DNA of 64,000 bases, taken from contig CCNC01000071.1 in the NCBI GenBank assembly GCA_000824845.1, positions 1 through 64,000 of the forward strand, read 5' to 3'. The notes below the pieces were generated by a model. That model saw nothing but the letters and a program-made list of their open reading frames with translations, had not been told where the DNA came from and made no database searches. This stretch comes from Mesorhizobium sp. ORS 3359. Its GTDB lineage: Bacteria > Pseudomonadota > Alphaproteobacteria > Rhizobiales > Rhizobiaceae. A program made the translations under genes and the position numbers. Below, in pieces: positions 1 through 64,000 of this stretch (position 1 is the stretch's first letter; every line of letters begins with the position of its first letter).

Positions 1-80
1 GAGGGGGGAGATTGGCAGCTCCGTCCGCTCCGCTGAACCTTGCAACGTCGATGATTAGCGAAAGCCGCGATGACGGCTGA

Positions 81-100
81 TCTCCCCCAAGTGGGGGAGA
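81..100. repeat. short intergenic palindrome (G-run hairpin)
   Basis: An 8-bp perfect inverted repeat (81-88 and 93-100, C-rich then G-rich arms, 4-nt loop) lies in the non-coding sequence downstream of phnE2. A comparable C/G-run hairpin occurs at 32221-32246, so this may be a dispersed intergenic element. It has no T-run, so I do not call it a terminator. Confidence 0.5.
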
Positions 101-162
101 GGCCCGGTAGGGCAGAGGAGGGCGCTGTCCCGCCGACCTCCCCTTAGAAGGCAGCAGTCCAA

Positions 163-1527
163 CTACCCCTGCTCGGCCTGCAGCCGGTTGTAGTCATGCA
201 GCGTGCGGCTGAGCCTGCGGCGCAGGAAATTCGAGATGTTGTCGAAGATGAAGACGACGAGCAGCGTCAAAAGCACCATGTAGAAGACGTTGGCCCAGTT
301 CGAATTGGTGCGCATCGCTTCCCACAGTTTCAAGCCGATGCCGCCGGCGCCGACGGCGCCGATGATGGTGGCGCCGCGGGTGTTCGATTCCCACTGGTAA
401 AGCGTCTGGCTGATGAAGACCGGCACCACCTCCGGCAGAACGCCGTAGCGTTGCACCAAAATCTCGTTGGCCCCGGTCGAGAGCACGCCTTCGCGCGGCT
501 TGTCGTCGATGTTCTCCAGCGCCTCGGAATAGGTTTTGCCCAACGTGCCGATCTCGGTGAAGAAGATCGCGGCGCTGCCGGCCAGCGGTCCGGGGCCGAA
601 GGCGCGGGTGAAGAACAGCGCCCAGATCAGCATGTCGACCGAGCGCATGAAATCGAAGAAGCGCTTCAGCACCTGGCTCAGAACGCCGCTCGGCGTGATG
701 TTGCGGGCGGCGAAGAAGGCAAGCGGGAAGGCGACGATGCCGCCGAGCAATGTGCCAAGGAACGCCATGACGATGGTCTGCAAGAGCTTCGTCCAGACAT
801 CGCCATGCTGCCACTGCGCGTTGTTCCAGAAATTGTCGGCGGCCAAAGCGAGGTTCGACGTGCCCGGCTTGAGTTCCGGCCCGGAGACAATCAGCGAGAT
901 GACTTCGCTATAGGGTTTGCCGAAAAAGGACGAGCGCGTATCGAAGACGAAATTCGCCCAACCGAGGAAGCGCTTGCGCACCTTGACGCGGTCGACGGTC
1001 ACACGCACCTCGCCGGCAAAGCCCAGCTTGGCGACGATCTCGTCGTCATGGACGGTGATCCAGTCGGGGACCGGGCCGATCACGACCGGCTTGCCGCCGG
1101 TCAGCGTTATGGGCACGGTCAGGCCGTTGGCCGTGATCGTCGCTTTGGTCTTGTCGAAGGTGACGGATTTGGCGTCGCCGTCGATCCGGACCGTGTACGT
1201 GCCGTCGGGATTCTTGATCACCCAATCGGGATCGGGGTTCTCGCCAAGCGCCGAGAAGCGCGGATATTTCGGCGTGATCTCGGGCTGGTCGAGACGGAAT
1301 TCCGGCTGCAGGTCGTAGCTGATCCATTGCGACAGGAAGAGCGGCAGGCGCTCCCAGTGCGACTCGCGCAGCACCTGCGGCAGGCTGAAGAACCAAAAGG
1401 CGTAGCCAAGATAGAGCACCGTGCCCGCGACCAGCAGCAGCGGCCAGAAGCGCCTGTAGGCCGGCCGCTGGAAGATCTGCGGGTGGCGGTTTTCGATGGC
1501 GCTGATTTCGTCGGCGGTCATGGCCAT
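163..1527 (-). CDS. phnE2: phosphonate ABC transporter permease PhnE, long form
   Basis: Inner-membrane permease of the phosphonate/phosphate-ester importer, 454 aa. One membrane segment near residues 28-48 is followed by a ~180-residue polar, presumably periplasmic stretch. A normal PhnE permease domain with several membrane helices fills the C-terminal half; its EAA-type loop lies around EGVLSTGAN and GAVGAGGIG. Ordinary PhnE proteins are about 260-320 aa, and longer second permeases are common in rhizobial phnCDEE operons. The start at 1527 is chosen because AAAAGGTGG precedes it. Upstream codons in the same frame belong to antisense sequence over phnE1. It is the last gene of the cluster and lies 65 nt after phnE1, with a RIME-like palindrome between them. 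Confidence 0.9.
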   Translation of the reverse strand: MAMTADEISAIENRHPQIFQRPAYRRFWPLLLVAGTVLYLGYAFWFFSLPQVLRESHWERLPLFLSQWISYDLQPEFRLDQPEITPKYPRFSALGENPDPDWVIKNPDGTYTVRIDGDAKSVTFDKTKATITANGLTVPITLTGGKPVVIGPVPDWITVHDDEIVAKLGFAGEVRVTVDRVKVRKRFLGWANFVFDTRSSFFGKPYSEVISLIVSGPELKPGTSNLALAADNFWNNAQWQHGDVWTKLLQTIVMAFLGTLLGGIVAFPLAFFAARNITPSGVLSQVLKRFFDFMRSVDMLIWALFFTRAFGPGPLAGSAAIFFTEIGTLGKTYSEALENIDDKPREGVLSTGANEILVQRYGVLPEVVPVFISQTLYQWESNTRGATIIGAVGAGGIGLKLWEAMRTNSNWANVFYMVLLTLLVVFIFDNISNFLRRRLSRTLHDYNRLQAEQG

Positions 1528-1545
1528 AGGCCACCTTTTAGGTTG

Positions 1546-1592
1546 ACCATGATCTTGTCCGAAAACCGGCGTCCACTTTTCGGGATCATGGT
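1546..1592. repeat. RIME-like palindromic repeat copy 1
   Basis: The arms ACCATGATC (1546-1554) and GATCATGGT (1584-1592) flank a core with CCGAAAACCGG and ACTTTTCGG. The same core recurs at 7114, 32291, 58691, 60432-60592 and 62904. It fills the gap between phnE1 and phnE2. Confidence 0.8.
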
Positions 1593-2549
1593 CTAGGCGC
1601 TCATCAGGAAAGCCTGCTCGCCGACGAGCTTGCGGCGCAGCCAGGCGGAGAACTGATCGACGAGGATGATGGTGACGAAGAGCAGGAGCACCAGCGCCAG
1701 CGTCTTGGCGCCGAAGCCGCGCGAGATGGCAAGCTTCAGCTCCTCGCCGATGCCGCCGCCGCCGACCGCGCCCATGATGGTCGAGATGCGCACGTTGATC
1801 TCGATCCGGAGCAGCGTATAGGACATGAAATTGGGCAGCACCTGAGGCAGGTCGGCGAAGCGCACGCGCTCGAACCAGTTGGCGCCGACCGCGCGCAGGC
1901 CCTCCTCCGGGCGCATGTCGATGTTCTCGTTGATCTCGTAGAAGAGCTTGCCCAGCGCGCCGATCGAATGCAGACCGATGGCGATGATTGCCGCGACCGG
2001 GCCGATCGAGACGATGGCCGCGAACAGGCCGGCAATGACGATCTCGGGAAAGGCGCGCAGCAATTCCATGAAGCGCTTGACGATAAGCCGCAGGATCGGG
2101 CTCGGCGTCAGGTTGCGCGCGGCGATGAAGGAGAAAGGTACGGCGAAGACGAAGCCGATGAAGGTCGAGACCAGCGCCACGTTCACCGTGGTCAGCATCA
2201 GCTCGAAATATTCGGGAATGTAGAAGCCGCCCCAGATGTAGACGCGGCCGAGCGGGAAGTTGAACTCCTGCGTGCCCTTGTCGCTGGGCGAGGCGATGTC
2301 GAACAGCGCCCGCCAGACATCGTTCCAGTCCTTCGGGACCAGCCAGCTCAGGAAATCGAGGAGGTGCGGCAGGCGGTCGAAGAAGTGGCCGGCATTGGCC
2401 TCGTCGGCGAACCACATGGTCGCGAACATGGCGACAAGCAGCAGGCCGACGCCAAGCGCGGTGTAGAAGCGGCGCAGCGAGGTCTGGCGCCGCCAGGCGT
2501 CGGCCTGCTGGCGGGTCGCATCGGAATGGATCGTTGTCGAAAGGGTCAT
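1593..2549 (-). CDS. phnE: phosphonate ABC transporter permease PhnE
   Basis: First inner-membrane permease of the phosphonate importer, 318 aa, the usual family length. There is an N-terminal membrane segment at about residues 30-48 and a C-terminal BPD-type permease domain. The EAA-like segment is EGLRAVGANWFERVRF and is followed by GAVGGGGIGEEL. It would pair with PhnE2 as the two transmembrane subunits, fed by PhnD and powered by PhnC. It sits 58 nt downstream of phnD, and that gap holds a strong hairpin with a T-run, so its expression may be lower than that of phnD. Confidence 0.93.
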   Translation of the reverse strand: MTLSTTIHSDATRQQADAWRRQTSLRRFYTALGVGLLLVAMFATMWFADEANAGHFFDRLPHLLDFLSWLVPKDWNDVWRALFDIASPSDKGTQEFNFPLGRVYIWGGFYIPEYFELMLTTVNVALVSTFIGFVFAVPFSFIAARNLTPSPILRLIVKRFMELLRAFPEIVIAGLFAAIVSIGPVAAIIAIGLHSIGALGKLFYEINENIDMRPEEGLRAVGANWFERVRFADLPQVLPNFMSYTLLRIEINVRISTIMGAVGGGGIGEELKLAISRGFGAKTLALVLLLFVTIILVDQFSAWLRRKLVGEQAFLMSA

Positions 2550-2561
2550 GACTGTGAATGC

Positions 2562-2597
2562 AAAAAGGGCGGCGTTTTTTTGCGACGCCGCCCTTTT
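2562..2597 (-). terminator. intrinsic terminator or attenuator between phnD and phnE
   Basis: Read on the minus strand, AAAAGGGCGGCGT pairs with ACGCCGCCCTTTT (arms 2585-2597 and 2563-2575) around a short loop with an A-run, and the hairpin ends in T5. This is a textbook intrinsic terminator placed inside the transport operon, so partial read-through is likely. Confidence 0.75.
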
Positions 2598-2607
2598 CCT
2601 GATGCCG

Positions 2608-3516
2608 TCAGCCGCCGATGGCGGCTTTGCGGGCTTCGACGATGACGTTGTAGAAGTCCGGCTTCACCGGGACGTAGCCAGTGAAATCGCCGCCTTCGAC
2701 ACCTTCGAAGCAGGCCTTGTCCTTGGCCGGCAGGGCGGTGAAGAATGCGGTGAGCTTGGCTGTCATGTCGTCGCCCAGCGCGGTGCGGACAACCAGCGGA
2801 CCGTTCGGGATCAGGCCCGAGCGCCACACTTCGACGAAATCGTTCGGGTCGACGGCGCCCTTGGCGACTTCCTTATGGAAGGTGCCGGAGGTGTAGCCGT
2901 TCTTGAAGTCGCCGATGCCCGAGGAATCGTCCACCGCCACGTCGACCTTGCCGTCACGCACGGCCAGCACGTTGTTCTCGTGGCCGCCGTTGAACTGGGT
3001 CGAGGCGAAGTAGGTCTCGTTGGAAGCGCCGGTGTCCTTCGGAATCTGCGTCAGCGGGATCAGGTAGCCCGAGGTCGAATCCGGATCGGCGTAACCGAGC
3101 TTCTTGCCCTTGGCTGACTTGATGTCAGTGATACCGGAGGTCTTCAGCGCCAGGCCAATCGAATAGTAGCCGGTCGAGCCGTCGGTCTGCTTGGTGGTGA
3201 GGATCGGGGTGACCGCCTTCGGGTCCTTCAGATAGACGCTGGCGTAGCCGGACGCGCCGAGCTCGGCGAAATCAAGCGTGCCACCGAGCAGGCCCTGGAT
3301 GACGCCGTCATAGTCGGCGGCCGGGAACAGCGAAACCTTCTCGAAGCCGAATTCCGACTTCAGGTGGTCGGCGAGGCACTGATAGTTGCGCAGACGGTCG
3401 GTCTCATTCTCGCCGCCGAGGATGCCGACGCGGAATTCCTTGATGTCAGCGGCGTGGGCGGCGCTGGCCGCCATGGCGAGCAGCGAAACCGCTCCAAAAA
3501 CCATCTTCCTGAACAT
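2608..3516 (-). CDS. phnD: phosphonate ABC transporter substrate-binding protein PhnD
   Basis: Periplasmic phosphonate/phosphate-ester binding protein, 302 aa. The N-terminal signal peptide MFRKMVFGAVSLLAMAASAAHA ends in a typical AxA site. The mature part has the PhnD family features FRVGILGGENETDRL, DFAELGASGYASVYL and YADPDSTSGYLIP. The start at 3516 is supported by AGGAGAGAG a few bases upstream and by the signal peptide; the reading frame continues upstream only as antisense of phnC. It lies 140 nt downstream of phnC, and the order phnC-phnD-phnE-phnE2 is typical of PhoB-controlled rhizobial importers. Confidence 0.95.
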   Translation of the reverse strand: MFRKMVFGAVSLLAMAASAAHAADIKEFRVGILGGENETDRLRNYQCLADHLKSEFGFEKVSLFPAADYDGVIQGLLGGTLDFAELGASGYASVYLKDPKAVTPILTTKQTDGSTGYYSIGLALKTSGITDIKSAKGKKLGYADPDSTSGYLIPLTQIPKDTGASNETYFASTQFNGGHENNVLAVRDGKVDVAVDDSSGIGDFKNGYTSGTFHKEVAKGAVDPNDFVEVWRSGLIPNGPLVVRTALGDDMTAKLTAFFTALPAKDKACFEGVEGGDFTGYVPVKPDFYNVIVEARKAAIGG

Positions 3517-3656
3517 TTGCTCTCTCTCCTGTTGTTCCGGCTGCGTGCCGGCGGCGTTCTGATTTTTCAAGTCTTGCCTTTGACGCTGGCGGGCGATCCG
3601 GGTTGCTCTGCCGAAATCCAAGATTTGCCCGGACCAACTGGGGCCGGGCGATGGAC

Positions 3657-4514
3657 TCAGTAGCCAGGGAAGGCGGGTTCGAGCGGTCCGGCGGATGCGG
3701 TGATCTTCGGCCTGACAGTCACGCTGGTCGACGTGATGGCCTCGGAAATCTCGGCGCCGCTGGCATCGGCGCCGTAGACGGTGCGCACGGCGTCGCGGTC
3801 GAGGTCTTGCGGGGCGCCGTCGAAGACGACCTTGCCGGCGGCCATGCCGATGATGCGGCCGCAATAGGCGCGGGCGGTGTCCAGCGTGTGCAGATTGGTG
3901 ACGACGGTGATGCCTTCGCGCAGATTGATGTCGCGCAGCGAATCCATCACCACCTTGGCGTTGAGCGGGTCGAGCGAGGCGATCGGCTCGTCGGCCAGAA
4001 GCACTTTCGGCTGCTGCATCATGGCGCGGGCGATCGCGACGCGCTGCTGCTGGCCGCCGGACAGCGTGCCGGCCGGCTGCAGCGCGGTGCGGGCAATGTC
4101 GAGGCGCTCGAGCGCGGCCACCGCCTCCGCGCATTCGGTGCGCGTGAACATGCCGAGCAGGTTGGAAACCGTGGAGCGATGGTTGAGGCGGCCGAGCAGC
4201 ACATTTGTCAAGACGTCGAGGCGCGGCACGAGGTTGAACTGCTGGAAGATCATGGCGCAGTCGCGCTGCCAGCGGCGCAGCGGCGAGCCCTTCAGGGAGG
4301 AGACCTCGGCGCCGTCAAAAAAAATCGATCCCTGGCTGGGATCGATGAGACGATTGATCATGCGCAGCAGCGTGGACTTGCCGGCGCCGGAGCGGCCGAT
4401 GATACCGACCATCTGACCGCGCGGGATCGAGATGTTGATGTCGCTGACAGCGGTGTTCTTGCCAAATCGTCGGGTTACGCCGCGGATTTCGAGCGTGGCC
4501 GATGATGCTGACAT
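3657..4514 (-). CDS. phnC: phosphonate ABC transporter ATP-binding protein PhnC
   Basis: ATPase subunit of the phosphonate importer, 285 aa. Walker [10 protein letters not shown] lies near residue 40, the ABC signature LSGGQQQR near 160 and Walker B VLLADEP directly after it. Length and motifs are normal. The gene opens the transport half of the cluster: 144 nt upstream comes the 2H phosphoesterase gene, leaving room for its own promoter and a possible PHO box (4585-4602). Confidence 0.95.
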
Positions 4515-4584
4515 GGCAAAACTCCGGTACGTCGCGGTTTCGAGGGTCCGTTAACCTTCGCTAGCGCAGGCGGATGAAGCTGGG

Positions 4585-4602
4585 GTGTCGGATTGATGTC
4601 AG
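4585..4602 (-). promoter_or_regulatory. possible PHO box upstream of phnC
   Basis: On the minus strand CTGACAT-CAAT-CCGACAC approximates the alphaproteobacterial PHO box, two CTGTCAT heptamers 11 bp apart. The first heptamer matches 6 of 7 and the second about 4 of 7. It is about 70 nt upstream of the phnC start. PhoB control of phnCDE-type importers is established in rhizobia; the match here is only moderate. Confidence 0.4.
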
Positions 4603-4658
4603 TTTTGTTACGAGTCACAGGCTTGGCGGGGAATGCCGGTCTGTGTCGCTGCTCGGCG

Positions 4659-5369
4659 TCAGCCAAGCACCAGCAGTTCCTCGAAATGCTTCATGTCCTT
4701 GAAGCTGCAGAAGGCCGGCGGCTTGAGCTCGATCACGGGGGCTTCCCGCTCGAGGAACGAGCGGCAATCCTCGAACAGGACCTGCCAGGCCGCGGCCCGC
4801 TCGTCGGCGAGGCGGCGGATCTGATAGGCAAAGGTGATGTGGAAGACATAGGTGTCCTGGTCCGGATGGCGGTAGCCGAACGGCACAGACAGCGCATCGC
4901 GCCAGGCCTTCAGGATCCGGCGATCCTGTTCGGTCGCGCCGGCGACGGTGAGGCCCGTCGGCACGACTTCGGCAATCTTGATCTTGAAGGGGCCGTGTCC
5001 CTCGAAGCCTTGCAGGCGTTCGAGATAGAGGCGGGTCATGTCGTCGATGCTGGTGTCGAGCGGCACGTCCGACGGCCAGTAGGGAAGGCGGCGGCGATAT
5101 TCGATGATGCCCTGGAAGAGCGTCATATGCAGGCTGGAGATCGGCGTGAAGGCGAGCCGATCGGCATCCGGCATAGCGAGCATGCGCTCGCGCACCTCGA
5201 CAATAGCTGCTTGCGAAAGCGAGCCTTCGGCCAGATGGCAGACTACGGTGTTGCCGGGTTCAGGGAGGAAGTTGCCGGCTGTGTCGTAACGGGTGCCGAG
5301 ATGCGTGGGCGGCGTCGGATTGGTGCCTTCGAAAAATCCGGCGAGCGAGGATCTAAGAGCAGCGAGCAT
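4659..5369 (-). CDS. 2H phosphoesterase superfamily protein (DUF1868-like)
   Basis: Soluble protein of 236 aa with the two hallmark His-x-Thr motifs of 2H phosphoesterases: HMTLF near residue 78 and HITFA near residue 175. Spacing and length fit DUF1868-type members. Family members hydrolyse cyclic phosphodiesters or 2',3'-cyclic ends. Here it sits between the C-P lyase core and phnC, so a cyclic ribose-phosphate substrate is possible (inference). The start at 5369 has GGAGA about 7 nt upstream; a TTG four codons earlier would overlap that ribosome site. It is not obviously the DUF1045 phosphonate-metabolism family, which is also a 2H fold. Confidence 0.75.
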   Translation of the reverse strand: MLAALRSSLAGFFEGTNPTPPTHLGTRYDTAGNFLPEPGNTVVCHLAEGSLSQAAIVEVRERMLAMPDADRLAFTPISSLHMTLFQGIIEYRRRLPYWPSDVPLDTSIDDMTRLYLERLQGFEGHGPFKIKIAEVVPTGLTVAGATEQDRRILKAWRDALSVPFGYRHPDQDTYVFHITFAYQIRRLADERAAAWQVLFEDCRSFLEREAPVIELKPPAFCSFKDMKHFEELLVLG

Positions 5370-5509
5370 GGCGATCTCCAAGGGGGGAGATCGGCTCTTG
5401 TCCGAGTCCTATGTCAAGGATGTGAATGGTGCCTGCGCGAGTATCGCCCCGAACAGACGAGTCCACCTCCTGAAAAATGATACAAAATAGTCCTCGGTAT
5501 GCGGGAAGG

Positions 5510-5722
5510 TTAGCCGGGCTTTCCCGTGAGGTTGGCAAGGAACCACAGAATGTAGAGTGGTACTAATCCTGCCGCTGATAGCCCAAGGCCTACCACTATC
5601 ATAACGATTGAGGATACTACGTCGGGCTGGCCCCAGCGATTAACCTCACGCTTCACTGCCAGAATGCCCAATACCAGCAGTGCCACTCCGACACAAAAAA
5701 GTATTGAGACGATAAAGGCCAT
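5510..5722 (-). CDS. small hypothetical protein with two membrane segments
   Basis: A 70-residue product with two strongly hydrophobic stretches (about residues 2-22 and 35-60) joined by a short charged loop, KREVNRWGQPD. No family is recognised. It fills the gap between the acetyltransferase and the 2H phosphoesterase in the same orientation. Base composition is less GC-rich than its neighbours. The ribosome site is weak, so it could also be non-coding. Confidence 0.5.
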   Translation of the reverse strand: MAFIVSILFCVGVALLVLGILAVKREVNRWGQPDVVSSIVMIVVGLGLSAAGLVPLYILWFLANLTGKPG

Positions 5723-5778
5723 TTTTGCTCAGTCCCGTTAAGGTATCCAGGCAATGGTTTGGCAAAAAATCGATTGCG

Positions 5779-6390
5779 TCAACCGTATTTCTCCAGAAAT
5801 GCGTCGGCCGACAGCTGGCGAAAGTCGTCGAGAGCGGCGCGCAGTCTTGCATGATCCCAGTCCCACCAGGCCAGGGCCTGGTAGCGCTCGGCGGTGCGGC
5901 GGTCGAAGCGCTCGCGGATCGGCTTTGCCGGCACGCCGCCGACGATGGTGTAGGGCGCGACATCCTTCGTCACCACCGCGCCGGCGCCGACCGCCGCGCC
6001 GTCGCCGACGGTGACGCCGGGCAGGATGGTCGAGCCGTGGCCGAGCCAGGTGTCGTGGCCGATGGTGACGCGTTTGGCGCGGCGCTGCGCGAAAAACTCG
6101 CTTTCATGCTCGGCGTCGTCCCAATAATCCGAGGCGCGGTAGGTGAAGTGGTGCAGCGTCGGCCGCGAGACCGGATGGTTGGTGGCGTTGAGGCGCACGC
6201 TTGCCGCGATGTTGGAGAACTTGCCGATGGTGGCGCACCAGACGGCGCAATCCTGCATCATGTAGGAATAATCGCCGAGCTCGCATTCGGCGACGCGGCT
6301 GCGCTCGGCGATCTCGGTCCAGCGGCCGAGCGTCGAGTTTTCGACCTGCGCCGTCGGATGGATCAGCGGCGTCTCCGACAGCTTCTTCAT
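5779..6390 (-). CDS. hexapeptide-repeat acetyltransferase of phosphonate clusters
   Basis: 203-aa left-handed beta-helix transferase of the CatB/DapH type found in C-P lyase operons (phosphonate metabolism-associated hexapeptide family). Repeats appear as [20 protein letters not shown] and [20 protein letters not shown], followed by the family ending [14 protein letters not shown]. It probably acetylates a small amine or sugar substrate; the exact substrate is unknown. Its start overlaps the phnL stop by four bases (ATGA), which fixes the start at 6390 and shows translational coupling. Confidence 0.88.
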
Positions 6391-7094
6391 GCGGCGATCT
6401 TTCCGGCGGCGAAGGCGGTGACGTCGATGACGCGATCGGCGACCGCGTCGCGTACGTCGAGGTCGTGGAAAATGCCGAGCAGCGCAACGCCCGCCGCCTT
6501 CTTGGCGGCGATGAGCTCGACGACGACATCGCGGTTCCTGGCGTCGAGCGAAGCGGTCGGCTCGTCGAGCAGCAGGATCGGATGCTCGGTGATGAAGCCG
6601 CGCGCGATGTTGACGCGCTGCTGCTCGCCGCCGGAGAAGGTCGCCGGCGGCAGCGCCCAGAGCTTTTCGGGCAGGTTGAGCTGCGCAAGCAAGGAGCGAG
6701 CCTTCGCCCGCGCGGTCTCGCGATCCCCGCCGCGCTCGACCAGCGGCTCGGCGACGACGTCGAGCGCGGAGACGCGCGGCACGGTGCGCAGGAACTGGCT
6801 GACATAGCCGATCGTGTGGCGGCGCACCGAAAGCACAGTGCGCGGGCTGGCGGAGGCGAGGTCGATCAGCCCGTCCCCATGCTGGACGATGATCTGGCCC
6901 TCGTCGACGGCATAGTTGCCGTAGAGCATTTTCAGGATCGAGCTTTTTCCGGCGCCGGACGGACCGCCGAGCACGGCGCATTCGCCGGCGCGGATCGAGA
7001 AGGAGACGCCCGCCACCACCGGCAGCGTGACGCCGTCGCGCAGATGCATGGTGAAGCTTTTGGCGACATCGGAAACAACAAGCGGCGTGGCCAT
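6387..7094 (-). CDS. phnL: C-P lyase system protein PhnL (ABC-type ATPase)
   Basis: 235-aa ABC-ATPase-like accessory subunit of the C-P lyase pathway. Walker [11 protein letters not shown], signature FSGGEQQR and Walker B ILLLDEP are intact. In E. coli PhnL is needed for phosphonate breakdown rather than transport and associates with the PhnGHIJK complex. It is preceded by phnK with a 69-nt gap that contains a RIME-like palindrome, and is coupled to the acetyltransferase downstream. Confidence 0.93.
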
Positions 7095-7113
7095 GATTAG
7101 AGTCCTTTGTTTT

Positions 7114-7164
7114 GCCGCATGGTCTGGTCCGAAAACCGGCTTCCACTTTTCGGCACCATGCGGC
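7114..7164. repeat. RIME-like palindromic repeat copy 2, touching the phnK stop
   Basis: The arms GCCGCATGG (7114-7122) and CCATGCGGC (7156-7164) flank the family core with CCGAAAACCGG and CACTTTTCGG. The element fills the phnK-phnL gap and its outer base is the last base of phnK. Confidence 0.8.
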
Positions 7165-7940
7165 TAGACCTGCAAAATCGAAGATACGAGAAGCTGGGTA
7201 TAAGGCGCGCGCGGATCGTCGAGCACGCGGTCGGTGAGGCCGCTTTCGACGACGCGGCCATCCTTCATCACCATCATGCGCTGCGACAGAAGCCGCGCCA
7301 CGGCGAGGTCGTGGGTGACGACGATCGCCGCCAGCCCGAGGTCCGTGACCAGCCCGCGCAACAGGTCGAGCAGGCGCGCCTGAACCGAGACATCGAGGCC
7401 GCCGGTCGGCTCGTCCATGAAGACGAGCCGCGGCCCGGTCACCAGGTTGCGCGCGATCTGCAGGCGCTGGCGCATGCCGCCGGAAAAGGCGCGCGGCTCG
7501 TCGTCGATGCGGTCCTCGTCGATCTCGACGCGCGACAGCCAGTCGACGGCGGTAGCGCGGATCCTGCCATAGTGGCGGTCGCCGACCGCCATCAGCCTTT
7601 CGCCGACATTGGCGCCGGCCGATACGGTCATGCGCAGCCCATCGGCCGGGTTCTGATGGACAAAACCCCAGTCGGTGCGCATCAGGAAGCGGCGTTCGGC
7701 CTCGCTCATGCGGTAGAGTTCCCGCCACTGGCCGTCGCGCATGCGGTAGCTGGCGGTGCCGGAGGAGGGCAGCAGCCGGGTCGACAGGCAGTTGAGCAGC
7801 GTCGTCTTGCCGGAGCCAGACTCGCCGACGACCGCCAGCACCTCGCCCGGCCAGAGGTCGAAGGTGACGTTCTCGCAGCCGACGCGCGAGCCGTAGAATT
7901 TGGAGAGCGCTGAAACGCGCAGCAGCGGTTCGTCGGTCAT
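7164..7940 (-). CDS. phnK: C-P lyase system protein PhnK (ABC-type ATPase)
   Basis: 258-aa ABC ATPase subunit that docks on the PhnGHIJ core. Walker [10 protein letters not shown] lies near residue 40, the signature FSGGMRQR near 150 and Walker [12 protein letters not shown] after it. Length is normal. It overlaps the 3' end of phnJ by four bases. The stop codon abuts a RIME-like palindrome. Confidence 0.94.
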
Positions 7941-8848
7941 TCGGCCGGCTCCATTTTTCCAGAAGCAGAATGGGTCTCGGGGGCAAGGTGGCCATGATGG
8001 CCGTCGGCGCGCCGCTTCTCGCAGTGGTCGGTGTCCGAGCAGACGAACATGTGGCCGCCATGGTCGTCGAGGATGACCTCGTCGAGATAGACATTCTCGG
8101 CACCGCAGAGCGCGCAGGGCTGATCGAATGTCTGCACCTCGAAGGGATGGTCCTCGAAATCGAGGCTGACTACCTCGGTGAAGGGCGGCACCGCGTAGAT
8201 GCGCTTCTCGCGGCCGGCGCCGAACAATTGCAGGGCCGGCGAGCGGTGCATCTTCGGATTGTCGAATTTGGGCGTCGGCGAAGGGTCCATCACATAGCGG
8301 CCCTCGACCTTGACCGGATAGGCGTAGGTGGTGGCGATGCGGCCATGCTTGGCGATGTCCTCGTAGAGCTTCACATGCATGAGGCCGTATTCCTCGAGCG
8401 CATGCATCTTGCGCGTCTCGGTCTCACGCGGCTCGAGGAAGCGCAGCGGCTCGGGGATCGGCACCTGGAAGACCAGCACCTGGCCGGCGGTCAGCGGCTG
8501 CTCAGGGATGCGGTGGCGGGTCTGGATGATGGTCGCCTTCGCTGTCTCGGTGGTGACGTCGACCTTGGCGACCTTCTTGAAGAAGGCGCGGATCGAGACG
8601 GCGTTGGTGGTGTCGTCGGCGCCCTGGTCGATCACCTTCAGCACATCATCGGGACCGATGATCGAGGCGGTGACCTGGACGCCGCCGGTCCCCCAACCAT
8701 AAGGCATCGGCATCTCGCGCGAGGCGAAAGGCACTTGGTAGCCGGGAATGGCGATGCCCTTCAGGATGGCGCGGCGGATCATCCGCTTGGTCTGCTCGTC
8801 GAGATAGGCGAAGTTATAGGTGGCGATGTCGGTCGATTGCGCGTTCAT
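7937..8848 (-). CDS. phnJ: carbon-phosphorus lyase, radical-SAM subunit PhnJ
   Basis: 303-aa catalytic subunit that cleaves the C-P bond of 5-phosphoribosyl-1-phosphonates with a radical SAM/Fe-S mechanism. The family cysteines are visible near the C-terminus: [13 protein letters not shown] followed by [11 protein letters not shown]. The N-terminal [20 protein letters not shown] is characteristic. Start and stop both overlap neighbouring phn genes by four bases, so it is translationally coupled within phnI-J-K. A short His-rich tail follows the cysteines. Confidence 0.96.
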
Positions 8849-9957
8849 TCAGCGGCCTCCCTTTTCTGCTCAGGCCTGTCTTCATTTTCCCGCGCCTCGT
8901 ATTCGGCGCGCATGCGGCGCACGAGGCCGAGCTCGGCCTGGAAGTCGACATAGTGCGGCAGCTTCAGATGCTCGACGAAACCTGTCGCCTGGACATTGTC
9001 GGAATGCGAGATGACGAATTCCTCGTCCTGCGCGGCGGCGACGACATCCTCGCCAAGCTCGCCGGCGCGCAGCGCCCGGTCGCACAGCGCCATCGCCATC
9101 GCCTTGCGCTCGCTCTGGCCGAAGACCAGGCCGTAGCCGCGTGTGAATTGCGGCGGCGCCTTGGCCGAGCCCTTGAACTGGTTGACCATCTGGCATTCGG
9201 TGACGCGGATGGAACCGAGCGGCACCGCGAAGGGCAGTTCCGGCACGTCGAGCTCCAGCTCGACCTCGCCGATGCGGATCTCGCCAACGAAGGGATGGTT
9301 GCGGGCGTAACCGCGTTGCGTCGAATAGCCGAGCGCGAGCAGAAAACCCTCGTCGCCGCGCGACAGCGCCTGCAGGCGGATGTCGCGCGCCATCGGGAAT
9401 TGCAGCGGCTCGCGGGTGATGTCGCCCGGCACATGGTCAAGCGGCATGTCGCCATCGGCCTCGATCAGGCCTTCATGGGCGAGGATCGCCGAGACGCGGG
9501 GCATGGCCTCCGGCTCGACCGGGCGCTGCGCCGGCGTCTCGACTTCGGCGCCGGCGGCTAGCTCGGGATCGAGCAGGCGGTGGGTGTAGTCGAAGGTCGG
9601 GCCGAGCACCTGGCCGCCGGGCAGGTCCTTGTAGGTGGCCGAGATACGACGCTCGACCTGCATCGTGCCGGTATCGACCGGATTGGTGTAGCCGAAGCGC
9701 GGCAGCGTGGTGCGGTAGGCGCGCACCAGGAAGATCGCCTCGATCATGTCGCCGCGCGCCTGGACGACGGCGAGGGCCGCCAGTTCACGGTCATAGAGCG
9801 AGCCTTCGCTCATCACGCGATCGACGCCGAGCGCCAGCTGCTCGACAATCTGATCGAGGCGCAGCGCCGGCACGGCGCGGTCGCCGCGGCGGCGGTCGGC
9901 CAGCAGGCGGTGCGCATTGGCAATGGCGGCCTCGCCACCTTTCACCGCGACATACAT
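8845..9957 (-). CDS. phnI: C-P lyase core subunit PhnI
   Basis: 370-aa PhnI. It opens with the conserved MYVAVKGGEAAIANAH and contains MQVERRISATYKDLPGGQVLGPTFDYTHRLLD. With PhnG, H and L it couples the phosphonate to ATP, giving the ribose-1-phosphonate triphosphate. It starts one base after phnH and overlaps phnJ by four bases. Length matches the family. Confidence 0.95.
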   Translation of the reverse strand: MYVAVKGGEAAIANAHRLLADRRRGDRAVPALRLDQIVEQLALGVDRVMSEGSLYDRELAALAVVQARGDMIEAIFLVRAYRTTLPRFGYTNPVDTGTMQVERRISATYKDLPGGQVLGPTFDYTHRLLDPELAAGAEVETPAQRPVEPEAMPRVSAILAHEGLIEADGDMPLDHVPGDITREPLQFPMARDIRLQALSRGDEGFLLALGYSTQRGYARNHPFVGEIRIGEVELELDVPELPFAVPLGSIRVTECQMVNQFKGSAKAPPQFTRGYGLVFGQSERKAMAMALCDRALRAGELGEDVVAAAQDEEFVISHSDNVQATGFVEHLKLPHYVDFQAELGLVRRMRAEYEARENEDRPEQKREAAE

Positions 9958-9958
9958 G

Positions 9959-10570
9959 TCACGCCTCCATCGACTTGATGCGGGTGGTGCGCGGCAGGCA
10001 GGCGAGGCTGCCCGGCGCCGCCAGGATGATGTCGACGCCGCGCGGAAAACGCTGGTTGTTCTGCTTCCACTGCTCGACGAAATGGCGCGGCATGCCCGGA
10101 GGCGCGATCATCGACGTCTTTTCGATGCCGGGGCCTTCGAGCAGCAGCGACGGGCCCGAAGCGAGGTCGTCGACCAGGAGGATCAGCGTCGTCGAGCGGT
10201 CGGGATATTCCTGCGTGCCTTGCGCAAAACCGTCGAGCGCGGCCATCTCCTTCGGATTGGCGATCAGGGCGAAATGCGCGTCGGCCGGCGTGTTGGCCAA
10301 GGGCACGCCGGAGTGGAAGCCGAGCCAGGCCTTGACCGAAGCTTCCGCCTGCAGCGGCGGGTCGAGCCAGAGCGGCGTGTCATTGTCGCAGAGCGAGAGC
10401 GCCACGGCGCCGGCAGTCGCCGACAATGGCGCCGGCGGGCGGGCGAGCTGCGGCAGGGCCTGCACGAAGCCCGGGCGCGCCATCGCGTCCATGATGGCGC
10501 GGAAGACGGCCTGGGCATTGAAGACCGGCTCGGCGAAGCCGCCGTCGATCGATTGCGTGGCGATATCCAT
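9959..10570 (-). CDS. phnH: C-P lyase core subunit PhnH
   Basis: 203-aa PhnH, the dimeric scaffold subunit of the PhnGHIJ complex. Family features include FNAQAVFRAIMDAMARPG near the N-terminus and PGIEKTSMIAPPGMPRHFV in the second half. It shares one base with the end of phnG (TGATG) and ends one base before phnI, so it is firmly within the operon. Confidence 0.93.
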   Translation of the reverse strand: MDIATQSIDGGFAEPVFNAQAVFRAIMDAMARPGFVQALPQLARPPAPLSATAGAVALSLCDNDTPLWLDPPLQAEASVKAWLGFHSGVPLANTPADAHFALIANPKEMAALDGFAQGTQEYPDRSTTLILLVDDLASGPSLLLEGPGIEKTSMIAPPGMPRHFVEQWKQNNQRFPRGVDIILAAPGSLACLPRTTRIKSMEA

Positions 10571-11031
10571 CAGTCCTCTCCGCGCACCATGGTGAAGAAA
10601 TCCACTTTCGTGGCCGCCGTCTCGACGCGCCGCGTCTCGCGCGCTGCATCGAGCGCCGCGCGCAAAGGCGCGGCGAGCTTCGCCTCGACTGCTTCACGCT
10701 GCGCCGGGTCCTGCCACAGCGCGTCGGCGATCGCGGCAAGCCTGGCCTTGTCCTGGTCGCGGCCGAGCGCATAGGAATGGCCGACCTGCCCGGAGGGCAG
10801 CCGCACCGTGGCGCGGGTGACGGTCGCCTCGCCAACATTGAAGGGCGCGCCACCGCCGCCGATCCGTCCGCGCACCGTCACCAATCCGGTTTCGGGGCCG
10901 CGCAAAAGCTCGGCCTCGGAGGGCAGACCCGCCTCGTTCCACAGGCGCGCGATCTCATCGGCTTCGGCATGCGCCAGCGTCGCCATCAAGGCTTTCCGCC
11001 CGGCCTGCTCGCGCGCTTCCTGTCCTCGCAT
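10570..11031 (-). CDS. phnG: C-P lyase core subunit PhnG
   Basis: 153-aa PhnG, first gene of the C-P lyase operon. It contains PETGLVTVRGRIGGGGAPFNVGE and YALGRDQDKA, both typical of PhnG. With PhnH and PhnI it takes part in forming the phosphonate-ribose intermediate. The 144-nt gap to the divergent regulator gene carries a large AT-rich palindrome, so the promoter is probably under PhnF-type control. Confidence 0.93.
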   Translation of the reverse strand: MRGQEAREQAGRKALMATLAHAEADEIARLWNEAGLPSEAELLRGPETGLVTVRGRIGGGGAPFNVGEATVTRATVRLPSGQVGHSYALGRDQDKARLAAIADALWQDPAQREAVEAKLAAPLRAALDAARETRRVETAATKVDFFTMVRGED

Positions 11032-11051
11032 GGAATTGCTCCTTGCACAGC

Positions 11052-11093
11052 GTATAATTTGTCTATTGATATAGACAACTATACAAATTATAC
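11052..11093. promoter_or_regulatory. overlapping palindromes, probable PhnF operator
   Basis: Two nested inverted repeats lie in the phnG-phnF gap. The outer pair is GTATAATTTGT (11052-11062) with ACAAATTATAC (11083-11093). The inner pair is TTGTCTAT (11059-11066) with ATAGACAA (11071-11078). The half-sites resemble the GT-x-TA-x-AC sites of HutC-subfamily GntR regulators. The region is sharply AT-rich against its surroundings. Confidence 0.7.
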
Positions 11094-11175
11094 CTATCTC
11101 CTAACGGGAGTCCATGACGGGTGGATGACAGGCCCGGAAAATTGCCCGGGCTGGCGAAGAAATGGGGGGCGATGA

Positions 11176-11922
11176 ATGACCGGACTGGCGAGCAGCATCG
11201 AAAGGCGCAATGGCGTGTCGCTGTGGCGGCAGATCGCCGACCGGATCCTGCAGGGGATCGCGAGCGGCGATTTCGCCGAGAACGCGGCGCTGCCGCCCGA
11301 AGTCGCGCTGGCCGAGCGCTACGGTGTCAACCGCCACACGGTGCGCAGCGCCATTGCGGCGCTTGTGCAGGAAGGCGTGCTGAAGGCCGAACAGGGCCGC
11401 GGCACCTTCGTCCTGTCACGCAAACGGCTGTCCTATCCGATCGGCGCGCGCACGCGCTTCTCGACCGGGCTGCAGGGGCAGACGAGCGAGCGGCACATCG
11501 CGCTGTTGTCGTCATCGACGGAGCCGGCCAGCCGGCGCATCGCCGAGGCGCTGGGCATCGCCAAGGGCGCGGCGGTCATCCGCCTGGAGACGCGCGGCGA
11601 GGCCGATGGTCATGCGGTGTCGCGCGCGACGATCTGGTTCGACGCCAAGCGCTTCGCCGGCATCGAGGCGGCAATGGCGGAAACGGGATCGATCACCGCC
11701 TCACTGAAGCGCTTCGGCATCAATGATTATCTGCGGCATTCGACGGTGCTGTCGGCGCGGCACGCTGACGCCGACGACCTCGCAGCGCTCGATCTGCAGC
11801 CGGGCGCCATCGTGCTGGTCACCGTCGCCGTCAACGTCACGCTCGACGGTGAGCCGATCCAGTTCGCCGAGTCGAGGTTCCCGGCGGAACGGGTGGAACT
11901 GAGGCTGTCGGCTGGCGATTAG
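11176..11922 (+). CDS. phnF: GntR/HutC-family regulator PhnF
   Basis: 248-aa transcription factor. The N-terminal winged helix (about residues 12-75) contains LPPEVALAERYGVNRHTVRSA. A C-terminal UTRA ligand domain (about 90-240) follows with SRRIAEALGIAKGAAVIRLE. This is the HutC/PhnF architecture. Divergent placement from phnG, with a palindrome between, indicates control of the C-P lyase operon and itself. The effector is probably a phosphonate or phosphate ester (inference). Confidence 0.9.
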   Translation: MTGLASSIERRNGVSLWRQIADRILQGIASGDFAENAALPPEVALAERYGVNRHTVRSAIAALVQEGVLKAEQGRGTFVLSRKRLSYPIGARTRFSTGLQGQTSERHIALLSSSTEPASRRIAEALGIAKGAAVIRLETRGEADGHAVSRATIWFDAKRFAGIEAAMAETGSITASLKRFGINDYLRHSTVLSARHADADDLAALDLQPGAIVLVTVAVNVTLDGEPIQFAESRFPAERVELRLSAGD

Positions 11923-11929
11923 TGGCGTC

Positions 11930-12946
11930 TCACCCCACCTCGATAACGGCCTTGATCAGCCCCGATTTCTCATGCGTCCATCTGGCGAGGTCGCGCGGCG
12001 TTGCGGCGAGCGTGGTGCGATGGGTGACGAGCTTGCCCAACGGCACGGCGCCGTTGCGGATCGAGGCGGCGACATGCTCGAAATCGGCCTTCAGCGCGTT
12101 GCGGCTGCCGACCAAAGTCATCTCGCGCTTGTGGAATTCGGGGTCGGAGAAGGTGATGTCGTCCTTGACGACGCTGACCAGCACCAATGTGCCGCCATGT
12201 GCGACATGGGCGAAGGCCGACTGAACCGACGCCGTGTTGCCGGTCGCGTCGAAGACGAGGTCGAACCCTTCGCCGCCGGTCGCCTGCCGCACCAGGTCGC
12301 CAGCCGATGCCTTCGAGGTGTCGAGCGGGGCAAAGGCGAGTTCCTTTTCGGCGAAGCCGAGGCGCTCGCTGCTCATGTCCAACAAGCTGACATCCAGCCC
12401 GGCGATGCGGGCGAATATCGCCGTGCCGAGCCCGATCGGGCCGGCGCCGATGACCAGAGTGCGCTGGCCGGGCTGCCCGAGTGATCGGCGCACCGCGTGC
12501 GCGCCGATCGCCAGGAATTCCACCGCCGCGGCGTCGGCCAGCGAGAGGCCGTTCGTCGGGTAAAGGTTCTGCGCCGGCACCAGGATCTCATCGCACATGG
12601 CGCCGTCGCGATGGACGCCGAGCACCTCGATCTTCACGCAGCAATTCGGCTTGCCGTGCCGGCAGGCGATGCATTGGCCGCAGGCCAGATAGGGGTTGAT
12701 GATGACTGGCTCTCCGACGGCAAGATCGACGCCTTCACCCCTTTCGACAACCGTGCCGGAAACCTCGTGGCCCATGATGCGCGGATAGACGAGGAAGGGG
12801 TGCTTGCCTTCGAAGATGTGGTAGTCGGTGCCGCAGATGCCGACATGGCTGACGGCGACGCGCGCCCATCCGGGTGGCGGCGCCCCGGGCGCTGCGCGGT
12901 CTTCGAGGACAAGGTCGCCGGGCGAGCGGCAAACGACGGCTTTCAT
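11930..12946 (-). CDS. zinc-dependent alcohol dehydrogenase, sugar-acid type
   Basis: 338-aa medium-chain dehydrogenase. Catalytic-zinc residues appear as GICGTDYH and GHEVSG; the structural zinc cysteines are seen in CGQCIACRHGKPNCC. The NAD-binding motif is VIGAGPIGLG near residue 170. The neighbouring sugar ABC transporter and UxaA-type dehydratase suggest oxidation of a sugar acid such as L-galactonate (LgoD-like); this is an inference. The start at 12946 is the family-typical MKAVV start with GGAT upstream; a longer in-frame start adds only six codons. It ends 8 bp from the convergent phnF. Confidence 0.82.
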   Translation of the reverse strand: MKAVVCRSPGDLVLEDRAAPGAPPPGWARVAVSHVGICGTDYHIFEGKHPFLVYPRIMGHEVSGTVVERGEGVDLAVGEPVIINPYLACGQCIACRHGKPNCCVKIEVLGVHRDGAMCDEILVPAQNLYPTNGLSLADAAAVEFLAIGAHAVRRSLGQPGQRTLVIGAGPIGLGTAIFARIAGLDVSLLDMSSERLGFAEKELAFAPLDTSKASAGDLVRQATGGEGFDLVFDATGNTASVQSAFAHVAHGGTLVLVSVVKDDITFSDPEFHKREMTLVGSRNALKADFEHVAASIRNGAVPLGKLVTHRTTLAATPRDLARWTHEKSGLIKAVIEVG

Positions 12947-12962
12947 GTCGCAAATCCAAAGC

Positions 12963-12998
12963 AAAAGAGCGCCGGCCTCGCTCGAGCGGGGCCGGCGC
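12963..12998 (-). terminator. probable terminator after the ABC permease gene
   Basis: The 9-bp arms 12969-12977 and 12990-12998 (GC-rich) form a hairpin that, read on the minus strand, is followed by TCTTTT. It separates the permease gene from the dehydrogenase gene downstream, so the latter may depend on read-through. Confidence 0.55.
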
Positions 12999-13016
12999 GG
13001 ACGTTTCGGGGAGGAG

Positions 13017-13982
13017 TCACTTGCCGCGACGGCGCAAGCCGTCGAAGTAGACGATGACGATGATCAGTGCTCCGGTGATGACGCGTTGCCAAAAGGTGTT
13101 GACGTTGAGCAGGTTGGCGCCGTTGTTGATCGTCGACAGGATGAAGGAGCCGATCAGCGGTCCGTGCACGGAGCCGATGGCGCCGAAGAGCGAGGTGCCG
13201 CCGATCACCGACGAAGCGATGGCCTGCAATTCATAGGTGTCGCCCTGTGTCGGATTGCCGATGCCGATGCGCGAGGCGAGCAGCACGCCTACGAAGGCGG
13301 CGAGCAGGCCCGACAGGATATAGGCCATGAAGATGGTGCGCGGCACGTTGACGCCGGACAGGCGGGCGGCCTCGGCGTTGGAGCCGACCGAGAACAGATA
13401 GCGGCCCCAGCGCGTGTGGTGCAGGAAGATGTAGGACGGGATGGCGACCAGGATCACCATCCAGAACAGATAGGGGATGCCGAACAGCGAGCCGCGGGAG
13501 AAGGCCTGGAACGGATCGCTGTTGATCGAGATCGAATTGCCGTTGGTCATCAGGAGGCCGATGCCGCGCAGCGAGGTCATGGTGGCCAGGGTGATGATGA
13601 AGGGCGGCAAGCCCATCTTGACGATGCCGAAGCCGTGGAAGAGGCCGATGGCGACGCCGACCAGCAAGGTGATCAGCACCGCCGCCCAGATCGGCCAGCC
13701 GGCATTGATCAGAAGCGCCACCACGACGGTGGTGAAACCGACCACCGCGCCGACGGACAGGTCGATGCCGCCGGTGATGATGACGAAGGTCTGGCCGACG
13801 GCGAGGATGGCGATCAGCGAGCCCTGGCGCAGAAGATTGGTGATGTTGAGCGCCGTGGCGAAGGAGGGCGTGGCGACGGCCAGCACGATCCACATCAGCA
13901 GCAGAAGGCCAAGCAGGGTCAGGCCGAAGAGCGCGTTGAAATTGCGCTTGGGTTTTTCGGCGGGGATCGCCTCAGTGCTCAT
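13017..13982 (-). CDS. ribose-type sugar ABC transporter permease
   Basis: 321-aa polytopic inner-membrane permease of the RbsC/XylH family (BPD_transp_2). Typical segments are TFVIITGGIDLSVGAVVGF and ILSGLLAAFVGVLLASR, with many hydrophobic helices. The start overlaps the ATPase stop by four bases. With the ATPase and binding protein upstream it makes a complete importer. The substrate is probably a pentose, hexose or sugar acid, judged from the linked catabolic enzymes. Confidence 0.92.
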   Translation of the reverse strand: MSTEAIPAEKPKRNFNALFGLTLLGLLLLMWIVLAVATPSFATALNITNLLRQGSLIAILAVGQTFVIITGGIDLSVGAVVGFTTVVVALLINAGWPIWAAVLITLLVGVAIGLFHGFGIVKMGLPPFIITLATMTSLRGIGLLMTNGNSISINSDPFQAFSRGSLFGIPYLFWMVILVAIPSYIFLHHTRWGRYLFSVGSNAEAARLSGVNVPRTIFMAYILSGLLAAFVGVLLASRIGIGNPTQGDTYELQAIASSVIGGTSLFGAIGSVHGPLIGSFILSTINNGANLLNVNTFWQRVITGALIIVIVYFDGLRRRGK

Positions 13983-15532
13983 TTTTGTCCTCCCGACTTT
14001 TCTTGTTTCTCGGCCAGCGCCTGACCCAGAATGTCCTCGTGGCTCGCGGTGCGGAACCCATGCGTGGCGACCAGCTTGCCGCGCCGGAACACGTGCAGCG
14101 TGTCGGCAAGCTCATAGACTTCCGGCAGATAGGACGAGATCAGGATGATGCCGGCCCCCTTCGACAGCAGCGTCGAGAACAGGCGGTAGATCTCGGCCTT
14201 GGTGCCGACATCGACGCCGACCGTCGGTTCGTCGAAGATGAACAGCTTGGCGCCATGCGCCAGCCATTTGCCGATGACGATCTTCTGCTGGTTGCCGCCC
14301 GAGAGGCTGGAGGCGAGCGCGCTGCGCGTCGGCGTCTTGATGCGCAGGTCGGCGATCTGGCGATCGGCTTCGGCCTTCTCCTTGGCGCCCGAGATCAGCG
14401 CGTTGCTGGAAATGCGCTTGTAGATCGGCAGGTTGAGGTTCATGCCGACCGACAGGTTCAGGCAGAGGCCCTGATCGCGACGGCTCTCCGGCGCCAGCGC
14501 CATTCCGAGCTTGATCGCATCGTGCTCGGAATTGACCTGGACCTCCTTGCCCTCCCACAGGATCTGGCCGGCCGATTTCCTGTGGCGGCCGTAAAGCGTG
14601 GTGACGAACTCGCTGCGGCCTGCGCCGATCAGGCCGTAGAGGCCGACGATCTCGCCGGCGCGGACGGTCACCGAGACATTCTCGAAACCTTTGCCGGAAA
14701 GGTTCTTCGTCTCGACGATCGTGGCGCCCGGCGTGAAATGCTCCTTGTGGTAGATCTGCTCGATCGAGCGGTTGATCATCAACTTGACCAGCTCGGCCTC
14801 GTCGGTCTCGGCGATGTTGCGGGTGCCGACCAACGTGCCGTCGCGCAGCACGGAAACGCGATCGGCAAGCTCGAACACTTCCTCCATGCGGTGGCTGATG
14901 TAGATGATGGTGACGCCTTCTCCCTTCAGCCTTCGGATCAGCTTGAACAGCTGGTCGGCCTCCTTGCGGGTGAGATAGGCGGTCGGTTCGTCGAAGATCA
15001 GGAATTTCGTGCCGCGCACCGTGGCGCGAGCGGCGGCGATCAGTTGCTGCTGGCCGATGGTGAGATCACCGAGCACGACATGCGCCGGCAGGTCGAAGCC
15101 CAGCCCGTCGATGATCTTCTGCGCATCCTTGACCATGGCGCGCTGCTGCAGCAGGCCGAAGCGGGACTCCTCCTCGCCGAGGAACATGTTGGCGGCGACC
15201 GTGAGATGGCGGCAAAGCACCACCTCCTGGTGGACGGCGTTGATACCCAGCGCCATCGCCTCATGCGGGGTGGCCAAGGCCGCCGGCTTGCCCTCCCAGA
15301 TGACCTCGCCCGAGGTGCGCGGCATGACGCCGGTCAGAAGTTTTATCAGGGTCGACTTGCCGGCGCCGTTCTCGCCGACGATGGCGTGGATCTCGCCCGC
15401 CTTGAAGGCGAGATGCACCGGCTTCAGCGCATGCGTGCCGGGGTAGCGCTTTTCCAGCCCGTTGAGCTCGAGGATCGTCCTGCCCGGGGCCAGCGTGGGG
15501 GCGGGGTGCAGTTCCTGCGCCGTCGACGTCAT
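13979..15532 (-). CDS. ribose-type sugar ABC transporter ATP-binding protein
   Basis: 517-aa RbsA-family protein with two ABC cassettes in tandem. The first has Walker A GENGAGKST near residue 55. The second is degenerate at Walker A (GLIGAGRSE), as usual for this family, but keeps LSGGNQQK and the FIFDEPTVGVD Walker B. Length is normal. It sits between the binding-protein gene and the permease gene and is coupled to the latter. Confidence 0.93.
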   Translation of the reverse strand: MTSTAQELHPAPTLAPGRTILELNGLEKRYPGTHALKPVHLAFKAGEIHAIVGENGAGKSTLIKLLTGVMPRTSGEVIWEGKPAALATPHEAMALGINAVHQEVVLCRHLTVAANMFLGEEESRFGLLQQRAMVKDAQKIIDGLGFDLPAHVVLGDLTIGQQQLIAAARATVRGTKFLIFDEPTAYLTRKEADQLFKLIRRLKGEGVTIIYISHRMEEVFELADRVSVLRDGTLVGTRNIAETDEAELVKLMINRSIEQIYHKEHFTPGATIVETKNLSGKGFENVSVTVRAGEIVGLYGLIGAGRSEFVTTLYGRHRKSAGQILWEGKEVQVNSEHDAIKLGMALAPESRRDQGLCLNLSVGMNLNLPIYKRISSNALISGAKEKAEADRQIADLRIKTPTRSALASSLSGGNQQKIVIGKWLAHGAKLFIFDEPTVGVDVGTKAEIYRLFSTLLSKGAGIILISSYLPEVYELADTLHVFRRGKLVATHGFRTASHEDILGQALAEKQEKSGGQK

Positions 15533-15644
15533 GACAATCCTCCCACATTGGTTTCAACCATTGGGTATGCAGCGATGCGTCTGACGCGCATCTTGGAGTC
15601 AAAACCTAGATCAGGCCCGCGGATTTCCAAATCGCCTGACGGAT

Positions 15645-15671
15645 GTTTCCGGGGCGCGAGGCCCCGGAAAC
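15645..15671 (-). other. intercistronic stem-loop after the binding-protein gene
   Basis: An 11-bp perfect GC-rich stem (15645-15655 with 15661-15671, 5-nt loop) stands 18 nt past the binding-protein stop. It has no T-run. Such stems often protect the abundant binding-protein mRNA from 3' decay, which would explain unequal expression of the cassette. Confidence 0.6.
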
Positions 15672-15689
15672 GAGTGTGACGATGCTTGC

Positions 15690-16685
15690 TCAGTTGAGCT
15701 TCGGGTTGAGCAGCGCGTCGATCTTGGGATCCTTCATGTTGGCCTTGGTGACGAGGTTGGCGCCGGTGTCGACATTGGCCTCCACCTTCTCGCCCTTCGA
15801 GGCGGCCAGAGCGGTCTTGATGCCGTCATAGCCCATCCGGTACGGGTCCTGGACGACGAGGCCGGAGATGACGCCGTCATTGAGGAACTTGATCAGCTTC
15901 TCGTCGCTGTCGAAGCCGATCAGCGCCACCTTGCCGCCGAGATTGTTCTCGGCGATGGCCTGGCCGACGCCCTGCGCCATGATCAGGTTCGAGGCGAAGA
16001 TGCCCTTGAGGTCCGGATTGGCGGTGATCAGGTCAGTGGCGATGTTGAGGCCGGTGGTGGCCTGGCCGTCGGCGTATTTGTCGGCGACGAGCTCGAGGCC
16101 CGGATACTTGGCCTTGATCTGTTCGATGAAGCCTTGCTTGCGCTGCTCAAGCGAGCCGGCGCCGGGAAGGGCCGTGATCAGCGCGACCTTGCCTTCAACC
16201 TTGCCGCCATTGGCGGCGCCGATCGCGGCAGCGAGACCGTCGGCGGCGACGCGGCCGCCCTGAACGTTGTCGGTGGTGAGGAAGGAGGTGAAGGCCTTGG
16301 AGTCGGCGCCGGAGTCGATGCCGATGACCTTGACCTTGGAGGCTGCCTCATCAATCGGCTTGCCAAGCGCCTTGAACTCAGTCGGCGAGATGACGATCGC
16401 CGCCGGGTTGCTGGCGACGGCGTTCTCGAGGATCGAGATCTGGCCGTTGACGTCGGTTTCGGCCTGGGCGCCGAGCTCCGGCACGTTGATGCCTAGGTCC
16501 TTGCCGGCCTTGCGGGCGCCGGCCAGCACGATCTGCCAGTAGAAGGAGGTGGTGTCCTTGACGATGATTGGAATGGTCACGTCGGCCGCCGAGGCGGGCG
16601 CGGAATGCATGGCGCCGGCAAGCATCGACGCAGCGGCCAGGGCCACGAAAGCACGGCGGTTGAGAAGGCTGGTCACGAATTTCAT
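15690..16685 (-). CDS. ribose-type sugar ABC transporter periplasmic binding protein
   Basis: 331-aa RbsB-family (Peripla_BP_4) solute-binding protein. The signal peptide covers about residues 1-33 and ends near APASA. The mature part shows the family pattern FYWQIVLAGARKAGKDLG, VNGQISILENAVASNPAAIV and VIGIDSG. A very good ribosome site (AGGGAGGAA) sets the start at 16685. It is the first gene of the transporter operon, with a 335-nt upstream region holding inverted repeats. Confidence 0.93.
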   Translation of the reverse strand: MKFVTSLLNRRAFVALAAASMLAGAMHSAPASAADVTIPIIVKDTTSFYWQIVLAGARKAGKDLGINVPELGAQAETDVNGQISILENAVASNPAAIVISPTEFKALGKPIDEAASKVKVIGIDSGADSKAFTSFLTTDNVQGGRVAADGLAAAIGAANGGKVEGKVALITALPGAGSLEQRKQGFIEQIKAKYPGLELVADKYADGQATTGLNIATDLITANPDLKGIFASNLIMAQGVGQAIAENNLGGKVALIGFDSDEKLIKFLNDGVISGLVVQDPYRMGYDGIKTALAASKGEKVEANVDTGANLVTKANMKDPKIDALLNPKLN

Positions 16686-16758
16686 TAGGTTCCTCCCTAA
16701 GTCGCCTGGTGAAGGTTGAGGAAGCTCCATCTGGATAGGCGCGGCCCAAACAGAACTT

Positions 16759-16790
16759 TATCAATAAAAAACAGATACCATTTTTTGATA
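16759..16790. promoter_or_regulatory. A-tract/T-tract inverted repeat upstream of the binding-protein gene
   Basis: TATCAA-t-AAAAAA (16759-16771) and TTTTTTGATA (16781-16790) are inverted copies apart from one inserted base. The layout resembles the repeat at 18602-18634 beside the local regulator gene, so both may be operators for it. Confidence 0.45.
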
Positions 16791-16915
16791 GAGCATTGCC
16801 ATGGCCGATGCAAGCGGTGTCTGTTGCCGTTTGTGTGATGCGGGTGAGGGTCTGTTCTGCCCTACCGGCTCGCCTTGGCGGCAATGGATGCTTCCCGTTC
16901 CTCTCTATCGCAACG

Positions 16916-16966
16916 GAACAATAATTCCATTGTTCTGTCAATATGGAATATTCATTCCCTCGCAAG
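16916..16966. promoter_or_regulatory. AT-rich inverted repeats between the sugar operons
   Basis: GAACAAT (16916-16922) is inverted at 16929-16935. A second short palindrome, GGAAT-attc-ATTCC, follows nearby. The surrounding 335-nt gap (16686-17020) has no plausible gene and is AT-rich, so it probably holds the transporter promoter and upstream control sites. Confidence 0.35.
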
Positions 16967-17020
16967 GCCGCAGGTGCGAAGGCCGGTTTCCCGGCTTCCG
17001 CCGCAGTATTGACTTTCTGA

Positions 17021-18571
17021 CTAAAGCGTCGCGCCGAGATGCCAGGGCACGAACTCGTTGTCCCCGTAGCCGAATGCCTCGCTCTTGGTCTTGCGGCCGG
17101 ACGCCGTCTCGATGATCAGCTCGAAGATCTCGCGGCCCATGCCGGCAATGGTCTTTTCGCCCGAGGCGATGACGCCGCAATTGACGTCCATGTCCTCTTC
17201 CATCTGGTGGTACATGGTCGAGTTGGTCGCCACCTTGATCGACGGCGTCGGCCGGCAGCCGAAGCAAGAGCCGCGGCCGGTGGTGAAGACGATGACATTG
17301 GCGCCGCCCGCCACCTGGCCGGTGGCCGAGACCGGGTCGTAGCCGGGCGTATCCATAAACACCAGGCCGTGGCCCGAAACCTTCTCGGCATAGCCGAAGA
17401 CGCCATTCAACGGCGTCTGGCCGCCCTTGGCGACGGCGCCTAGCGACTTCTCGAGGATCGTGGTCAGGCCGCCGCGCTTGTTGCCGGGCGACGGGTTGTT
17501 GTCGATCGAAGCGCCGTGCTTGGCGGTATGCTCCTCCCACCATTTCACGAAGCCGTCGAGCTTGGCGGCGATCTCGGGCGTGGCGGCGCGATAGGCGAGC
17601 AGGTGCTCGGCGCCGTAGATCTCGGTCGTCTCCGACAGGATGCCGATGCCACCGACGCCGGCCAGGATGTCGACAGCGGCGCCCAATGCCGGGTTGGCGG
17701 TGATGCCGGACATGCCGTCCGAGCCGCCGCATTGCAGGCCGACGACGATCTCGCTGACCGGGATGGGCTCGCGCTTGAGGTGGCCGACTTCCTCAGCGAT
17801 CTCGGTGAGCACGCCCATCGCCTTCTCGACCGATTTGCGCGAGCCGCCGGCCTCCTGGATGTTGAAGTGGCGTTTTCCCGCCGCCACACCCTTCTGGCCG
17901 TAGAGGGTGAGCTGGTTGACCTCGCAGCCGAGCCCCACCATCATCACGCCGCCGAAATTCGGATGGCGGGCATAGCCCGCAAGCGTGCGGTGCAAGACCA
18001 TCATGCCGTCACCGGTGCCGCTCATGCCGCAGCCCTGGCCATGGACGATCGGCACGAAGCCGTCGATGCCGGGATATTTCGGCAGAATCGTGCGGTTGGC
18101 CTCGTCGGCAATGGCGTGGCAGACGGTGGCCGAACAATTGACGCTGGCGATGATGCCGATGAAGTTGCGCGTGCCGGCGCGCCCGTCGGCGCGGCGGTAG
18201 CCCATGAAGGTGCGCTTGCGGTCGGCTTCGGTGGCATGCTCGGCCTCGCTCGGCGGCACCACCGGCAGGCGGCCGCTCTCGAAGACCAGATTGTGCGAGT
18301 GGACATGCTCGCCCGGCGCGATGTCCTGGGTGGCGCGACCGATCGCTTGCGCGTATTTCACCACCGCTTCGCCGGCGGCGATCGGCCTGATCGCCACCTT
18401 GTGGCCAGGCTCGATCACCGCGATCGCGGTGGCGCCGCCCGGCAGCGCCGTGCCGATCTCGATGCGGCCATTGGCGACCGCGACATTGTCGGCGGGGGAA
18501 AGAAGAATGGTGTTTGCGGAGTTCACGAGCGGCTGCCCTGGGTCATCCTGGGAATGCGGGCGGATTGACAT
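17021..18571 (-). CDS. UxaA-family altronate/galactarate-type dehydratase
   Basis: 516-aa sugar-acid dehydratase. An N-terminal SAF domain (about residues 15-100) precedes the large UxaA/GarD catalytic domain. Its conserved segments include GRAGTRNFIGIIASVNCSAT, HGQGCGMSGTGDGM, GLQCGGSDGMSGITANPALG and GRGSCFGCRPTPSIKV. Family enzymes remove water from altronate or galactarate. With the adjacent dehydrogenase and importer it probably forms a hexuronate/aldonate pathway; the exact substrate cannot be read from sequence. The start is uncertain: no good ribosome site precedes 18571, and an in-frame GTG near 18526 is possible. Confidence 0.85.
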   Translation of the reverse strand: MSIRPHSQDDPGQPLVNSANTILLSPADNVAVANGRIEIGTALPGGATAIAVIEPGHKVAIRPIAAGEAVVKYAQAIGRATQDIAPGEHVHSHNLVFESGRLPVVPPSEAEHATEADRKRTFMGYRRADGRAGTRNFIGIIASVNCSATVCHAIADEANRTILPKYPGIDGFVPIVHGQGCGMSGTGDGMMVLHRTLAGYARHPNFGGVMMVGLGCEVNQLTLYGQKGVAAGKRHFNIQEAGGSRKSVEKAMGVLTEIAEEVGHLKREPIPVSEIVVGLQCGGSDGMSGITANPALGAAVDILAGVGGIGILSETTEIYGAEHLLAYRAATPEIAAKLDGFVKWWEEHTAKHGASIDNNPSPGNKRGGLTTILEKSLGAVAKGGQTPLNGVFGYAEKVSGHGLVFMDTPGYDPVSATGQVAGGANVIVFTTGRGSCFGCRPTPSIKVATNSTMYHQMEEDMDVNCGVIASGEKTIAGMGREIFELIIETASGRKTKSEAFGYGDNEFVPWHLGATL

Positions 18572-18601
18572 GCGCCCGTTTGGGGGTAATGTCTTTTATC
18601 G

Positions 18602-18634
18602 TGAAAAAACATTTTTGCGTCAATTGTTTTTTCA
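18602..18634. promoter_or_regulatory. perfect inverted repeat in the divergent dehydratase/regulator promoter
   Basis: TGAAAAAACA (18602-18611) is repeated as TGTTTTTTCA (18625-18634). It lies 31 bp upstream of the dehydratase start and 150 bp upstream of the regulator, a natural place for an autoregulated operator. Confidence 0.55.
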
Positions 18635-18783
18635 TCAGCGGCGGCTGTCGCCCCTTGTTCGATGCGCGACCGCCCGTTTGGCAAGCCGGCGAAAAACGAT
18701 TCCGCTTTTCGGGGCCGTGCGTTAGGAGACACCGATCATATCGCGCTTCCGGCCGTCCGCCGCAAGCGTTGGGGGATACAGGC

Positions 18784-19719
18784 ATGTCGAAGAGCAACAA
18801 CGTCTACAAGGACGCGTTCAACCGCTGCCTGCGGCTGCTCGACGAGACCCAAAGCCTGCCGTCGGAGCCGGAACTCGGCACGCTGCTCGGTGTGAGCCGG
18901 ACCACCGTGCGCAGCATCCTTTCGCGCATGGAAGAGACCGGGCTGATCGCCTGGAACAAGCGTAACAAGACAGTGCTCAGGACGCCGCGGCCGGAGGATT
19001 TCTTCCCCGAAGAAGAGACGGACTCGCTGGCCGAGATCATCGAGCGCTCCTTCATGCGCAGGCTGCTTGCCGGCGGCGCCGAGGCCGGCATGCAGATCAA
19101 CGAGCTGGAACTGGCGCGCGAGATCGGGGTGGGCACCACCAGCGTGCGCGAATTCCTGATCCGCTTCTCACGCTTCGGGCTCATCGAGAAGCGGCGCAAC
19201 AGCCACTGGGTGCTGAAGGGTTTCACGCGCGCCTTCGCGCTGGAGCTGACCGAGATCCGCGAGATGTTCGAGCTGCGTTCGGCGGCGGCCTTCGCCGAGC
19301 TGCCGGTGGACAGCGCCGTGTGGGCCGATCTCGACCGGCTGGAGGTCGAACATCGCCAGCTTGCCAGCGACATAGCCACGCGCTTCAACGAATTCTCGGA
19401 ACTCGACGAGCGTCTCCACCGGCTGATCCACCGCGCCTCGCACAACCGCTTCATCGTCGACTTCTATGACGTGATCGCGATGATCTTCCACTACCACTAT
19501 CAGTGGAACAAGGCCGAGGAGCGCCAGCGCAACGAAGTCGCGATCCAGGAGCATCTTGCCTATATCGCGGCGCTGAAGTCGCGTGATCCCGCCAAGGTGG
19601 ACATCGCCTGTCGCAAGCACCTGAAGTCGGCGCGCCAGACGCTGCTGAGCTCGATTCCCGAGGGACGGCAGGCGCAGCCCGCCGACGGCACGTTGACAGG
19701 CACATTTGCCCGGGCATGA
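18784..19719 (+). CDS. GntR/FCD regulator with two winged-helix domains
   Basis: 311-aa regulator. The first GntR winged helix (about residues 8-65) has LPSEPELGTLLGVSRTTVRS. A second helix-turn-helix (about 85-150) has QINELELAREIGVGTTSVRE. A FadR/FCD ligand domain follows with the metal-site pattern DERLHRLIHRASHN, IQEHL and CRKHL. Two DNA-binding domains in one FCD protein are unusual. The start at 18784 has GGGGGAT upstream; the longer reading frame starts inside the divergent dehydratase gene. Divergent placement indicates control of the sugar-acid genes. Confidence 0.85.
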   Translation: MSKSNNVYKDAFNRCLRLLDETQSLPSEPELGTLLGVSRTTVRSILSRMEETGLIAWNKRNKTVLRTPRPEDFFPEEETDSLAEIIERSFMRRLLAGGAEAGMQINELELAREIGVGTTSVREFLIRFSRFGLIEKRRNSHWVLKGFTRAFALELTEIREMFELRSAAAFAELPVDSAVWADLDRLEVEHRQLASDIATRFNEFSELDERLHRLIHRASHNRFIVDFYDVIAMIFHYHYQWNKAEERQRNEVAIQEHLAYIAALKSRDPAKVDIACRKHLKSARQTLLSSIPEGRQAQPADGTLTGTFARA

Positions 19720-19816
19720 ACGGGTATCGCGCCGCGTTGCCGCAGCGCGGTTTTGCCGATTTTCCCGCCTTATCGTCCGTGTTACGGTCGATCGAATTTC
19801 CGGGAGAGGCTTTCCG

Positions 19817-20191
19817 TTGCATATCCGGCTGAAACGATGGAGCATGCGGGCCGCGTTCGTCGCGGCGCTGCTCCTGTTGCTTCAGTCGTCGCTCGGCGCT
19901 TTCGCCTTTGGCGCGCCGTCGCAGCTCGATGCCTTCGGCAACGTCATCTGCACGCATCAAGGGGCCGTAAAACTCCCCGTCGGCGATTCGCACCAGCAGC
20001 ATATGCCGGCCTGCTGCTCGTTCGGCTGCGGCATGGTTTCGCCAGCGCATCTGCCGTCGCCGGACGCGGGCGCGCTGGCCGGAACCCGGCTTTTCGAGGC
20101 GGTTACCTTCCAGCTTCCGGCCTTCCGGCACCAGGATTTTGCTCGCGACCGCTCGCCGGCCAATCCGCGCGCGCCGCCGGCAATGGTCTGA
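19817..20191 (+). CDS. DUF2946-like exported small protein
   Basis: 124-aa protein with an N-terminal hydrophobic signal segment (about residues 9-32) and a cysteine/histidine-rich middle, HQQHMPACCSFGCGM, that suits metal binding. The pattern resembles DUF2946 proteins found in copper clusters. The TTG start at 19817 is favoured because GGGAGAGG lies about 8 nt upstream; ATG 19844 is the alternative. It heads a set of four periplasmic copper-related genes on the same strand. Confidence 0.65.
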   Translation: MHIRLKRWSMRAAFVAALLLLLQSSLGAFAFGAPSQLDAFGNVICTHQGAVKLPVGDSHQQHMPACCSFGCGMVSPAHLPSPDAGALAGTRLFEAVTFQLPAFRHQDFARDRSPANPRAPPAMV

Positions 20192-20279
20192 TCCGCGGAA
20201 CATTCCGCGGACCCATTCATCAAAGATCAGACTGTTCGCGGCCGCAAAGCGGCGCGATCCTCATATTCATGGAGCAACC

Positions 20280-20834
20280 ATGTCCAATCTTCTACCCCAG
20301 GCGCAAGCCTTCGCTCTTCGCGGCGCGCAGCAGCTCGACTTCCAGCGGCATCTCGCCTTCGCCGGGCTTTTCGTTGTTCTTCTTCTGGCTTGCGTTCCCG
20401 GCGCCCTCGCGCATGAGTTCAAGGTCGGCGACCTAGAGATCCAGCATCCCTGGTCGCGGGCGACGCCGCCCGGCGCCAAGGTGGCCGGCGGCTATTTCAC
20501 CGTGGTCAACAAGGGCAGCGCGCCCGACCGGCTGCTGTCGATTTCTTCCGACATCTCCGACAAGGCCGAGCTGCATGAGATGGGCGTCAAGGACGGCGTC
20601 ATGACCATGCGGCCGGTCGAGGGCGGGCTGGAGATCCCGGCCGGCGGCAAGGTCGCGCTGAAGCCCGGCGCCTACCATCTGATGTTCACCGGCCTGAAGC
20701 GGCAGCCGAAGCAAGGCGAGAAATTCCCGGCGACCCTGACCTTCGAGAAGGCCGGCAGCGTCAAGGTCGAGTTTGCCGTCGAAGGCATGGGCGAGACCGG
20801 CAGTGGCGACATGGACATGGACCACGCCGAATAA
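20280..20834 (+). CDS. periplasmic copper chaperone PCuAC
   Basis: 184-aa PCuAC (DUF461) protein. A long signal region (about residues 22-45) ends in a signal-peptidase-like ALA-H site. The domain then shows IQHPWSRATPPGAKVAGGYF, AELHEMGVKDGVMTM and YHLMF; the His/Met residues are the Cu(I) ligands of the family. PCuAC delivers copper to the CuA/CuB sites of cytochrome oxidase. A Met/Asp/His tail (DMDMDHAE) may add metal affinity. The start is fixed by GGAGCAACC upstream. Confidence 0.9.
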   Translation: MSNLLPQAQAFALRGAQQLDFQRHLAFAGLFVVLLLACVPGALAHEFKVGDLEIQHPWSRATPPGAKVAGGYFTVVNKGSAPDRLLSISSDISDKAELHEMGVKDGVMTMRPVEGGLEIPAGGKVALKPGAYHLMFTGLKRQPKQGEKFPATLTFEKAGSVKVEFAVEGMGETGSGDMDMDHAE

Positions 20835-20864
20835 TCCGCCAATTCGAAATCAGAGGGACAATTC

Positions 20865-21383
20865 ATGAAGAAATATCTTCTGGCGGCGGGCGCGCTTTGC
20901 GTGCTCGGGACCAATGTCGCGCTCGCCCATATCACGCTCGAAACGCAGGAAGCGTCTGTTGGCTCCAGCTACAAGGCGGTCTTGCGCGTGCCGCATGGCT
21001 GCGAGGGCAAGGCGACGACGGCCGTGCGCGTGCAGATCCCCGAAGGCGTCATCGCCGTGAAGCCGATGCCCAAGCCCGGCTGGATGCTGCAGATCAAGAA
21101 GGGCAAATACGAGAAATCCTACCAGCTCTATGGCGAGACGCTGACCACCGGGGTCAAGGAAGTGGACTGGAGCGGCGGCAATCTGCCGGACGAATTCTAT
21201 GACGAGTTCGTCTTCCGCGCCTCGCTGGCGGCCGACCTGCCGGCCGGCCAGATGCTCTATTTCCCGGTGGTGCAGGAATGCGGCGACGCCGCCGACCGCT
21301 GGATCGAGATCCCCGCGGCGGGCCAGGACGAGGACGCCTTGGAAAGTCCGGCGCCCGGCATCAAATTGCTGCCGAAGAAATGA
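20865..21383 (+). CDS. YcnI-type copper-binding protein (DUF1775)
   Basis: 172-aa exported protein. The signal peptide (residues 1-21) exposes a mature N-terminus HITLETQEASVGSSYKA; YcnI-like domains bind copper through this N-terminal His and an internal Trp. The rest matches DUF1775 (LRVPHGCEGKATTAVRVQIP, EFVFRASLAADLP). It is 30 bp downstream of the PCuAC gene, the common YcnI-PCuAC-CopCD arrangement. Unlike Bacillus YcnI there is no C-terminal membrane anchor. Confidence 0.9.
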   Translation: MKKYLLAAGALCVLGTNVALAHITLETQEASVGSSYKAVLRVPHGCEGKATTAVRVQIPEGVIAVKPMPKPGWMLQIKKGKYEKSYQLYGETLTTGVKEVDWSGGNLPDEFYDEFVFRASLAADLPAGQMLYFPVVQECGDAADRWIEIPAAGQDEDALESPAPGIKLLPKK

Positions 21384-21436
21384 TCTTTTGTTGGCGCGCT
21401 CCATCCGGGCGCGCCACCATCTCCTGTCACGAAGGC

Positions 21437-23065
21437 ATGAACGCAGCACAATCCTCCACGACGATCCGCATGCGTACCGGCCTGCTTGCCTGGCTGGTCG
21501 CGGCGCTCATGGCGATAGGGGTGTTGGCAATGCCAGGCCGCGCCTTCGCGCATGCGGCTCTGGTGGCGACCGACCCGGCCGACGGCGCGGTGCTGGCGCA
21601 AAGCCCGGCGCGGTTCTCGCTGACCTTCAGCGAACCCGTCTCGCCGCTGGTGCTCACGCTTGTCCGGCCCGATGGCTCGCAGCTTGCTTTGACATCCTTC
21701 CGTCTCAACGACCAGACGGTCGAGATCGACAATCCCGAAACGCTCAAATCCGGCACGCATGTGTTGAGTTGGCGGGTGGTGTCGGCCGACGGCCATCCGG
21801 TCGGCGGTTCGGCACTGTTTTCTATCGGCGCGCCAAGTGCCGCGCCGGTGGCGGGCGAAGCCGTGGACTGGACGCTGCGAGCGGCGATCTGGGCCGCCAG
21901 GCTGTTTCTCTATGCCGGCCTCTTCCTCGGCGTCGGCGGCGCGTTCGCGCTCGCCTTGCTGACCGGGGACGTGCGCCGCGGCCGGCGCTTTGTCGCGGCG
22001 GCGCTGCTTTTGGGGCTCGTCGCAGCGCCGGTGTCCCTCGGCCTGCAGGGGCTCGATGGACTTGGCGCGCCGCTCGCGCGCTTTGCTACGCCGGCCGTGT
22101 GGAAGGCAGCGCTGGAGACCAGCTTCGTATGGACCGTGGTGGTCGGCCTGATCGCGCTTGGTCTCGCGCTGCTTTCGCTTGCCGGGCCGCCAGGTCTTCG
22201 CAAGCTGTCGGCGAGCGCGGCATTGCTTTGTGTCGGCGGCGCTCTCGCCGCGAGCGGCCACGCCAGCGCCGCCGAGCCGCAATGGCTGACGCGCCCGCTG
22301 GTTTTCCTGCATGGCGCGGCAATCGCCTTCTGGGTCGGCGCGCTGGCACCGCTAGGCTTGGCATTGCGGCGGGAGCCGGCGGAAGCAAAAGTCTTCCTGC
22401 GCCGCTTCTCCCGCGCGATCCCGCCGGTCGTCATCCTGCTTGCCGCAAGCGGCATCGTACTTGCGACCATCCAGGTGCAGGTGCCGGCCGCGCTGATCAA
22501 CACCGCCTATGGCCGCCTGCTGCTGTTGAAGCTAGCGCTGCTGCTTTTTCTGTTCACGCTAGCCGCGGTTAATCGCTGGACGCTGACGGCGCCCGCCGAG
22601 GCCGGTGACACCGAAGTGCAACGACGTCTTGTGCGCTCGATCGGCATCGAGGTGGTGATCGTGCTCGCGATCTTCGGCGTCGCCGCCGGCTGGCGCTTCA
22701 CCCCGCCGCCACGCGCGCTGGCGATCGCCGCGGCACAGCCGGTGTCGATCCACATCCACACGCTGGAAGCGATGGCCGATCTCAGCATCACGCCTGGACA
22801 TGCCGGCGCAGTCGTTGCATCGATGGTGATCATGACCGGCGATTTCGGACCGCTCGACGCCAAGCAGGTGACGCTGGTGCTGTCGAAGCCTGATTCCGGC
22901 ATCGAGCCGATCAAGCGGCCGGCGAGGAAACCCGGCGACGGCACCTGGCGCGTCGACAATCTCGTCATTCCGCTGCCCGGCCGATGGAACGCCCGGCTCG
23001 ATATCCTCGTTTCGGATTTCGAGGCGGTAAAAATCGAGGCGCCGATCGACATTCGATCCGATTGA
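21437..23065 (+). CDS. CopC-CopD fusion, copper import/resistance membrane protein
   Basis: 542-aa fusion. The signal peptide (about 1-39) is followed by a CopC beta-sandwich starting HAALVATDPADGAVL, whose first His is the copper ligand, and ending near DGHPVGGSALFSI. A CopD domain of about eight membrane helices (about 140-430) follows. A periplasmic C-terminal segment of about 110 residues resembles the YtkA-like tail. The start at 21437 is set by GAAGGC and the signal peptide. It completes the copper set and probably moves copper across the inner membrane. Confidence 0.9.
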   Translation: MNAAQSSTTIRMRTGLLAWLVAALMAIGVLAMPGRAFAHAALVATDPADGAVLAQSPARFSLTFSEPVSPLVLTLVRPDGSQLALTSFRLNDQTVEIDNPETLKSGTHVLSWRVVSADGHPVGGSALFSIGAPSAAPVAGEAVDWTLRAAIWAARLFLYAGLFLGVGGAFALALLTGDVRRGRRFVAAALLLGLVAAPVSLGLQGLDGLGAPLARFATPAVWKAALETSFVWTVVVGLIALGLALLSLAGPPGLRKLSASAALLCVGGALAASGHASAAEPQWLTRPLVFLHGAAIAFWVGALAPLGLALRREPAEAKVFLRRFSRAIPPVVILLAASGIVLATIQVQVPAALINTAYGRLLLLKLALLLFLFTLAAVNRWTLTAPAEAGDTEVQRRLVRSIGIEVVIVLAIFGVAAGWRFTPPPRALAIAAAQPVSIHIHTLEAMADLSITPGHAGAVVASMVIMTGDFGPLDAKQVTLVLSKPDSGIEPIKRPARKPGDGTWRVDNLVIPLPGRWNARLDILVSDFEAVKIEAPIDIRSD

Positions 23066-23193
23066 GATCCAGTCCATACAGAATACGGCGAGGCGGTTGA
23101 CGGCGCCGCCAAGGCCCGTCATTCATCTTGCGAAACAGTGGGCATCGCCCCCGAACGCGGCCACAACAAGCATTCGAAAGCAGGGAAGAAACG

Positions 23194-24621
23194 ATGGAAA
23201 AAGCCGAAATCGGCCTGATCGGCCTTGGCACGATGGGGTCCAACCTGGCGCTCAACATCGCCGAGCACGGGCACCGCATCGCCGTTTTCAACCGCACGCC
23301 GTCGCGCACCGACGCCTTTGTCGAGAGCGCCGGTCCGCTGAAGGACATGGTCGTTCCCTGCTACAGCCTGGAGGAACTCGCCGCGGCGATCCGGCCCCCG
23401 CGACCGATCATCATAATGGTGCTGGCGGGCAAGCCGGTCGATGAGCAGATCGCGGCACTGCGCGGCGTGCTCTCCGACAACGACATCGTCATCGATGCCG
23501 GCAACGCCAATTTCCGCGACACGATGCGCCGCTTCTCGGAGCTGTCCGGCTCGGGCCTGACCTTCATCGGCATGGGCGTGTCCGGTGGCGAGGAAGGCGC
23601 GCGCCACGGGCCCTCGATCATGGTCGGCGGCACCGAAGATTCCTGGAAGCGCGTCGAGAAGGTGCTGACGGCGATCTCGGCAAAATTCAAGGACGAGCCT
23701 TGCGCGGCCTGGCTCGGCCATGACGGCGCCGGCCATTTCGTAAAAACCATCCACAACGGCATCGAGTATGCCGACATGCAGATGATCGCCGAGATCTACG
23801 GCATATTACGCGACGGGCTCGGCATGGCGCCCAAGGAGATCGGCAAGGTCTTCGAGGAATGGAACAAGGGCCGCCTCAACTCCTACCTGATCGAGATCAC
23901 CGCCAAGGTGCTGGCCGCCGACGATCCCAAGACCGGCAAGCCGATGGTCGACATCATCCTCGACCGCGCCGGACAGAAGGGTACCGGCAAATGGTCGGTG
24001 ATCGAAGCGCAGCAGCTGGGCATTCCGGCCACCGCCATCGAGGCCGCGGTCGCGGCGCGGGTGCTTTCCTCGATCAAGGAAGAGCGGCAGGCGGCGGAAA
24101 GGGCCTATGGCAATATCGGCGTCGAGAAGATCTCCGGTGACAAGACCGCGCTGCTCAAGGATCTGGAGTTGGCGCTGTTCGCCGGCAAGATCGCTGCTTA
24201 CGCGCAAGGCTTCGCGGTGATGAGCGGCGCATCCAAGGAGTTCAACTGGAACCTGCCGATGCCGACCATTGCCAAGATCTGGCGCGCCGGCTGCATCATC
24301 CGCTCGCAGATGCTGGACACGATGGCCGAGGCCTTCGGCTCCGGCGGCGCGTCCACCAATCTTCTGATGGCGCCGGCCTTCATCGCCATGATGAAGGAGG
24401 CGCATCCGTCGCTTCGGCGTATCGTGGCAAGAGCGTCCGAGGCCGGCTCGCCGGTGCCGGCGCTGTCCTCGGCGCTGGCCTATTTCGACAGCTACCGCCA
24501 GGGACGCGGCACGTCGAACCTCATCCAGGCACAGCGCGACTTCTTCGGCGCGCATGGTTTCGAGCGCATCGGCGAGCAGGGCGCCTTCCATGGCCCGTGG
24601 GGGAGTGGCGCAGGACACTAG
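23194..24621 (+). CDS. gnd: 6-phosphogluconate dehydrogenase, decarboxylating
   Basis: 475-aa NADP-linked enzyme converting 6-phosphogluconate to ribulose 5-phosphate in the pentose phosphate pathway. The Rossmann motif GLIGLGTMGSNLALN is at residues 8-22. The active-site segment MGVSGGEEGARHGPSIM follows, and the catalytic lysine/His segment GHFVKTIHNGIEYADMQ lies near residue 180. Length is normal. The start at 23194 has CAGGGAAG upstream. Its stop codon shares the palindromic CTAG with the convergent LacI gene (4-bp overlap). Confidence 0.95.
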   Translation: MEKAEIGLIGLGTMGSNLALNIAEHGHRIAVFNRTPSRTDAFVESAGPLKDMVVPCYSLEELAAAIRPPRPIIIMVLAGKPVDEQIAALRGVLSDNDIVIDAGNANFRDTMRRFSELSGSGLTFIGMGVSGGEEGARHGPSIMVGGTEDSWKRVEKVLTAISAKFKDEPCAAWLGHDGAGHFVKTIHNGIEYADMQMIAEIYGILRDGLGMAPKEIGKVFEEWNKGRLNSYLIEITAKVLAADDPKTGKPMVDIILDRAGQKGTGKWSVIEAQQLGIPATAIEAAVAARVLSSIKEERQAAERAYGNIGVEKISGDKTALLKDLELALFAGKIAAYAQGFAVMSGASKEFNWNLPMPTIAKIWRAGCIIRSQMLDTMAEAFGSGGASTNLLMAPAFIAMMKEAHPSLRRIVARASEAGSPVPALSSALAYFDSYRQGRGTSNLIQAQRDFFGAHGFERIGEQGAFHGPWGSGAGH

Positions 24622-25664
24622 CCCCGATAGGGCAGGACCTCACTCGGCTTGCTCAGCGATTGCAGCGAGCCGGGTTCCTTGCCTGCAATCCAGCCAAGCA
24701 CGGCACGGGCGAGCTCGTAGCCGGCCAGCCGGAAATCCTCGTTGACGACAAGCAGCTCGCGCCGAAACAGGTGCAGCACCTCCGATGACTGTTTCGACAC
24801 CACGTCAACATCGCGGCCGAGCTTCAAGCCGGCATCCTCGATGCCAGCGACGACGGCGAGCGTTGCCGCGGCGGCGCTGCTGATGATGCCGTCAGGACGG
24901 TCGTCTCGACGCATGAGCTGGGCGGTGCGCATCCTGATCTGCTCGATCGTATGGTCGATGGAGACGGTATTGAACGGCACCTCCGAGGCGCCGACCTCGC
25001 TCAGCGCATCGGCAAAGCCGTTCACCGTGTAGCGGAAATAGGTGAGGCCAACCGGGGGCGTCACGAGCGCCAGCCGGTTGCGGCCTTTGGCGGCGAGCGC
25101 GCGGACGGCTTCGCCGGCAAAGGCGTAATTGTCGAAGTCGTGATAGGGATGCACCAGCCCCATGTCGGTGCGGCCATGCGTGGCGAAGGGAACGCCGTGC
25201 TCCAGCATATAGCGGGCCCGCGGGTCGTTGGGCTGGGTGCGCGAGATGATCACGCCATCGGCCGAGCCCGTCTCGACCAGATAGCGCACCGGGTCCAGCG
25301 GATCCTGCGAGCGCGAATAGGGCGTGACGATCAGGTGATAGGGCGTGTCGGCAATCACCTCGGTGACGCCGTAGATGATGTCCGAGACGAAGCTCATCAG
25401 CTCGTGCTCGGTATTGAGCACAAGCGAGATGACGTTGGTCTTGCCGGTCCGCAAGCGCACGCCGGCGCGGTTCGGGCGATAGCCGATCTGCTTGGCCACA
25501 AGCTGGACGCGGCGCCTGGTCTCGGCGCCGATCTCGGGTGCGTCCTTGAGTGCGCGCGACACCGTCGTGACCCCAAGCCCGGTCATAAAGGCGAGCGTCT
25601 TCAGTGTCGGCCGCTCCTTGCCCGACGCGTCGTCGTTGCCCTTCTTCGTTACTCGTCTATCCAT
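24618..25664 (-). CDS. LacI-family transcriptional regulator
   Basis: 348-aa regulator. The helix-turn-helix at about residues 20-45 reads LKTLAFMTGLGVTTVSRALK, with the LacI hinge following; the periplasmic-binding-like effector domain occupies residues 75-345. It is divergent from a sugar ABC operon, and two identical inverted operators (25763-25776 and 26014-26027) lie in the shared 382-nt promoter region. It is therefore probably the local repressor and autoregulated. The effector is presumably the transported sugar. Confidence 0.9.
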   Translation of the reverse strand: MDRRVTKKGNDDASGKERPTLKTLAFMTGLGVTTVSRALKDAPEIGAETRRRVQLVAKQIGYRPNRAGVRLRTGKTNVISLVLNTEHELMSFVSDIIYGVTEVIADTPYHLIVTPYSRSQDPLDPVRYLVETGSADGVIISRTQPNDPRARYMLEHGVPFATHGRTDMGLVHPYHDFDNYAFAGEAVRALAAKGRNRLALVTPPVGLTYFRYTVNGFADALSEVGASEVPFNTVSIDHTIEQIRMRTAQLMRRDDRPDGIISSAAAATLAVVAGIEDAGLKLGRDVDVVSKQSSEVLHLFRRELLVVNEDFRLAGYELARAVLGWIAGKEPGSLQSLSKPSEVLPYRG

Positions 25665-25762
25665 TCGTCCCGCCCGCCAGGCGCATAGCAGCCGCAGGGC
25701 CGACCGGCAATCGTGCGGCGTTGACGATTGCGCGACTTCTGCCCGCGGCGAGCATCAGTATA

Positions 25763-25776
25763 CTGAAACGTTACAG
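25763..25776. promoter_or_regulatory. LacI-type operator 1 (regulator-proximal)
   Basis: CTGAAACGTTACAG is the exact reverse complement of the site at 26014-26027 and has the central CG of LacI-family operators. It lies about 100 bp upstream of the regulator start. Confidence 0.75.
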
Positions 25777-26010
25777 ATTGCCAATCTTCGTGATTGGCCG
25801 GCGAGTCGTGACCTTGCTGTCCGCGTGCGGAGATGGCCCCAAAGTCCCTGGAATCAAAAAGAAATATCGATCTGGGCCGATTTCGGCCGCGATTAGTGAC
25901 TTTGGCGCCAGCTTTGGCGCTTTGAGAGAAGGATTTTGTTCGTGCCTCGAAAAAATCTTAGGCCGCTTTGAAACAGGGGGTTGCCTATGCCGGCCATTTG
26001 CCGTATCGAA

Positions 26011-26030
26011 AATCTGTAACGTTTCAGATT
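26011..26030. promoter_or_regulatory. LacI-type operator 2 (ABC operon-proximal)
   Basis: AATCTGTAACGTTTCAGATT is a 20-bp palindrome with one mismatched pair. It ends just before the GGGAGGAA ribosome site of the binding-protein gene, so a bound repressor would block transcription. The 250-bp spacing to operator 1 would permit looping. The rest of the 25665-26046 gap has no gene. Confidence 0.8.
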
Positions 26031-26046
26031 CTGGGAGGAAGCCGAA

Positions 26047-27285
26047 ATGCGATACAAATTCCTGACTGCCGCCTTTGCCGCGACGGTTGCGCTCAATTTC
26101 GCCGGCCCGGCGGCCGCGACCGACCTCGAAGTCACCCATTGGTGGACTTCGGGCGGCGAAGCGGCGGCGGTGGCCGAGCTTGCCAAGGCATTCGACGCCA
26201 CGGGCAATCACTGGGTCGACGGCGCCATCGCCGGCTCCGGCGGCACGGCGCGGCCGATCATGATCAGCCGCATCACCGGCGGCGACCCGATGGGCGCCAC
26301 CCAGTTCAACCACGGCCGCCAGGCAGAGGAACTGGTGCAGGCCGGGCTGATGCGCGACCTCACCGACATCGCCACCAAGGACAAGTGGACCGAGATCGTG
26401 CGGCCGAAGAGCCTGCTCGACAGCTGCACCATCGATGGCAAGATCTATTGCGTGCCGGTCAACATCCATTCCTGGCAGTGGCTGTGGTTGTCGAGCGAGG
26501 CTTTCCAAAAGGCCGGCGTGCCGATGCCGAAGGACTGGAATGAATTCGTGGCCGCCGCTCCGGCGCTGGAGAAAGCCGGCATCATCCCGCTCGCGGTCGG
26601 CGGGCAGCCCTGGCAGGCATCGGGCGCCTTCGACGTGCTGCTGGCCGCGGTCGGCGGCACCGACGCCTTCCTGAAAGTGTATAAGGACAAGGACGCCAAA
26701 TTCGCCGCCGGTCCCGAAATCGCCAAGGTGTTCAAGGCGGCGGACGACGCCCGCAAGATGGCCAAGAACACCAATGTGCAGGACTGGAACCAGGCTACCA
26801 ATCTGGTCATCACCGGCAAGGCCGGCGGCCAGATCATGGGCGACTGGGCGCAGGGCGAGTTCCAGGTTGCCGGCAAGACCGCCGGCAAGGACTATACCTG
26901 CCTGCCCGGGCTCGGCCTGAACGAGGTGATCGCCACCGGCGGCGACGCCTTCTACTTCCCGCTGCTCAAGGACGCCGACAAGTCCAAGGCGCAGGAGGTG
27001 CTGGCCGAGACGCTGCTCGATCCCAAGACCCAGGTCGCCTTCAACCTCAAGAAGGGCTCGCTGCCGGTGCGCGGCGACGTCGACCTCAACACGGCGAACG
27101 ACTGCATGAAGAAGGGTCTCGCCATCCTCGCCAAGGGCGCGGTCATTCCATGGACAGACCAGCTGCTCTCGCAGGACAGCCAGAAGCAGAAGGAGGACCT
27201 GTTCTCCGAATTCTTCGCCAAGGCCGACATGACGCTCGAAGACGCGCAGAAGCGCTTCGCCGACATCATCGCGTCGGCCGACTGA
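26047..27285 (+). CDS. carbohydrate ABC transporter substrate-binding protein
   Basis: 412-aa extracellular solute-binding protein (family 1, glucose/mannose-like). The signal peptide of about 23 residues ends GPAAA. The mature protein starts DLEVTHWWTSGGEAAAV and contains GGQPWQASGAFDVLLAAVGG and GQIMGDWAQGEFQV, typical of glucose-binding members. GGGAGGAAG precedes the start. It is the first gene of a seven-gene catabolic run controlled by the LacI protein. Confidence 0.93.
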   Translation: MRYKFLTAAFAATVALNFAGPAAATDLEVTHWWTSGGEAAAVAELAKAFDATGNHWVDGAIAGSGGTARPIMISRITGGDPMGATQFNHGRQAEELVQAGLMRDLTDIATKDKWTEIVRPKSLLDSCTIDGKIYCVPVNIHSWQWLWLSSEAFQKAGVPMPKDWNEFVAAAPALEKAGIIPLAVGGQPWQASGAFDVLLAAVGGTDAFLKVYKDKDAKFAAGPEIAKVFKAADDARKMAKNTNVQDWNQATNLVITGKAGGQIMGDWAQGEFQVAGKTAGKDYTCLPGLGLNEVIATGGDAFYFPLLKDADKSKAQEVLAETLLDPKTQVAFNLKKGSLPVRGDVDLNTANDCMKKGLAILAKGAVIPWTDQLLSQDSQKQKEDLFSEFFAKADMTLEDAQKRFADIIASAD

Positions 27286-27363
27286 TCGACGGCGCCCCCG
27301 CCAACTCCCGACCCCAGCCTATCCGGGGCCGGGAGCCTGACGTCTCATTGCCCGGCTGCCGAG

Positions 27364-28257
27364 ATGAGCAACAGCGAACGCCCCAACCAGCTTTTCCGCA
27401 ACCTGAACGCCAAGATCGCGTCGATCCCGATGATCCTGACGGCTCTGGTGGTGTTCGTCGGCGGCACGGCCTGGACGGTGCTCTATTCCTTCACCAATTC
27501 GAAGCTGTTGCCACGGCTCAACTTCGTCGGGCTCGACCAGTACCACCGGCTCTGGTCGACATCGCGCTGGCTGGTCTCGATCGAGAACCTCTTGATCTAT
27601 GGCGCGATCTCGCTGGTGTTCTCGCTGGTCATCGGCTTCCTGCTTGCGGCGCTTCTCGACCAGAAGATCCGCTTCGAGGACACGTTCCGCACCATCTTCC
27701 TCTATCCCTTCGCGCTGTCCTTCATCGTCACCGGGCTGGTCTGGCAGTGGCTGCTCAATCCGGACTTCGGCGTGCAGCGCGTCGTGCGCGACCTCGGCTG
27801 GACGAGCTTCAGCTTCGACCCGCTCTACAATTCCAGCATCGTCATCTACGGCATTTCAATCGCCGCGCTCTGGCAGGGCACAGGGCTTATCATGTGCCTG
27901 ATGCTCGCCGGCCTGCGCGGCATCGACGAAGACATCTGGAAGGCGGCGAGAGTGGACGGCATCCCCACCTGGAAGACGTATCTCTTCATCATCATCCCGA
28001 TGATGCGGCCGGTCTTCATCACCACGCTGGTGATCATCGCCGCCGGCATCGTCAAGGTCTATGACCTCGTCGTGGCGCAGACCAGCGGCGGTCCCGGCAT
28101 CGCTTCCGAAGTGCCGGCGAAATATGTCTACGACTACATGTTCTTTGCCCAGAATCTCGGCCAAGGCTTTGCCGCCTCGACCATGATGCTGCTTTCGGTG
28201 GTGATCGTCATCGTGCCCTGGGCCTATCTCGAATTCGGAGGCAAGAAGCGTGGCTGA
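27364..28257 (+). CDS. carbohydrate ABC transporter permease (MalF type)
   Basis: 297-aa inner-membrane permease with about six helices. The EAA loop is KAARVDGIPTWKTYLFIIIP near residue 200. It follows the binding-protein gene by 78 nt and overlaps the second permease gene by 8 bp. Together the two permeases form the channel. Confidence 0.92.
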   Translation: MSNSERPNQLFRNLNAKIASIPMILTALVVFVGGTAWTVLYSFTNSKLLPRLNFVGLDQYHRLWSTSRWLVSIENLLIYGAISLVFSLVIGFLLAALLDQKIRFEDTFRTIFLYPFALSFIVTGLVWQWLLNPDFGVQRVVRDLGWTSFSFDPLYNSSIVIYGISIAALWQGTGLIMCLMLAGLRGIDEDIWKAARVDGIPTWKTYLFIIIPMMRPVFITTLVIIAAGIVKVYDLVVAQTSGGPGIASEVPAKYVYDYMFFAQNLGQGFAASTMMLLSVVIVIVPWAYLEFGGKKRG

Positions 28258-29182
28258 CGTCGCCTCCCTGTCCGCCGGCGCCGAAGCGCTAAGGCGCGAT
28301 GCCTCCGGCCCCAGCGGGCCGAAGCCGCGGCATGTGCTGTCGCGCCGCAACATCTTCCTCTACGGCACGCTCATCGTTGTCGCGCTCTATTATCTTTTGC
28401 CGCTCTACGTGATGATCGTCACGTCGCTGAAGGGCATGCCGGAGATCCGCCTCGGCAACATCTTCTCGCCGCCGATGGAGATCACCTTCGAGCCTTGGGT
28501 GAAGGCCTGGGCGACCGCCTGCACCGGGCTCAATTGCGACGGGCTGTCCCGCGGCTTCTGGAATTCGGTGCGCATCACCGTGCCGTCGGTGCTGCTCTCG
28601 ATCGCGATCGCATCGGTGAACGGCTATGCCCTGGCCAACTGGCGCTTCAAGGGCGCCGACACCTTCTTCATCATCCTGATCGTCGGCGCCTTCATCCCCT
28701 ACCAGGTGATGATCTACCCGATCGTCATCATCCTGCGCGAGATCGGCATCTACGGCTCGCTGACCGGGCTGGTGATCGTGCATTCGATCTTCGGCATGCC
28801 GATCCTGACGCTCTTGTTCCGCAACTATTTCACATCGATGCCGGAGGAGCTGTTCCGCGCCGCGCGCGTCGACGGCGCGGGCTTCTGGGGCATCTACCTG
28901 CGCATCATGCTGCCGATGTCGCTGCCGATCTTCGTCGTCGCCATCATCCTGCAGGTGACCGGCATCTGGAATGACTTCCTGTTCGGCGTCGTCTACACGC
29001 GCCCCGACACCTATCCGATGACGGTGCAGCTCAACAACATCGTCAATTCGGTGCAAGGCGTGAAGGAATACAACGTCAACATGGCCGCAACCATCCTGAC
29101 CGGGCTGGTTCCGCTGATCGTCTACTTCGTTTCCGGCAAGCTCTTCGTGCGCGGCATCGCCGCCGGCGCGGTGAAAGGATGA
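28250..29182 (+). CDS. carbohydrate ABC transporter permease (MalG type)
   Basis: 310-aa inner-membrane permease. About 40 polar N-terminal residues precede the first helix (FLYGTLIVVALYYLLPLYVM). The EAA loop is RAARVDGAGFWGIYLRIMLP near residue 205. The gene overlaps both neighbours, 8 bp with MalF-type and 4 bp with the ATPase, showing tight coupling. Confidence 0.92.
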   Translation: MADVASLSAGAEALRRDASGPSGPKPRHVLSRRNIFLYGTLIVVALYYLLPLYVMIVTSLKGMPEIRLGNIFSPPMEITFEPWVKAWATACTGLNCDGLSRGFWNSVRITVPSVLLSIAIASVNGYALANWRFKGADTFFIILIVGAFIPYQVMIYPIVIILREIGIYGSLTGLVIVHSIFGMPILTLLFRNYFTSMPEELFRAARVDGAGFWGIYLRIMLPMSLPIFVVAIILQVTGIWNDFLFGVVYTRPDTYPMTVQLNNIVNSVQGVKEYNVNMAATILTGLVPLIVYFVSGKLFVRGIAAGAVKG

Positions 29183-30279
29183 TGATGGACATCGCCAATC
29201 CCAGCGTTTCGATCCAGGACCTGTCGCTCAATTTCGGCGCCGTCTCGGTGCTGCAGACGCTCAACCTGGATGTCGCCGAGGGCGAGTTCATCGTGCTGCT
29301 CGGACCGTCCGGCTGCGGCAAGTCGACCTTGCTTAACTGCATCGCCGGCCTGCTCGACATTTCGGACGGGCGCATCTTCATCAAGGGCAAGAACGTCACT
29401 TGGGAAGAACCGAAGGATCGCGGCATCGGCATGGTGTTCCAGTCCTACGCGCTCTATCCGCAGATGACGGTGGAGAGGAACCTTTCCTTCGGCCTGCGTG
29501 TCGCCGGCGTGCCGAAGGACGAGATCGCCAAACGCATCGCTCGCGCCGCCGAGATCCTGCAGATCGAGCCGCTTTTGCAGAGGAAGCCCTCGGCGCTTTC
29601 GGGCGGCCAGCGCCAGCGCGTTGCGATCGGGCGGGCGCTGGTCCGCGACGTCGATGTCTTCCTGTTCGACGAGCCGCTCTCCAATCTCGACGCCAAGCTG
29701 CGTTCGGAATTGCGCGTCGAGATCAAGCTGCTGCACCGCCGCCTGCAGAACACGATGATCTACGTCACCCACGACCAGATCGAGGCGATGACGCTGGCCG
29801 ATCGCATCGCGGTGATGAAGGGCGGCGTGATCCAGCAGCTCGATGCGCCGCAGACGATCTACAACCGCCCCGTCAACCGCTTCGTCGCCGGCTTCCTCGG
29901 TTCGCCGGCGATGAATTTCATTGACGGCAGGCTGGAGAAGGACGGCGGCGACTGGCAGTTTGCCGTGGAGGATGTACGCATACCGCTTGCGACCTATGCC
30001 TTCGAGAAGGAGCCGGCGCCGGGTCCCGCGGTGTTCGGCATCCGGCCCGAGCATGTCGCCTTCAACAGCGGCACGGGCTGGCCCTTCGCCGCGACGGCCA
30101 ATGTCGAGGTCGTGGAGCCGATGGGTTCCGACACGCTGGTGTGGCTGAAGCTCGGCGGGCAGAACTTCACTGTGCGCGTCACCTCCGAACGCACGCCGAA
30201 GAACGGGGATCCGGTCAGCGTCGGCTTCGATCCGATGCGCGCCTCGCTCTTCGACGCTCAAACAGGCAACCGAATTTAA
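29179..30279 (+). CDS. carbohydrate ABC transporter ATP-binding protein (UgpC/MalK type)
   Basis: 366-aa ATPase. Walker A GPSGCGKST lies near residue 45, the signature LSGGQRQR near 140, and Walker B FLFDEPLSNLDAKL after it. A C-terminal TOBE/OB regulatory domain (about 240-366) follows, as in MalK. It energises the two permeases encoded immediately upstream. Confidence 0.94.
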   Translation: MMMDIANPSVSIQDLSLNFGAVSVLQTLNLDVAEGEFIVLLGPSGCGKSTLLNCIAGLLDISDGRIFIKGKNVTWEEPKDRGIGMVFQSYALYPQMTVERNLSFGLRVAGVPKDEIAKRIARAAEILQIEPLLQRKPSALSGGQRQRVAIGRALVRDVDVFLFDEPLSNLDAKLRSELRVEIKLLHRRLQNTMIYVTHDQIEAMTLADRIAVMKGGVIQQLDAPQTIYNRPVNRFVAGFLGSPAMNFIDGRLEKDGGDWQFAVEDVRIPLATYAFEKEPAPGPAVFGIRPEHVAFNSGTGWPFAATANVEVVEPMGSDTLVWLKLGGQNFTVRVTSERTPKNGDPVSVGFDPMRASLFDAQTGNRI

Positions 30280-30310
30280 TCTCCCAGGACCAACCGAACG
30301 GACAGGACAG

Positions 30311-31063
30311 ATGAACTGGTCATTCCAACTCTACAGCGCCCGCAATTTCCAGCCATGGGACAGCGTGGTGAGAATGCTCGGCGAGCTCGGCTACAAGCAA
30401 GTGGAAGGCTTCGGCGGCGTCTATGACGACCCGAAAGCGTTCCGCGCCGAGCTCGACAAGAACGGCCTTGCGATGCCGACCGGGCATTTCTCGATAGACG
30501 CGCTGGAAAACGACTTCGGCGGCGTGCGCAAGATCGCCGATGCGTTGGGCATCACGCTGCTGATCTGCCCTTATCTGATGCCCGACCAGCGCCCGTCCGA
30601 CGCCGCTGGCTGGCGCGGCTTCGGCGAGCGCCTGGCCAAGGTGGGCGAGACGGCGAGGAAGGCCGGCTATGGCTTTGCCTGGCACAACCATGATTTCGAG
30701 TTCAAGGCGCTTGCCGACGGCTCGCTGCCGCAGGACCACATCCTGTCCGCCGCACCCGACATCGGCTGGGAAATGGACGTCGCCTGGGTGGTGCGCGGCG
30801 GCGCCGATCCGCTGCCCTGGATCGAAAAATACGGCAAGCGCATCGTCGCCGTGCACGTCAAGGACATCGCCAAGCCCGGCGAGGGGCTGGACGAGGACGG
30901 CTGGTCGGATGTCGGCCACGGCACGATCGACTGGGCAAGCCTTTTCAAGACATTGCGCGCCAAGAGCGCGGCGCGGTATTTCGTCATGGAGCAGGACAAC
31001 CCCAACGACATCGAGCGTTATGCCCGGCGCTCGATCGCGACGGCCAAGAGCTGGCAGGAGTAA
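30311..31063 (+). CDS. sugar phosphate isomerase/epimerase-like TIM-barrel protein
   Basis: 250-aa AP_endonuc_2-type TIM barrel of the inosose-dehydratase/hydroxypyruvate-isomerase group. Metal-site residues are seen in GYGFAWHNHDFEF, GWEMDVAWVVRGG, RIVAVHVKDIA and MEQDNPND. Such enzymes isomerise or dehydrate keto-sugars. It lies between the ABC ATPase and a Gfo/Idh/MocA oxidoreductase, a common pair in inositol- or ketosugar-type catabolism. The substrate is not determined by sequence. Confidence 0.85.
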   Translation: MNWSFQLYSARNFQPWDSVVRMLGELGYKQVEGFGGVYDDPKAFRAELDKNGLAMPTGHFSIDALENDFGGVRKIADALGITLLICPYLMPDQRPSDAAGWRGFGERLAKVGETARKAGYGFAWHNHDFEFKALADGSLPQDHILSAAPDIGWEMDVAWVVRGGADPLPWIEKYGKRIVAVHVKDIAKPGEGLDEDGWSDVGHGTIDWASLFKTLRAKSAARYFVMEQDNPNDIERYARRSIATAKSWQE

Positions 31064-31068
31064 TCGAA

Positions 31069-32211
31069 ATGGCAGATAAGCTTGGCGTTGGCGTCATCGG
31101 CTGCGGCAACATATCGAAGGCGTATTTCTCGCTGGCGCCGCTATTCCGCGGCATCAAGATGCGCGCCTGCGCGGATATCAACATGGACGCCGCGAAGGCG
31201 CGCGCAAAGGAGTTCAAGCTGCGCGCCGAGACGGTCGACGACCTTCTCAAGGACGACGAGATCGACATCATCGTCAACCTGACGATCCCGGCCGTGCACT
31301 ACGAAATCTCGAAAGCGGTGCTCGACGCCGGCAAGCATGTCTATTCGGAAAAGCCGTTCGTGCTGTCGATCGAGGAAGGACTCGACCTCAAGAAACGGGC
31401 CGAGAAGAAGGGCCTGCGCATCGGTTCGGCGCCGGACACGTTCCTCGGCGGCGCGCACCAGCTGGCGCGCGAGCTGATCGACAGCGGCAGGCTCGGCAAG
31501 ATCACCAGCGGCACATGCCATGTGATGGGCCACGGCATGGAGCACTGGCATCCCAATCCGGATTTCTTCTTCCAGCCCGGCGCCGGCCCGGTGCTCGACA
31601 TCGGACCTTACTATGTCACCAACCTAATCCAGCTGATCGGGCCGGTGAAACAGGTGGCGGCTTTCGCAACGACGCCGGCCAAGGAGCGGACGATCTCGTC
31701 GAAACCGAGGGCAGGCGAAAAAATCCCGGTCAACACGCCGACCACGATCCATGCGCTGCTTGAATTCGCCAATGGCGCGGTGATCACGCTCAACACCTCC
31801 TGGGACGTCTGGAGCCATGGCCACGCGCCGATGGAGCTCTATGGCGAGTTGGGCACCGTCTTCGTGCCGGACCCGAATTTCTTCGGCGGCGAGGTGCGCT
31901 TCACCGATGCGGCCAAGCCGGTGAAGAAGCTGCCGAAATGGAACCATGCGTTCGGCGTGCCGAACGAGATGCACGGCCAGGGCATGATGGCCAATTACCG
32001 CACCGCCGGTCTTGCCGACATGGCGATCGCAATCGCCGAAGGGCGGCCGCACCGCTGCTCGATGGAGCTGGCGCTGCACGCCGTCGACGTGATGACCGGC
32101 ATCCTGCGTTCCGGCGAAAGCGGCAAATACGTCGCCATGCAGACGAGCTGCGAGCGGCCCGCCGCGCTCGGCGTCAAGGACGCGAAGGCGCTGCTGGCCA
32201 AGAAAAACTAG
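31069..32211 (+). CDS. Gfo/Idh/MocA-family oxidoreductase
   Basis: 380-aa NAD(P)-dependent sugar oxidoreductase. The N-terminal Rossmann motif is GVIGCGNISKAYF, the conserved EKP lies at HVYSEKPFVLS near residue 95, and a C-terminal alpha/beta domain holds the substrate site. It starts 5 bp after the TIM-barrel gene. It probably oxidises the imported sugar or an isomer at one carbon. Confidence 0.9.
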   Translation: MADKLGVGVIGCGNISKAYFSLAPLFRGIKMRACADINMDAAKARAKEFKLRAETVDDLLKDDEIDIIVNLTIPAVHYEISKAVLDAGKHVYSEKPFVLSIEEGLDLKKRAEKKGLRIGSAPDTFLGGAHQLARELIDSGRLGKITSGTCHVMGHGMEHWHPNPDFFFQPGAGPVLDIGPYYVTNLIQLIGPVKQVAAFATTPAKERTISSKPRAGEKIPVNTPTTIHALLEFANGAVITLNTSWDVWSHGHAPMELYGELGTVFVPDPNFFGGEVRFTDAAKPVKKLPKWNHAFGVPNEMHGQGMMANYRTAGLADMAIAIAEGRPHRCSMELALHAVDVMTGILRSGESGKYVAMQTSCERPAALGVKDAKALLAKKN

Positions 32212-32220
32212 GTGGCAACC

Positions 32221-32246
32221 CCTCTCCCCGTTTCGGCGGGGAGAGG
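32221..32246. repeat. C/G-run hairpin in the intergenic gap
   Basis: The arms CCTCTCCCC (32221-32229) and GGGGAGAGG (32238-32246) form a strong stem 10 bp after the oxidoreductase stop. No T-run follows. It resembles the hairpin at 81-100 and may be a dispersed repeat that also slows transcription. Confidence 0.55.
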
Positions 32247-32290
32247 GTAAGGGTTAGGGGCAAGCATCGATTCAATTAACCCCTGAGCCG

Positions 32291-32340
32291 AGCATGAAGT
32301 CGCCCGAAAAAAACCGGCTCACACTTTTCGGCTTCATGCT
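32291..32340. repeat. RIME-like palindromic repeat copy 3
   Basis: The arms AGCATGAAG (32291-32299) and CTTCATGCT (32332-32340) enclose the family core, here with an extended A-run before ACCGG. It lies between the oxidoreductase and the aldo/keto reductase genes. Confidence 0.8.
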
Positions 32341-32381
32341 CTAGCGGCGGTTGCCGCATTGCCCCAATCCCGAGGTTTCCC

Positions 32382-33428
32382 ATGCCCTATGTCGCCGCCG
32401 AGAACCGCTACGAGACAATGATCTATAACCGCTGCGGGCGGTCCGGCCTGAAGCTGCCGGCGATCTCGCTCGGCCTATGGCACAATTTCGGCAATGACAC
32501 GCCGCACCGGACCAAGCAGGCGATCGTGCGCAAGGCCTTCGACCTCGGCATCACGCATTTCGACCTCGCCAACAATTACGGTCCGCCGCCCGGCTCGGCG
32601 GAGACCGCGTTCGGCGAGATCCTGCGCACCGATTTCGCCGCCTATCGCGACGAGATGATCATCTCGACCAAGGCGGGCTACGAGATGTGGGCTGGCCCCT
32701 ATGGCGAATGGGGCAGCCGCAAATATGTGCTGGCCAGCCTCGACCAGAGCCTCAAGCGCATGGGGCTCGATTATGTCGACATCTTCTATTCGCACCGTTT
32801 CGATCCCGAGACGCCGCTTGAGGAAACGATGGGCGCGCTCGACCACGCGGTGCGCTCGGGCAAGGCGCTTTATGCCGGCATCTCGTCCTACAATTCGCAG
32901 CGCACGCGCGAGGCGGCCGACATATTGCGGCAGCTCGGCACGCCCTGCCTGATCCACCAGCCGAGCTATTCCATGCTCAACCGCTGGGTCGAGGAGGACG
33001 GGCTGCTTGACACGCTGGAGGGGCTGGGCATCGGTTCGATCGTCTTCTCGCCGCTGGCGCAAGGCATGCTGACCGACAAATATCTCGGCGGCATCCCCGA
33101 AGGCAGCCGCGCATCCCAGGGCAAGTCGCTCAGGCCGGCCTTCATCAACGACAAGTCGATCGCCAACATCAAGGCGCTCAATGAAATCGCCAAGAAGCGC
33201 GGCCAGACGCTGGCGCAGATGGCGCTGGCCTGGGTGCTGCGCAAAGGCCGCGTGACCACGGCGCTGATCGGCGCCAGCCGGCCGGAACAGGTCGAGGATT
33301 GCGTCGGCGCGCTCAAGGCGCTGGAGTTCTCCGATGCCGAGCTTGCCGAGATCGATACTTACGCACGCGAGTCCGACATCAACCTGTGGGCGGCCTCCGC
33401 CGAACGCAAAGGGCCGCCGCGCAAGTAG
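32382..33428 (+). CDS. aldo/keto reductase (YghZ-like)
   Basis: 348-aa NADPH-dependent aldo/keto reductase of the L-glyceraldehyde-3-phosphate reductase (YghZ/GpR) group. Catalytic residues are visible: Asp and Tyr in THFDLANNYGPPPGSAE, Lys in IISTKAGY and His in IFYSHRFDPETPLEE. The C-terminal cofactor loop has ALIGASRPEQVEDCV. It is the last gene of the sugar operon, 170 nt after the oxidoreductase across two repeats. Confidence 0.9.
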   Translation: MPYVAAENRYETMIYNRCGRSGLKLPAISLGLWHNFGNDTPHRTKQAIVRKAFDLGITHFDLANNYGPPPGSAETAFGEILRTDFAAYRDEMIISTKAGYEMWAGPYGEWGSRKYVLASLDQSLKRMGLDYVDIFYSHRFDPETPLEETMGALDHAVRSGKALYAGISSYNSQRTREAADILRQLGTPCLIHQPSYSMLNRWVEEDGLLDTLEGLGIGSIVFSPLAQGMLTDKYLGGIPEGSRASQGKSLRPAFINDKSIANIKALNEIAKKRGQTLAQMALAWVLRKGRVTTALIGASRPEQVEDCVGALKALEFSDAELAEIDTYARESDINLWAASAERKGPPRK

Positions 33429-33566
33429 CGGTTAGCCGGCGAACCGTGGGCGCCAGGCAGCACGGGCCGTGGAAACAGTGGCAAAATCACTCGTTCGTCG
33501 CTATCTCAGGGGGAATTGAAGCCGTTCGCATCGAGATCCCGTGCGAGCGTCGATTGGGCGAACAAG

Positions 33567-33971
33567 ATGACGGCAAGAGATGCGCTGACCAAGAACCAGC
33601 TCTGCGTGCTCGAGAAGCTCGAGGCGTCCAGCGGGCCGCTCAGCGCCTATACGCTGCTCGACCAGTTGCGCGAGCGCGGTTTTCGCGCGCCGCTGCAGGT
33701 CTACCGGGCGCTCGACACGCTGGTGAAATCCGGTTTCGTGCACCGGCTGGAAAGCCTCAATTCCTTCGTCGCCTGCGCCGAGCCGCACGACCACAGCCAT
33801 TCGATGACCGCCTTCGCCATTTGCGACAATTGCGGCCAGGTGACCGAGATGTCCGACCATGACGTCGGTCACCGGCTGGACGAGTGGGTGCGCTCGACAG
33901 GCTTTGCCGCCAAGAAGGCGGTGATCGAGTTTCGCGGGGTTTGCGCGAAATGCCGGGCGGAAGCTGCGTAA
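33567..33971 (+). CDS. zur: Fur-family regulator, Zur-like
   Basis: 134-aa metalloregulator. A winged helix (about residues 10-80, GFRAPLQVYRALDTLVKSGFVHRLE) is followed by a metal and dimer domain with PHDHSHS, CDNCGQ and CAKCRA; the two CxxC pairs bind structural zinc. The pattern fits Zur better than Fur or Irr. The start at 33567 gives a normal family length; a TTG at 33516 is possible. No zinc importer is adjacent, so the regulon lies elsewhere. Confidence 0.8.
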   Translation: MTARDALTKNQLCVLEKLEASSGPLSAYTLLDQLRERGFRAPLQVYRALDTLVKSGFVHRLESLNSFVACAEPHDHSHSMTAFAICDNCGQVTEMSDHDVGHRLDEWVRSTGFAAKKAVIEFRGVCAKCRAEAA

Positions 33972-34019
33972 GTATCAGCTAGCCGGTTGACGCCGGCGCG
34001 GCGCCTCTTGGCATGCCGC

Positions 34020-36983
34020 CTAATGCGCCTCATCCCAGTTATCCGCCGCCCGAGCGTCGACATGCAGCGGCACCGACATCGAGACCGCCGGCATCGGCGC
34101 GTTTTCCATCACCTTGCGCACGACGGGAATGGTCGCCTCGACTTCCGCTTCCACCGTTTCGAAGATCAGTTCGTCATGCACCTGCAGCAGCATGCGGGCC
34201 GAGAGTTTCGCCTTCTCCAGCGCCTCTTCCATATGCACCATGGCACGGCGGATAATGTCGGCGGCGGTGCCCTGCAGCCTGGCGTTGATCGAGGCGCGCT
34301 CGTTGAAGGCTCGGACCGACGGGTTGGAGGATCGTATCTCCGGATAATGGATGCGCCGACCGAAGATGGTTTCCACGAAGCCATGCTCGCGCGCATAGGC
34401 CTTGGTTTCCTCGATATAGTCGCGGATGCCGGGGAAGCGCTCGAAATAGCGCTTGATGTAGGCGCCGGCCTCGTCGCGCGGGATCGACAATTGGTTGGCG
34501 AGGCCGAAGGCCGAGATGCCGTAGATGATGCCGAAATTGATCGCCTTGGCGCGCCGGCGCACCTCCGAAGGCATGCCCTCGACCGGCACGTTGAACATTT
34601 CCGACGCGGTGATGGCGTGGATGTCGGCGCCGTCGGCGAAGGCCTGCTTGAGCTGCGGGATCTCGGCGACATGAGCAAGCACGCGCAGCTCGATCTGGCT
34701 ATAGTCGGCCGAGACCAGCTTGTGACCCTTCTCGGCGATGAAGGCGGTCCTGATCTTGCGGCCCTCGGCCGTGCGGACCGGGATGTTCTGGAGGTTGGGA
34801 TCGGAGGATGACAAGCGGCCCGTGGTCGTCGCGGCGAGCGCATATGAAGTGTGCACGCGATTGGTGCCGGGGTTGATGAAGCCGGGCAGCGCGTCGGTAT
34901 AGGTCGACTTCAGCTTGGTGAGCTGACGCCAGTCGACGATCTTGCGCGGCAGCTCATGGCCTTCGGCGGCCAGATCCTCCAGTAGCTGTGCCGAGGTCGA
35001 CCACTGGCCGGTTTTGGTCTTCGAGCCGCCCGGCAGGCCCATCTTGCCGAACAATATGTCGCCGAGCTGTTTGGGCGAGCCGATGTTGATGCGCTCGCCG
35101 ACGATGCCGTAGATCTCTTCCTCGACGCGGGCGGCGCCTTGCGCCAGCTCGCCCGATAGCCGCGACAGGATCTGGCGGTCGACCGAGATGCCGCGCTGCT
35201 CCATGCGGGCAAGCACCGGCACCAGCGGCCGTTCCAGCCGCTCGTAGACGGAAACGAGGCCCTTCGCGGCGAGCCTCGGTTTCAGCAATTGCCACAGCCG
35301 CAGAGCCAGATCGGCCTGTTCGCCGGCATAAGCGGTCGCGCGCTCGATATCGACCTGATCGAAGCCGATGGCGCTTTTGCCCGAGCCGGCCAGTTCCTTC
35401 TTCGACGCCGGCGCGTGGCCCAGCCACTTCTCCGACAGCGAGGCGAGGTCGTGGCCGCCGGACGTGCCGGCGTCGAGCACGTAGGAGATCAGCATCGTGT
35501 CGTCGAACGGGCCGACCTCGACGCCGTGCCGGCTCATCACGACGATGTCGTATTTCATGTCCTGCACGATTTTGAGGACCGACCGGTCCTCGAGCAGCGG
35601 CTTGAGCAGCGCCAGCGCCTCGCGGACCGGGATCTGGTTCTCCAACGGGCCGCCGCCAAGCAGGTCGCCATTGCCGTTCTTGTGGGCAAGCGGCACATAG
35701 ACGGCGCGACCGGGCGCGACCGCCATGGACAGGCCGATGAGATCGGCCTGCATCGGGTCGGACGAGCTGGTCTCGGCGTCGAAGGCGAGGATGCCGGCGT
35801 CGCGGGCTTCGGCGATCCAGGCCTTGAGCGCCGCCGCGTCGCGGATGGTGCCATAGGCCGAAGGATCGATCTTGCGCGCCGCCGCCTGTTCCAGCCGCAG
35901 CGCGGAGAGGAGCGATGGGGTGTCGCCCTGCGGCGGAGCGTCCTCACCCCTCGTGGCGGGCGCGGCGGGTCTTGCGTCGCCGTTTGATTGAGGTGCCGGC
36001 TGCCGCGGTGGCGCTCCGGCGCCGACATCGGGGCCGTGCGCGGCATCGGCCCGCTCGACGACGACGGCGGAAGCCTGGACGTCGCCGATCTCGGTGGCGG
36101 TCGCCTCGGCAACGCGCCGCGTCAGCGTGGTGAATTCCATGGTCTTCAGGAAGCCGATCAGCTTCGGTCCGTCCGGCGCGTGCAGCACCAGGTCGTCCAG
36201 GCCTTCCTTCAACGGCACATCGTTCTTCAGCGTCACCAGCTGGCGCGAGATGCGGGCCTTGTCGGCATTGGCGATGATCGTCTCGCGCCGCTTTTCCTGC
36301 TTGATCTCGGAAGCGCGAGCCAGCAGACCGTCAAGGTCGCCGAACTGCTCCAGCAGCTGGGCCGCGGTCTTCGGGCCGATACCGGGCACGCCCGGAACGT
36401 TGTCGACCGAGTCGCCGGTGAGCGCCTGCAGGTCGATCATCTTTTCCGGCGGCACGCCCCATTTCTCGATCACTTCGGGAATGCCGATCTGGCGGTCCTT
36501 CATCGGGTCGTACATGCCGACCGTCGGGCCGACCAGCTGCATCAAGTCCTTGTCGGAGGAGATGATGGTGGTGTCGGCGCCGACCTCGCAGGCGAGCCGG
36601 CAATAGGTTGCGATGATGTCGTCGGCCTCGAACCCTTCCATCTCGATGCAAGGCAGGTTGAAGGCCACTGTCGCCTGGCGGATCAGCCCGAATTGCGGGA
36701 TCAGGTCTTCCGGCGGCGCCGAGCGGTTCGCCTTGTATTCCGGGTAGAGATCGCTGCGGAATGTCTTCGAGGAATAGTCGAAGATGACGGCGAAATGCGT
36801 CGGCACGATGCCTACATTGGTGTTGCGGGCATCCTGCATCAGCTTCCAGACCATGTTGCAGAAGCCAAGCACGGCGCTGGTCGGCAGGCCGTCGGATTTG
36901 CGGTTGAGCGGCGGCAGCGCGTGGTAGGCGCGGAAAATGTAGCCGGAGCCGTCGACGAGGAAGAGGTGGTCGCCTTTTTTCAT
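34020..36983 (-). CDS. polA: DNA polymerase I
   Basis: 987-aa replication/repair polymerase. The N-terminal 5'-3' exonuclease (about 1-290) has LVDGSGYIFRAYHALPP, FEADDIIATYC and TGDSVDNVPGVPGIGPKTA. A linker rich in Pro/Ala (about 320-380) precedes the 3'-5' exonuclease domain, which keeps the Asp-x-Glu in FDAETSSSDP. The polymerase domain (about 590-987) has VSADYSQIELRVLAH, RRRAKAINFGIIYGISAFGL and LLQVHDELIFE. The start at 36983 (MKKGDHLFL) fits the family; an upstream in-frame start would add 14 residues. Confidence 0.96.
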   Translation of the reverse strand: MKKGDHLFLVDGSGYIFRAYHALPPLNRKSDGLPTSAVLGFCNMVWKLMQDARNTNVGIVPTHFAVIFDYSSKTFRSDLYPEYKANRSAPPEDLIPQFGLIRQATVAFNLPCIEMEGFEADDIIATYCRLACEVGADTTIISSDKDLMQLVGPTVGMYDPMKDRQIGIPEVIEKWGVPPEKMIDLQALTGDSVDNVPGVPGIGPKTAAQLLEQFGDLDGLLARASEIKQEKRRETIIANADKARISRQLVTLKNDVPLKEGLDDLVLHAPDGPKLIGFLKTMEFTTLTRRVAEATATEIGDVQASAVVVERADAAHGPDVGAGAPPRQPAPQSNGDARPAAPATRGEDAPPQGDTPSLLSALRLEQAAARKIDPSAYGTIRDAAALKAWIAEARDAGILAFDAETSSSDPMQADLIGLSMAVAPGRAVYVPLAHKNGNGDLLGGGPLENQIPVREALALLKPLLEDRSVLKIVQDMKYDIVVMSRHGVEVGPFDDTMLISYVLDAGTSGGHDLASLSEKWLGHAPASKKELAGSGKSAIGFDQVDIERATAYAGEQADLALRLWQLLKPRLAAKGLVSVYERLERPLVPVLARMEQRGISVDRQILSRLSGELAQGAARVEEEIYGIVGERINIGSPKQLGDILFGKMGLPGGSKTKTGQWSTSAQLLEDLAAEGHELPRKIVDWRQLTKLKSTYTDALPGFINPGTNRVHTSYALAATTTGRLSSSDPNLQNIPVRTAEGRKIRTAFIAEKGHKLVSADYSQIELRVLAHVAEIPQLKQAFADGADIHAITASEMFNVPVEGMPSEVRRRAKAINFGIIYGISAFGLANQLSIPRDEAGAYIKRYFERFPGIRDYIEETKAYAREHGFVETIFGRRIHYPEIRSSNPSVRAFNERASINARLQGTAADIIRRAMVHMEEALEKAKLSARMLLQVHDELIFETVEAEVEATIPVVRKVMENAPMPAVSMSVPLHVDARAADNWDEAH

Positions 36984-37126
36984 GCCGGCAGGGATAGCGC
37001 GGCCAGCCTTCGCGGTCCATGCCAAAGGCTGCGGAACGCACCGGTTCGGGCAACACCCCTGACAGATCCTGTCCGGCCCGAATTCGAGCGCTCACGGGCA
37101 TGTTACAAAAGTGTAATTTTCATGCC

Positions 37127-37155
37127 CTTGAATCGCCACGTTCACAGACCCAAAT
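37127..37155 (+). promoter_or_regulatory. candidate RpoH-type promoter for the small RNA
   Basis: CTTGAA (37127-37132) and CCAAAT (37150-37155) are separated by 17 bp, close to the rhizobial RpoH1 heat-shock promoter pattern (CTTGAA-N17-CYATNT). It precedes the three-hairpin RNA and predicts a start near 37162. A palindrome (GGGCATG/CATGCCC, 37096-37127) overlaps its upstream side. Confidence 0.4.
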
Positions 37156-37161
37156 ACAGGT

Positions 37162-37310
37162 CATCGGCAGTTTTCGCCGAAGTCCGGAGCAAGGCCCGTC
37201 CCCCGCCTATCCCGGGCAAACTGCGGCAGCCTATCCCCCCTCTCCGGGCTGCCGCATCGTTTCGAGTAAAGACCGCCGTGGTTTCCCCTCCACCACGGCG
37301 GTCTCCTTTT
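37162..37310 (+). ncRNA. candidate EcpR1-type small RNA next to polA
   Basis: Three GC-rich stem-loops in series: 37194-37198/37213-37217, 37222-37231/37247-37256 and 37271-37282/37292-37303. The last is perfect over 12 bp and ends in TCCTTTT, an intrinsic terminator. All three loops are C-rich (for example the nine-base loop TTCCCCTCC), so they could pair with ribosome-binding sites. In Sinorhizobium meliloti the trans-acting RNA EcpR1, which represses dnaA and gcrA, lies beside polA and has this layout. No protein gene on the plus strand explains the terminator. The 5' end is a guess; the mature RNA may begin near 37190. Confidence 0.65.
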
Positions 37311-37408
37311 ATGTTGCGGCAGCGATTGCCCGGGTTGGTCCAACAATCACGGCTTTTCGTTTTCGGCGTGGCCCTTTAGGGTCTGGCCAAAATCGAAAGG
37401 CAAAAAGC

Positions 37409-38794
37409 ATGTCCAGAATCTCCCCCGTCCTTGAGCGTCTCGATCAGAATCTCGACCAGAGCCTGGAGCGGCTGTTCGGCCTGCTCGGCATCAAGTCGAT
37501 CTCCACCGATCCGGCCTTCGCCGCCGACTGCCGCAAGGGGGCGGAATGGTTGGTCGCCGAGCTCAAGCTGATCGGATTCGACGCGAGCGTGCGCGACACG
37601 CCCGGACATCCGATGGTGGTGGCGCATCACGAGGGACCGGCAGGCGCGCCGCATGTCCTGTTCTACGGCCATTACGACGTCCAGCCGGTCGATCCGATCG
37701 AATTGTGGGACACCGACCCGTTCGCGCCGTCGATCAAGGAGATCGAGCCTGGCCGCAAGGTGATCACCGGCCGGGGCTCGGCCGACGACAAGGGGCAGTT
37801 GATGACCTTCGTCGAGGCCTGCCGCGCCTGGAAGCAGGTGCACGGCAATCTGCCGTGCCGCGTCACCATCCTGTTCGAGGGCGAGGAGGAATCCGGCTCG
37901 CCGTCGCTGAAGCCGTTCCTGGAAGCCAACGCCGCCGAGCTGAAGGCGGATTTCGCGCTGGTCTGCGACACCAGCATGTGGAACCGCGAGACGCCGTCGA
38001 TCTGCGTGTCGCTGCGCGGCATGGTCGGCGAGGAGGTCACCGTCAAGGCGGCCAGCCGCGACCTGCATTCGGGCCTCTATGGCGGCCCGGCCGCCAACCC
38101 GATCCGCATCCTGGCCAAGGTGCTGGCCGACGTTCACGACAAGGATGGTCACGTCACCATCCCGGGCTTCTATGATGGCGTCGAGGAGACGCCCAGCCAA
38201 GTGCTGAAGTCCTGGGAAGGCCTTGGCGAGACGGCCGAGACCTTCCTCGGACCGGTCGGCCTCTCCATCCCGGCCGGCGAAAAGGGCCGCTCGGTGCTCG
38301 AAATGACCTGGGCAAGGCCGACGGCGGAATTCAACGGCATCATCGGCGGCTACACCGGCAAGGGGTTCAAGACGGTGATCGCGGCGGAAGCATCGGCGAA
38401 AGTGTCGTTCCGGCTCGTCCACAAGCAGGACCCGAAAAAGATCCGGGCCGCCTTCCAGGCTTTCGTGCGCGAGCGCATTCCCGGTGACTGCTCGGTCGAA
38501 TTCCATCCGCATGGCGGCTCGCCCGCGATCCAGCTTTCCTACGATTCGCCGTTCCTGGCCAAGGCCAAGGACGCGCTGTCCGACGAATGGGACAAGCAGG
38601 CGCTGACCATCGGTGGTGGCGGCTCCATCCCCGTGGTCGGCGATTTCCAGACCTATCTCGGCATGGAATCGCTGCTGGTCGGTTTCGGCCTCGACGACGA
38701 CCGCATCCACTCGCCGAACGAGAAATACGAGCTGACCTCCTTCCACAAGGGACAGCGGTCCTGGGCGCGCATCCTCGATGCTCTGACCCGGTGA
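37409..38794 (+). CDS. M20-family dipeptidase
   Basis: 461-aa zinc peptidase of the M20/M25/M40 family (dipeptidase/ArgE-like). Metal and catalytic residues are seen in VLFYGHYDVQPVDP, GRGSADDKGQLMTF and ILFEGEEESGSPS, and the lid domain follows (about 200-350). A C-terminal His ligand is probably in DDDRIHSPNEKYE. The start at 37409 has GAAAGG upstream. It is probably cytosolic and releases amino acids from short peptides; the exact substrate is unknown. Confidence 0.9.
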   Translation: MSRISPVLERLDQNLDQSLERLFGLLGIKSISTDPAFAADCRKGAEWLVAELKLIGFDASVRDTPGHPMVVAHHEGPAGAPHVLFYGHYDVQPVDPIELWDTDPFAPSIKEIEPGRKVITGRGSADDKGQLMTFVEACRAWKQVHGNLPCRVTILFEGEEESGSPSLKPFLEANAAELKADFALVCDTSMWNRETPSICVSLRGMVGEEVTVKAASRDLHSGLYGGPAANPIRILAKVLADVHDKDGHVTIPGFYDGVEETPSQVLKSWEGLGETAETFLGPVGLSIPAGEKGRSVLEMTWARPTAEFNGIIGGYTGKGFKTVIAAEASAKVSFRLVHKQDPKKIRAAFQAFVRERIPGDCSVEFHPHGGSPAIQLSYDSPFLAKAKDALSDEWDKQALTIGGGGSIPVVGDFQTYLGMESLLVGFGLDDDRIHSPNEKYELTSFHKGQRSWARILDALTR

Positions 38795-38840
38795 GGCGGA
38801 AATCGCGCAAGATGTGAGATTCAACTTTCTGTTGATTTTT

Positions 38841-38935
38841 CTCCGGATCGCGGCAAGGACGAATGACCAGCGCAACGCGCCGCCGCTGCTGACGCATCCC
38901 AGGCGATGCGCGGCGCCGCGGACCGCGATCCGGAG
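38841..38935 (+). promoter_or_regulatory. large hairpin masking the ribosome site of the exonuclease gene
   Basis: CTCCGGATCGCGG (38841-38853) is perfectly inverted at 38923-38935. Inside it, CGCATC (38893-38898) pairs with GATGCG (38905-38910) and G/C-rich arms near 38877-38886 and 38909-38917 can also pair. The right arm ends in CCGGAG, part of the GGAGAAGAG ribosome site before the ATG at 38942. The long stem could repress translation or mark a small RNA. Confidence 0.5.
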
Positions 38936-38941
38936 AAGAGA

Positions 38942-39562
38942 ATGACCGATATCCGTTTCCACAAGAACGACCTGCCCGACCTCACCCGCTACAATGTCGG
39001 GGCGGTGGCCATCGACACGGAAACGCTGGGCTTGAACCCGCATCGCGACCGGCTCTGCGTGGTGCAGATCTCGCCCGGCGACGGCAGCGCCGACGTCATC
39101 CAGATCGCGCCTGGCCAGAAGAAAGCGCCGAATCTCGTCAGCCTGCTTCGCAACCGCGCGATCACCAAGCTGTTCCATTACGGCCGCTTCGACATCGCCG
39201 TGCTCTACAATGCCTTCGGCGTGATGGCGGAGCCGGTGTTCTGCACCAAGATCGCCTCGCGGCTCGTCCGCACCTACACCGACCGCCACGGGCTGAAGGA
39301 TCTGTGCAACGAATTGCTTGGGATCGGTCTGTCCAAGGCGCAGCAATCCTCGGACTGGGCAGCGGAGACGCTCTCGCCCGAACAGCTCGACTATGCCGCC
39401 TCCGATGTGCTCTATCTGCACCGCCTGCGCGAGGTGCTGGCAGCGCGCCTGGCGCGCGAAAACCGCACCAAGGAGGCCGACGCCTGCTTCCGTTTCCTGC
39501 CGACGCGCGCCAAGCTCGACCTGATGGGCTGGGCGGAGGAAGACATTTTCGCGCATAGTTGA
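38942..39562 (+). CDS. ribonuclease D-like 3'-5' exonuclease
   Basis: 206-aa DnaQ-fold exonuclease (3_5_exonuc domain) without the HRDC domains of full RNase D. Motifs: Exo I VAIDTETLGLNP, Exo II LFHYGRFDIAVL and Exo III LDYAASDVLYLHRL. Short RNase D-like proteins of this size are common in alphaproteobacteria and act on RNA 3' ends (family knowledge). The ribosome site is good but lies in a large hairpin. Confidence 0.9.
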   Translation: MTDIRFHKNDLPDLTRYNVGAVAIDTETLGLNPHRDRLCVVQISPGDGSADVIQIAPGQKKAPNLVSLLRNRAITKLFHYGRFDIAVLYNAFGVMAEPVFCTKIASRLVRTYTDRHGLKDLCNELLGIGLSKAQQSSDWAAETLSPEQLDYAASDVLYLHRLREVLAARLARENRTKEADACFRFLPTRAKLDLMGWAEEDIFAHS

Positions 39563-39639
39563 CGGAACCCGGCGCGGCGGCGGGCGTTCTTGCCGGTTCG
39601 GCCGGTTCACGGAGCGGGCCGGTCCGTGGAGGGAGTGAG

Positions 39640-39840
39640 ATGGCAGAGCGCAAATCGATAGAAAGCGCGCCGAAGGACGGCTCGAAAGTCACCATCCTGT
39701 GGAAGGACGGCGACGGCGTCGTCAATGAATCCGTCGGCCAGTATCGCGATGGCGGCTGGTGGGTCTACACCGACAGCGACACGCAAAAGAAGGTCGATCC
39801 GACGAGCTGGCGTCCGGCATCGGGTGACGACGACGAATGA
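39640..39840 (+). CDS. small hypothetical cytosolic protein
   Basis: 66-aa polar, acidic protein (APKDGSKVTILWKDGDGVVN, C-terminal GDDDE) with no signal peptide or membrane segment. An excellent ribosome site, GGAGGGAGTG, supports translation. I do not recognise a family. It follows the exonuclease gene by 77 bp. Confidence 0.7.
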   Translation: MAERKSIESAPKDGSKVTILWKDGDGVVNESVGQYRDGGWWVYTDSDTQKKVDPTSWRPASGDDDE

Positions 39841-39951
39841 AGCTGCCGCTGGCGAGGCCGGCCGCTTTCCAATAGGTTCCATCCGTCACAGTCGGATGGC
39901 CGATTCGGGGTGCGTGGCTTCGTTGGTCCTCCGCTCACGGAGGGATTGGCA

Positions 39952-40206
39952 ATGGGAATTGAAAGCCTGCTCGTTTTCATCATCATCGGCGCGATCGCCG
40001 GCTGGCTTGCCGGCCTGATCGTCAAGGGTTTCGGCTTCGGACTGGTCGGCAACATCGTCGTCGGCATCGTTGGCGCCCTGATCGCCGGCTGGATATTCCC
40101 AAGGCTTGGCTTTGCCGTGGGCGGCGGGATCCTTGCCGCGATCATCCACGCCACGATTGGCGCGGTGGTCCTGCTGGTGCTGATCAAGCTGGTGAAACAG
40201 GCCTGA
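39952..40206 (+). CDS. GlsB/YeaQ/YmgE family membrane protein
   Basis: 84-aa transglycosylase-associated family protein with three hydrophobic segments. The family pattern is visible as IIGAIAGWLAGLIVKGFGFG and NIVVGIVGALIAGWIF. Members are stress-linked inner-membrane proteins of unknown activity; the family name does not show enzymatic function. The ribosome site is GGAGGGATTG. Confidence 0.88.
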   Translation: MGIESLLVFIIIGAIAGWLAGLIVKGFGFGLVGNIVVGIVGALIAGWIFPRLGFAVGGGILAAIIHATIGAVVLLVLIKLVKQA

Positions 40207-40233
40207 TCTTCCAGCAGGCACAGGGGACGCGCC

Positions 40234-40380
40234 ATGAAGCAGAACATGCTCTATGTCATCATCGGCGCTCTCGTGATCGTGGTCATTGCACTCGGGTTCT
40301 ATATCTATCGCGAGCAGACCAGGCCGAAAGGCGTCGAGCTCAAGATCGACGACAAAGGCATTTCGATCCAGCAGAACTGA
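40234..40380 (+). CDS. very small single-pass membrane protein
   Basis: 48-aa product: MKQNMLYVIIGALVIVVIAL forms one membrane helix and is followed by the polar tail GVELKIDDKGISIQQN. AGGGGACG lies about 8 nt upstream. It starts 27 bp after the GlsB-type gene, suggesting a shared transcript. Similar short membrane-plus-acidic-tail proteins occur in rhizobia; no function is assigned. Confidence 0.65.
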   Translation: MKQNMLYVIIGALVIVVIALGFYIYREQTRPKGVELKIDDKGISIQQN

Positions 40381-40694
40381 TCACGGTGGCCAGCCGCCGG
40401 CGCCGTGAGCGGCCAGAGTGCACCGGATAAGGCGGCGGCTGCCCGCGGCGATCGGTGAGAAGCCGGATTCAGAAAATCCCAACGGTTTTCAAAAGGCTGC
40501 ATAAACCCTGCTTTAACCCGCCTTTAAGGGTAAGTGCTTGTTTTTGTTGCAGACCGTTACCGGTCGCTTGCATTTATGAGTCGGTCAAGGCAGGCGTGCA
40601 GCCCCTCGCATTGCCATTGAATGGCCGTGCTGAACTCTACGAGGTTGCAGCTTCAAAGCCGGTCCCCGCAACCAATTTCATCATAAATCTATAA

Positions 40695-40723
40695 CCGTCC
40701 CGGTCTAATCCGGGGCGGTTTTT
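40695..40723 (+). terminator. intrinsic terminator without an obvious gene
   Basis: A 9-bp stem (40695-40703 with 40710-40718, one T-G pair, 6-nt loop) is followed by TTTTT. The 310 nt before it (40381-40694) contain no convincing gene. It may end a long 3' untranslated region of the small membrane protein or a separate small RNA. Confidence 0.65.
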
Positions 40724-41007
40724 GCGTTTGTAAGTGCCCGTAGTCGTCGGCGTTGATGATTAGCCGGTCCCTAACAGCAAAGCCTATCAACAAACAGTCC
40801 TAACGCCACCCTTCCCTCACTGGCCTTCGCCGTCAACGAGATTGAACGGCCAGGCGTGCTTCGACGGCCGGCGCTTCAGGCTGCAACGCCCAAGGCTAGG
40901 CCGGGCTTCTGGCGCCGCCTTTACGACCGGATGTTCTCGAAGCCATAGCAACAGCCTGGCGGCATAGAAGCCCGACCTTATGTAGCAAAGGTGCAAGGAC
41001 GGAATCC

Positions 41008-41503
41008 TTGGAGGCGAGGTGGAGATTGCTGGCGGCTTACCTGGGCGGCGTTGTGCGGCCTGAGAACCGCCCTCAGGACCGGAAGGACCGTCGCCGCGTC
41101 GTCGTCGCTCTGCGAGAGCGCGCCGGCCGCACTCCGACTTTCATCCGCAACCGCGAAGGCGAAGGCGCAGAAACCGCCGGCGCTTGCAGGGTTGCCGATG
41201 CCAAGCTCGCGCTGGAAGCCGATTACGCTTCGACCCGAATCAATCACTCTGTCAGCTACGGCGACGGCCACCGCAAGCATACGAACATGGTCGAGAGCTA
41301 GTTAAGTCGCCTGCGCCGCATTGGCCGTCGGTCAGCACCTTCACGTTTCGAACAAGTACCTCTGCCAGTACGCCAACCATGCGGCTTGGCTTGAAGATCA
41401 CCGTCGCCGGTCAAATGGCGGCAATGCTTATGCCCCGCTTGGCGGCGCACTCAACCATTCTGTGTCGAGTATTTGGGCGGGGTATTGGCAACGCGCTTCC
41501 TAA
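41008..41503 (+). pseudogene. decayed IS1595-type transposase fragment
   Basis: Two frames together give the C-terminal part of an IS1595/ISXO2-like DDE transposase. The first (to 41301) has VVRPENRPQDRKDRR, a shortened middle, and INHSVSYGDGHRKHTNMVES. After a stop and a frame change, the second (to 41503) has QYANHAAWLEDHRRRSNG and the terminal GYWQR. The N-terminal third is missing. Just upstream (about 40820-40947) an open segment ending GFWRRLYDRMFSKP-stop looks like another gene's C-terminal remnant. Confidence 0.7.
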
Positions 41504-41537
41504 CTGTCATGAAGCGTCACCATTTGTGAGACAAGAA

Positions 41538-42335
41538 ATGCCGCGCCCCTATACTCTGTACATGGATGAATCGGGCAACCGTCACCCAGACAAGAAAGCC
41601 GATGCATCCCGCGAGGGGCGCGATTGGTTTGGCTTCGGCGGATATCTGGTGCGAGGTGAAGACAATGATGCCGTAAGGAAACTAGTGGCGGAGTTCTCCT
41701 ACGAGTGGAAACTTCGGCAGCCCCTTCACATCACGGACATGCTGTCCGAATCAAAAGGGTTTGCATGGCTTGGCCGCAAGGATCAGGCGACTCGGGAGGC
41801 GTTCTGGGATGGCTGGCGTCATGTCCTGTGCAGCGCTCCAGTAATCGGCATCGGATGTGTCATAGACCGACCCGGCTATGTCGCGCGAGGGTATCTAGAG
41901 AAACACAAGGATAAATGGCTTCTATGCCGAAGCGCGTTTGACATAACGGTGGAACGAGCCGCGAAAATCGCCCGACTGGAGGGGAGGAAACTGCATGTCG
42001 TCTTTGAACAAGACGCAGCAGTTAACGAGACTGTCACCGGCTATTTTCACAATCTGAAGGAAAATGGCTTGGGCTTCGACGGTAAAAACAGCGAGAAATA
42101 CAAGCCCTTAAGGCAAGTTGAATTTGCGGAGACTCTGGGGCGCATTCAGCACAAGCCAAAGTCTCATACAATGCTTCAAGTCGCAGATAGTTTCATCTAT
42201 GCCATGGCTCGGCATGGGTACGATAAGAAATTTTGGATCCATCGAAGTCTGCGAGACAGGAAGCGTCTTGCCGACTTCGCCTTGGACGCTGAGCATCTGC
42301 CCCAGCTGGGCATCAAATATTATTGCTTCGACTAG
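41538..42335 (+). CDS. DUF3800 domain protein
   Basis: 265-aa protein. The DUF3800 hallmarks are the N-terminal YTLYMDESGNRHPD, a central IGIGCVIDRPGY, and the C-terminal MLQVADSFIYAMARHG; these Asp/Glu residues suit an RNase H-like metal site. DUF3800 proteins are frequent on mobile and defence islands, but their activity is not established. It is bounded by the IS1595 remnant upstream and a strong terminator downstream, so it is a single-gene unit. AT content and codon use differ from the backbone. Confidence 0.85.
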   Translation: MPRPYTLYMDESGNRHPDKKADASREGRDWFGFGGYLVRGEDNDAVRKLVAEFSYEWKLRQPLHITDMLSESKGFAWLGRKDQATREAFWDGWRHVLCSAPVIGIGCVIDRPGYVARGYLEKHKDKWLLCRSAFDITVERAAKIARLEGRKLHVVFEQDAAVNETVTGYFHNLKENGLGFDGKNSEKYKPLRQVEFAETLGRIQHKPKSHTMLQVADSFIYAMARHGYDKKFWIHRSLRDRKRLADFALDAEHLPQLGIKYYCFD

Positions 42336-42341
42336 ATACGA

Positions 42342-42367
42342 AAAAACCGGGTGTTACCCCGGTTTTT
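42342..42367. terminator. bidirectional intrinsic terminator after the DUF3800 gene
   Basis: AAAAACCGGG and CCCGGTTTTT form a stem with A- and T-runs on both sides, starting 6 bp after the DUF3800 stop. It should work in both directions. Confidence 0.8.
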
Positions 42368-42371
42368 CGCG

Positions 42372-43117
42372 GCCCCCATACGGTGAGCCTGAAAGGCTTT
42401 GCAGCCTCAAGACGCAAAATAGGCATGGGATTGTTGCTGTCAAGTTAATTCCCGGTATATTTCTTGCTTGGTTGCGCTTGTGTCCTTTTTGCCCATTTCT
42501 TCGCGCCCCTGACGCCGTCGCCGGCGTCCCTTAGCCTCTTGATGTTGTCCATAAACGGCTTGATGAGCGCGGCATCCCGCCCCTTCGCCCGCGGGATGCA
42601 CGTGGCGGTTTCGCGATTTGACGTGCTGCGTACTGCTTCGTGCTTCAGGATCAGCGATAAAGCTCGGCCTTGCGGAATTGGCTTGGCGCGCGGCGCAGCG
42701 GCACGATTTGAGACGGGTCGCCCCTTGTAGCTAAGGATCAGCAGCACCGCGTCTATGTGGACAAGCTGGTGAGCCAGGACCGCGCCCTTGAACCGGAACG
42801 CTTGGCTACAAGCATGTTGATTTCGTGTTCGTATCGGGTGGAGCGGACGATAGGGGCAACTCTCGGCATGCCCGAATTTCATGGGAACCCGCCAGGTCGC
42901 GCCTCGTCTAAGTTGGTGCTTTTGCTACAGGCCGTAAAAGCTTCCAAACGCTTGCATTTGGTGTACGTGCACTATCCGCGGTGGTCAGAGTATTGTTGAG
43001 ATCGTCCGTTAGAAATAGTGATATGTCGAGGACAGAAGACTGTATTGGTGGGTTTGAGTAAAATGTGAAAGCCAATCGATACGCCTCCCTAAATGTGGGT
43101 TGCCCCGGATCATTCCA
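42372..43117. other. 746-bp region with no assignable gene
   Basis: There are open frames on both strands, for example a minus-strand frame of 145 codons at 42445-42882 ending in a lysine-rich tail. I recognise no family in any frame and see no good ribosome site. Composition is island-like. It probably holds gene remnants and the promoter for the nuclease-helicase gene. Confidence 0.5.
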
Positions 43118-46100
43118 ATGCAGAAAATCGGCAAGGAATTACAGCTGAGCGCCTCCGACCTGGTCGGACATCTGAATTGCGGACACCTGACAGCACTCGA
43201 TCGCCTTGTCGCGGACGGCGACCTCAAGAAGCCTTATGTCTGGGACCCGTTTCTGGAAATCCTCCAACAGCGCGGCGCCCAGCATGAAGCGGGCTTCATC
43301 GATCATCTGCGCGCCTCGGGGGTCGCGCTGATCGTCATCGACGGAAAAGGGGTTGACGGCAATGCCGTAGCGGCCACGCTGGACGCCATGCGGGCCGGCG
43401 CCCCAGTCATTGTCCAGGCTGCCCTGCGGGCTGCGCCTTTCGCGGGACGCGCCGACATTCTCCGCCGCATCGAAGTGCCGAGCAAGCTCGGCGCCTGGTC
43501 CTACGAAGTGATCGACACCAAGCTCGCCCGCGAAACCAAAGGCGGGACGGTCCTGCAGCTGTGCCTTTATTCCGATCTCCTCGCCGGGGCGCAGGGCCGG
43601 GCGCCGGAGTTCGCCTATGTCGTGCCGCCAGTGACAGGCTTTGCGCCGGAACGCTTTCGCCTCAGCGACTACGCGGCCTATTTCCGCTATGTCAGGGGCC
43701 GGCTGCAGGCTGCGGTCGGCGCCGACGAAGATATTTATCCGGAGCCGGTGCCATATTGCGATATCTGCCGCTGGCGGGGAGACTGCGACAAGCGCCGCCG
43801 CGAGGATGATCACCTCTCGCTCGTCGCCGGCATCAGCGCGATCCAGCGAAGCGAACTCGAGCGCCATGGCATCGCCACGATGACTGCGCTCGGCGAGCTC
43901 CCCTTGCCTTTGCCGTGGAAGCCGGATCGGGGCGCGGCGTCCTCCTATGTGCGGATCCGAGAGCAGGCCCGAATCCAGGTGATGGGCCGCACGGCCCAGA
44001 CCCTGTTGCATGAGCGGCTCCCGATAGAATCCGGGTTCGGCCTCTGCCGGCTGCCGGAGCCGGACCAAGGAGACATCTTCTTCGATCTGGAAGGTGACCC
44101 CTTTGTTGGCGAAGGCGGACGGGAGTATCTGTTTGGTTATGCCTTCAAGGCCGCGTCGGGCGAGATGAGCTATGTCGGCGACTGGTGCTTCACGCCGGCT
44201 GACGAGAAGGCGGCGTTCGAACGCTTCATCGACTTCGTGACCGAGCGCCGCAAACTTCACCCCAATCTGCACGTCTATCACTACGCGCCTTATGAACCGG
44301 GTGCTCTCAAGCGGCTTATGGGACGATATGCCAGCCGCGAGGAACAGGTCGATGGCCTGCTGCGCGGCCAAATCCTGGTCGATCTTTACGGGGTGGTGCG
44401 CCATGCTGTGCGGGCGAGCGTCGAGAGCTATTCGATCAAGAAGCTGGAGCCCCTTTTCGGCTTTGTCCGGGCCGTCGCGCTGCAGGATGCAAATCGCGCG
44501 CTGAACAAGGTGCAGGCCTGCCTCGAACTAGGCGATCCGGCCGGCATCACCCAAGCCGATCGCGAAGCGGTGACCGGCTACAACAAGGACGATTGCCTCT
44601 CGACGGCCAGCCTTCGGGGCTGGCTCGAGGCGCTTCGCGCGGAAGCTGAAGGCGGGGGCGAGATCATTGCGCGCCCAATACTCGTGCCCGAGGAAGCCAC
44701 GGCCGAGATCACGGCCTGGCAGGCCCGGATCGAAGCCCTGGTGGCGCGCCTAATGAACGGCATCCCGGTCGATCCGGCTCAGCGAACGGCGGTCGAGCAC
44801 GCGCAATCTCTCCTTGCCAACATTCTCGATTGGCACCGTCGGGAAAAGAAGGCCACTTGGTGGGAGTATTTCCGCCTGGCCGGCCTTTCGGTCGAAGAGC
44901 TGTTTGACGAGCGGGCGGCCATTTCCGGCCTGAGCTTCCGGCAGGTCGCCGGTGGGACCGCTAAGGCGCCGGTTCACCGCTATCAGTTTCCCGCGCAGGA
45001 AGCCGAATTCCGGGGAGGGGAGGATTTGCGCAGCGTCGGCGGCGGGACATTCGGCAAGGTCGTGGCGGTCGATCTCGAGAACCGGCTGATCGACATCAAG
45101 AAGCGCGGCGATACCGCCGACGTTCATCCCGATGCGGTGTTCGAGCACGGCGATGTCGACAGCAAGGTGCTGGCGGAATCGCTGGTCAGAATCGGTGAGC
45201 ATGTCGCCGAGCACGGTATGGCGGGACCGGGACCGTTCAAGGCTGCACGCCATCTTCTGCAACGCTTGCCGCCCGATGTCGGCGGCGCTCCGTTGCGAAA
45301 GCCGGATGAGACGATTGCGGCGGCCGCATGCCGACTGGTGACGGTGCTCGACGGTGTATTGCCCATCCAGGGGCCGCCCGGCGCCGGCAAGACCTATACC
45401 GGCGCGCGGATGATCCTCGAGCTTGTCCGGGCAGGGCTGCGCGTCGGGGTCACCGCCAACAGCCACAAGGTCATTCGCAACCTGCTCGACGCTGCGATCG
45501 AGGAGGCGCGGCAGCAGGGAGTTGATCTCCGGTGCATGCACAAAGTGGCCGAGAAAACGGAAGATATCGCCCATATTTCATTTTCGACCGACAACGCCGA
45601 AGTCCTGAGCGCCGCGGGGAAAGTCAACCATGTCATCGCCGGGACCGGTTGGATGTGGTCGCGCCCTGATGCTGTGGGCGCAGTTGACGTCCTGTTCATC
45701 GACGAGGCTGCGCAGATGTCGCTCGCTAACGTGCTTGCGATTTCACCAGCCGCAACAAGTCTAGTCCTGCTTGGCGACCCGCAGCAGCTTGAACAGCCGA
45801 TGCAGGGCTCGCATCCAGAAGGCGCCGACATCTCGGCCCTCGAGCATCTGTTGGCCGGGCGACAGACGATAGGCGAGGAGGAAGGGCTGTTCCTTGATCA
45901 GACCTGGCGCCTGCATCCTTCGATCTGCGCCTATACCTCTGAACTCTTTTATGAGGGCAGGCTGCATCCACGCCCCGGTCTGGAGAACCAGTCCATTCTG
46001 ATGGACGGTCCGCTCGGCGGCGCCGGCCTGCGCTATATCCCCGTGCCTCATGCCGGCAACCAGAGCGTAAGCCCGCAAGAAGCGGACCGGGTCGGCAAGG

Positions 46101-46510
46101 TCGTGGAGGAGATCCTGAACGCGGGCGCACGCTGGATCAACCGTGAAGGGGTGGAAGCTCCGCTCAAGCTGGAAGACATCCTCATCATCGCTCCCTACAA
46201 CGCCCAGGTGTTCGAGATCCAGGACCGGTTGCCAGGTGCCCGCGTCGGGACGGTGGACAAGTTCCAGGGCCAGGAAGCGCCTATCGTCATCTATTCGGTG
46301 ACGACTTCGAGCTATGCCGACGCGCCACGAGGCATGGAATTCCTCTATAGCGCAAACAGGCTCAACGTAGCGACATCGCGCGCAAAATGTCTTTGCATCA
46401 TCGTCGCAAGTCCCGACATCTTCGAGCCCGATTGCCGGACGCCTCGGCAAATGCAGCTGGCTAACGCTTTCTGCCGGTACCTGGAAATGGCTTCCATCGT
46501 GGACTTGTGA
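43118..46510 (+). CDS. RecB-like nuclease / RNase H-like / SF1 helicase fusion (TM0106 type)
   Basis: 1130-aa three-part enzyme. An N-terminal Cas4/RecB-like nuclease (about 1-230) has AGRADIL, VIDTKLARETKGG, QLCLYSDLL and a cysteine cluster YCDICRWRGDC suited to an Fe-S site. A YprB-like RNase H/DnaQ domain (about 315-500) has DIFFDLEGDPF and TGYNKDDCLST. A C-terminal SF1 helicase has Walker A IQGPPGAGKTYTG (about 750), DEAAQMSL (about 861) and VDKFQGQEAPIVIYS. The start at ATG 43118 is preferred over TTG 43100. It ends 133 bp before zorA on the same strand and may belong to the defence block. Confidence 0.88.
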   Translation: MQKIGKELQLSASDLVGHLNCGHLTALDRLVADGDLKKPYVWDPFLEILQQRGAQHEAGFIDHLRASGVALIVIDGKGVDGNAVAATLDAMRAGAPVIVQAALRAAPFAGRADILRRIEVPSKLGAWSYEVIDTKLARETKGGTVLQLCLYSDLLAGAQGRAPEFAYVVPPVTGFAPERFRLSDYAAYFRYVRGRLQAAVGADEDIYPEPVPYCDICRWRGDCDKRRREDDHLSLVAGISAIQRSELERHGIATMTALGELPLPLPWKPDRGAASSYVRIREQARIQVMGRTAQTLLHERLPIESGFGLCRLPEPDQGDIFFDLEGDPFVGEGGREYLFGYAFKAASGEMSYVGDWCFTPADEKAAFERFIDFVTERRKLHPNLHVYHYAPYEPGALKRLMGRYASREEQVDGLLRGQILVDLYGVVRHAVRASVESYSIKKLEPLFGFVRAVALQDANRALNKVQACLELGDPAGITQADREAVTGYNKDDCLSTASLRGWLEALRAEAEGGGEIIARPILVPEEATAEITAWQARIEALVARLMNGIPVDPAQRTAVEHAQSLLANILDWHRREKKATWWEYFRLAGLSVEELFDERAAISGLSFRQVAGGTAKAPVHRYQFPAQEAEFRGGEDLRSVGGGTFGKVVAVDLENRLIDIKKRGDTADVHPDAVFEHGDVDSKVLAESLVRIGEHVAEHGMAGPGPFKAARHLLQRLPPDVGGAPLRKPDETIAAAACRLVTVLDGVLPIQGPPGAGKTYTGARMILELVRAGLRVGVTANSHKVIRNLLDAAIEEARQQGVDLRCMHKVAEKTEDIAHISFSTDNAEVLSAAGKVNHVIAGTGWMWSRPDAVGAVDVLFIDEAAQMSLANVLAISPAATSLVLLGDPQQLEQPMQGSHPEGADISALEHLLAGRQTIGEEEGLFLDQTWRLHPSICAYTSELFYEGRLHPRPGLENQSILMDGPLGGAGLRYIPVPHAGNQSVSPQEADRVGKVVEEILNAGARWINREGVEAPLKLEDILIIAPYNAQVFEIQDRLPGARVGTVDKFQGQEAPIVIYSVTTSSYADAPRGMEFLYSANRLNVATSRAKCLCIIVASPDIFEPDCRTPRQMQLANAFCRYLEMASIVDL

Positions 46511-46643
46511 GCGAACAAGCTATCTGTTTCGTCCCCGAAGCAGGCCGCGATCGGCTCTGTGGATGTGGAGCAATGTTGCGGAAGCCTTGCAACCTGCGTT
46601 GCAAACAATAAAAGTCTCTGGCGGGCGACTAAGGGGCGGGTTC

Positions 46644-48815
46644 ATGTTCGTGTTCTTCAATTGGCTAACGCGGTCAGTACTATTCTGGCTGATCGCTGCT
46701 GCCGCGGTTCTCCTGGCGGCAAAAGAGTTACCGTTCATCAATCTACCGTTGGTGTGGGGCACAATCCTGGGCGCCACATCCGGGAACATCGAGTCCATTA
46801 GCAAACCGGCATTCGCGTACGGACTTGCCGGCGGTCTCTTCTTCACCGGAATCGGTTTCGCGGCTGCCTTCTACATTTGCCACGTTTTTCCGGTCCAGAT
46901 CGCGCTGTGGCGTGCGACGGGTCAGGTCACCCGGGCCAAGGGCAAGGAGCGAGGGCGGGACGCCATTCGCAAATCCTTCGCCTCAAACTTCGAGAGTCTG
47001 CGCCAGACTCTCGAGCGAAATTCATTGATCGGGCATGCATGGCTCGAATTCGAAGAGACGCTGTTCAACACCGACGGCGACAGAGCGATTGGCAACACTG
47101 TCCGGCCGCAGACTTTTTTCAATCTGGCGCTGGCCCGCGAGAGGTTGAGCGGCCTCAAGATGATGAACGCGGTGCCCGGCTATTTTGTAGGCGTTGGGCT
47201 GCTTCTGACGTTCATTGGCCTGGTCTTCGCTCTTTACAAGGCCGGGGCGGCCGCAAATGCCGGCGACGCCGACAAGATGGCCCAAGAGATGGGCGCGCTT
47301 CTGCAGATCGCCACTTTCAAGTTCTCAACCTCGATCGCGGGACTGGGTGCCTCCATCGTCTTGTCCGTCATTTTTCGTTGGTATTTTGTCTTGGTCGAAA
47401 GTGCATTCGAGCGATTCAACGCCACGCTCGAGCGTGGCCTGCTCTATACCGCGCCACAATCGATCTCGTTGGAAATGAACAGGACCCTGCAGGATCAGTT
47501 GGTGCAACTGAAGGACATCACTCAAGGTGAGTTCTTCAGTCGCATGGGGTCCGAGCTCGCACCGAGGCTGAATGCCGCGATCGTTGAAGCGATGGCTCCG
47601 GTGACCGACCAGATAGGAAACGCTGTTGGCAGCCTGACTGCCAACAGCCAGGACGGCGTGCAACAGATGCTGCACAAATTCACCGACTCCTTGCAGCACG
47701 GAGCTGGGACGGAACTTCGCGAGCTCGCAGCAACCCTGAAGCAGCTCCAGATGTCCATCGTTGAAATGCAGGGTGGGCTACGCGGCAGCGGCGACGAGTT
47801 TGCAACCAAGCTGTCCGATGCGGCAGACAATCTGAACCGCATGGTGGAGCGCGCGGGCCAAAGCTTCGAGACGAGCTCGGGCCAAAGCCGCGATGCGTTG
47901 GCGACAGTCATGGATTTGCTCCGCCAGACAATGGAGAAAGCCAACGCTGAAATAGACACTGCCCTTGGCACAGCAGCCAGCGGTGCGTCCACCAAGCTCG
48001 AGGCGGCCATGGGCCTTGTCATGGACAAGCTCGACAAGCGGATTGGCGAGTTGGGAGATGGTCTGCAAACGATGCAGAGGACCATGGGAGAACACGGAGA
48101 CGCGGCCAGAAGGCAGATCGAGGTCTCGGTTTCGCAATCCACCGACATGCAAAAAGCTGTTTTGTCGGAGTTGGAAGCCACAGTTCAGGGTATATCGGGT
48201 CGGATCAGCAGCGCGGTCGAAGATGCCGTCGCTTCAGTAGGTAGGCGATTTGATGAGCTTGCCGCTTCCATGCGAGCGATTGAGGGCGCATTGATCGGTC
48301 AGAAGGCAGCACTCGAGGGAGCATCAAGCGAAGCCAGAAAGACCGCAGAAGCGCTCGGAAAGAGTGCCCAGAGCGTTCAGGCAGCGACCGCGCCGCTTGT
48401 CAGCGTCGGCGATCGCTTCTCGTTGGCCACGGAGAAGATGACGGAGGGAGTCACAGCGACCCTTGATGCGCTCAAACTGGCGCAATCAGAGATGGCTGGA
48501 CTCGCCGCGGATCTCTCGGCGGCCAACAAGTCATCTGGCGACTTCTGGAACAATTTTGCAGGCAAATTCGATGACGTCGACACGGCGCTCGGCCAAGCCG
48601 TGTCTGTGCTGTCTAGATCCACGAGCGACCAGCAACAAAGGCTTGAAACACACGTGCAGAGCGTAGACAGGGGCCTATCGGAAGCAATCGGCAAGCTTTC
48701 GGGCATCCTGACCCAGATGTCCGACAGCGCGGAGTCCATTGCCGATAGTCTGGAAGCCGCGAAGGTGGGTGGTGCTTTGAGCAGCTCCAACGGTGCGCGC
48801 GGGACCCAGCAATGA
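46644..48815 (+). CDS. zorA: Zorya anti-phage protein ZorA (MotA/ExbB-like)
   Basis: 723-aa inner-membrane motor subunit. Membrane segments lie near residues 10-27, 58-80, 180-198 and 228-250; the third and fourth carry the MotA/ExbB-like core (PGYFVGVGLLLTFIGLVFAL and FSTSIAGLGASIVLSVIF). The remaining ~470 residues are a long helical, coiled-coil-rich tail, as in ZorA, which projects into the cytoplasm. The start at 46644 has AAGGGGCGGG just upstream; an ATG at 46563 would add 27 residues with a weak site. The stop overlaps zorB by four bases. Confidence 0.92.
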   Translation: MFVFFNWLTRSVLFWLIAAAAVLLAAKELPFINLPLVWGTILGATSGNIESISKPAFAYGLAGGLFFTGIGFAAAFYICHVFPVQIALWRATGQVTRAKGKERGRDAIRKSFASNFESLRQTLERNSLIGHAWLEFEETLFNTDGDRAIGNTVRPQTFFNLALARERLSGLKMMNAVPGYFVGVGLLLTFIGLVFALYKAGAAANAGDADKMAQEMGALLQIATFKFSTSIAGLGASIVLSVIFRWYFVLVESAFERFNATLERGLLYTAPQSISLEMNRTLQDQLVQLKDITQGEFFSRMGSELAPRLNAAIVEAMAPVTDQIGNAVGSLTANSQDGVQQMLHKFTDSLQHGAGTELRELAATLKQLQMSIVEMQGGLRGSGDEFATKLSDAADNLNRMVERAGQSFETSSGQSRDALATVMDLLRQTMEKANAEIDTALGTAASGASTKLEAAMGLVMDKLDKRIGELGDGLQTMQRTMGEHGDAARRQIEVSVSQSTDMQKAVLSELEATVQGISGRISSAVEDAVASVGRRFDELAASMRAIEGALIGQKAALEGASSEARKTAEALGKSAQSVQAATAPLVSVGDRFSLATEKMTEGVTATLDALKLAQSEMAGLAADLSAANKSSGDFWNNFAGKFDDVDTALGQAVSVLSRSTSDQQQRLETHVQSVDRGLSEAIGKLSGILTQMSDSAESIADSLEAAKVGGALSSSNGARGTQQ

Positions 48816-49720
48816 TCGTCGCCGAGCCCGATCACCGAGCTGTGTCTCACGCCGAGGAGGACGAGAACTATTTCGTGTCGATGACCGATATGATGGTCGG
48901 CATCCTGTTTATCTTCATCATCATGCTGATGGTGTTTGCCCTGCATTTTCGACAGCAGACCGATGAGACCGTGAAGTTGACAGCGGAGCAGCAGCAGCAA
49001 TTGCAAAAAGCAAACGAGTTGGCAGAGCAGATAGCTCAACTGCGCCGCCAGATAGCAGCCGAGATCGCCGAATTGAACAAAGCTGACCAGGCGCGTGCCA
49101 GGCTGCTGGAGAAAATTCAGCGCAAACTGGACGAAGTGGGCCTCAAAGTCACAATCGAGCGTGAGACCGGAGTACTACGACTTACGGAAGAGGCCATTCG
49201 CTTCTCGCCGGACAGCTCGGCGCTGGACGACACTGCCAAACGCAATGTCGATGCTGTGGCAAAGGTCCTGCTTGACGTGCTCGCCAACTATGCCGCCTGC
49301 CCGGACACCGAGACCTGCCCAGGCGCCTCCGGCTACGTTGTCGAAACGGTCTTTATTGAAGGTCACACCGACAGGACCGGGGACGACGGCCGGAACTGGC
49401 AGCTTTCCACTGAAAGAGCTGTCAACACCTATCGCAGGATCGTCGACAATTTCCCAGGTCTGCGCAAGCTGCGCAATTCCGATCATCGCGAGATACTGTC
49501 GGTTTCCGGCTATGCGTACACGCGCCCGGCGACCGAGCAGGACGATAGCGAAGGCTTCCGCATCAATCGCAGGATCGATCTGCGTTTTGTAATGGAAGCC
49601 GATCGACGCGAAAGGTTGACGGAAGTCCTCGATCTTCTGGACAAGATGGAAAAGAAGGTCGGCGAGCTGAGCCCGACCGGAACACCTGTCATCTCGACTG
49701 CTCCGACGGCAAGGCCATAA
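48812..49720 (+). CDS. zorB: Zorya anti-phage protein ZorB (MotB/OmpA-like)
   Basis: 302-aa motor partner. A short cytoplasmic N-terminus leads into one membrane helix (about 25-46) starting FVSMTDMMVGILFIF; Asp26 is in the place of the proton-carrying Asp of ZorB/MotB. A coiled linker (about 50-115) precedes an OmpA-like peptidoglycan-binding domain with FIEGHTDRTGDDGRNWQLS and GFRINRRIDLRFVM. Two cysteines in CPDTETCPG resemble the disulfide region seen in ZorB. ATGA coupling with zorA fixes the start. Confidence 0.93.
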   Translation: MIVAEPDHRAVSHAEEDENYFVSMTDMMVGILFIFIIMLMVFALHFRQQTDETVKLTAEQQQQLQKANELAEQIAQLRRQIAAEIAELNKADQARARLLEKIQRKLDEVGLKVTIERETGVLRLTEEAIRFSPDSSALDDTAKRNVDAVAKVLLDVLANYAACPDTETCPGASGYVVETVFIEGHTDRTGDDGRNWQLSTERAVNTYRRIVDNFPGLRKLRNSDHREILSVSGYAYTRPATEQDDSEGFRINRRIDLRFVMEADRRERLTEVLDLLDKMEKKVGELSPTGTPVISTAPTARP

Positions 49721-49722
49721 GA

Positions 49723-51105
49723 TTGAGCAAACATCTCAAGGAGGCGATCGCAGAACTGCTCATACGCCACGGCGTGCCGGCGCGTGCGTCGGCGCCTGCG
49801 CAGATCGAGATCACGGCGGGCAAGCTGCGCGATACTGACGGTGACGCACCTCGGACAAAGGACTATGACGCGATATCCGAACAGCTGGCGCTCACACTTT
49901 CAAAAGGCGATAGCATCACCGGCAGGCAGGCACGCGACGGCGCATGGTGTCTTTGGCAGACCCGGTTCGCGATCGCGACGGACCCGGCGATGCTCGAGCC
50001 TTTTCTCGGGCAGCTTCGTGGGTTGAAGCACAAGGGTGCCTCCAGGGCGCTAGCTCTTTCATATTTGATCAGCTTCCACGAAGATCGACCAGGCCTTTCA
50101 GCCGTGGCCGCCACGCTGCGCGACCTTGCCGCCGTCGCCGGAAAGCCGTTTGACACGCTGGAGGAGAAGTACCGGATATTCGACATCAGCGACGGGCCGC
50201 GGCGGATAGGCGAGGCAGCGTTCGCGCACCGAAAGTCGCCTCGCACCGTGCTGGCAGAACAAGGACTACAGATGGAACTCGTACTCGGTGGCGGCTTTGT
50301 TGAGCCATGCGCCCGGCGAGTGCTTGAGCGCGTCGCGGAAGACAAAAGGCTGCCTTCGCTCGAACGCATCGATTTCGTGAAGCTGATTTCAGTTAATGGC
50401 GAAACGAAGCGGCTGAACTTTCCCGGCCACAAGGACCTCGTCGCCAATGCATTGCTGCTGCCATATGCAAACCAAAGACCAGATGAGGCCATTCGCGACA
50501 GGACACTTGACCTGCTGATTTCGCTCGAAGGCGTGGGTGATCCCCGCACGCGAAGCGGCAATTGGGCAAGCATGCCGCGATCTCGTGACATCGCGGTCTC
50601 CTGGCTGACCGAGCAGGCCCTCCGGCAATTCCTGGACGTTGTCGAAGAGGTCAACCCAAACGACTATTGGCACTATCGACGGACATTCTGGGAAGCAATG
50701 CACGACAGCGATGCCATTTCGGCCGCTTGGGTCGTGATGGACCGCGAAGGGGCTCGAGAGGCACGACGGCGGTTCGGCAAGAACACCGGTTTTGCCCAGT
50801 TCACCTCCGGCGCCGTGCAGGCCGGACATGCCGTCTTGCTACTGCGTATCGGCGAGGGGGTTTGTGCGGAGTGGAGTTTCAACGGCAAATGCAGGTTCTG
50901 GCAGGATGCGCAACGTCAGGGTGCTCCGCGCCTTTATGACGATGGCTACGACGCCGAATTCTTGCGCACCGGTACAAGGTATCCGCCGATACTCGAGATT
51001 ACACACTATCCCCACACTGGGCCGAACGCCTGGCAGCATCTGGCTGCCCGCCAGATCCAGGGTATGACTGGTATGCGATTTTCACCCAAGGAGTACATGC
51101 CGTGA
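49723..51105 (+). CDS. zorC: Zorya anti-phage protein ZorC (EH-signature protein)
   Basis: 460-aa cytosolic protein with an EH_Signature-type C-terminal region: WHYRRTFWEAMHDSDAISAA, CAEWSFNGKCRFW and ITHYPHTGPNAWQHLAARQI, which carry the conserved Glu and His residues. The N-terminal half is helical. ZorC works with ZorD against invading DNA after ZorAB senses phage (family knowledge). It starts with TTG two bases after zorB and ends overlapping zorD by four bases, so the order and coupling are those of type I Zorya. Confidence 0.88.
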   Translation: MSKHLKEAIAELLIRHGVPARASAPAQIEITAGKLRDTDGDAPRTKDYDAISEQLALTLSKGDSITGRQARDGAWCLWQTRFAIATDPAMLEPFLGQLRGLKHKGASRALALSYLISFHEDRPGLSAVAATLRDLAAVAGKPFDTLEEKYRIFDISDGPRRIGEAAFAHRKSPRTVLAEQGLQMELVLGGGFVEPCARRVLERVAEDKRLPSLERIDFVKLISVNGETKRLNFPGHKDLVANALLLPYANQRPDEAIRDRTLDLLISLEGVGDPRTRSGNWASMPRSRDIAVSWLTEQALRQFLDVVEEVNPNDYWHYRRTFWEAMHDSDAISAAWVVMDREGAREARRRFGKNTGFAQFTSGAVQAGHAVLLLRIGEGVCAEWSFNGKCRFWQDAQRQGAPRLYDDGYDAEFLRTGTRYPPILEITHYPHTGPNAWQHLAARQIQGMTGMRFSPKEYMP

Positions 51106-54080
51106 GCCTGAGCTTTCGGCATGTATCTCTTCCCAGCGGCGTGCAATTGAAGGTTTTGCGGCGACGATTGCTTGGCACCCAAGTCGTCGAGACCTCGCTT
51201 TGGCCGCATCTGACAGGCAAGGAGGGCGCTGCTGCGCGCTATCTGCTGGCGCTTGCAGATAGTGGCGAGGCTGACATCTCGGCCACCGAGGTATTGGTTG
51301 TGCACCCTGCGATTGCGGCATTGCCTGCCTCCGTGGCGGAGGCTGTCAGATTGCCTCCACTTGGCACTCTTTCAGTGACGTTGGCGTTTCAAGGGATCAT
51401 GACCGATCCGAGGGCCCGCATTCGCGTCAGCTGGTATGATGCCGACACTCGCAGAATAAGGATTGAAAGAACCGGAGCACTGGCCCGGTGGGGTGCCTTG
51501 GAGGGCCGCCTGTCAGGGCCTCTCTATGCACTGACCGAGGCTATCGATCGCTACAACGCAACCGAGAGTTCCGGCTCGGACATACGGATCGCTGCTTGGG
51601 CGCCGGTGCAAAATGCATTGAAGATGACCACCGGACAGGAGGTAAGTACCGAAGATCGCTTTCTTACCAGCCTCACGATCTATCAAGCAGGGGCGGTTGC
51701 GCTGGATGTCTTCGCGACCCCCTATGGGCCAGATTTCCTCCCCGTTGTCATGGGTCGAGAGAAATCGGCAACCCTTAATGATGATGCGCCCGCCCCGGAA
51801 GGAACCGAGCACGCGCCAGCGGCACCAGATCTCGTCTCTGACGCTCTGTTACCTGAGCCGCTCCAAAGACGTTTCGCAAGCGAACTGTTTGCTGCCGAAT
51901 CCACCAGTCGGGATGCCTATGTTCTCGATCGAAACACCTACCTTGTTGTCGATCCGGCGCTCAAATCCGCCTTGGATGTCATCCGGACGAAACGTTCCGC
52001 GCCGCGAGAAGAGCGTATTTCATTCCTCCAGAATCCCAGGATCGAAATTGCACGGGCGCTCGGCGACGAAACAGGTGAGATGGCGCAGACTCTGCTGGTC
52101 GAAACTTGGCAGTATTCGGAGCGCATTCTCGGCCTCGGCGTCTGGGAGCCGCCTGCCATGCCATGGCTTAAGAACAAGGCCGGCCAATGGTTGCCCGAGC
52201 GCTTTCCCGTCAGGATCGGCGACCAGATCGTCGAAATGGATCAACGGATTTTCGACGGTCTCAAGACCGCAGTGGCTGCTGCAGATCAGCAAGGCGACAG
52301 CAAAATCCAATTGGGTGATCGGGCATTCAAGGTCCCGGAGGTCCAGGATGCTTTTGAACGGCTTGGTCTCGACCGTCAGGGAAATGCGCCAACTCAGGCC
52401 GTTGAGGAGGGCAATCAGCTAGAACAAACTCAAAGGGACCCGCACGCGGGTGAACAAGAACGCCTCATCATTCAACAAAATTTTGAAGGCAAGGAATTTG
52501 CCGTCTCCCACAATGCCAGGCAGACCGTGGCAGGCGACGAATTTCCTCCAACAGAGGTTGTCACGACAAGACCAAAACCGCATCAAAAGGACGGCTTTGA
52601 TTGGCTGGTCGGCAGCTACAAGGCAGGCTGGCCAGGCGTGCTACTCGCCGATGACATGGGTTTGGGAAAGACCTTTCAGGCTCTAGCCTTCCTGGTGTGG
52701 GTCAGACAAATCCGGAGCAAGCTCGGCATCGATGCAGGCTCGCAAAAGAAGCCGGTGCTAATCGTGGCACCGACGGCGCTTTTGCGTAACTGGGTCGAGG
52801 AAGCCGACCGACATCTGGCGCCGCAAGCGTTGGGCGAGCGCATAGATGCATTCGGTTCGGCCTTGCGTCACCTCAAGATGGAAAGGCTCGAGCACTGGAC
52901 TGCCGAAACTGCGCTTGACGTCGCCAGGTTGCGCTCGGCCGACTGGATACTGACGACCTATGAGACACTCGCCGACTACCATCGGGCCTTTGCGCGCGTC
53001 CCATTCAGTGTGGCCGTCTTTGACGAAGCGCAGAAGATCAAGTCGCCTGGCTCGATCAACACACAGTCCGCGAAGGCTATGAATGTCGAATTCGCGCTGG
53101 CCCTCACAGGGACGCCCATTGAGAACCGTCTTGCCGACTTATGGTGCATCATGGATCGCGTGGTTCCGGGCTATCTCGGGGATCTTAAGGGCTTCGTCCA
53201 GAGCTACGAGAAAGGCGGCGGGGACGACCTTCGGCGATTGAAAGCCAGCCTTGATCAGCCTCCGAGGCCAGAGACCCCGCCCGTGCTATTGAGGCGGATG
53301 AAGGCGGAAATTCTGGAGGGCTTGCCAAAACGCGAGGTCTCAAAAAGGCAGATGCAAATGCCGCCGGAACAGGCGGAAGCCTATGCCGCGGCAGTCTTTC
53401 GGGCACAAACCGGCGGCACAAGCCAGGGCGATATGTTGCGGGCGATTCATGCATTCCGGGGCATATCATTGCATCCAACCGGGAGCTCTGGCTGCGATCC
53501 GCTCGACATGACCTCGGTGCGGGATTGGATCGCAAAATCGGCGCGCATGGTCCATGCGGTCAAAGTTCTGGAGCACCTAAACACAATCGGCGAGAAGGCA
53601 CTGGTGTTTGTTGAAGACCTTGAGGTCCAGAAGGTTTTCGCAGCTGCGATCGCCACTCATTTGCAAATGCCACGCCAGCCGGCGATCATTAACGGGACTG
53701 TTCCGGGAGAAAAGCGGCTTGAGATCGTAGAAAGGTTTCAGTCCTCAAGCTCACGTTTCGACTTGCTTGTGCTCTCGCCCAAGGCTGCCGGCATCGGTCT
53801 CACGATCACTGCCGCAAACCACGTGATCCATCTGTCGCGGTGGTGGAATCCGGCCGTAGAAGACCAGTGCAACGATCGCTGTTATCGCATCGGGCAGCAA
53901 AGGCCGGTCACTGTCCATGTGCCAATCGCAGTCCATCCGGAATTTGGCGAGACCTCTTTCGATCAGACACTCGATGCATTGTTGGAGCGAAAGCGCCAGC
54001 TCTCGCGCGACATGCTTGTCCCACCTGTAGAGGATGGCGATGTCGAAGCCCTCTTCGGCAGAACGCTCGGAAGGGTCTGA
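51102..54080 (+). CDS. zorD: Zorya anti-phage protein ZorD (SNF2-family ATPase)
   Basis: 992-aa SNF2/RapA-type DNA translocase. The N-terminal ~500 residues carry no clear catalytic motif that I can see. The motor domain starts with LLADDMGLGKTFQALAFLVW (Walker A about 515-530), followed by FDEAQKIKSPGSINTQ (motif II about 640) and GTPIENRLADLWCIMD. The second lobe has HLSRWWNPAVEDQCNDRCYR-IGQQ (motif VI). In type I Zorya, ZorD degrades invading DNA. GTG start overlapping the zorC stop. Confidence 0.92.
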   Translation: MSLSFRHVSLPSGVQLKVLRRRLLGTQVVETSLWPHLTGKEGAAARYLLALADSGEADISATEVLVVHPAIAALPASVAEAVRLPPLGTLSVTLAFQGIMTDPRARIRVSWYDADTRRIRIERTGALARWGALEGRLSGPLYALTEAIDRYNATESSGSDIRIAAWAPVQNALKMTTGQEVSTEDRFLTSLTIYQAGAVALDVFATPYGPDFLPVVMGREKSATLNDDAPAPEGTEHAPAAPDLVSDALLPEPLQRRFASELFAAESTSRDAYVLDRNTYLVVDPALKSALDVIRTKRSAPREERISFLQNPRIEIARALGDETGEMAQTLLVETWQYSERILGLGVWEPPAMPWLKNKAGQWLPERFPVRIGDQIVEMDQRIFDGLKTAVAAADQQGDSKIQLGDRAFKVPEVQDAFERLGLDRQGNAPTQAVEEGNQLEQTQRDPHAGEQERLIIQQNFEGKEFAVSHNARQTVAGDEFPPTEVVTTRPKPHQKDGFDWLVGSYKAGWPGVLLADDMGLGKTFQALAFLVWVRQIRSKLGIDAGSQKKPVLIVAPTALLRNWVEEADRHLAPQALGERIDAFGSALRHLKMERLEHWTAETALDVARLRSADWILTTYETLADYHRAFARVPFSVAVFDEAQKIKSPGSINTQSAKAMNVEFALALTGTPIENRLADLWCIMDRVVPGYLGDLKGFVQSYEKGGGDDLRRLKASLDQPPRPETPPVLLRRMKAEILEGLPKREVSKRQMQMPPEQAEAYAAAVFRAQTGGTSQGDMLRAIHAFRGISLHPTGSSGCDPLDMTSVRDWIAKSARMVHAVKVLEHLNTIGEKALVFVEDLEVQKVFAAAIATHLQMPRQPAIINGTVPGEKRLEIVERFQSSSSRFDLLVLSPKAAGIGLTITAANHVIHLSRWWNPAVEDQCNDRCYRIGQQRPVTVHVPIAVHPEFGETSFDQTLDALLERKRQLSRDMLVPPVEDGDVEALFGRTLGRV

Positions 54081-54083
54081 TCG

Positions 54084-56153
54084 TCAGGGTAATCCAGCCT
54101 CGGCGAGGTAAGGCGACAGAATTGTGGGCTTGTCGCCAATGCGACCCGAACTCGTCAGGATCAAGCGCTTCTTCGCCCTGGTCATCGCAACGTAAAACAG
54201 TCGCCTCTCGCCCTCGAGCGCTCGTTCAGTTTGAGCAAACCGAAGTGGCCAGATGCCGTCGACAACATCCAGCATGACCACTGTATCGAACTCGCGCCCC
54301 TTGGCTCGCAGCGCTGTCATCAGGTGGATGGGCTTCTTCCACTCCTCGTTTGCTGAATCATCGGAGTCCATTCCGGGCAGCTTGACAAGGGTATCCTTCG
54401 CCTTCTCCAAATCATCGACGAAGCTCTGGAAGTCCTCCCCGTAGGTTTCTGAGAATTCCGCCAGATAGGCGAACGGTGGATCGGCCAGGAAGATATCCTC
54501 AGAGCCGCGTCCATGATCCTTTTTGAATCCTGCGTAGAGGGTCTGAAGAGCCTCGATAGCCGCTCTTACAGTCGGCGCGTGGAGCAGCTTTCGAAGCCGG
54601 ATTGCGAAGTTGGCGGCTGTGGCGCCCTCGTCGGTCTGCCCGCGGATCGGACCTGAATAAGTCTGGAGCTGGGCAATGGCTGCATCGTAGGATTTGGGTC
54701 TCACCGAGCGCACATGCCTAGCCATCGCATCTGCTTCAACCCGGCGCAGCGGATACCGCTGCACGGAATTGCAAAGGGCCATGACGTCATCGACAATCGT
54801 CGGGACTGCGATACCAAGGCCCGCCATGGTGCGCGTCCGAAGCGCGCCCAGCAGCCGGTCAAAGGTGTCGGATAGGAAAAGATGAAGGTCTTCCGCGGCG
54901 CAAAAAGGAATGTCCTCTCGCGCGAGCAGAATCTGGTAGGGAATTAGCTGGGCGCGCTTCCTCGATAGCAGGGCCATCCGCGCTCCAGGTGCCTTTTTTC
55001 CAACGAAGCTCCGGATTTCGTCGAGCACGCTTTCGACGGAATCCAAAAAAGTTTGCCCTGAATACATGAAGGTTTGCGCTTCAACGGTTGAAACGGCATG
55101 CATGCTCTTTGCGACTCTTCGCTTGTTGTGCGCGATGAGACGAGCGGATTTCTCCACGATGTTTCGCGGGCTGCGGTAATTCTTCTCCAAAATATAGGTC
55201 TTGAACGGCCGCCCTAAATGCCGATCCGGTTCAAGGATGAAATCGGGCGCCGCGCCACGCCACTCGAAGATGGCCTGATCGTCGTCGCCGACAATGGTGA
55301 GTGCCGACTGATTCAGGTCGGCAACCTTCATAATCAGTGCCAGGTCGAGAGGATTGATATCCTGAAATTCATCGACGAGGATGTCTGTGATCCTTGCCCC
55401 CGGAGCGGGTAGATTTCCGGCAGCCAGTTGTCGCCGCTGGTCGAGCCAAGCACCGTATTTTTGGTCTTCAAGGGTGAACGAACCGGTCGCGAACTGCTGA
55501 ACGCAGGCGGCATTGAAGAATGGCAGCGCGATCTCTAGGAAAGTCTCCCACCGGCGGTTGTCGACGACACCGAGATCCTCGAACTTGACGATGAAATCTT
55601 CGAGCAACGATAGCAGGCCCAGCTCCTCCAAGGACTCCAATCGTTGATCGGCCATTGCGAGCGATCCATCTTCATGGTCGAAGGCCAGCGATTTCATAGT
55701 ATCAAGCAGATCCGCCAACAGCTTCGGCAACTTGAAGGGCTGGTGTTTCATACCCTTGTCCAGCTCAGGAACCGATGACCACGCAGGAGCCAGCACGGTC
55801 CTTACAAGATTGGCTCGCTCGATTTCGGCAACGTGGAGTCGTGGCTGGGTCGACATCGCGCGAAGCCGCCTATGTCCCCATCCATTGAGCGTCACAACAT
55901 CGGCGCGTGTCGAGAAGGGCGCGAACGCCGGCTCTGAAAGCCTGGCCCGCAACTCGTCACGAGCGGCCCGCGTGAAGGAAACGATGAGGAAGGACGAGCT
56001 TCCGACCGAGCGACGGTGAAGTTCAGCACAGCGATGGAGGAGGGAAAGTGTCTTGCCACTTCCGGCAGGTGCGAGCAACCTTATGTCTGTCTGGGTGGCA
56101 TTGACGAAGGCAAGCTGGGTAGCATCCAGGGCGGCGGAAGCGATGCTGTTCAA
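54084..56153 (-). CDS. UvrD/Rep-type superfamily 1 helicase
   Basis: 689-aa ATP-dependent DNA helicase. Motifs: Q-like TQLAFVNA, Walker A LAPAGSGKTLSLLHR (about 30), motif Ia VSFTRAARDELRARL, motif II VDEFQDINPLD (about 265), motif III GDDDQAIFEWRGA, motif IV YRSPRNIV and motif VI RRLFYVAMTRAKKRLIL. It is shorter than UvrD. The TTG start at 56153 is supported by AGGAG upstream. It converges on zorD with only 3 bp between stops, so it is probably part of the same defence cargo, though it is not a standard Zorya component. Confidence 0.88.
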   Translation of the reverse strand: MNSIASAALDATQLAFVNATQTDIRLLAPAGSGKTLSLLHRCAELHRRSVGSSSFLIVSFTRAARDELRARLSEPAFAPFSTRADVVTLNGWGHRRLRAMSTQPRLHVAEIERANLVRTVLAPAWSSVPELDKGMKHQPFKLPKLLADLLDTMKSLAFDHEDGSLAMADQRLESLEELGLLSLLEDFIVKFEDLGVVDNRRWETFLEIALPFFNAACVQQFATGSFTLEDQKYGAWLDQRRQLAAGNLPAPGARITDILVDEFQDINPLDLALIMKVADLNQSALTIVGDDDQAIFEWRGAAPDFILEPDRHLGRPFKTYILEKNYRSPRNIVEKSARLIAHNKRRVAKSMHAVSTVEAQTFMYSGQTFLDSVESVLDEIRSFVGKKAPGARMALLSRKRAQLIPYQILLAREDIPFCAAEDLHLFLSDTFDRLLGALRTRTMAGLGIAVPTIVDDVMALCNSVQRYPLRRVEADAMARHVRSVRPKSYDAAIAQLQTYSGPIRGQTDEGATAANFAIRLRKLLHAPTVRAAIEALQTLYAGFKKDHGRGSEDIFLADPPFAYLAEFSETYGEDFQSFVDDLEKAKDTLVKLPGMDSDDSANEEWKKPIHLMTALRAKGREFDTVVMLDVVDGIWPLRFAQTERALEGERRLFYVAMTRAKKRLILTSSGRIGDKPTILSPYLAEAGLP

Positions 56154-56254
56154 ATCCGGCTCCTATCTAGCCAAAAATCAGTCACGAGGTTGCAGAGTAG
56201 ACCGGAGGCTGTCAAACGGCTTCCAAAAGTGACTCGGACGAATTCTTGGACTGG

Positions 56255-56485
56255 TTATGCTGCAATTCCCAGGTTCCGGCGGTATTCGGAGGGGCTCAGG
56301 CCACCGAGTGAGATCTTGATGCGATGCTGATTGTACCACCGGATGTAGGAATCCACCTGCTGCATGAAGTCTTCGAGCGTCGTGTTGATCCAGTCGCGAT
56401 GGTAGTACATCTCATTTTTCAGCCGTCCGAAGAAGCCCTCGCAGGCTGCGTTATCCGGTGAGCATCCTTTGCGTGACATGGACCG
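56255..56485 (-). pseudogene. C-terminal fragment of an IS3-family transposase
   Basis: The last ~76 codons of an IS3-type OrfB remain: SMSRKGCSPDNAACEGFFGR, whose Glu belongs to the DDE triad, and YIRWYNQHRIKISLGGLSPS. The sequence upstream of this point is unrelated, so the N-terminal three quarters are gone. Confidence 0.8.
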
Positions 56486-56531
56486 TGCGAGCTGAGCATT
56501 GTGCATTCGTAAGAGCCATCCAGGCCAGCGA

Positions 56532-56690
56532 TAATGGGCGTTGCGGTCGTTGATCGGTGAGATCGTGCTTACGCCCGGGGACAGGCGCGGTGAGGTGCAT
56601 GCCGAGCTGCGCGGCGAGTTGTTCGGCATCCTCGAATTCGCCAATCCTGAACAAAATCAAAGCCTTGCCGATGTTATGACAAAAGGGGTT
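56532..56690 (+). pseudogene. C-terminal remnant of a large serine recombinase
   Basis: LIGEIVLTPGDRRGEVHAEL followed by RGELFGILEFA is the typical tail of resolvase-type recombinases. No catalytic domain is near. The remaining bases to 56866 hold nothing I can assign. Confidence 0.55.
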
Positions 56691-56866
56691 TGCGGGTCCC
56701 CGCAACCAACCTACTTGCATCCTATCCTTTTCAGGTCGACGTGGTCTCGCGCGGGGGCGGAGCCTCAATCCGAATTCTTGCAACTAGAGGTCCGCCAGAC
56801 CATACGAGATCACACCAAGGATATACCGGGCCCACCATCTCGCGCCAGCTTCGGCGTCTTCGACCG

Positions 56867-58177
56867 TTAATGTGATTTTCGGAGCTTGGAGATTCGCCTC
56901 GATGTTTGGTGAGCTGTCGCTGTTGGGTCCCAAGTGGACTCCCCCGGTCGTGCATGGACAACAGGCTTGCCGCGCCCCACGATTGAGATTACCCGCGCGT
57001 TTTTGCTCTCGAGTTCATCCAGGTAATCGGCCCACCATTGCATCATCTTGACGCGCTCTTCCCAGTGCTCTGCCCGGGCGTAGGCACGACGAACGTTGTT
57101 GTTCTCAATGTGGGCCAGCTGCCGTTCGATGGCGTCCGGATGCCATTTTCCGCATTCGTTTAGCAGAGTTGATGCCGTTGCTCGAAAACCGTGCGCCGTA
57201 GCTTCCTCCTTGCCGTAGCCCATACGGCGCAGGGCGGCGTTAACCGTGTTGTCGGAAATCGGACGCGAAGCCGATCGAACGCTAGGAACCAGCAGCGATC
57301 CGCCACCAGAAATTTCTCTGAGTGAGGCCAGGACGCTCAAGGCCTGCCTTGAAAGGGGTACGCGGTGCGGCCGTCGCATTTTCATGCGTGCTTCAGGAAT
57401 GATCCACACCGAGCTTTCGAAATCGAACTCTTTCCATTCTGCCGCGCGAAGCTCGCCGGGGCGGGGAAACAGCAGTGCGATCAGCTTCAGGGCGGCACGG
57501 GTTGTAGGCTGTCCATCAAATGCATCGATCGCCCTCAGCAAGCCGCCCAAGGCCTTAGGATCAGTAATCGCGGCACGAGGCGTGACCGTCGGGCTGATGA
57601 GCGCGCCCCTGAGAGCGATCGTCGGATCTGCCTCGGCGCGTGCTGTCGCGATTGCGAATCGAAACACAGTGCCAATTGTTGAGCGTAGGCGCCTGGCCGA
57701 CTCGTATCGACCGCGAACCTCCACGCGACGGAGAGCAGTAAGGATGCTTGCCGTATCGATCTCCCGAATGCACTTGGCGCCGATTGTCGGATAGGCAAAG
57801 TCGAGCAGCCATTTGACCTTGCTGATCGTCCGATCGGCACGTCCTTCCTTCTTCAGCTTCTCAACATATTCGTCTGCGATTGAGCGAAAGGTGTCATTTG
57901 GCGAATTAGCCTTCTGGAATTTGCGCTGCTGGGCCGGGTCGGCACCAGCCTTGAGGAGACGTTTGGCTTCATCGCGCGCTTGGCGGGCATCAGCGAGAGA
58001 AATGACAGGATAGCTGCCCAGAGACAGCAGCTTCTGCTTCCCACCGAACCGATAGGCGAGGCGCCATAGCCTTGTTCCCGACGGCTGGACCCATAGCTGG
58101 AGCCCGCCGCCGTCGGATATTTTCTGGAGCTTGGACGCAGGCCGGATGTTTCGGCATTTCATGTCGGAGAGAGCCAA
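56867..58177 (-). CDS. P4-type tyrosine recombinase (island integrase)
   Basis: 436-aa integrase. The N-terminal DUF4102/arm-binding domain (about 1-95) has ISDGGGLQLWVQPSGTRLWR and LGSYPVISLADARQARDEA. The catalytic domain keeps Arg in LLFPRPGELRAAEW, the HGFRATAST box and the tyrosine in VRRAYARAEHWEERVKMM. The TTG start at 58177 is supported by AGGAGGT 8 bases upstream. It begins 213 bp from the tRNA-Phe 3' end, the usual arrangement for integration there. The catalytic residues are intact, so it may still be active. Confidence 0.94.
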   Translation of the reverse strand: MALSDMKCRNIRPASKLQKISDGGGLQLWVQPSGTRLWRLAYRFGGKQKLLSLGSYPVISLADARQARDEAKRLLKAGADPAQQRKFQKANSPNDTFRSIADEYVEKLKKEGRADRTISKVKWLLDFAYPTIGAKCIREIDTASILTALRRVEVRGRYESARRLRSTIGTVFRFAIATARAEADPTIALRGALISPTVTPRAAITDPKALGGLLRAIDAFDGQPTTRAALKLIALLFPRPGELRAAEWKEFDFESSVWIIPEARMKMRRPHRVPLSRQALSVLASLREISGGGSLLVPSVRSASRPISDNTVNAALRRMGYGKEEATAHGFRATASTLLNECGKWHPDAIERQLAHIENNNVRRAYARAEHWEERVKMMQWWADYLDELESKNARVISIVGRGKPVVHARPGESTWDPTATAHQTSRRISKLRKSH

Positions 58178-58203
58178 TTTGTAGGACCTCCTATTGGTGC
58201 TTC

Positions 58204-58242
58204 GATACCAACAGGTTCTCCGATACCAACAAAAATACCAAC
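58204..58242. repeat. TACCAAC direct repeats beside the integrase, possible arm sites
   Basis: The motif ATACCAAC occurs three times (58205-58212, 58223-58230 and 58235-58242) between the integrase start and the tRNA. Directly repeated short motifs in this position commonly serve as integrase or excisionase arm sites. Confidence 0.5.
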
Positions 58243-58389
58243 ACCTCGCCCCGTTGGACGAAGTTTGCCCAACCGCGATGAAATTCGCCCAAGCGAACCT
58301 TTCGTGCCGAAAAGACGCGCAAAATCAGCCGTTTGCGGAGACTTAAGCGTAGATGGTTCGGCGAAAGGGAGCCTGGGGAGAAGAGGGAA

Positions 58390-58465
<76 letters not shown>

Positions 58466-58690
58466 CTGCGCCGGCTGACGGGATGCGCCCGCCGGGTTTC
58501 GCGAAGGCACCAGGCGGCGCCCCTTGAAAGCGCGTGGGTTATAGCACGGGAATCTTGGCTGTCCAGCGCCTAACGGGCGATTTTCCGGGGCAATTGTCGC
58601 AGGCGCCTGATGGGGTTCGAACGATGTCGGCAAACGAGCAATCGCACTTGCCGGCAAAGCCGGTATCTGATTGCCCGTAACCACCCTAAA

Positions 58691-58735
58691 GCATGTCTCC
58701 CGAAAGTGGGAACCGGTTTCGTGATAAAGACATGC
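58691..58735. repeat. RIME-like palindromic repeat copy 4
   Basis: The arms GCATGTCT (58691-58698) and AGACATGC (58728-58735) flank a core CCGAAAGTGGGAACCGG. It lies in the 347-bp gap between tRNA-Phe and yacG (58466-58812), which otherwise shows only a GATC/GCGC-rich imperfect palindrome near 58755-58790 and no gene. Confidence 0.75.
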
Positions 58736-58812
58736 GTAAAATCAAAACCCAAAGCGCATGGAGCGATCTGAAAGATCGCGACGCGCTTTAGAAGGGGGCA
58801 TGCCGCTGGCGC

Positions 58813-59028
58813 TTAGCCCTCGTCCTTGGGGCCCGGCTTCGGGCTGTCCTCGTCTTCCTCTTCGCCGTCGCGGTCGGGAATGACATAGGCGCCCTTCAGC
58901 CAGCGATTGAGGTCGATGTCCTTGCAGCGCGCGGAGCAGAACGGATAGTGCTCGCGCGAGGAAGGTTTCCCGCATTCGGGGCAGGGCCGCTTTGGCCGAA
59001 GCGGTGTCACCTTGTCGTCCAGGCTCAT
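58813..59028 (-). CDS. yacG: DNA gyrase inhibitor YacG
   Basis: 71-aa zinc protein. [20 protein letters not shown] supplies the four-cysteine site, followed by [16 protein letters not shown], the conserved part that contacts gyrase. The acidic tail is typical. Its start overlaps the maf stop by four bases. Confidence 0.93.
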
Positions 59029-59651
59029 GGCCGCGCGACGTGCCAGTTCTTGTGCGCCTTGAAGCCTTCGCCGGAAAGCAGCGCCACGCTCTCATAAAGC
59101 GGCAGGCCCACCACATTGGTGTAGGAGCCGACCAGCTTGACCACGAAGGAGCCGGCCAGGCCTTGCACGGCATAGCCGCCGGCCTTGCCGCGCCATTCGC
59201 CCGACGCGACATAGGCGTCGATCTCCTCGCGCGGCAGCCGCTTGAAGCGCACCCTGGTCTCCACCAGCCGCTGGCGCAGCTTGCCGCCGGGCGTGATCAG
59301 GCAGACGCCGGAATAGACGCGGTGCGAGCGGCCGGAGAGCAGGCCGAGGCAATTGATGGCGTCGTCGATCGTCTCGGCCTTGGGCAGGATGCGCCGCCCC
59401 ACCGCCACCACCGTGTCGGCGGCGAGGATGAAGGCGGGCGCGTAATCTTCCTCGCTTTTCAGCGAGGCCAGCGCCTTCTCGGCCTTGTCCTTGGACAGGC
59501 GCTTGGCCAGCGAACGCGGATGCTCGGCGCGCTGCGGCGTCTCGTCGACGTCGGCGGGCAACACGCGGTCCGGCTCGATGCCGGCCTGCTGCAAGAGTTC
59601 GATGCGGCGCGGCGAACCCGAGGCAAGCACGAGCTTCTGCAGGATGCTCAT
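59025..59651 (-). CDS. maf: Maf-family nucleoside triphosphate pyrophosphatase
   Basis: 208-aa house-cleaning NTP pyrophosphatase. The N-terminal [18 protein letters not shown] and ILAADTVV, and the later [15 protein letters not shown], are the Maf active-site segments. It hydrolyses non-canonical or UTP/dTTP-type nucleotides to monophosphates and is linked to septum control. It stands 18 bp after infA in the conserved order infA-maf-yacG. Confidence 0.95.
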
Positions 59652-59669
59652 CGTGCTTACGCCGATTTG

Positions 59670-59888
59670 CTACTTGAAACGGTAGGTGATGCGGCCCTTG
59701 GTCAGGTCGTAAGGCGTCATCTCGACCAGGACCTTGTCGCCGGTCAGCACGCGGATGCGGTTCTTGCGCATGCGGCCGGCCGTGTGGGCGATGATTTCAT
59801 GTTCGTTTTCGAGCTTCACGCGGAACATCGCATTGGGCAGCAGTTCGGTGACCACACCTGGAAACTCGAGGACTTCTTCCTTCGGCAT
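59670..59888 (-). CDS. infA: translation initiation factor IF-1
   Basis: 72-aa S1/OB-fold factor that binds the ribosomal A site with IF-2 and IF-3. [20 protein letters not shown] at the start and KGRITYRFK at the end are diagnostic. The length equals the family standard when started at 59888; the upstream in-frame codons are not part of it. Confidence 0.97.
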
Positions 59889-59975
59889 TCGATACCTTTG
59901 CTTGGATGGTAGTTCCAGCACCCGGCTGGAAATTGCGGCGGAACCTATATGATAATCGTGCGCTTGTGAACACGC

Positions 59976-60428
59976 TTAATCCGTGGCGTTTTCTGCCTCT
60001 GGAAGCAGGAAACGTCGGCTTATGCGCGTTTTCAGCCGCTCGCGCACGTCGCGATAGGCCGCCATGATGTGCTCGCGCGTCCCGCCGGTGTCGGTCGGGT
60101 CCGGCATCGGCCAGTATTCGACCTCGACGGCGAGCGAGCGGGTGAGCTCGAGCGCGGCGTGGTGGGCCTCCGGCGCCAGCGTCACGATCAGGTCGAAATA
60201 ATCATCCTCCAGATCCTCCAGCGTCCGGGGCTGGCGCTCGCCAAGCGACAGGCCGTCCTCGACAAGCACCGCATCGACGAACGGATCGCGCTCGCCGGCG
60301 CGCACGCCGGCCGAAGCGACGAAGGTGGTGGCGGGCAGCATGCGGCGCGCCAGCTGCTCCGCGATCGGCGAGCGCACGGCGTTCATGCCGCACAGAAACA
60401 GGATCGAGTGGGGCAGGGCGGCCGGCAC
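59976..60428 (-). CDS. low-molecular-weight protein phosphatase-like protein
   Basis: About 150 aa with an LMWP/ArsC-type fold. ILFLCGMNAVRSPIAEQLAR corresponds to the CxxxxxR(S/T) phosphate loop (Cys-Gly-Met-Asn-Ala-Val-Arg-Ser) and PDPTDTGG carries the general-acid Asp. It may dephosphorylate phosphotyrosine or an analogous substrate. The start is uncertain: GTG 60428 is suggested because everything upstream in frame is translation of three palindromic repeats. Position between UPF0262 and infA is typical for rhizobia. Confidence 0.82.
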   Translation of the reverse strand: MPAALPHSILFLCGMNAVRSPIAEQLARRMLPATTFVASAGVRAGERDPFVDAVLVEDGLSLGERQPRTLEDLEDDYFDLIVTLAPEAHHAALELTRSLAVEVEYWPMPDPTDTGGTREHIMAAYRDVRERLKTRISRRFLLPEAENATD

Positions 60429-60431
60429 TAG

Positions 60432-60592
60432 AGCATGATCCCAAAAAGTGGGAACCGGTTTTTGGAAAAGATCATGCTCCAACAAAAGACCATGATCCCA
60501 AAAAGTGGGAGCCGGTTTTTGGAAAAGATCATGCTCCAACAAAAGAGCATGATCCCAAAAAGTGGGAACCGGTTTTCGGAAAAGATCATGCT
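60432..60592. repeat. three tandem RIME-like palindromes
   Basis: Three near-identical units (60432-60478, 60489-60535 and 60546-60592) recur every 57 bp. Each has (A)GCATGATC and GATCATGCT-type arms around AAAGTGGGANCCGGTTTT(T/C)GGAAAA, with CCAACAAA spacers. They fill the leader of the phosphatase gene and stay open in its frame. Confidence 0.92.
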
Positions 60593-60642
60593 CCAACAAA
60601 GAGCTGGACCAGGACGGCGGTTCAACGAAACGTCATCATAAT

Positions 60643-61128
60643 CTAGCCCCGCCAGTGCAGCACGCAGACCAGCGTGAACAGCCGCCGCGCCGTGTCGAAG
60701 TCGATCTCGATCTTGCCGGCGAGCCGATCCATCAGGGTCTGCGAGCCTTCATTGTGCAGGCCGCGCCGCCCCATGTCGATCGCCTCGATATGGCTGGGCG
60801 TCGAGGAGCGGATGGCCTCGTAATAGCTTTCGCAGATCAGATAGTAGTCCTTGACGATGCGCCTGAGCGGCGTCAGCGACAGGATGTGGGTGACCACCTC
60901 GGCGCCGTTCTCGCGGCTGACGGCAAAGACCAGGCGCGACTCGGCCAGCGAAAGCTTGAGCCTGTACGGACCCGCGCCGTCGTCGTTGACCGGCCGAAAA
61001 CTGTTCTCCTCGATGAGGTCGAAGATAGCCACGGCCCGCTCGTGCTCGACGTCGGGCGTCGAACGTCCGATCGTTTCGTCGAGCTCGACGTCGATCAGCC
61101 TGTCGCGGGTTTGGTCGCGGCCAGACAT
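60643..61128 (-). CDS. UPF0262 family protein
   Basis: 161-aa conserved alphaproteobacterial protein of unknown activity. Typical features are [20 protein letters not shown] near the N-terminus and [20 protein letters not shown]. It starts 2 bp after hisD, so it is cotranscribed with it. No catalytic motif is evident. Confidence 0.9.
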
Positions 61129-61130
61129 CG

Positions 61131-62423
61131 CTACATGTTCAGCCTGATCGCAACGGAGCGGGCATGCGCATCGAGCCCCTCCGCCTTGGCAAGCGCGATC
61201 GCGGCGGGCGCCAGCGCCTTGAGCTGCTCCGGCCCGAGCTTCAGGATCGAGCTGCGCTTGACGAAATCGAGCACGGACAGGCCCGAGGAGAAACGCGCCG
61301 AACGTGCTGTCGGCAACACGTGGTTGGAGCCGCCGACATAGTCGCCGATCACTTCCGGCGTATGCCGGCCGATGAACACGGCGCCCGCGTTGCGGATCCT
61401 GGAAAGGAAGCTCTCGGCATCGTCGAAGGCGAGCTCGACATGTTCCGCCGCGATCCTGTCGACCAGCGGCAGCGAGGCCTGCAGCGTCGGCACCAGGATC
61501 ACCGCGCCGAAATCGCGCCAGCTGGCGGCCGCCGTCTCGCCGCGCGGCAGGACTTTCAGCTGGCGTTCGACCGCCTGCTCGACCGCCTTGCCGAATTCCG
61601 CATTGTCGGTGATCAGGATGGACTGCGCCGAGACATCATGCTCGGCCTGCGCCAGAAGGTCGGCGGCGATCCAGTCCGGATCGTTGTCGGCGTCGGCCAC
61701 CACCAGCACTTCCGACGGTCCGGCGATCATGTCGATGCCGACCGTGCCGAACACCTGGCGCTTGGCCGCCGCGACATAGGCATTGCCCGGCCCGACGATC
61801 TTGGCGACCGGCCTGATCGTCTCGGTGCCATAAGCAAGCGCCGCAACGGCCTGCGCGCCGCCGACGCGGTAGATCTCCGAAACGCCCGCAAGGTCGGCCG
61901 CCACCAGCACCAGCGGATTGATGACGCCGCCCGACGCCGGCACGACGATGACGATGCGCTCGACTCCGGCGACCTTGGCCGGCACGGCGTTCATCAGCAC
62001 CGAGCTCGGGTAGCTCGCCGTGCCGCCGGGCACATAAAGGCCGACGGCCTCGATCGCCGTCCAGCGCGAGCCGAGCTCCACGCCGGCGGCATCCGTGTAG
62101 CGGTCGTCCTTCGGCTTTTGCCGCTCGTGATGCGAACGGATACGGTCGCGCGCGAATTTAAGCGCCTCGACGGTGGCCGGATCGGCCGCTTCATAGGCCT
62201 TGGCGATGTCGTCCTTCGACACGGCGATGCCGAGCGCGCCGAGATCGGCTTTGTCGAACTTCAGCGTGTAGTCGATCAGCGCCTTGTCGCTTTCGGCGCG
62301 CACGCGGGCGATGATATCCCGCACCACGGCCTCCACATCGGCCGACACTTCCCGCTTTGTGGTGAGGAAGGCCGAAAAGCGCTGTTCGAAATCGGTATCG
62401 GACTGGCGGAGCGTGATGGCCAT
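61131..62423 (-). CDS. hisD: histidinol dehydrogenase
   Basis: 430-aa zinc enzyme that makes the last two oxidations of histidine synthesis (L-histidinol to L-histidine, NAD-dependent). Conserved pieces include [65 protein letters not shown] and GGSNHVLPT. Length is normal from ATG 62423. It follows the DUF2948 gene by 2 bp and precedes UPF0262, the conserved order. Confidence 0.96.
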
Positions 62424-62425
62424 CG

Positions 62426-62860
62426 TCAGCCTCTGTGCACAGGTCGCGAGGTGGCTTCCCAGGCGCCGCCGACATCGGCAAGCCGTGCCTCGACGCATTC
62501 GACGTCGAGCATGATGGTGCCGCCGCCCGAAAACACCAGTTCGACGATGCCGGCCGGCTTGCTGATGGCAATGAAGCTGATCGCCAGAAGCGACAGCACT
62601 TCGGCGGGCTTGTCGCGTTGTATGCCGCTGGTCTTGACGCCGAGCACGCGGTCGAAATGCAGAACGCTCTGCCGCCGTTCATTATGCTGGCGGAACAGGC
62701 CCGATTTCGCTTCCCAGACGAAGCGGTTCATGGTCAGCACGAAGCGCTTGGCCGCCGGCAGGTACTCCAGGTCGGAGACTTTCATCACGGCGTCCTGGAC
62801 ATGCGCCGAGACGATACTCAGATCCTGATCGTCGAGCGCGATGAGCTTGAGAGCTGCCAT
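62426..62860 (-). CDS. DUF2948 family protein
   Basis: 144-aa alphaproteobacterial protein of unknown role. It begins MAALKLIALDDQDLSIVSAH and carries QDAVMKVSDLEYLPAAKRFV and the ending VECVEARLADVGGAWEA, as in DUF2948. Found next to hisD and murA in most Hyphomicrobiales. The start at 62860 is chosen by family; a TTG nine codons upstream is possible. Confidence 0.9.
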   Translation of the reverse strand: MAALKLIALDDQDLSIVSAHVQDAVMKVSDLEYLPAAKRFVLTMNRFVWEAKSGLFRQHNERRQSVLHFDRVLGVKTSGIQRDKPAEVLSLLAISFIAISKPAGIVELVFSGGGTIMLDVECVEARLADVGGAWEATSRPVHRG

Positions 62861-62903
62861 GCGGGATGCGCACCTGAACTTTGACAATTCAGCGTTCTGT
62901 TAG

Positions 62904-62950
62904 AGCATGATCCCGAAAAGTGGAGACCGGTTTTCGGTAAGGATCATGCT
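62904..62950. repeat. RIME-like palindromic repeat copy 8
   Basis: AGCATGATC (62904-62912) and GATCATGCT (62942-62950) bracket the same core as the triple copy at 60432-60592. It lies between murA and the DUF2948 gene, directly beyond the murA terminator. Confidence 0.88.
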
Positions 62951-62955
62951 CACAC

Positions 62956-62990
62956 AAAAAGCTAGAGCGTGGTTGAACTCCACGCTCTAG
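62956..62990 (-). terminator. murA intrinsic terminator
   Basis: On the minus strand a long GC-rich stem (CTAGAGCGTGG with CCACGCTCTAG, arms 62980-62990 and 62962-62972) is followed directly by TTTTT (62956-62960). It ends murA transcription about 50 bp after the stop. Confidence 0.85.
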
Positions 62991-63038
62991 TGGGTCTTTC
63001 CGCTCGGCGCAACCGCTCGGAAAGAATGCCGCGGTACG

Positions 63039-64000
<962 letters not shown>

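Follow-up and report, generated by a model that had tools for sequence, protein, structure and literature searches.

A complete, divergent type I Zorya operon with a candidate accessory UvrD-like helicase gene beside it

The 64,000-nucleotide stretch of DNA analyzed here (the window) carries, at positions 46644 to 54080, a zorA-zorB-zorC-zorD operon that almost certainly encodes an anti-phage system of the type I Zorya kind, with all of its parts. Converging on this operon is a gene for a UvrD-like helicase whose close relatives, in all of the loci where they were found, also lie with type I Zorya genes. The gene content and order of the operon, its intact frames, its family membership, and its conserved residues were read directly from the window. 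Taken alone the operon is ordinary, and what deserves a bench test is the helicase gene that recurs beside it.

A complete and divergent type I Zorya operon

The initial annotation had described a complete four-gene operon with 4-bp overlaps and a 2-bp gap, and this layout proved exact: four intact open frames lie in the places claimed, all on the same strand, with 0 internal stops and spacings of −4, +2, and −4 bp. The four genes and the linked helicase gene are as follows.

46644..48815, + strand: zorA, 723 aa, MotA/ExbB-like membrane subunit with a long cytoplasmic helical tail
48812..49720, + strand: zorB, 302 aa, MotB/OmpA-like subunit
49723..51105, + strand: zorC, 460 aa, TTG start, EH-signature protein
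51102..54080, + strand: zorD, 992 aa, GTG start, SNF2-family ATPase
54084..56153, − strand: uvrD-like SF1A helicase gene, 689 aa, tail-to-tail with zorD and 3 bp apart from it, candidate accessory gene

The zorA frame opens at 46563, and the ATG at 46644 was chosen as its start because a purine-rich stretch precedes it and the start then falls near that of a relative (L022). The same A-B-C-D gene order is also present in the relatives' loci.

Assignment to type I Zorya is supported by the best profile for each of the four products, namely PADLOC ZorA1 (PDLC00605, 1180 bits, over residues 3-715), ZorB1 (PDLC00612, 333 bits), ZorC1 (PDLC00626, 730 bits), and ZorD1 (PDLC00629, 1178 bits), which cover nearly the whole length of each Zor protein with scores far beyond chance. 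Pfam agrees with the domain types proposed earlier for the last three genes: in addition to their PADLOC matches, the second product carries an OmpA domain (41 bits), in line with its MotB/OmpA-like identity, the third passes EH_Signature (151 bits; cut-off, 27.5), and the fourth contains the SNF2-rel_dom and Helicase_C domains of an SNF2 ATPase. ZorA also passes NCBIfam antiphage_ZorA_1 (903 bits; cut-off, 190). The NCBIfam equivalogs ZorB1 and ZorD are missed widely by ZorB (23.7 bits; cut-off, 400) and ZorD (340 bits; cut-off, 1500), which we take to mean that the operon belongs to a divergent branch within type I and is not another system. With this complete but divergent example, type I Zorya extends beyond the gammaproteobacterial systems that have been examined mechanistically.

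ZorC1 matches occur in 20 of the 297 sampled genomes of the order, the window's own included, so the operon is not rare. The weakest of them (G182, 34 bits) is accompanied by no other Zor protein within the 15 kb read, and the genus's other genomes listed in the order sample, seven in number, gave no ZorC1 match. Type I Zorya is sporadic, ordinary defense cargo in this order. ZorD relatives in Methylobacterium, Bradyrhizobium, and Shinella, together with the kinship tables, point to a rhizobial host. Two genomes of one genus (L028 and L029) have zorA, zorB, and zorC, yet nothing in the stretch read matched ZorD, and beyond their zorC lie genes that, judged from sequence, are molybdopterin oxidoreductase-like. 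Do these loci represent a Zorya that lacks ZorD or one that is completed differently? Large UvrD-superfamily proteins are encoded beyond zorD in a Bradyrhizobium Zorya locus (1317 aa, L038:14425-18378, 1.4 kb beyond) and in a Methylobacterium Zorya locus (1137 aa, L039:15338-18751, 2.3 kb beyond).

A UvrD-like helicase gene recurs beside type I Zorya

The window helicase matches Pfam UvrD-helicase (98 bits) and UvrD_C (110 bits), its motifs are intact (GSGKT, DEFQD, and later ones), and it does not reach the NCBIfam equivalog cut-offs for UvrD, PcrA, or Rep. These three proteins are its best Foldseek matches (best E, 4e-17), with TM scores of just 0.29-0.56 and a model of moderate quality (pLDDT 71, pTM 0.48). 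Walker A begins near residue 30, and an N-terminal extension is absent. At the junction with zorD, RNA folding was barely better than that of shuffles (z = −0.86), and a terminator scan equaled the shuffle mean.

Close relatives of this helicase (47% identity or more) were found in 8 loci including the window, each of which is a Zorya I locus; three arrangements occur among them. The gene is convergent with zorD in six of them (the window, L225, L222, L226, L224, and L120), at a gap of 3 bp in the window and in L225, 7 bp in L222, and 46 bp in L226. In L223 it sits immediately ahead of zorA, in the same orientation. In L119 it is found 10 kb past zorD, from which it is separated by a pair of type III restriction genes, a GmrSD gene, and another UvrD-type gene. 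The viral contig L120 contains zorD and ends before the remaining operon. An ASCH-domain gene (about 300 aa) sits between the helicase gene and zorD in L120 (10084-10995) and in L224 (10442-11338).

In the order sample, helicase matches (E of 1e-30 or better) occur in 4 of the 297 genomes, all four among the 20 with ZorC1, and with the window's genome left out the figure is 3 of 3 (hypergeometric p = 2e-4); the large-group genome searches scored the best few candidates per genome (3 of 13, for example) and could have overlooked a helicase gene that lies apart from Zorya. Three more copies came from 131 genomes of the window's family; having been searched after the link was noticed, these three of the 8 amount to a prediction test, not a random sample. 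Three other families (5, 8, and 69 genomes) yielded no copies beyond those already known. The viral collection contributed one relative, L120, among the 80 listed of 123 confirmed stretches, the other 79 listed being 23-44% identical to the helicase over parts. No relative was found on plasmids at E 1e-40, and the window's own genome was the single one with a relative both among 385 genomes of the class (E 1e-80) and among 398 of the phylum (E 1e-30), samples that overlap the others.

Pairwise identities of the helicase are correlated with those of ZorD (r = 0.80 over 8 loci; 0 of 5000 permutations as high) and with those of ZorA, ZorB, and ZorC (r = 0.74, 0.65, and 0.77 over 7 loci; permutation fractions of 0.0006, 0.009, and 0.0006), while ZorA and ZorD are correlated with each other at r = 0.90. 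For these comparisons, ZorA, ZorB, and ZorC of L119 were taken from L027 and ZorA of L225 from L022, which represent the same loci. Side-by-side inheritance alone would also produce such correlations between the helicase and the Zor proteins. In a ZorD tree of 32 sequences, the 8 helicase loci cluster with L024 in a single group of 9, at a fork with support of 92/84 that is not among the starred ones. This tree was built without L022, L026, and L027 (same loci as L225, L226, and L119), without the partial ZorD sequences of L025, L042, L045, and L047, and without L028 and L029, which have no ZorD. L024, inside the group, carries a second helicase family and not the window type, so the helicase label needs two changes on the tree; since 42 of 500 shuffles were as low as the observed label changes, the label is just weakly clustered by this test.

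The second family is exemplified by a 679-aa UvrD-type protein encoded upstream of zorA in L024 (13732-15768), with an N-terminal extension and an ArmD-like architecture, which matches the window helicase over short stretches only. Its type occurs in 20 of the 297 genomes of the order, 6 of which (G106, G120, G130, G166, G203, and G247) have ZorC1 in the same neighborhood, an overlap with p = 9e-4, rising to 4e-3 once the query's genome is left out. The gene is convergent with zorD in G106, G130, and G203, and in G166 and G120 it sits ahead of zorA. Counting both families together, a helicase is present in 9 of the 20 ZorC1 genomes of the order, a count taken from the genome searches (an ORF-based scan misses the copies of G106 and G120, through overlapping frames dropped and a contig end); neither is present in the other 11, which counts against a helicase role. 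ArmD of the ARMADA system is reported to be a UvrD helicase of GajB-like type that carries a RelE-like N terminus and whose Walker A lysine is required for protection (PMC12458937). For the second family, the RelE-like signal in Pfam is a sub-threshold HigB-like toxin match (E, 0.29) in L033, one of the two proteins tested, so the name ArmD expresses a resemblance here and not a test.

How should the recurrent neighbor be read? A competing view, to which we give a little less than an even chance, is that the UvrD-like helicase is an independent gene of the defense island, stand-alone or Gabija-like, that merely lies beside Zorya. Its best PADLOC profiles are those of GajB (134 bits), defense genes are known to cluster, with type I or type III restriction, GmrSD, or MmeI genes near some copies (type I judged from ORF sequences, the others from profiles), and the second helicase family occurs without a ZorC1 match in 14 of its 20 genomes. 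Yet no GajA-like partner was found beside the helicase in the window, where its neighbors are zorD, a transposase fragment, and then an integrase; Zorya is the sole partner common to all 8 copies, across the three arrangements; and helicase distances track those of ZorD, though co-inheritance of neighbors gives the same result. Type I Zorya of Serratia is reported to protect as a four-gene system, without a helicase (PMC11890865).

On balance, we lean toward the window helicase being an accessory helicase of a Zorya I subclade, a role that we infer from linkage alone. We give an even chance to a further reading, in which this subclade, which would belong to the Hyphomicrobiales, has the UvrD-like SF1A helicase as a dedicated fifth component that acts with ZorC and ZorD on phage DNA; other Zorya I loci would use an ArmD-resembling helicase in the same positions, which would make an SF1 helicase a recurrent and exchangeable module of type I Zorya. 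If the link is functional, the likeliest role of the helicase is that of a DNA-unwinding helper of ZorC and ZorD. Were it part of the system, it would inform how ZorC and ZorD handle DNA, and it would explain a gene whose best defense-library match is GajB of Gabija. In the published Zorya literature, among the matches listed and at the level of titles and the opening lines of abstracts, a link between Zorya and a UvrD helicase is not described.

The island and its surroundings

Beyond the operon and the helicase gene, the island contains or adjoins the following features.

41514-42332: DUF3800 gene (35 bits; cut-off, 21) at the island's left end
43100-46510: RecB-like nuclease/helicase gene, in which a RecB-like nuclease domain of the TM0106 family (230 bits; cut-off, 97) is fused to an IGHMBP2-like helicase
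56258-56644: transposase fragment, IS3-like (Pfam rve_2 and rve_3), between the helicase gene and the integrase
56867..58177, − strand: tyrosine integrase (Pfam Phage_int_M, Arm-DNA-bind_3, and Phage_integrase)
58390..58465, − strand: tRNA-Phe (gaa), found by ARAGORN, its 3′ end facing the integrase; presumed insertion site

The earlier placement of the operon in an island agrees with its GC content, 0.585 versus about 0.645 outside, and with the tyrosine integrase next to tRNA-Phe. Low GC extends from about 40 kb to tRNA-Phe, except at 43-46.5 kb. A second copy of the tRNA-Phe 3′ end (att) was not found within the window. The gene at 43100-46510, directly upstream of zorA, has a GC content of 0.633, above that of the operon, and weak MkoA/MkoC matches; it was rejected as a Zorya component, as close relatives beside Zorya are absent in the loci compared, where its sole trace is a weak helicase-domain similarity in L047. 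The segment 40530-58390 is flanked on the left by a ribonuclease D-like locus and on the right by tRNA-Phe and a maf-like gene. In the two relatives examined, these flanks lie Mb apart (G1184) or on separate contigs (G1203), which indicates either a chromosomal rearrangement at the island or a misjoin in the contig.

That the operon is decayed or silent is quite improbable: the transposase fragment and the integrase do adjoin it and sigma-70-like promoter matches are absent in 46300-56400, but that scan was limited to one promoter type, all four frames are open, and the key residues are retained.

Conserved residues of the Zor proteins

The key residues that the initial annotation held to be visible are in place, that is, residues important in other Zorya systems are kept in the window's proteins. 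The description of ZorA as a MotA-like subunit with a long helical tail stood up too: Pfam finds only sub-threshold helical similarity in the tail, and the alignment of a family profile with the solved ZorA chains of 8VVN and 8QYD continues through it. In the membrane core, Thr189, Thr229, and Ser230 are invariant in 11 aligned sequences, and they lie in segments aligning with both structures. The choice of these positions was guided by what we take to be T147 and S184 of E. coli ZorA.

Asp26 of ZorB, pointed out earlier in the membrane helix, is real: MTDMM starts at residue 24, and Asp26 aligns with Asp24 of the Shewanella ZorB in 8VVN (E, 3e-22 for the alignment of the two proteins). The Shewanella residue is reported as crucial for defense, and in the motor studied a Ser/Thr ring surrounds the ZorB Asp (PMC11890865). 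His185, Leu198, Arg202, Arg253, and Arg258 of the window's ZorB, matched by motif, are peptidoglycan-binding-site residues; those named for the characterized ZorB are H186, L199, R203, R254, and R259 (PMC11890865). A flagellar, Ton/Exb, or gliding-type motor in place of Zorya is next to inconceivable, for although ZorB carries an OmpA domain with weak MotB matches, Zorya models were best for all four genes in a profile check against flagellar and Ton/Exb models set beforehand, flagellar MotB-type models, with cut-offs above 250 bits, scored just 20-39, the operon continues with EH-signature and SNF2 genes, and a flagellar or Ton identity was accordingly rejected on the NCBIfam profile scores.

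Position 383 of ZorC is Glu or Asp and position 428 is His in 14 of 14 aligned sequences, the window having Glu383 and His428. A counterpart of ZorC in the PDB was not found by single sequence or profile, so for these two residues the evidence is the alignment alone; E400 and H443, presumably of E. coli ZorC, guided the choice of positions. ZorD has its Walker A at 517-524 and DEAQ at 641, and it retains DDMGLGKT, DEAQK, and the later SNF2 motifs. Its residues 334-980 align with the solved chain 8QY7 (E, 2e-78), which, like 8QYD, we take to be of E. coli origin. Besides the two domains given above, Pfam finds a sub-threshold ResIII match and no nuclease domain in ZorD, while the PADLOC family is labeled an Mrr-like nuclease.

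A possible mechanism

Assembly, sensing, activation, and DNA destruction in the window system can be sketched from work on its homologues. ZorA and ZorB would form an ion-driven 5:2 rotary motor in the inner membrane. Phage entry would disturb the envelope, upon which the OmpA domain of ZorB may grip peptidoglycan and the ZorA tail may relay the signal to the cell interior. There, ZorC together with the SNF2 ATPase ZorD would engage and destroy the incoming DNA. The UvrD-like helicase would probably assist ZorC and ZorD on DNA, for example, by unwinding or by clearing ends. Work on homologous Zorya systems reports a 5:2 ion-driven motor, a ZorB that binds peptidoglycan, a ZorA tail on which defense depends, and ZorC and ZorD that are recruited to the DNA injected (PMC11890865; PMC12904381). 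PMC11890865 argues for host DNA damage and population-wide immunity in Zorya systems, and we thus consider both direct and abortive modes possible.

Comparison with known systems

The characterized type I Zorya systems (Serratia and Shewanella, PMC11890865; structures 8VVN, 8QYD, and 8QY7) have the same four genes in the same order, and they share with the window the motor Asp, the peptidoglycan residues, the EH-signature protein, and the SNF2 ATPase. They differ from it in sequence: identity is low, ZorA not being found by single-sequence search, and the first third of ZorD barely aligns with 8QY7. Unlike them, the window has a helicase gene converging on zorD.

Close parallels are the Zorya I loci that carry the same helicase, at 47-80% identity, beside their Zorya genes (L225/G050, L226/G167, L222, L223, L224, L119, and L120). 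The position of the helicase gene differs among them, and all three arrangements given above occur.

GajB of Gabija has UvrD-like domains and motifs in common with the window helicase. At 689 aa, however, the latter exceeds most of the GajB models listed (365 to 725 positions), no GajA adjoins it in the window, and it is found with Zorya in 8 of 8 loci. ARMADA offers a reported case in which a UvrD-superfamily helicase works beside an SNF2-type helicase in one defense system (PMC12458937). Its ArmD has an N-terminal extension, whereas the window helicase has none, and the family that resembles ArmD sits in other Zorya loci.
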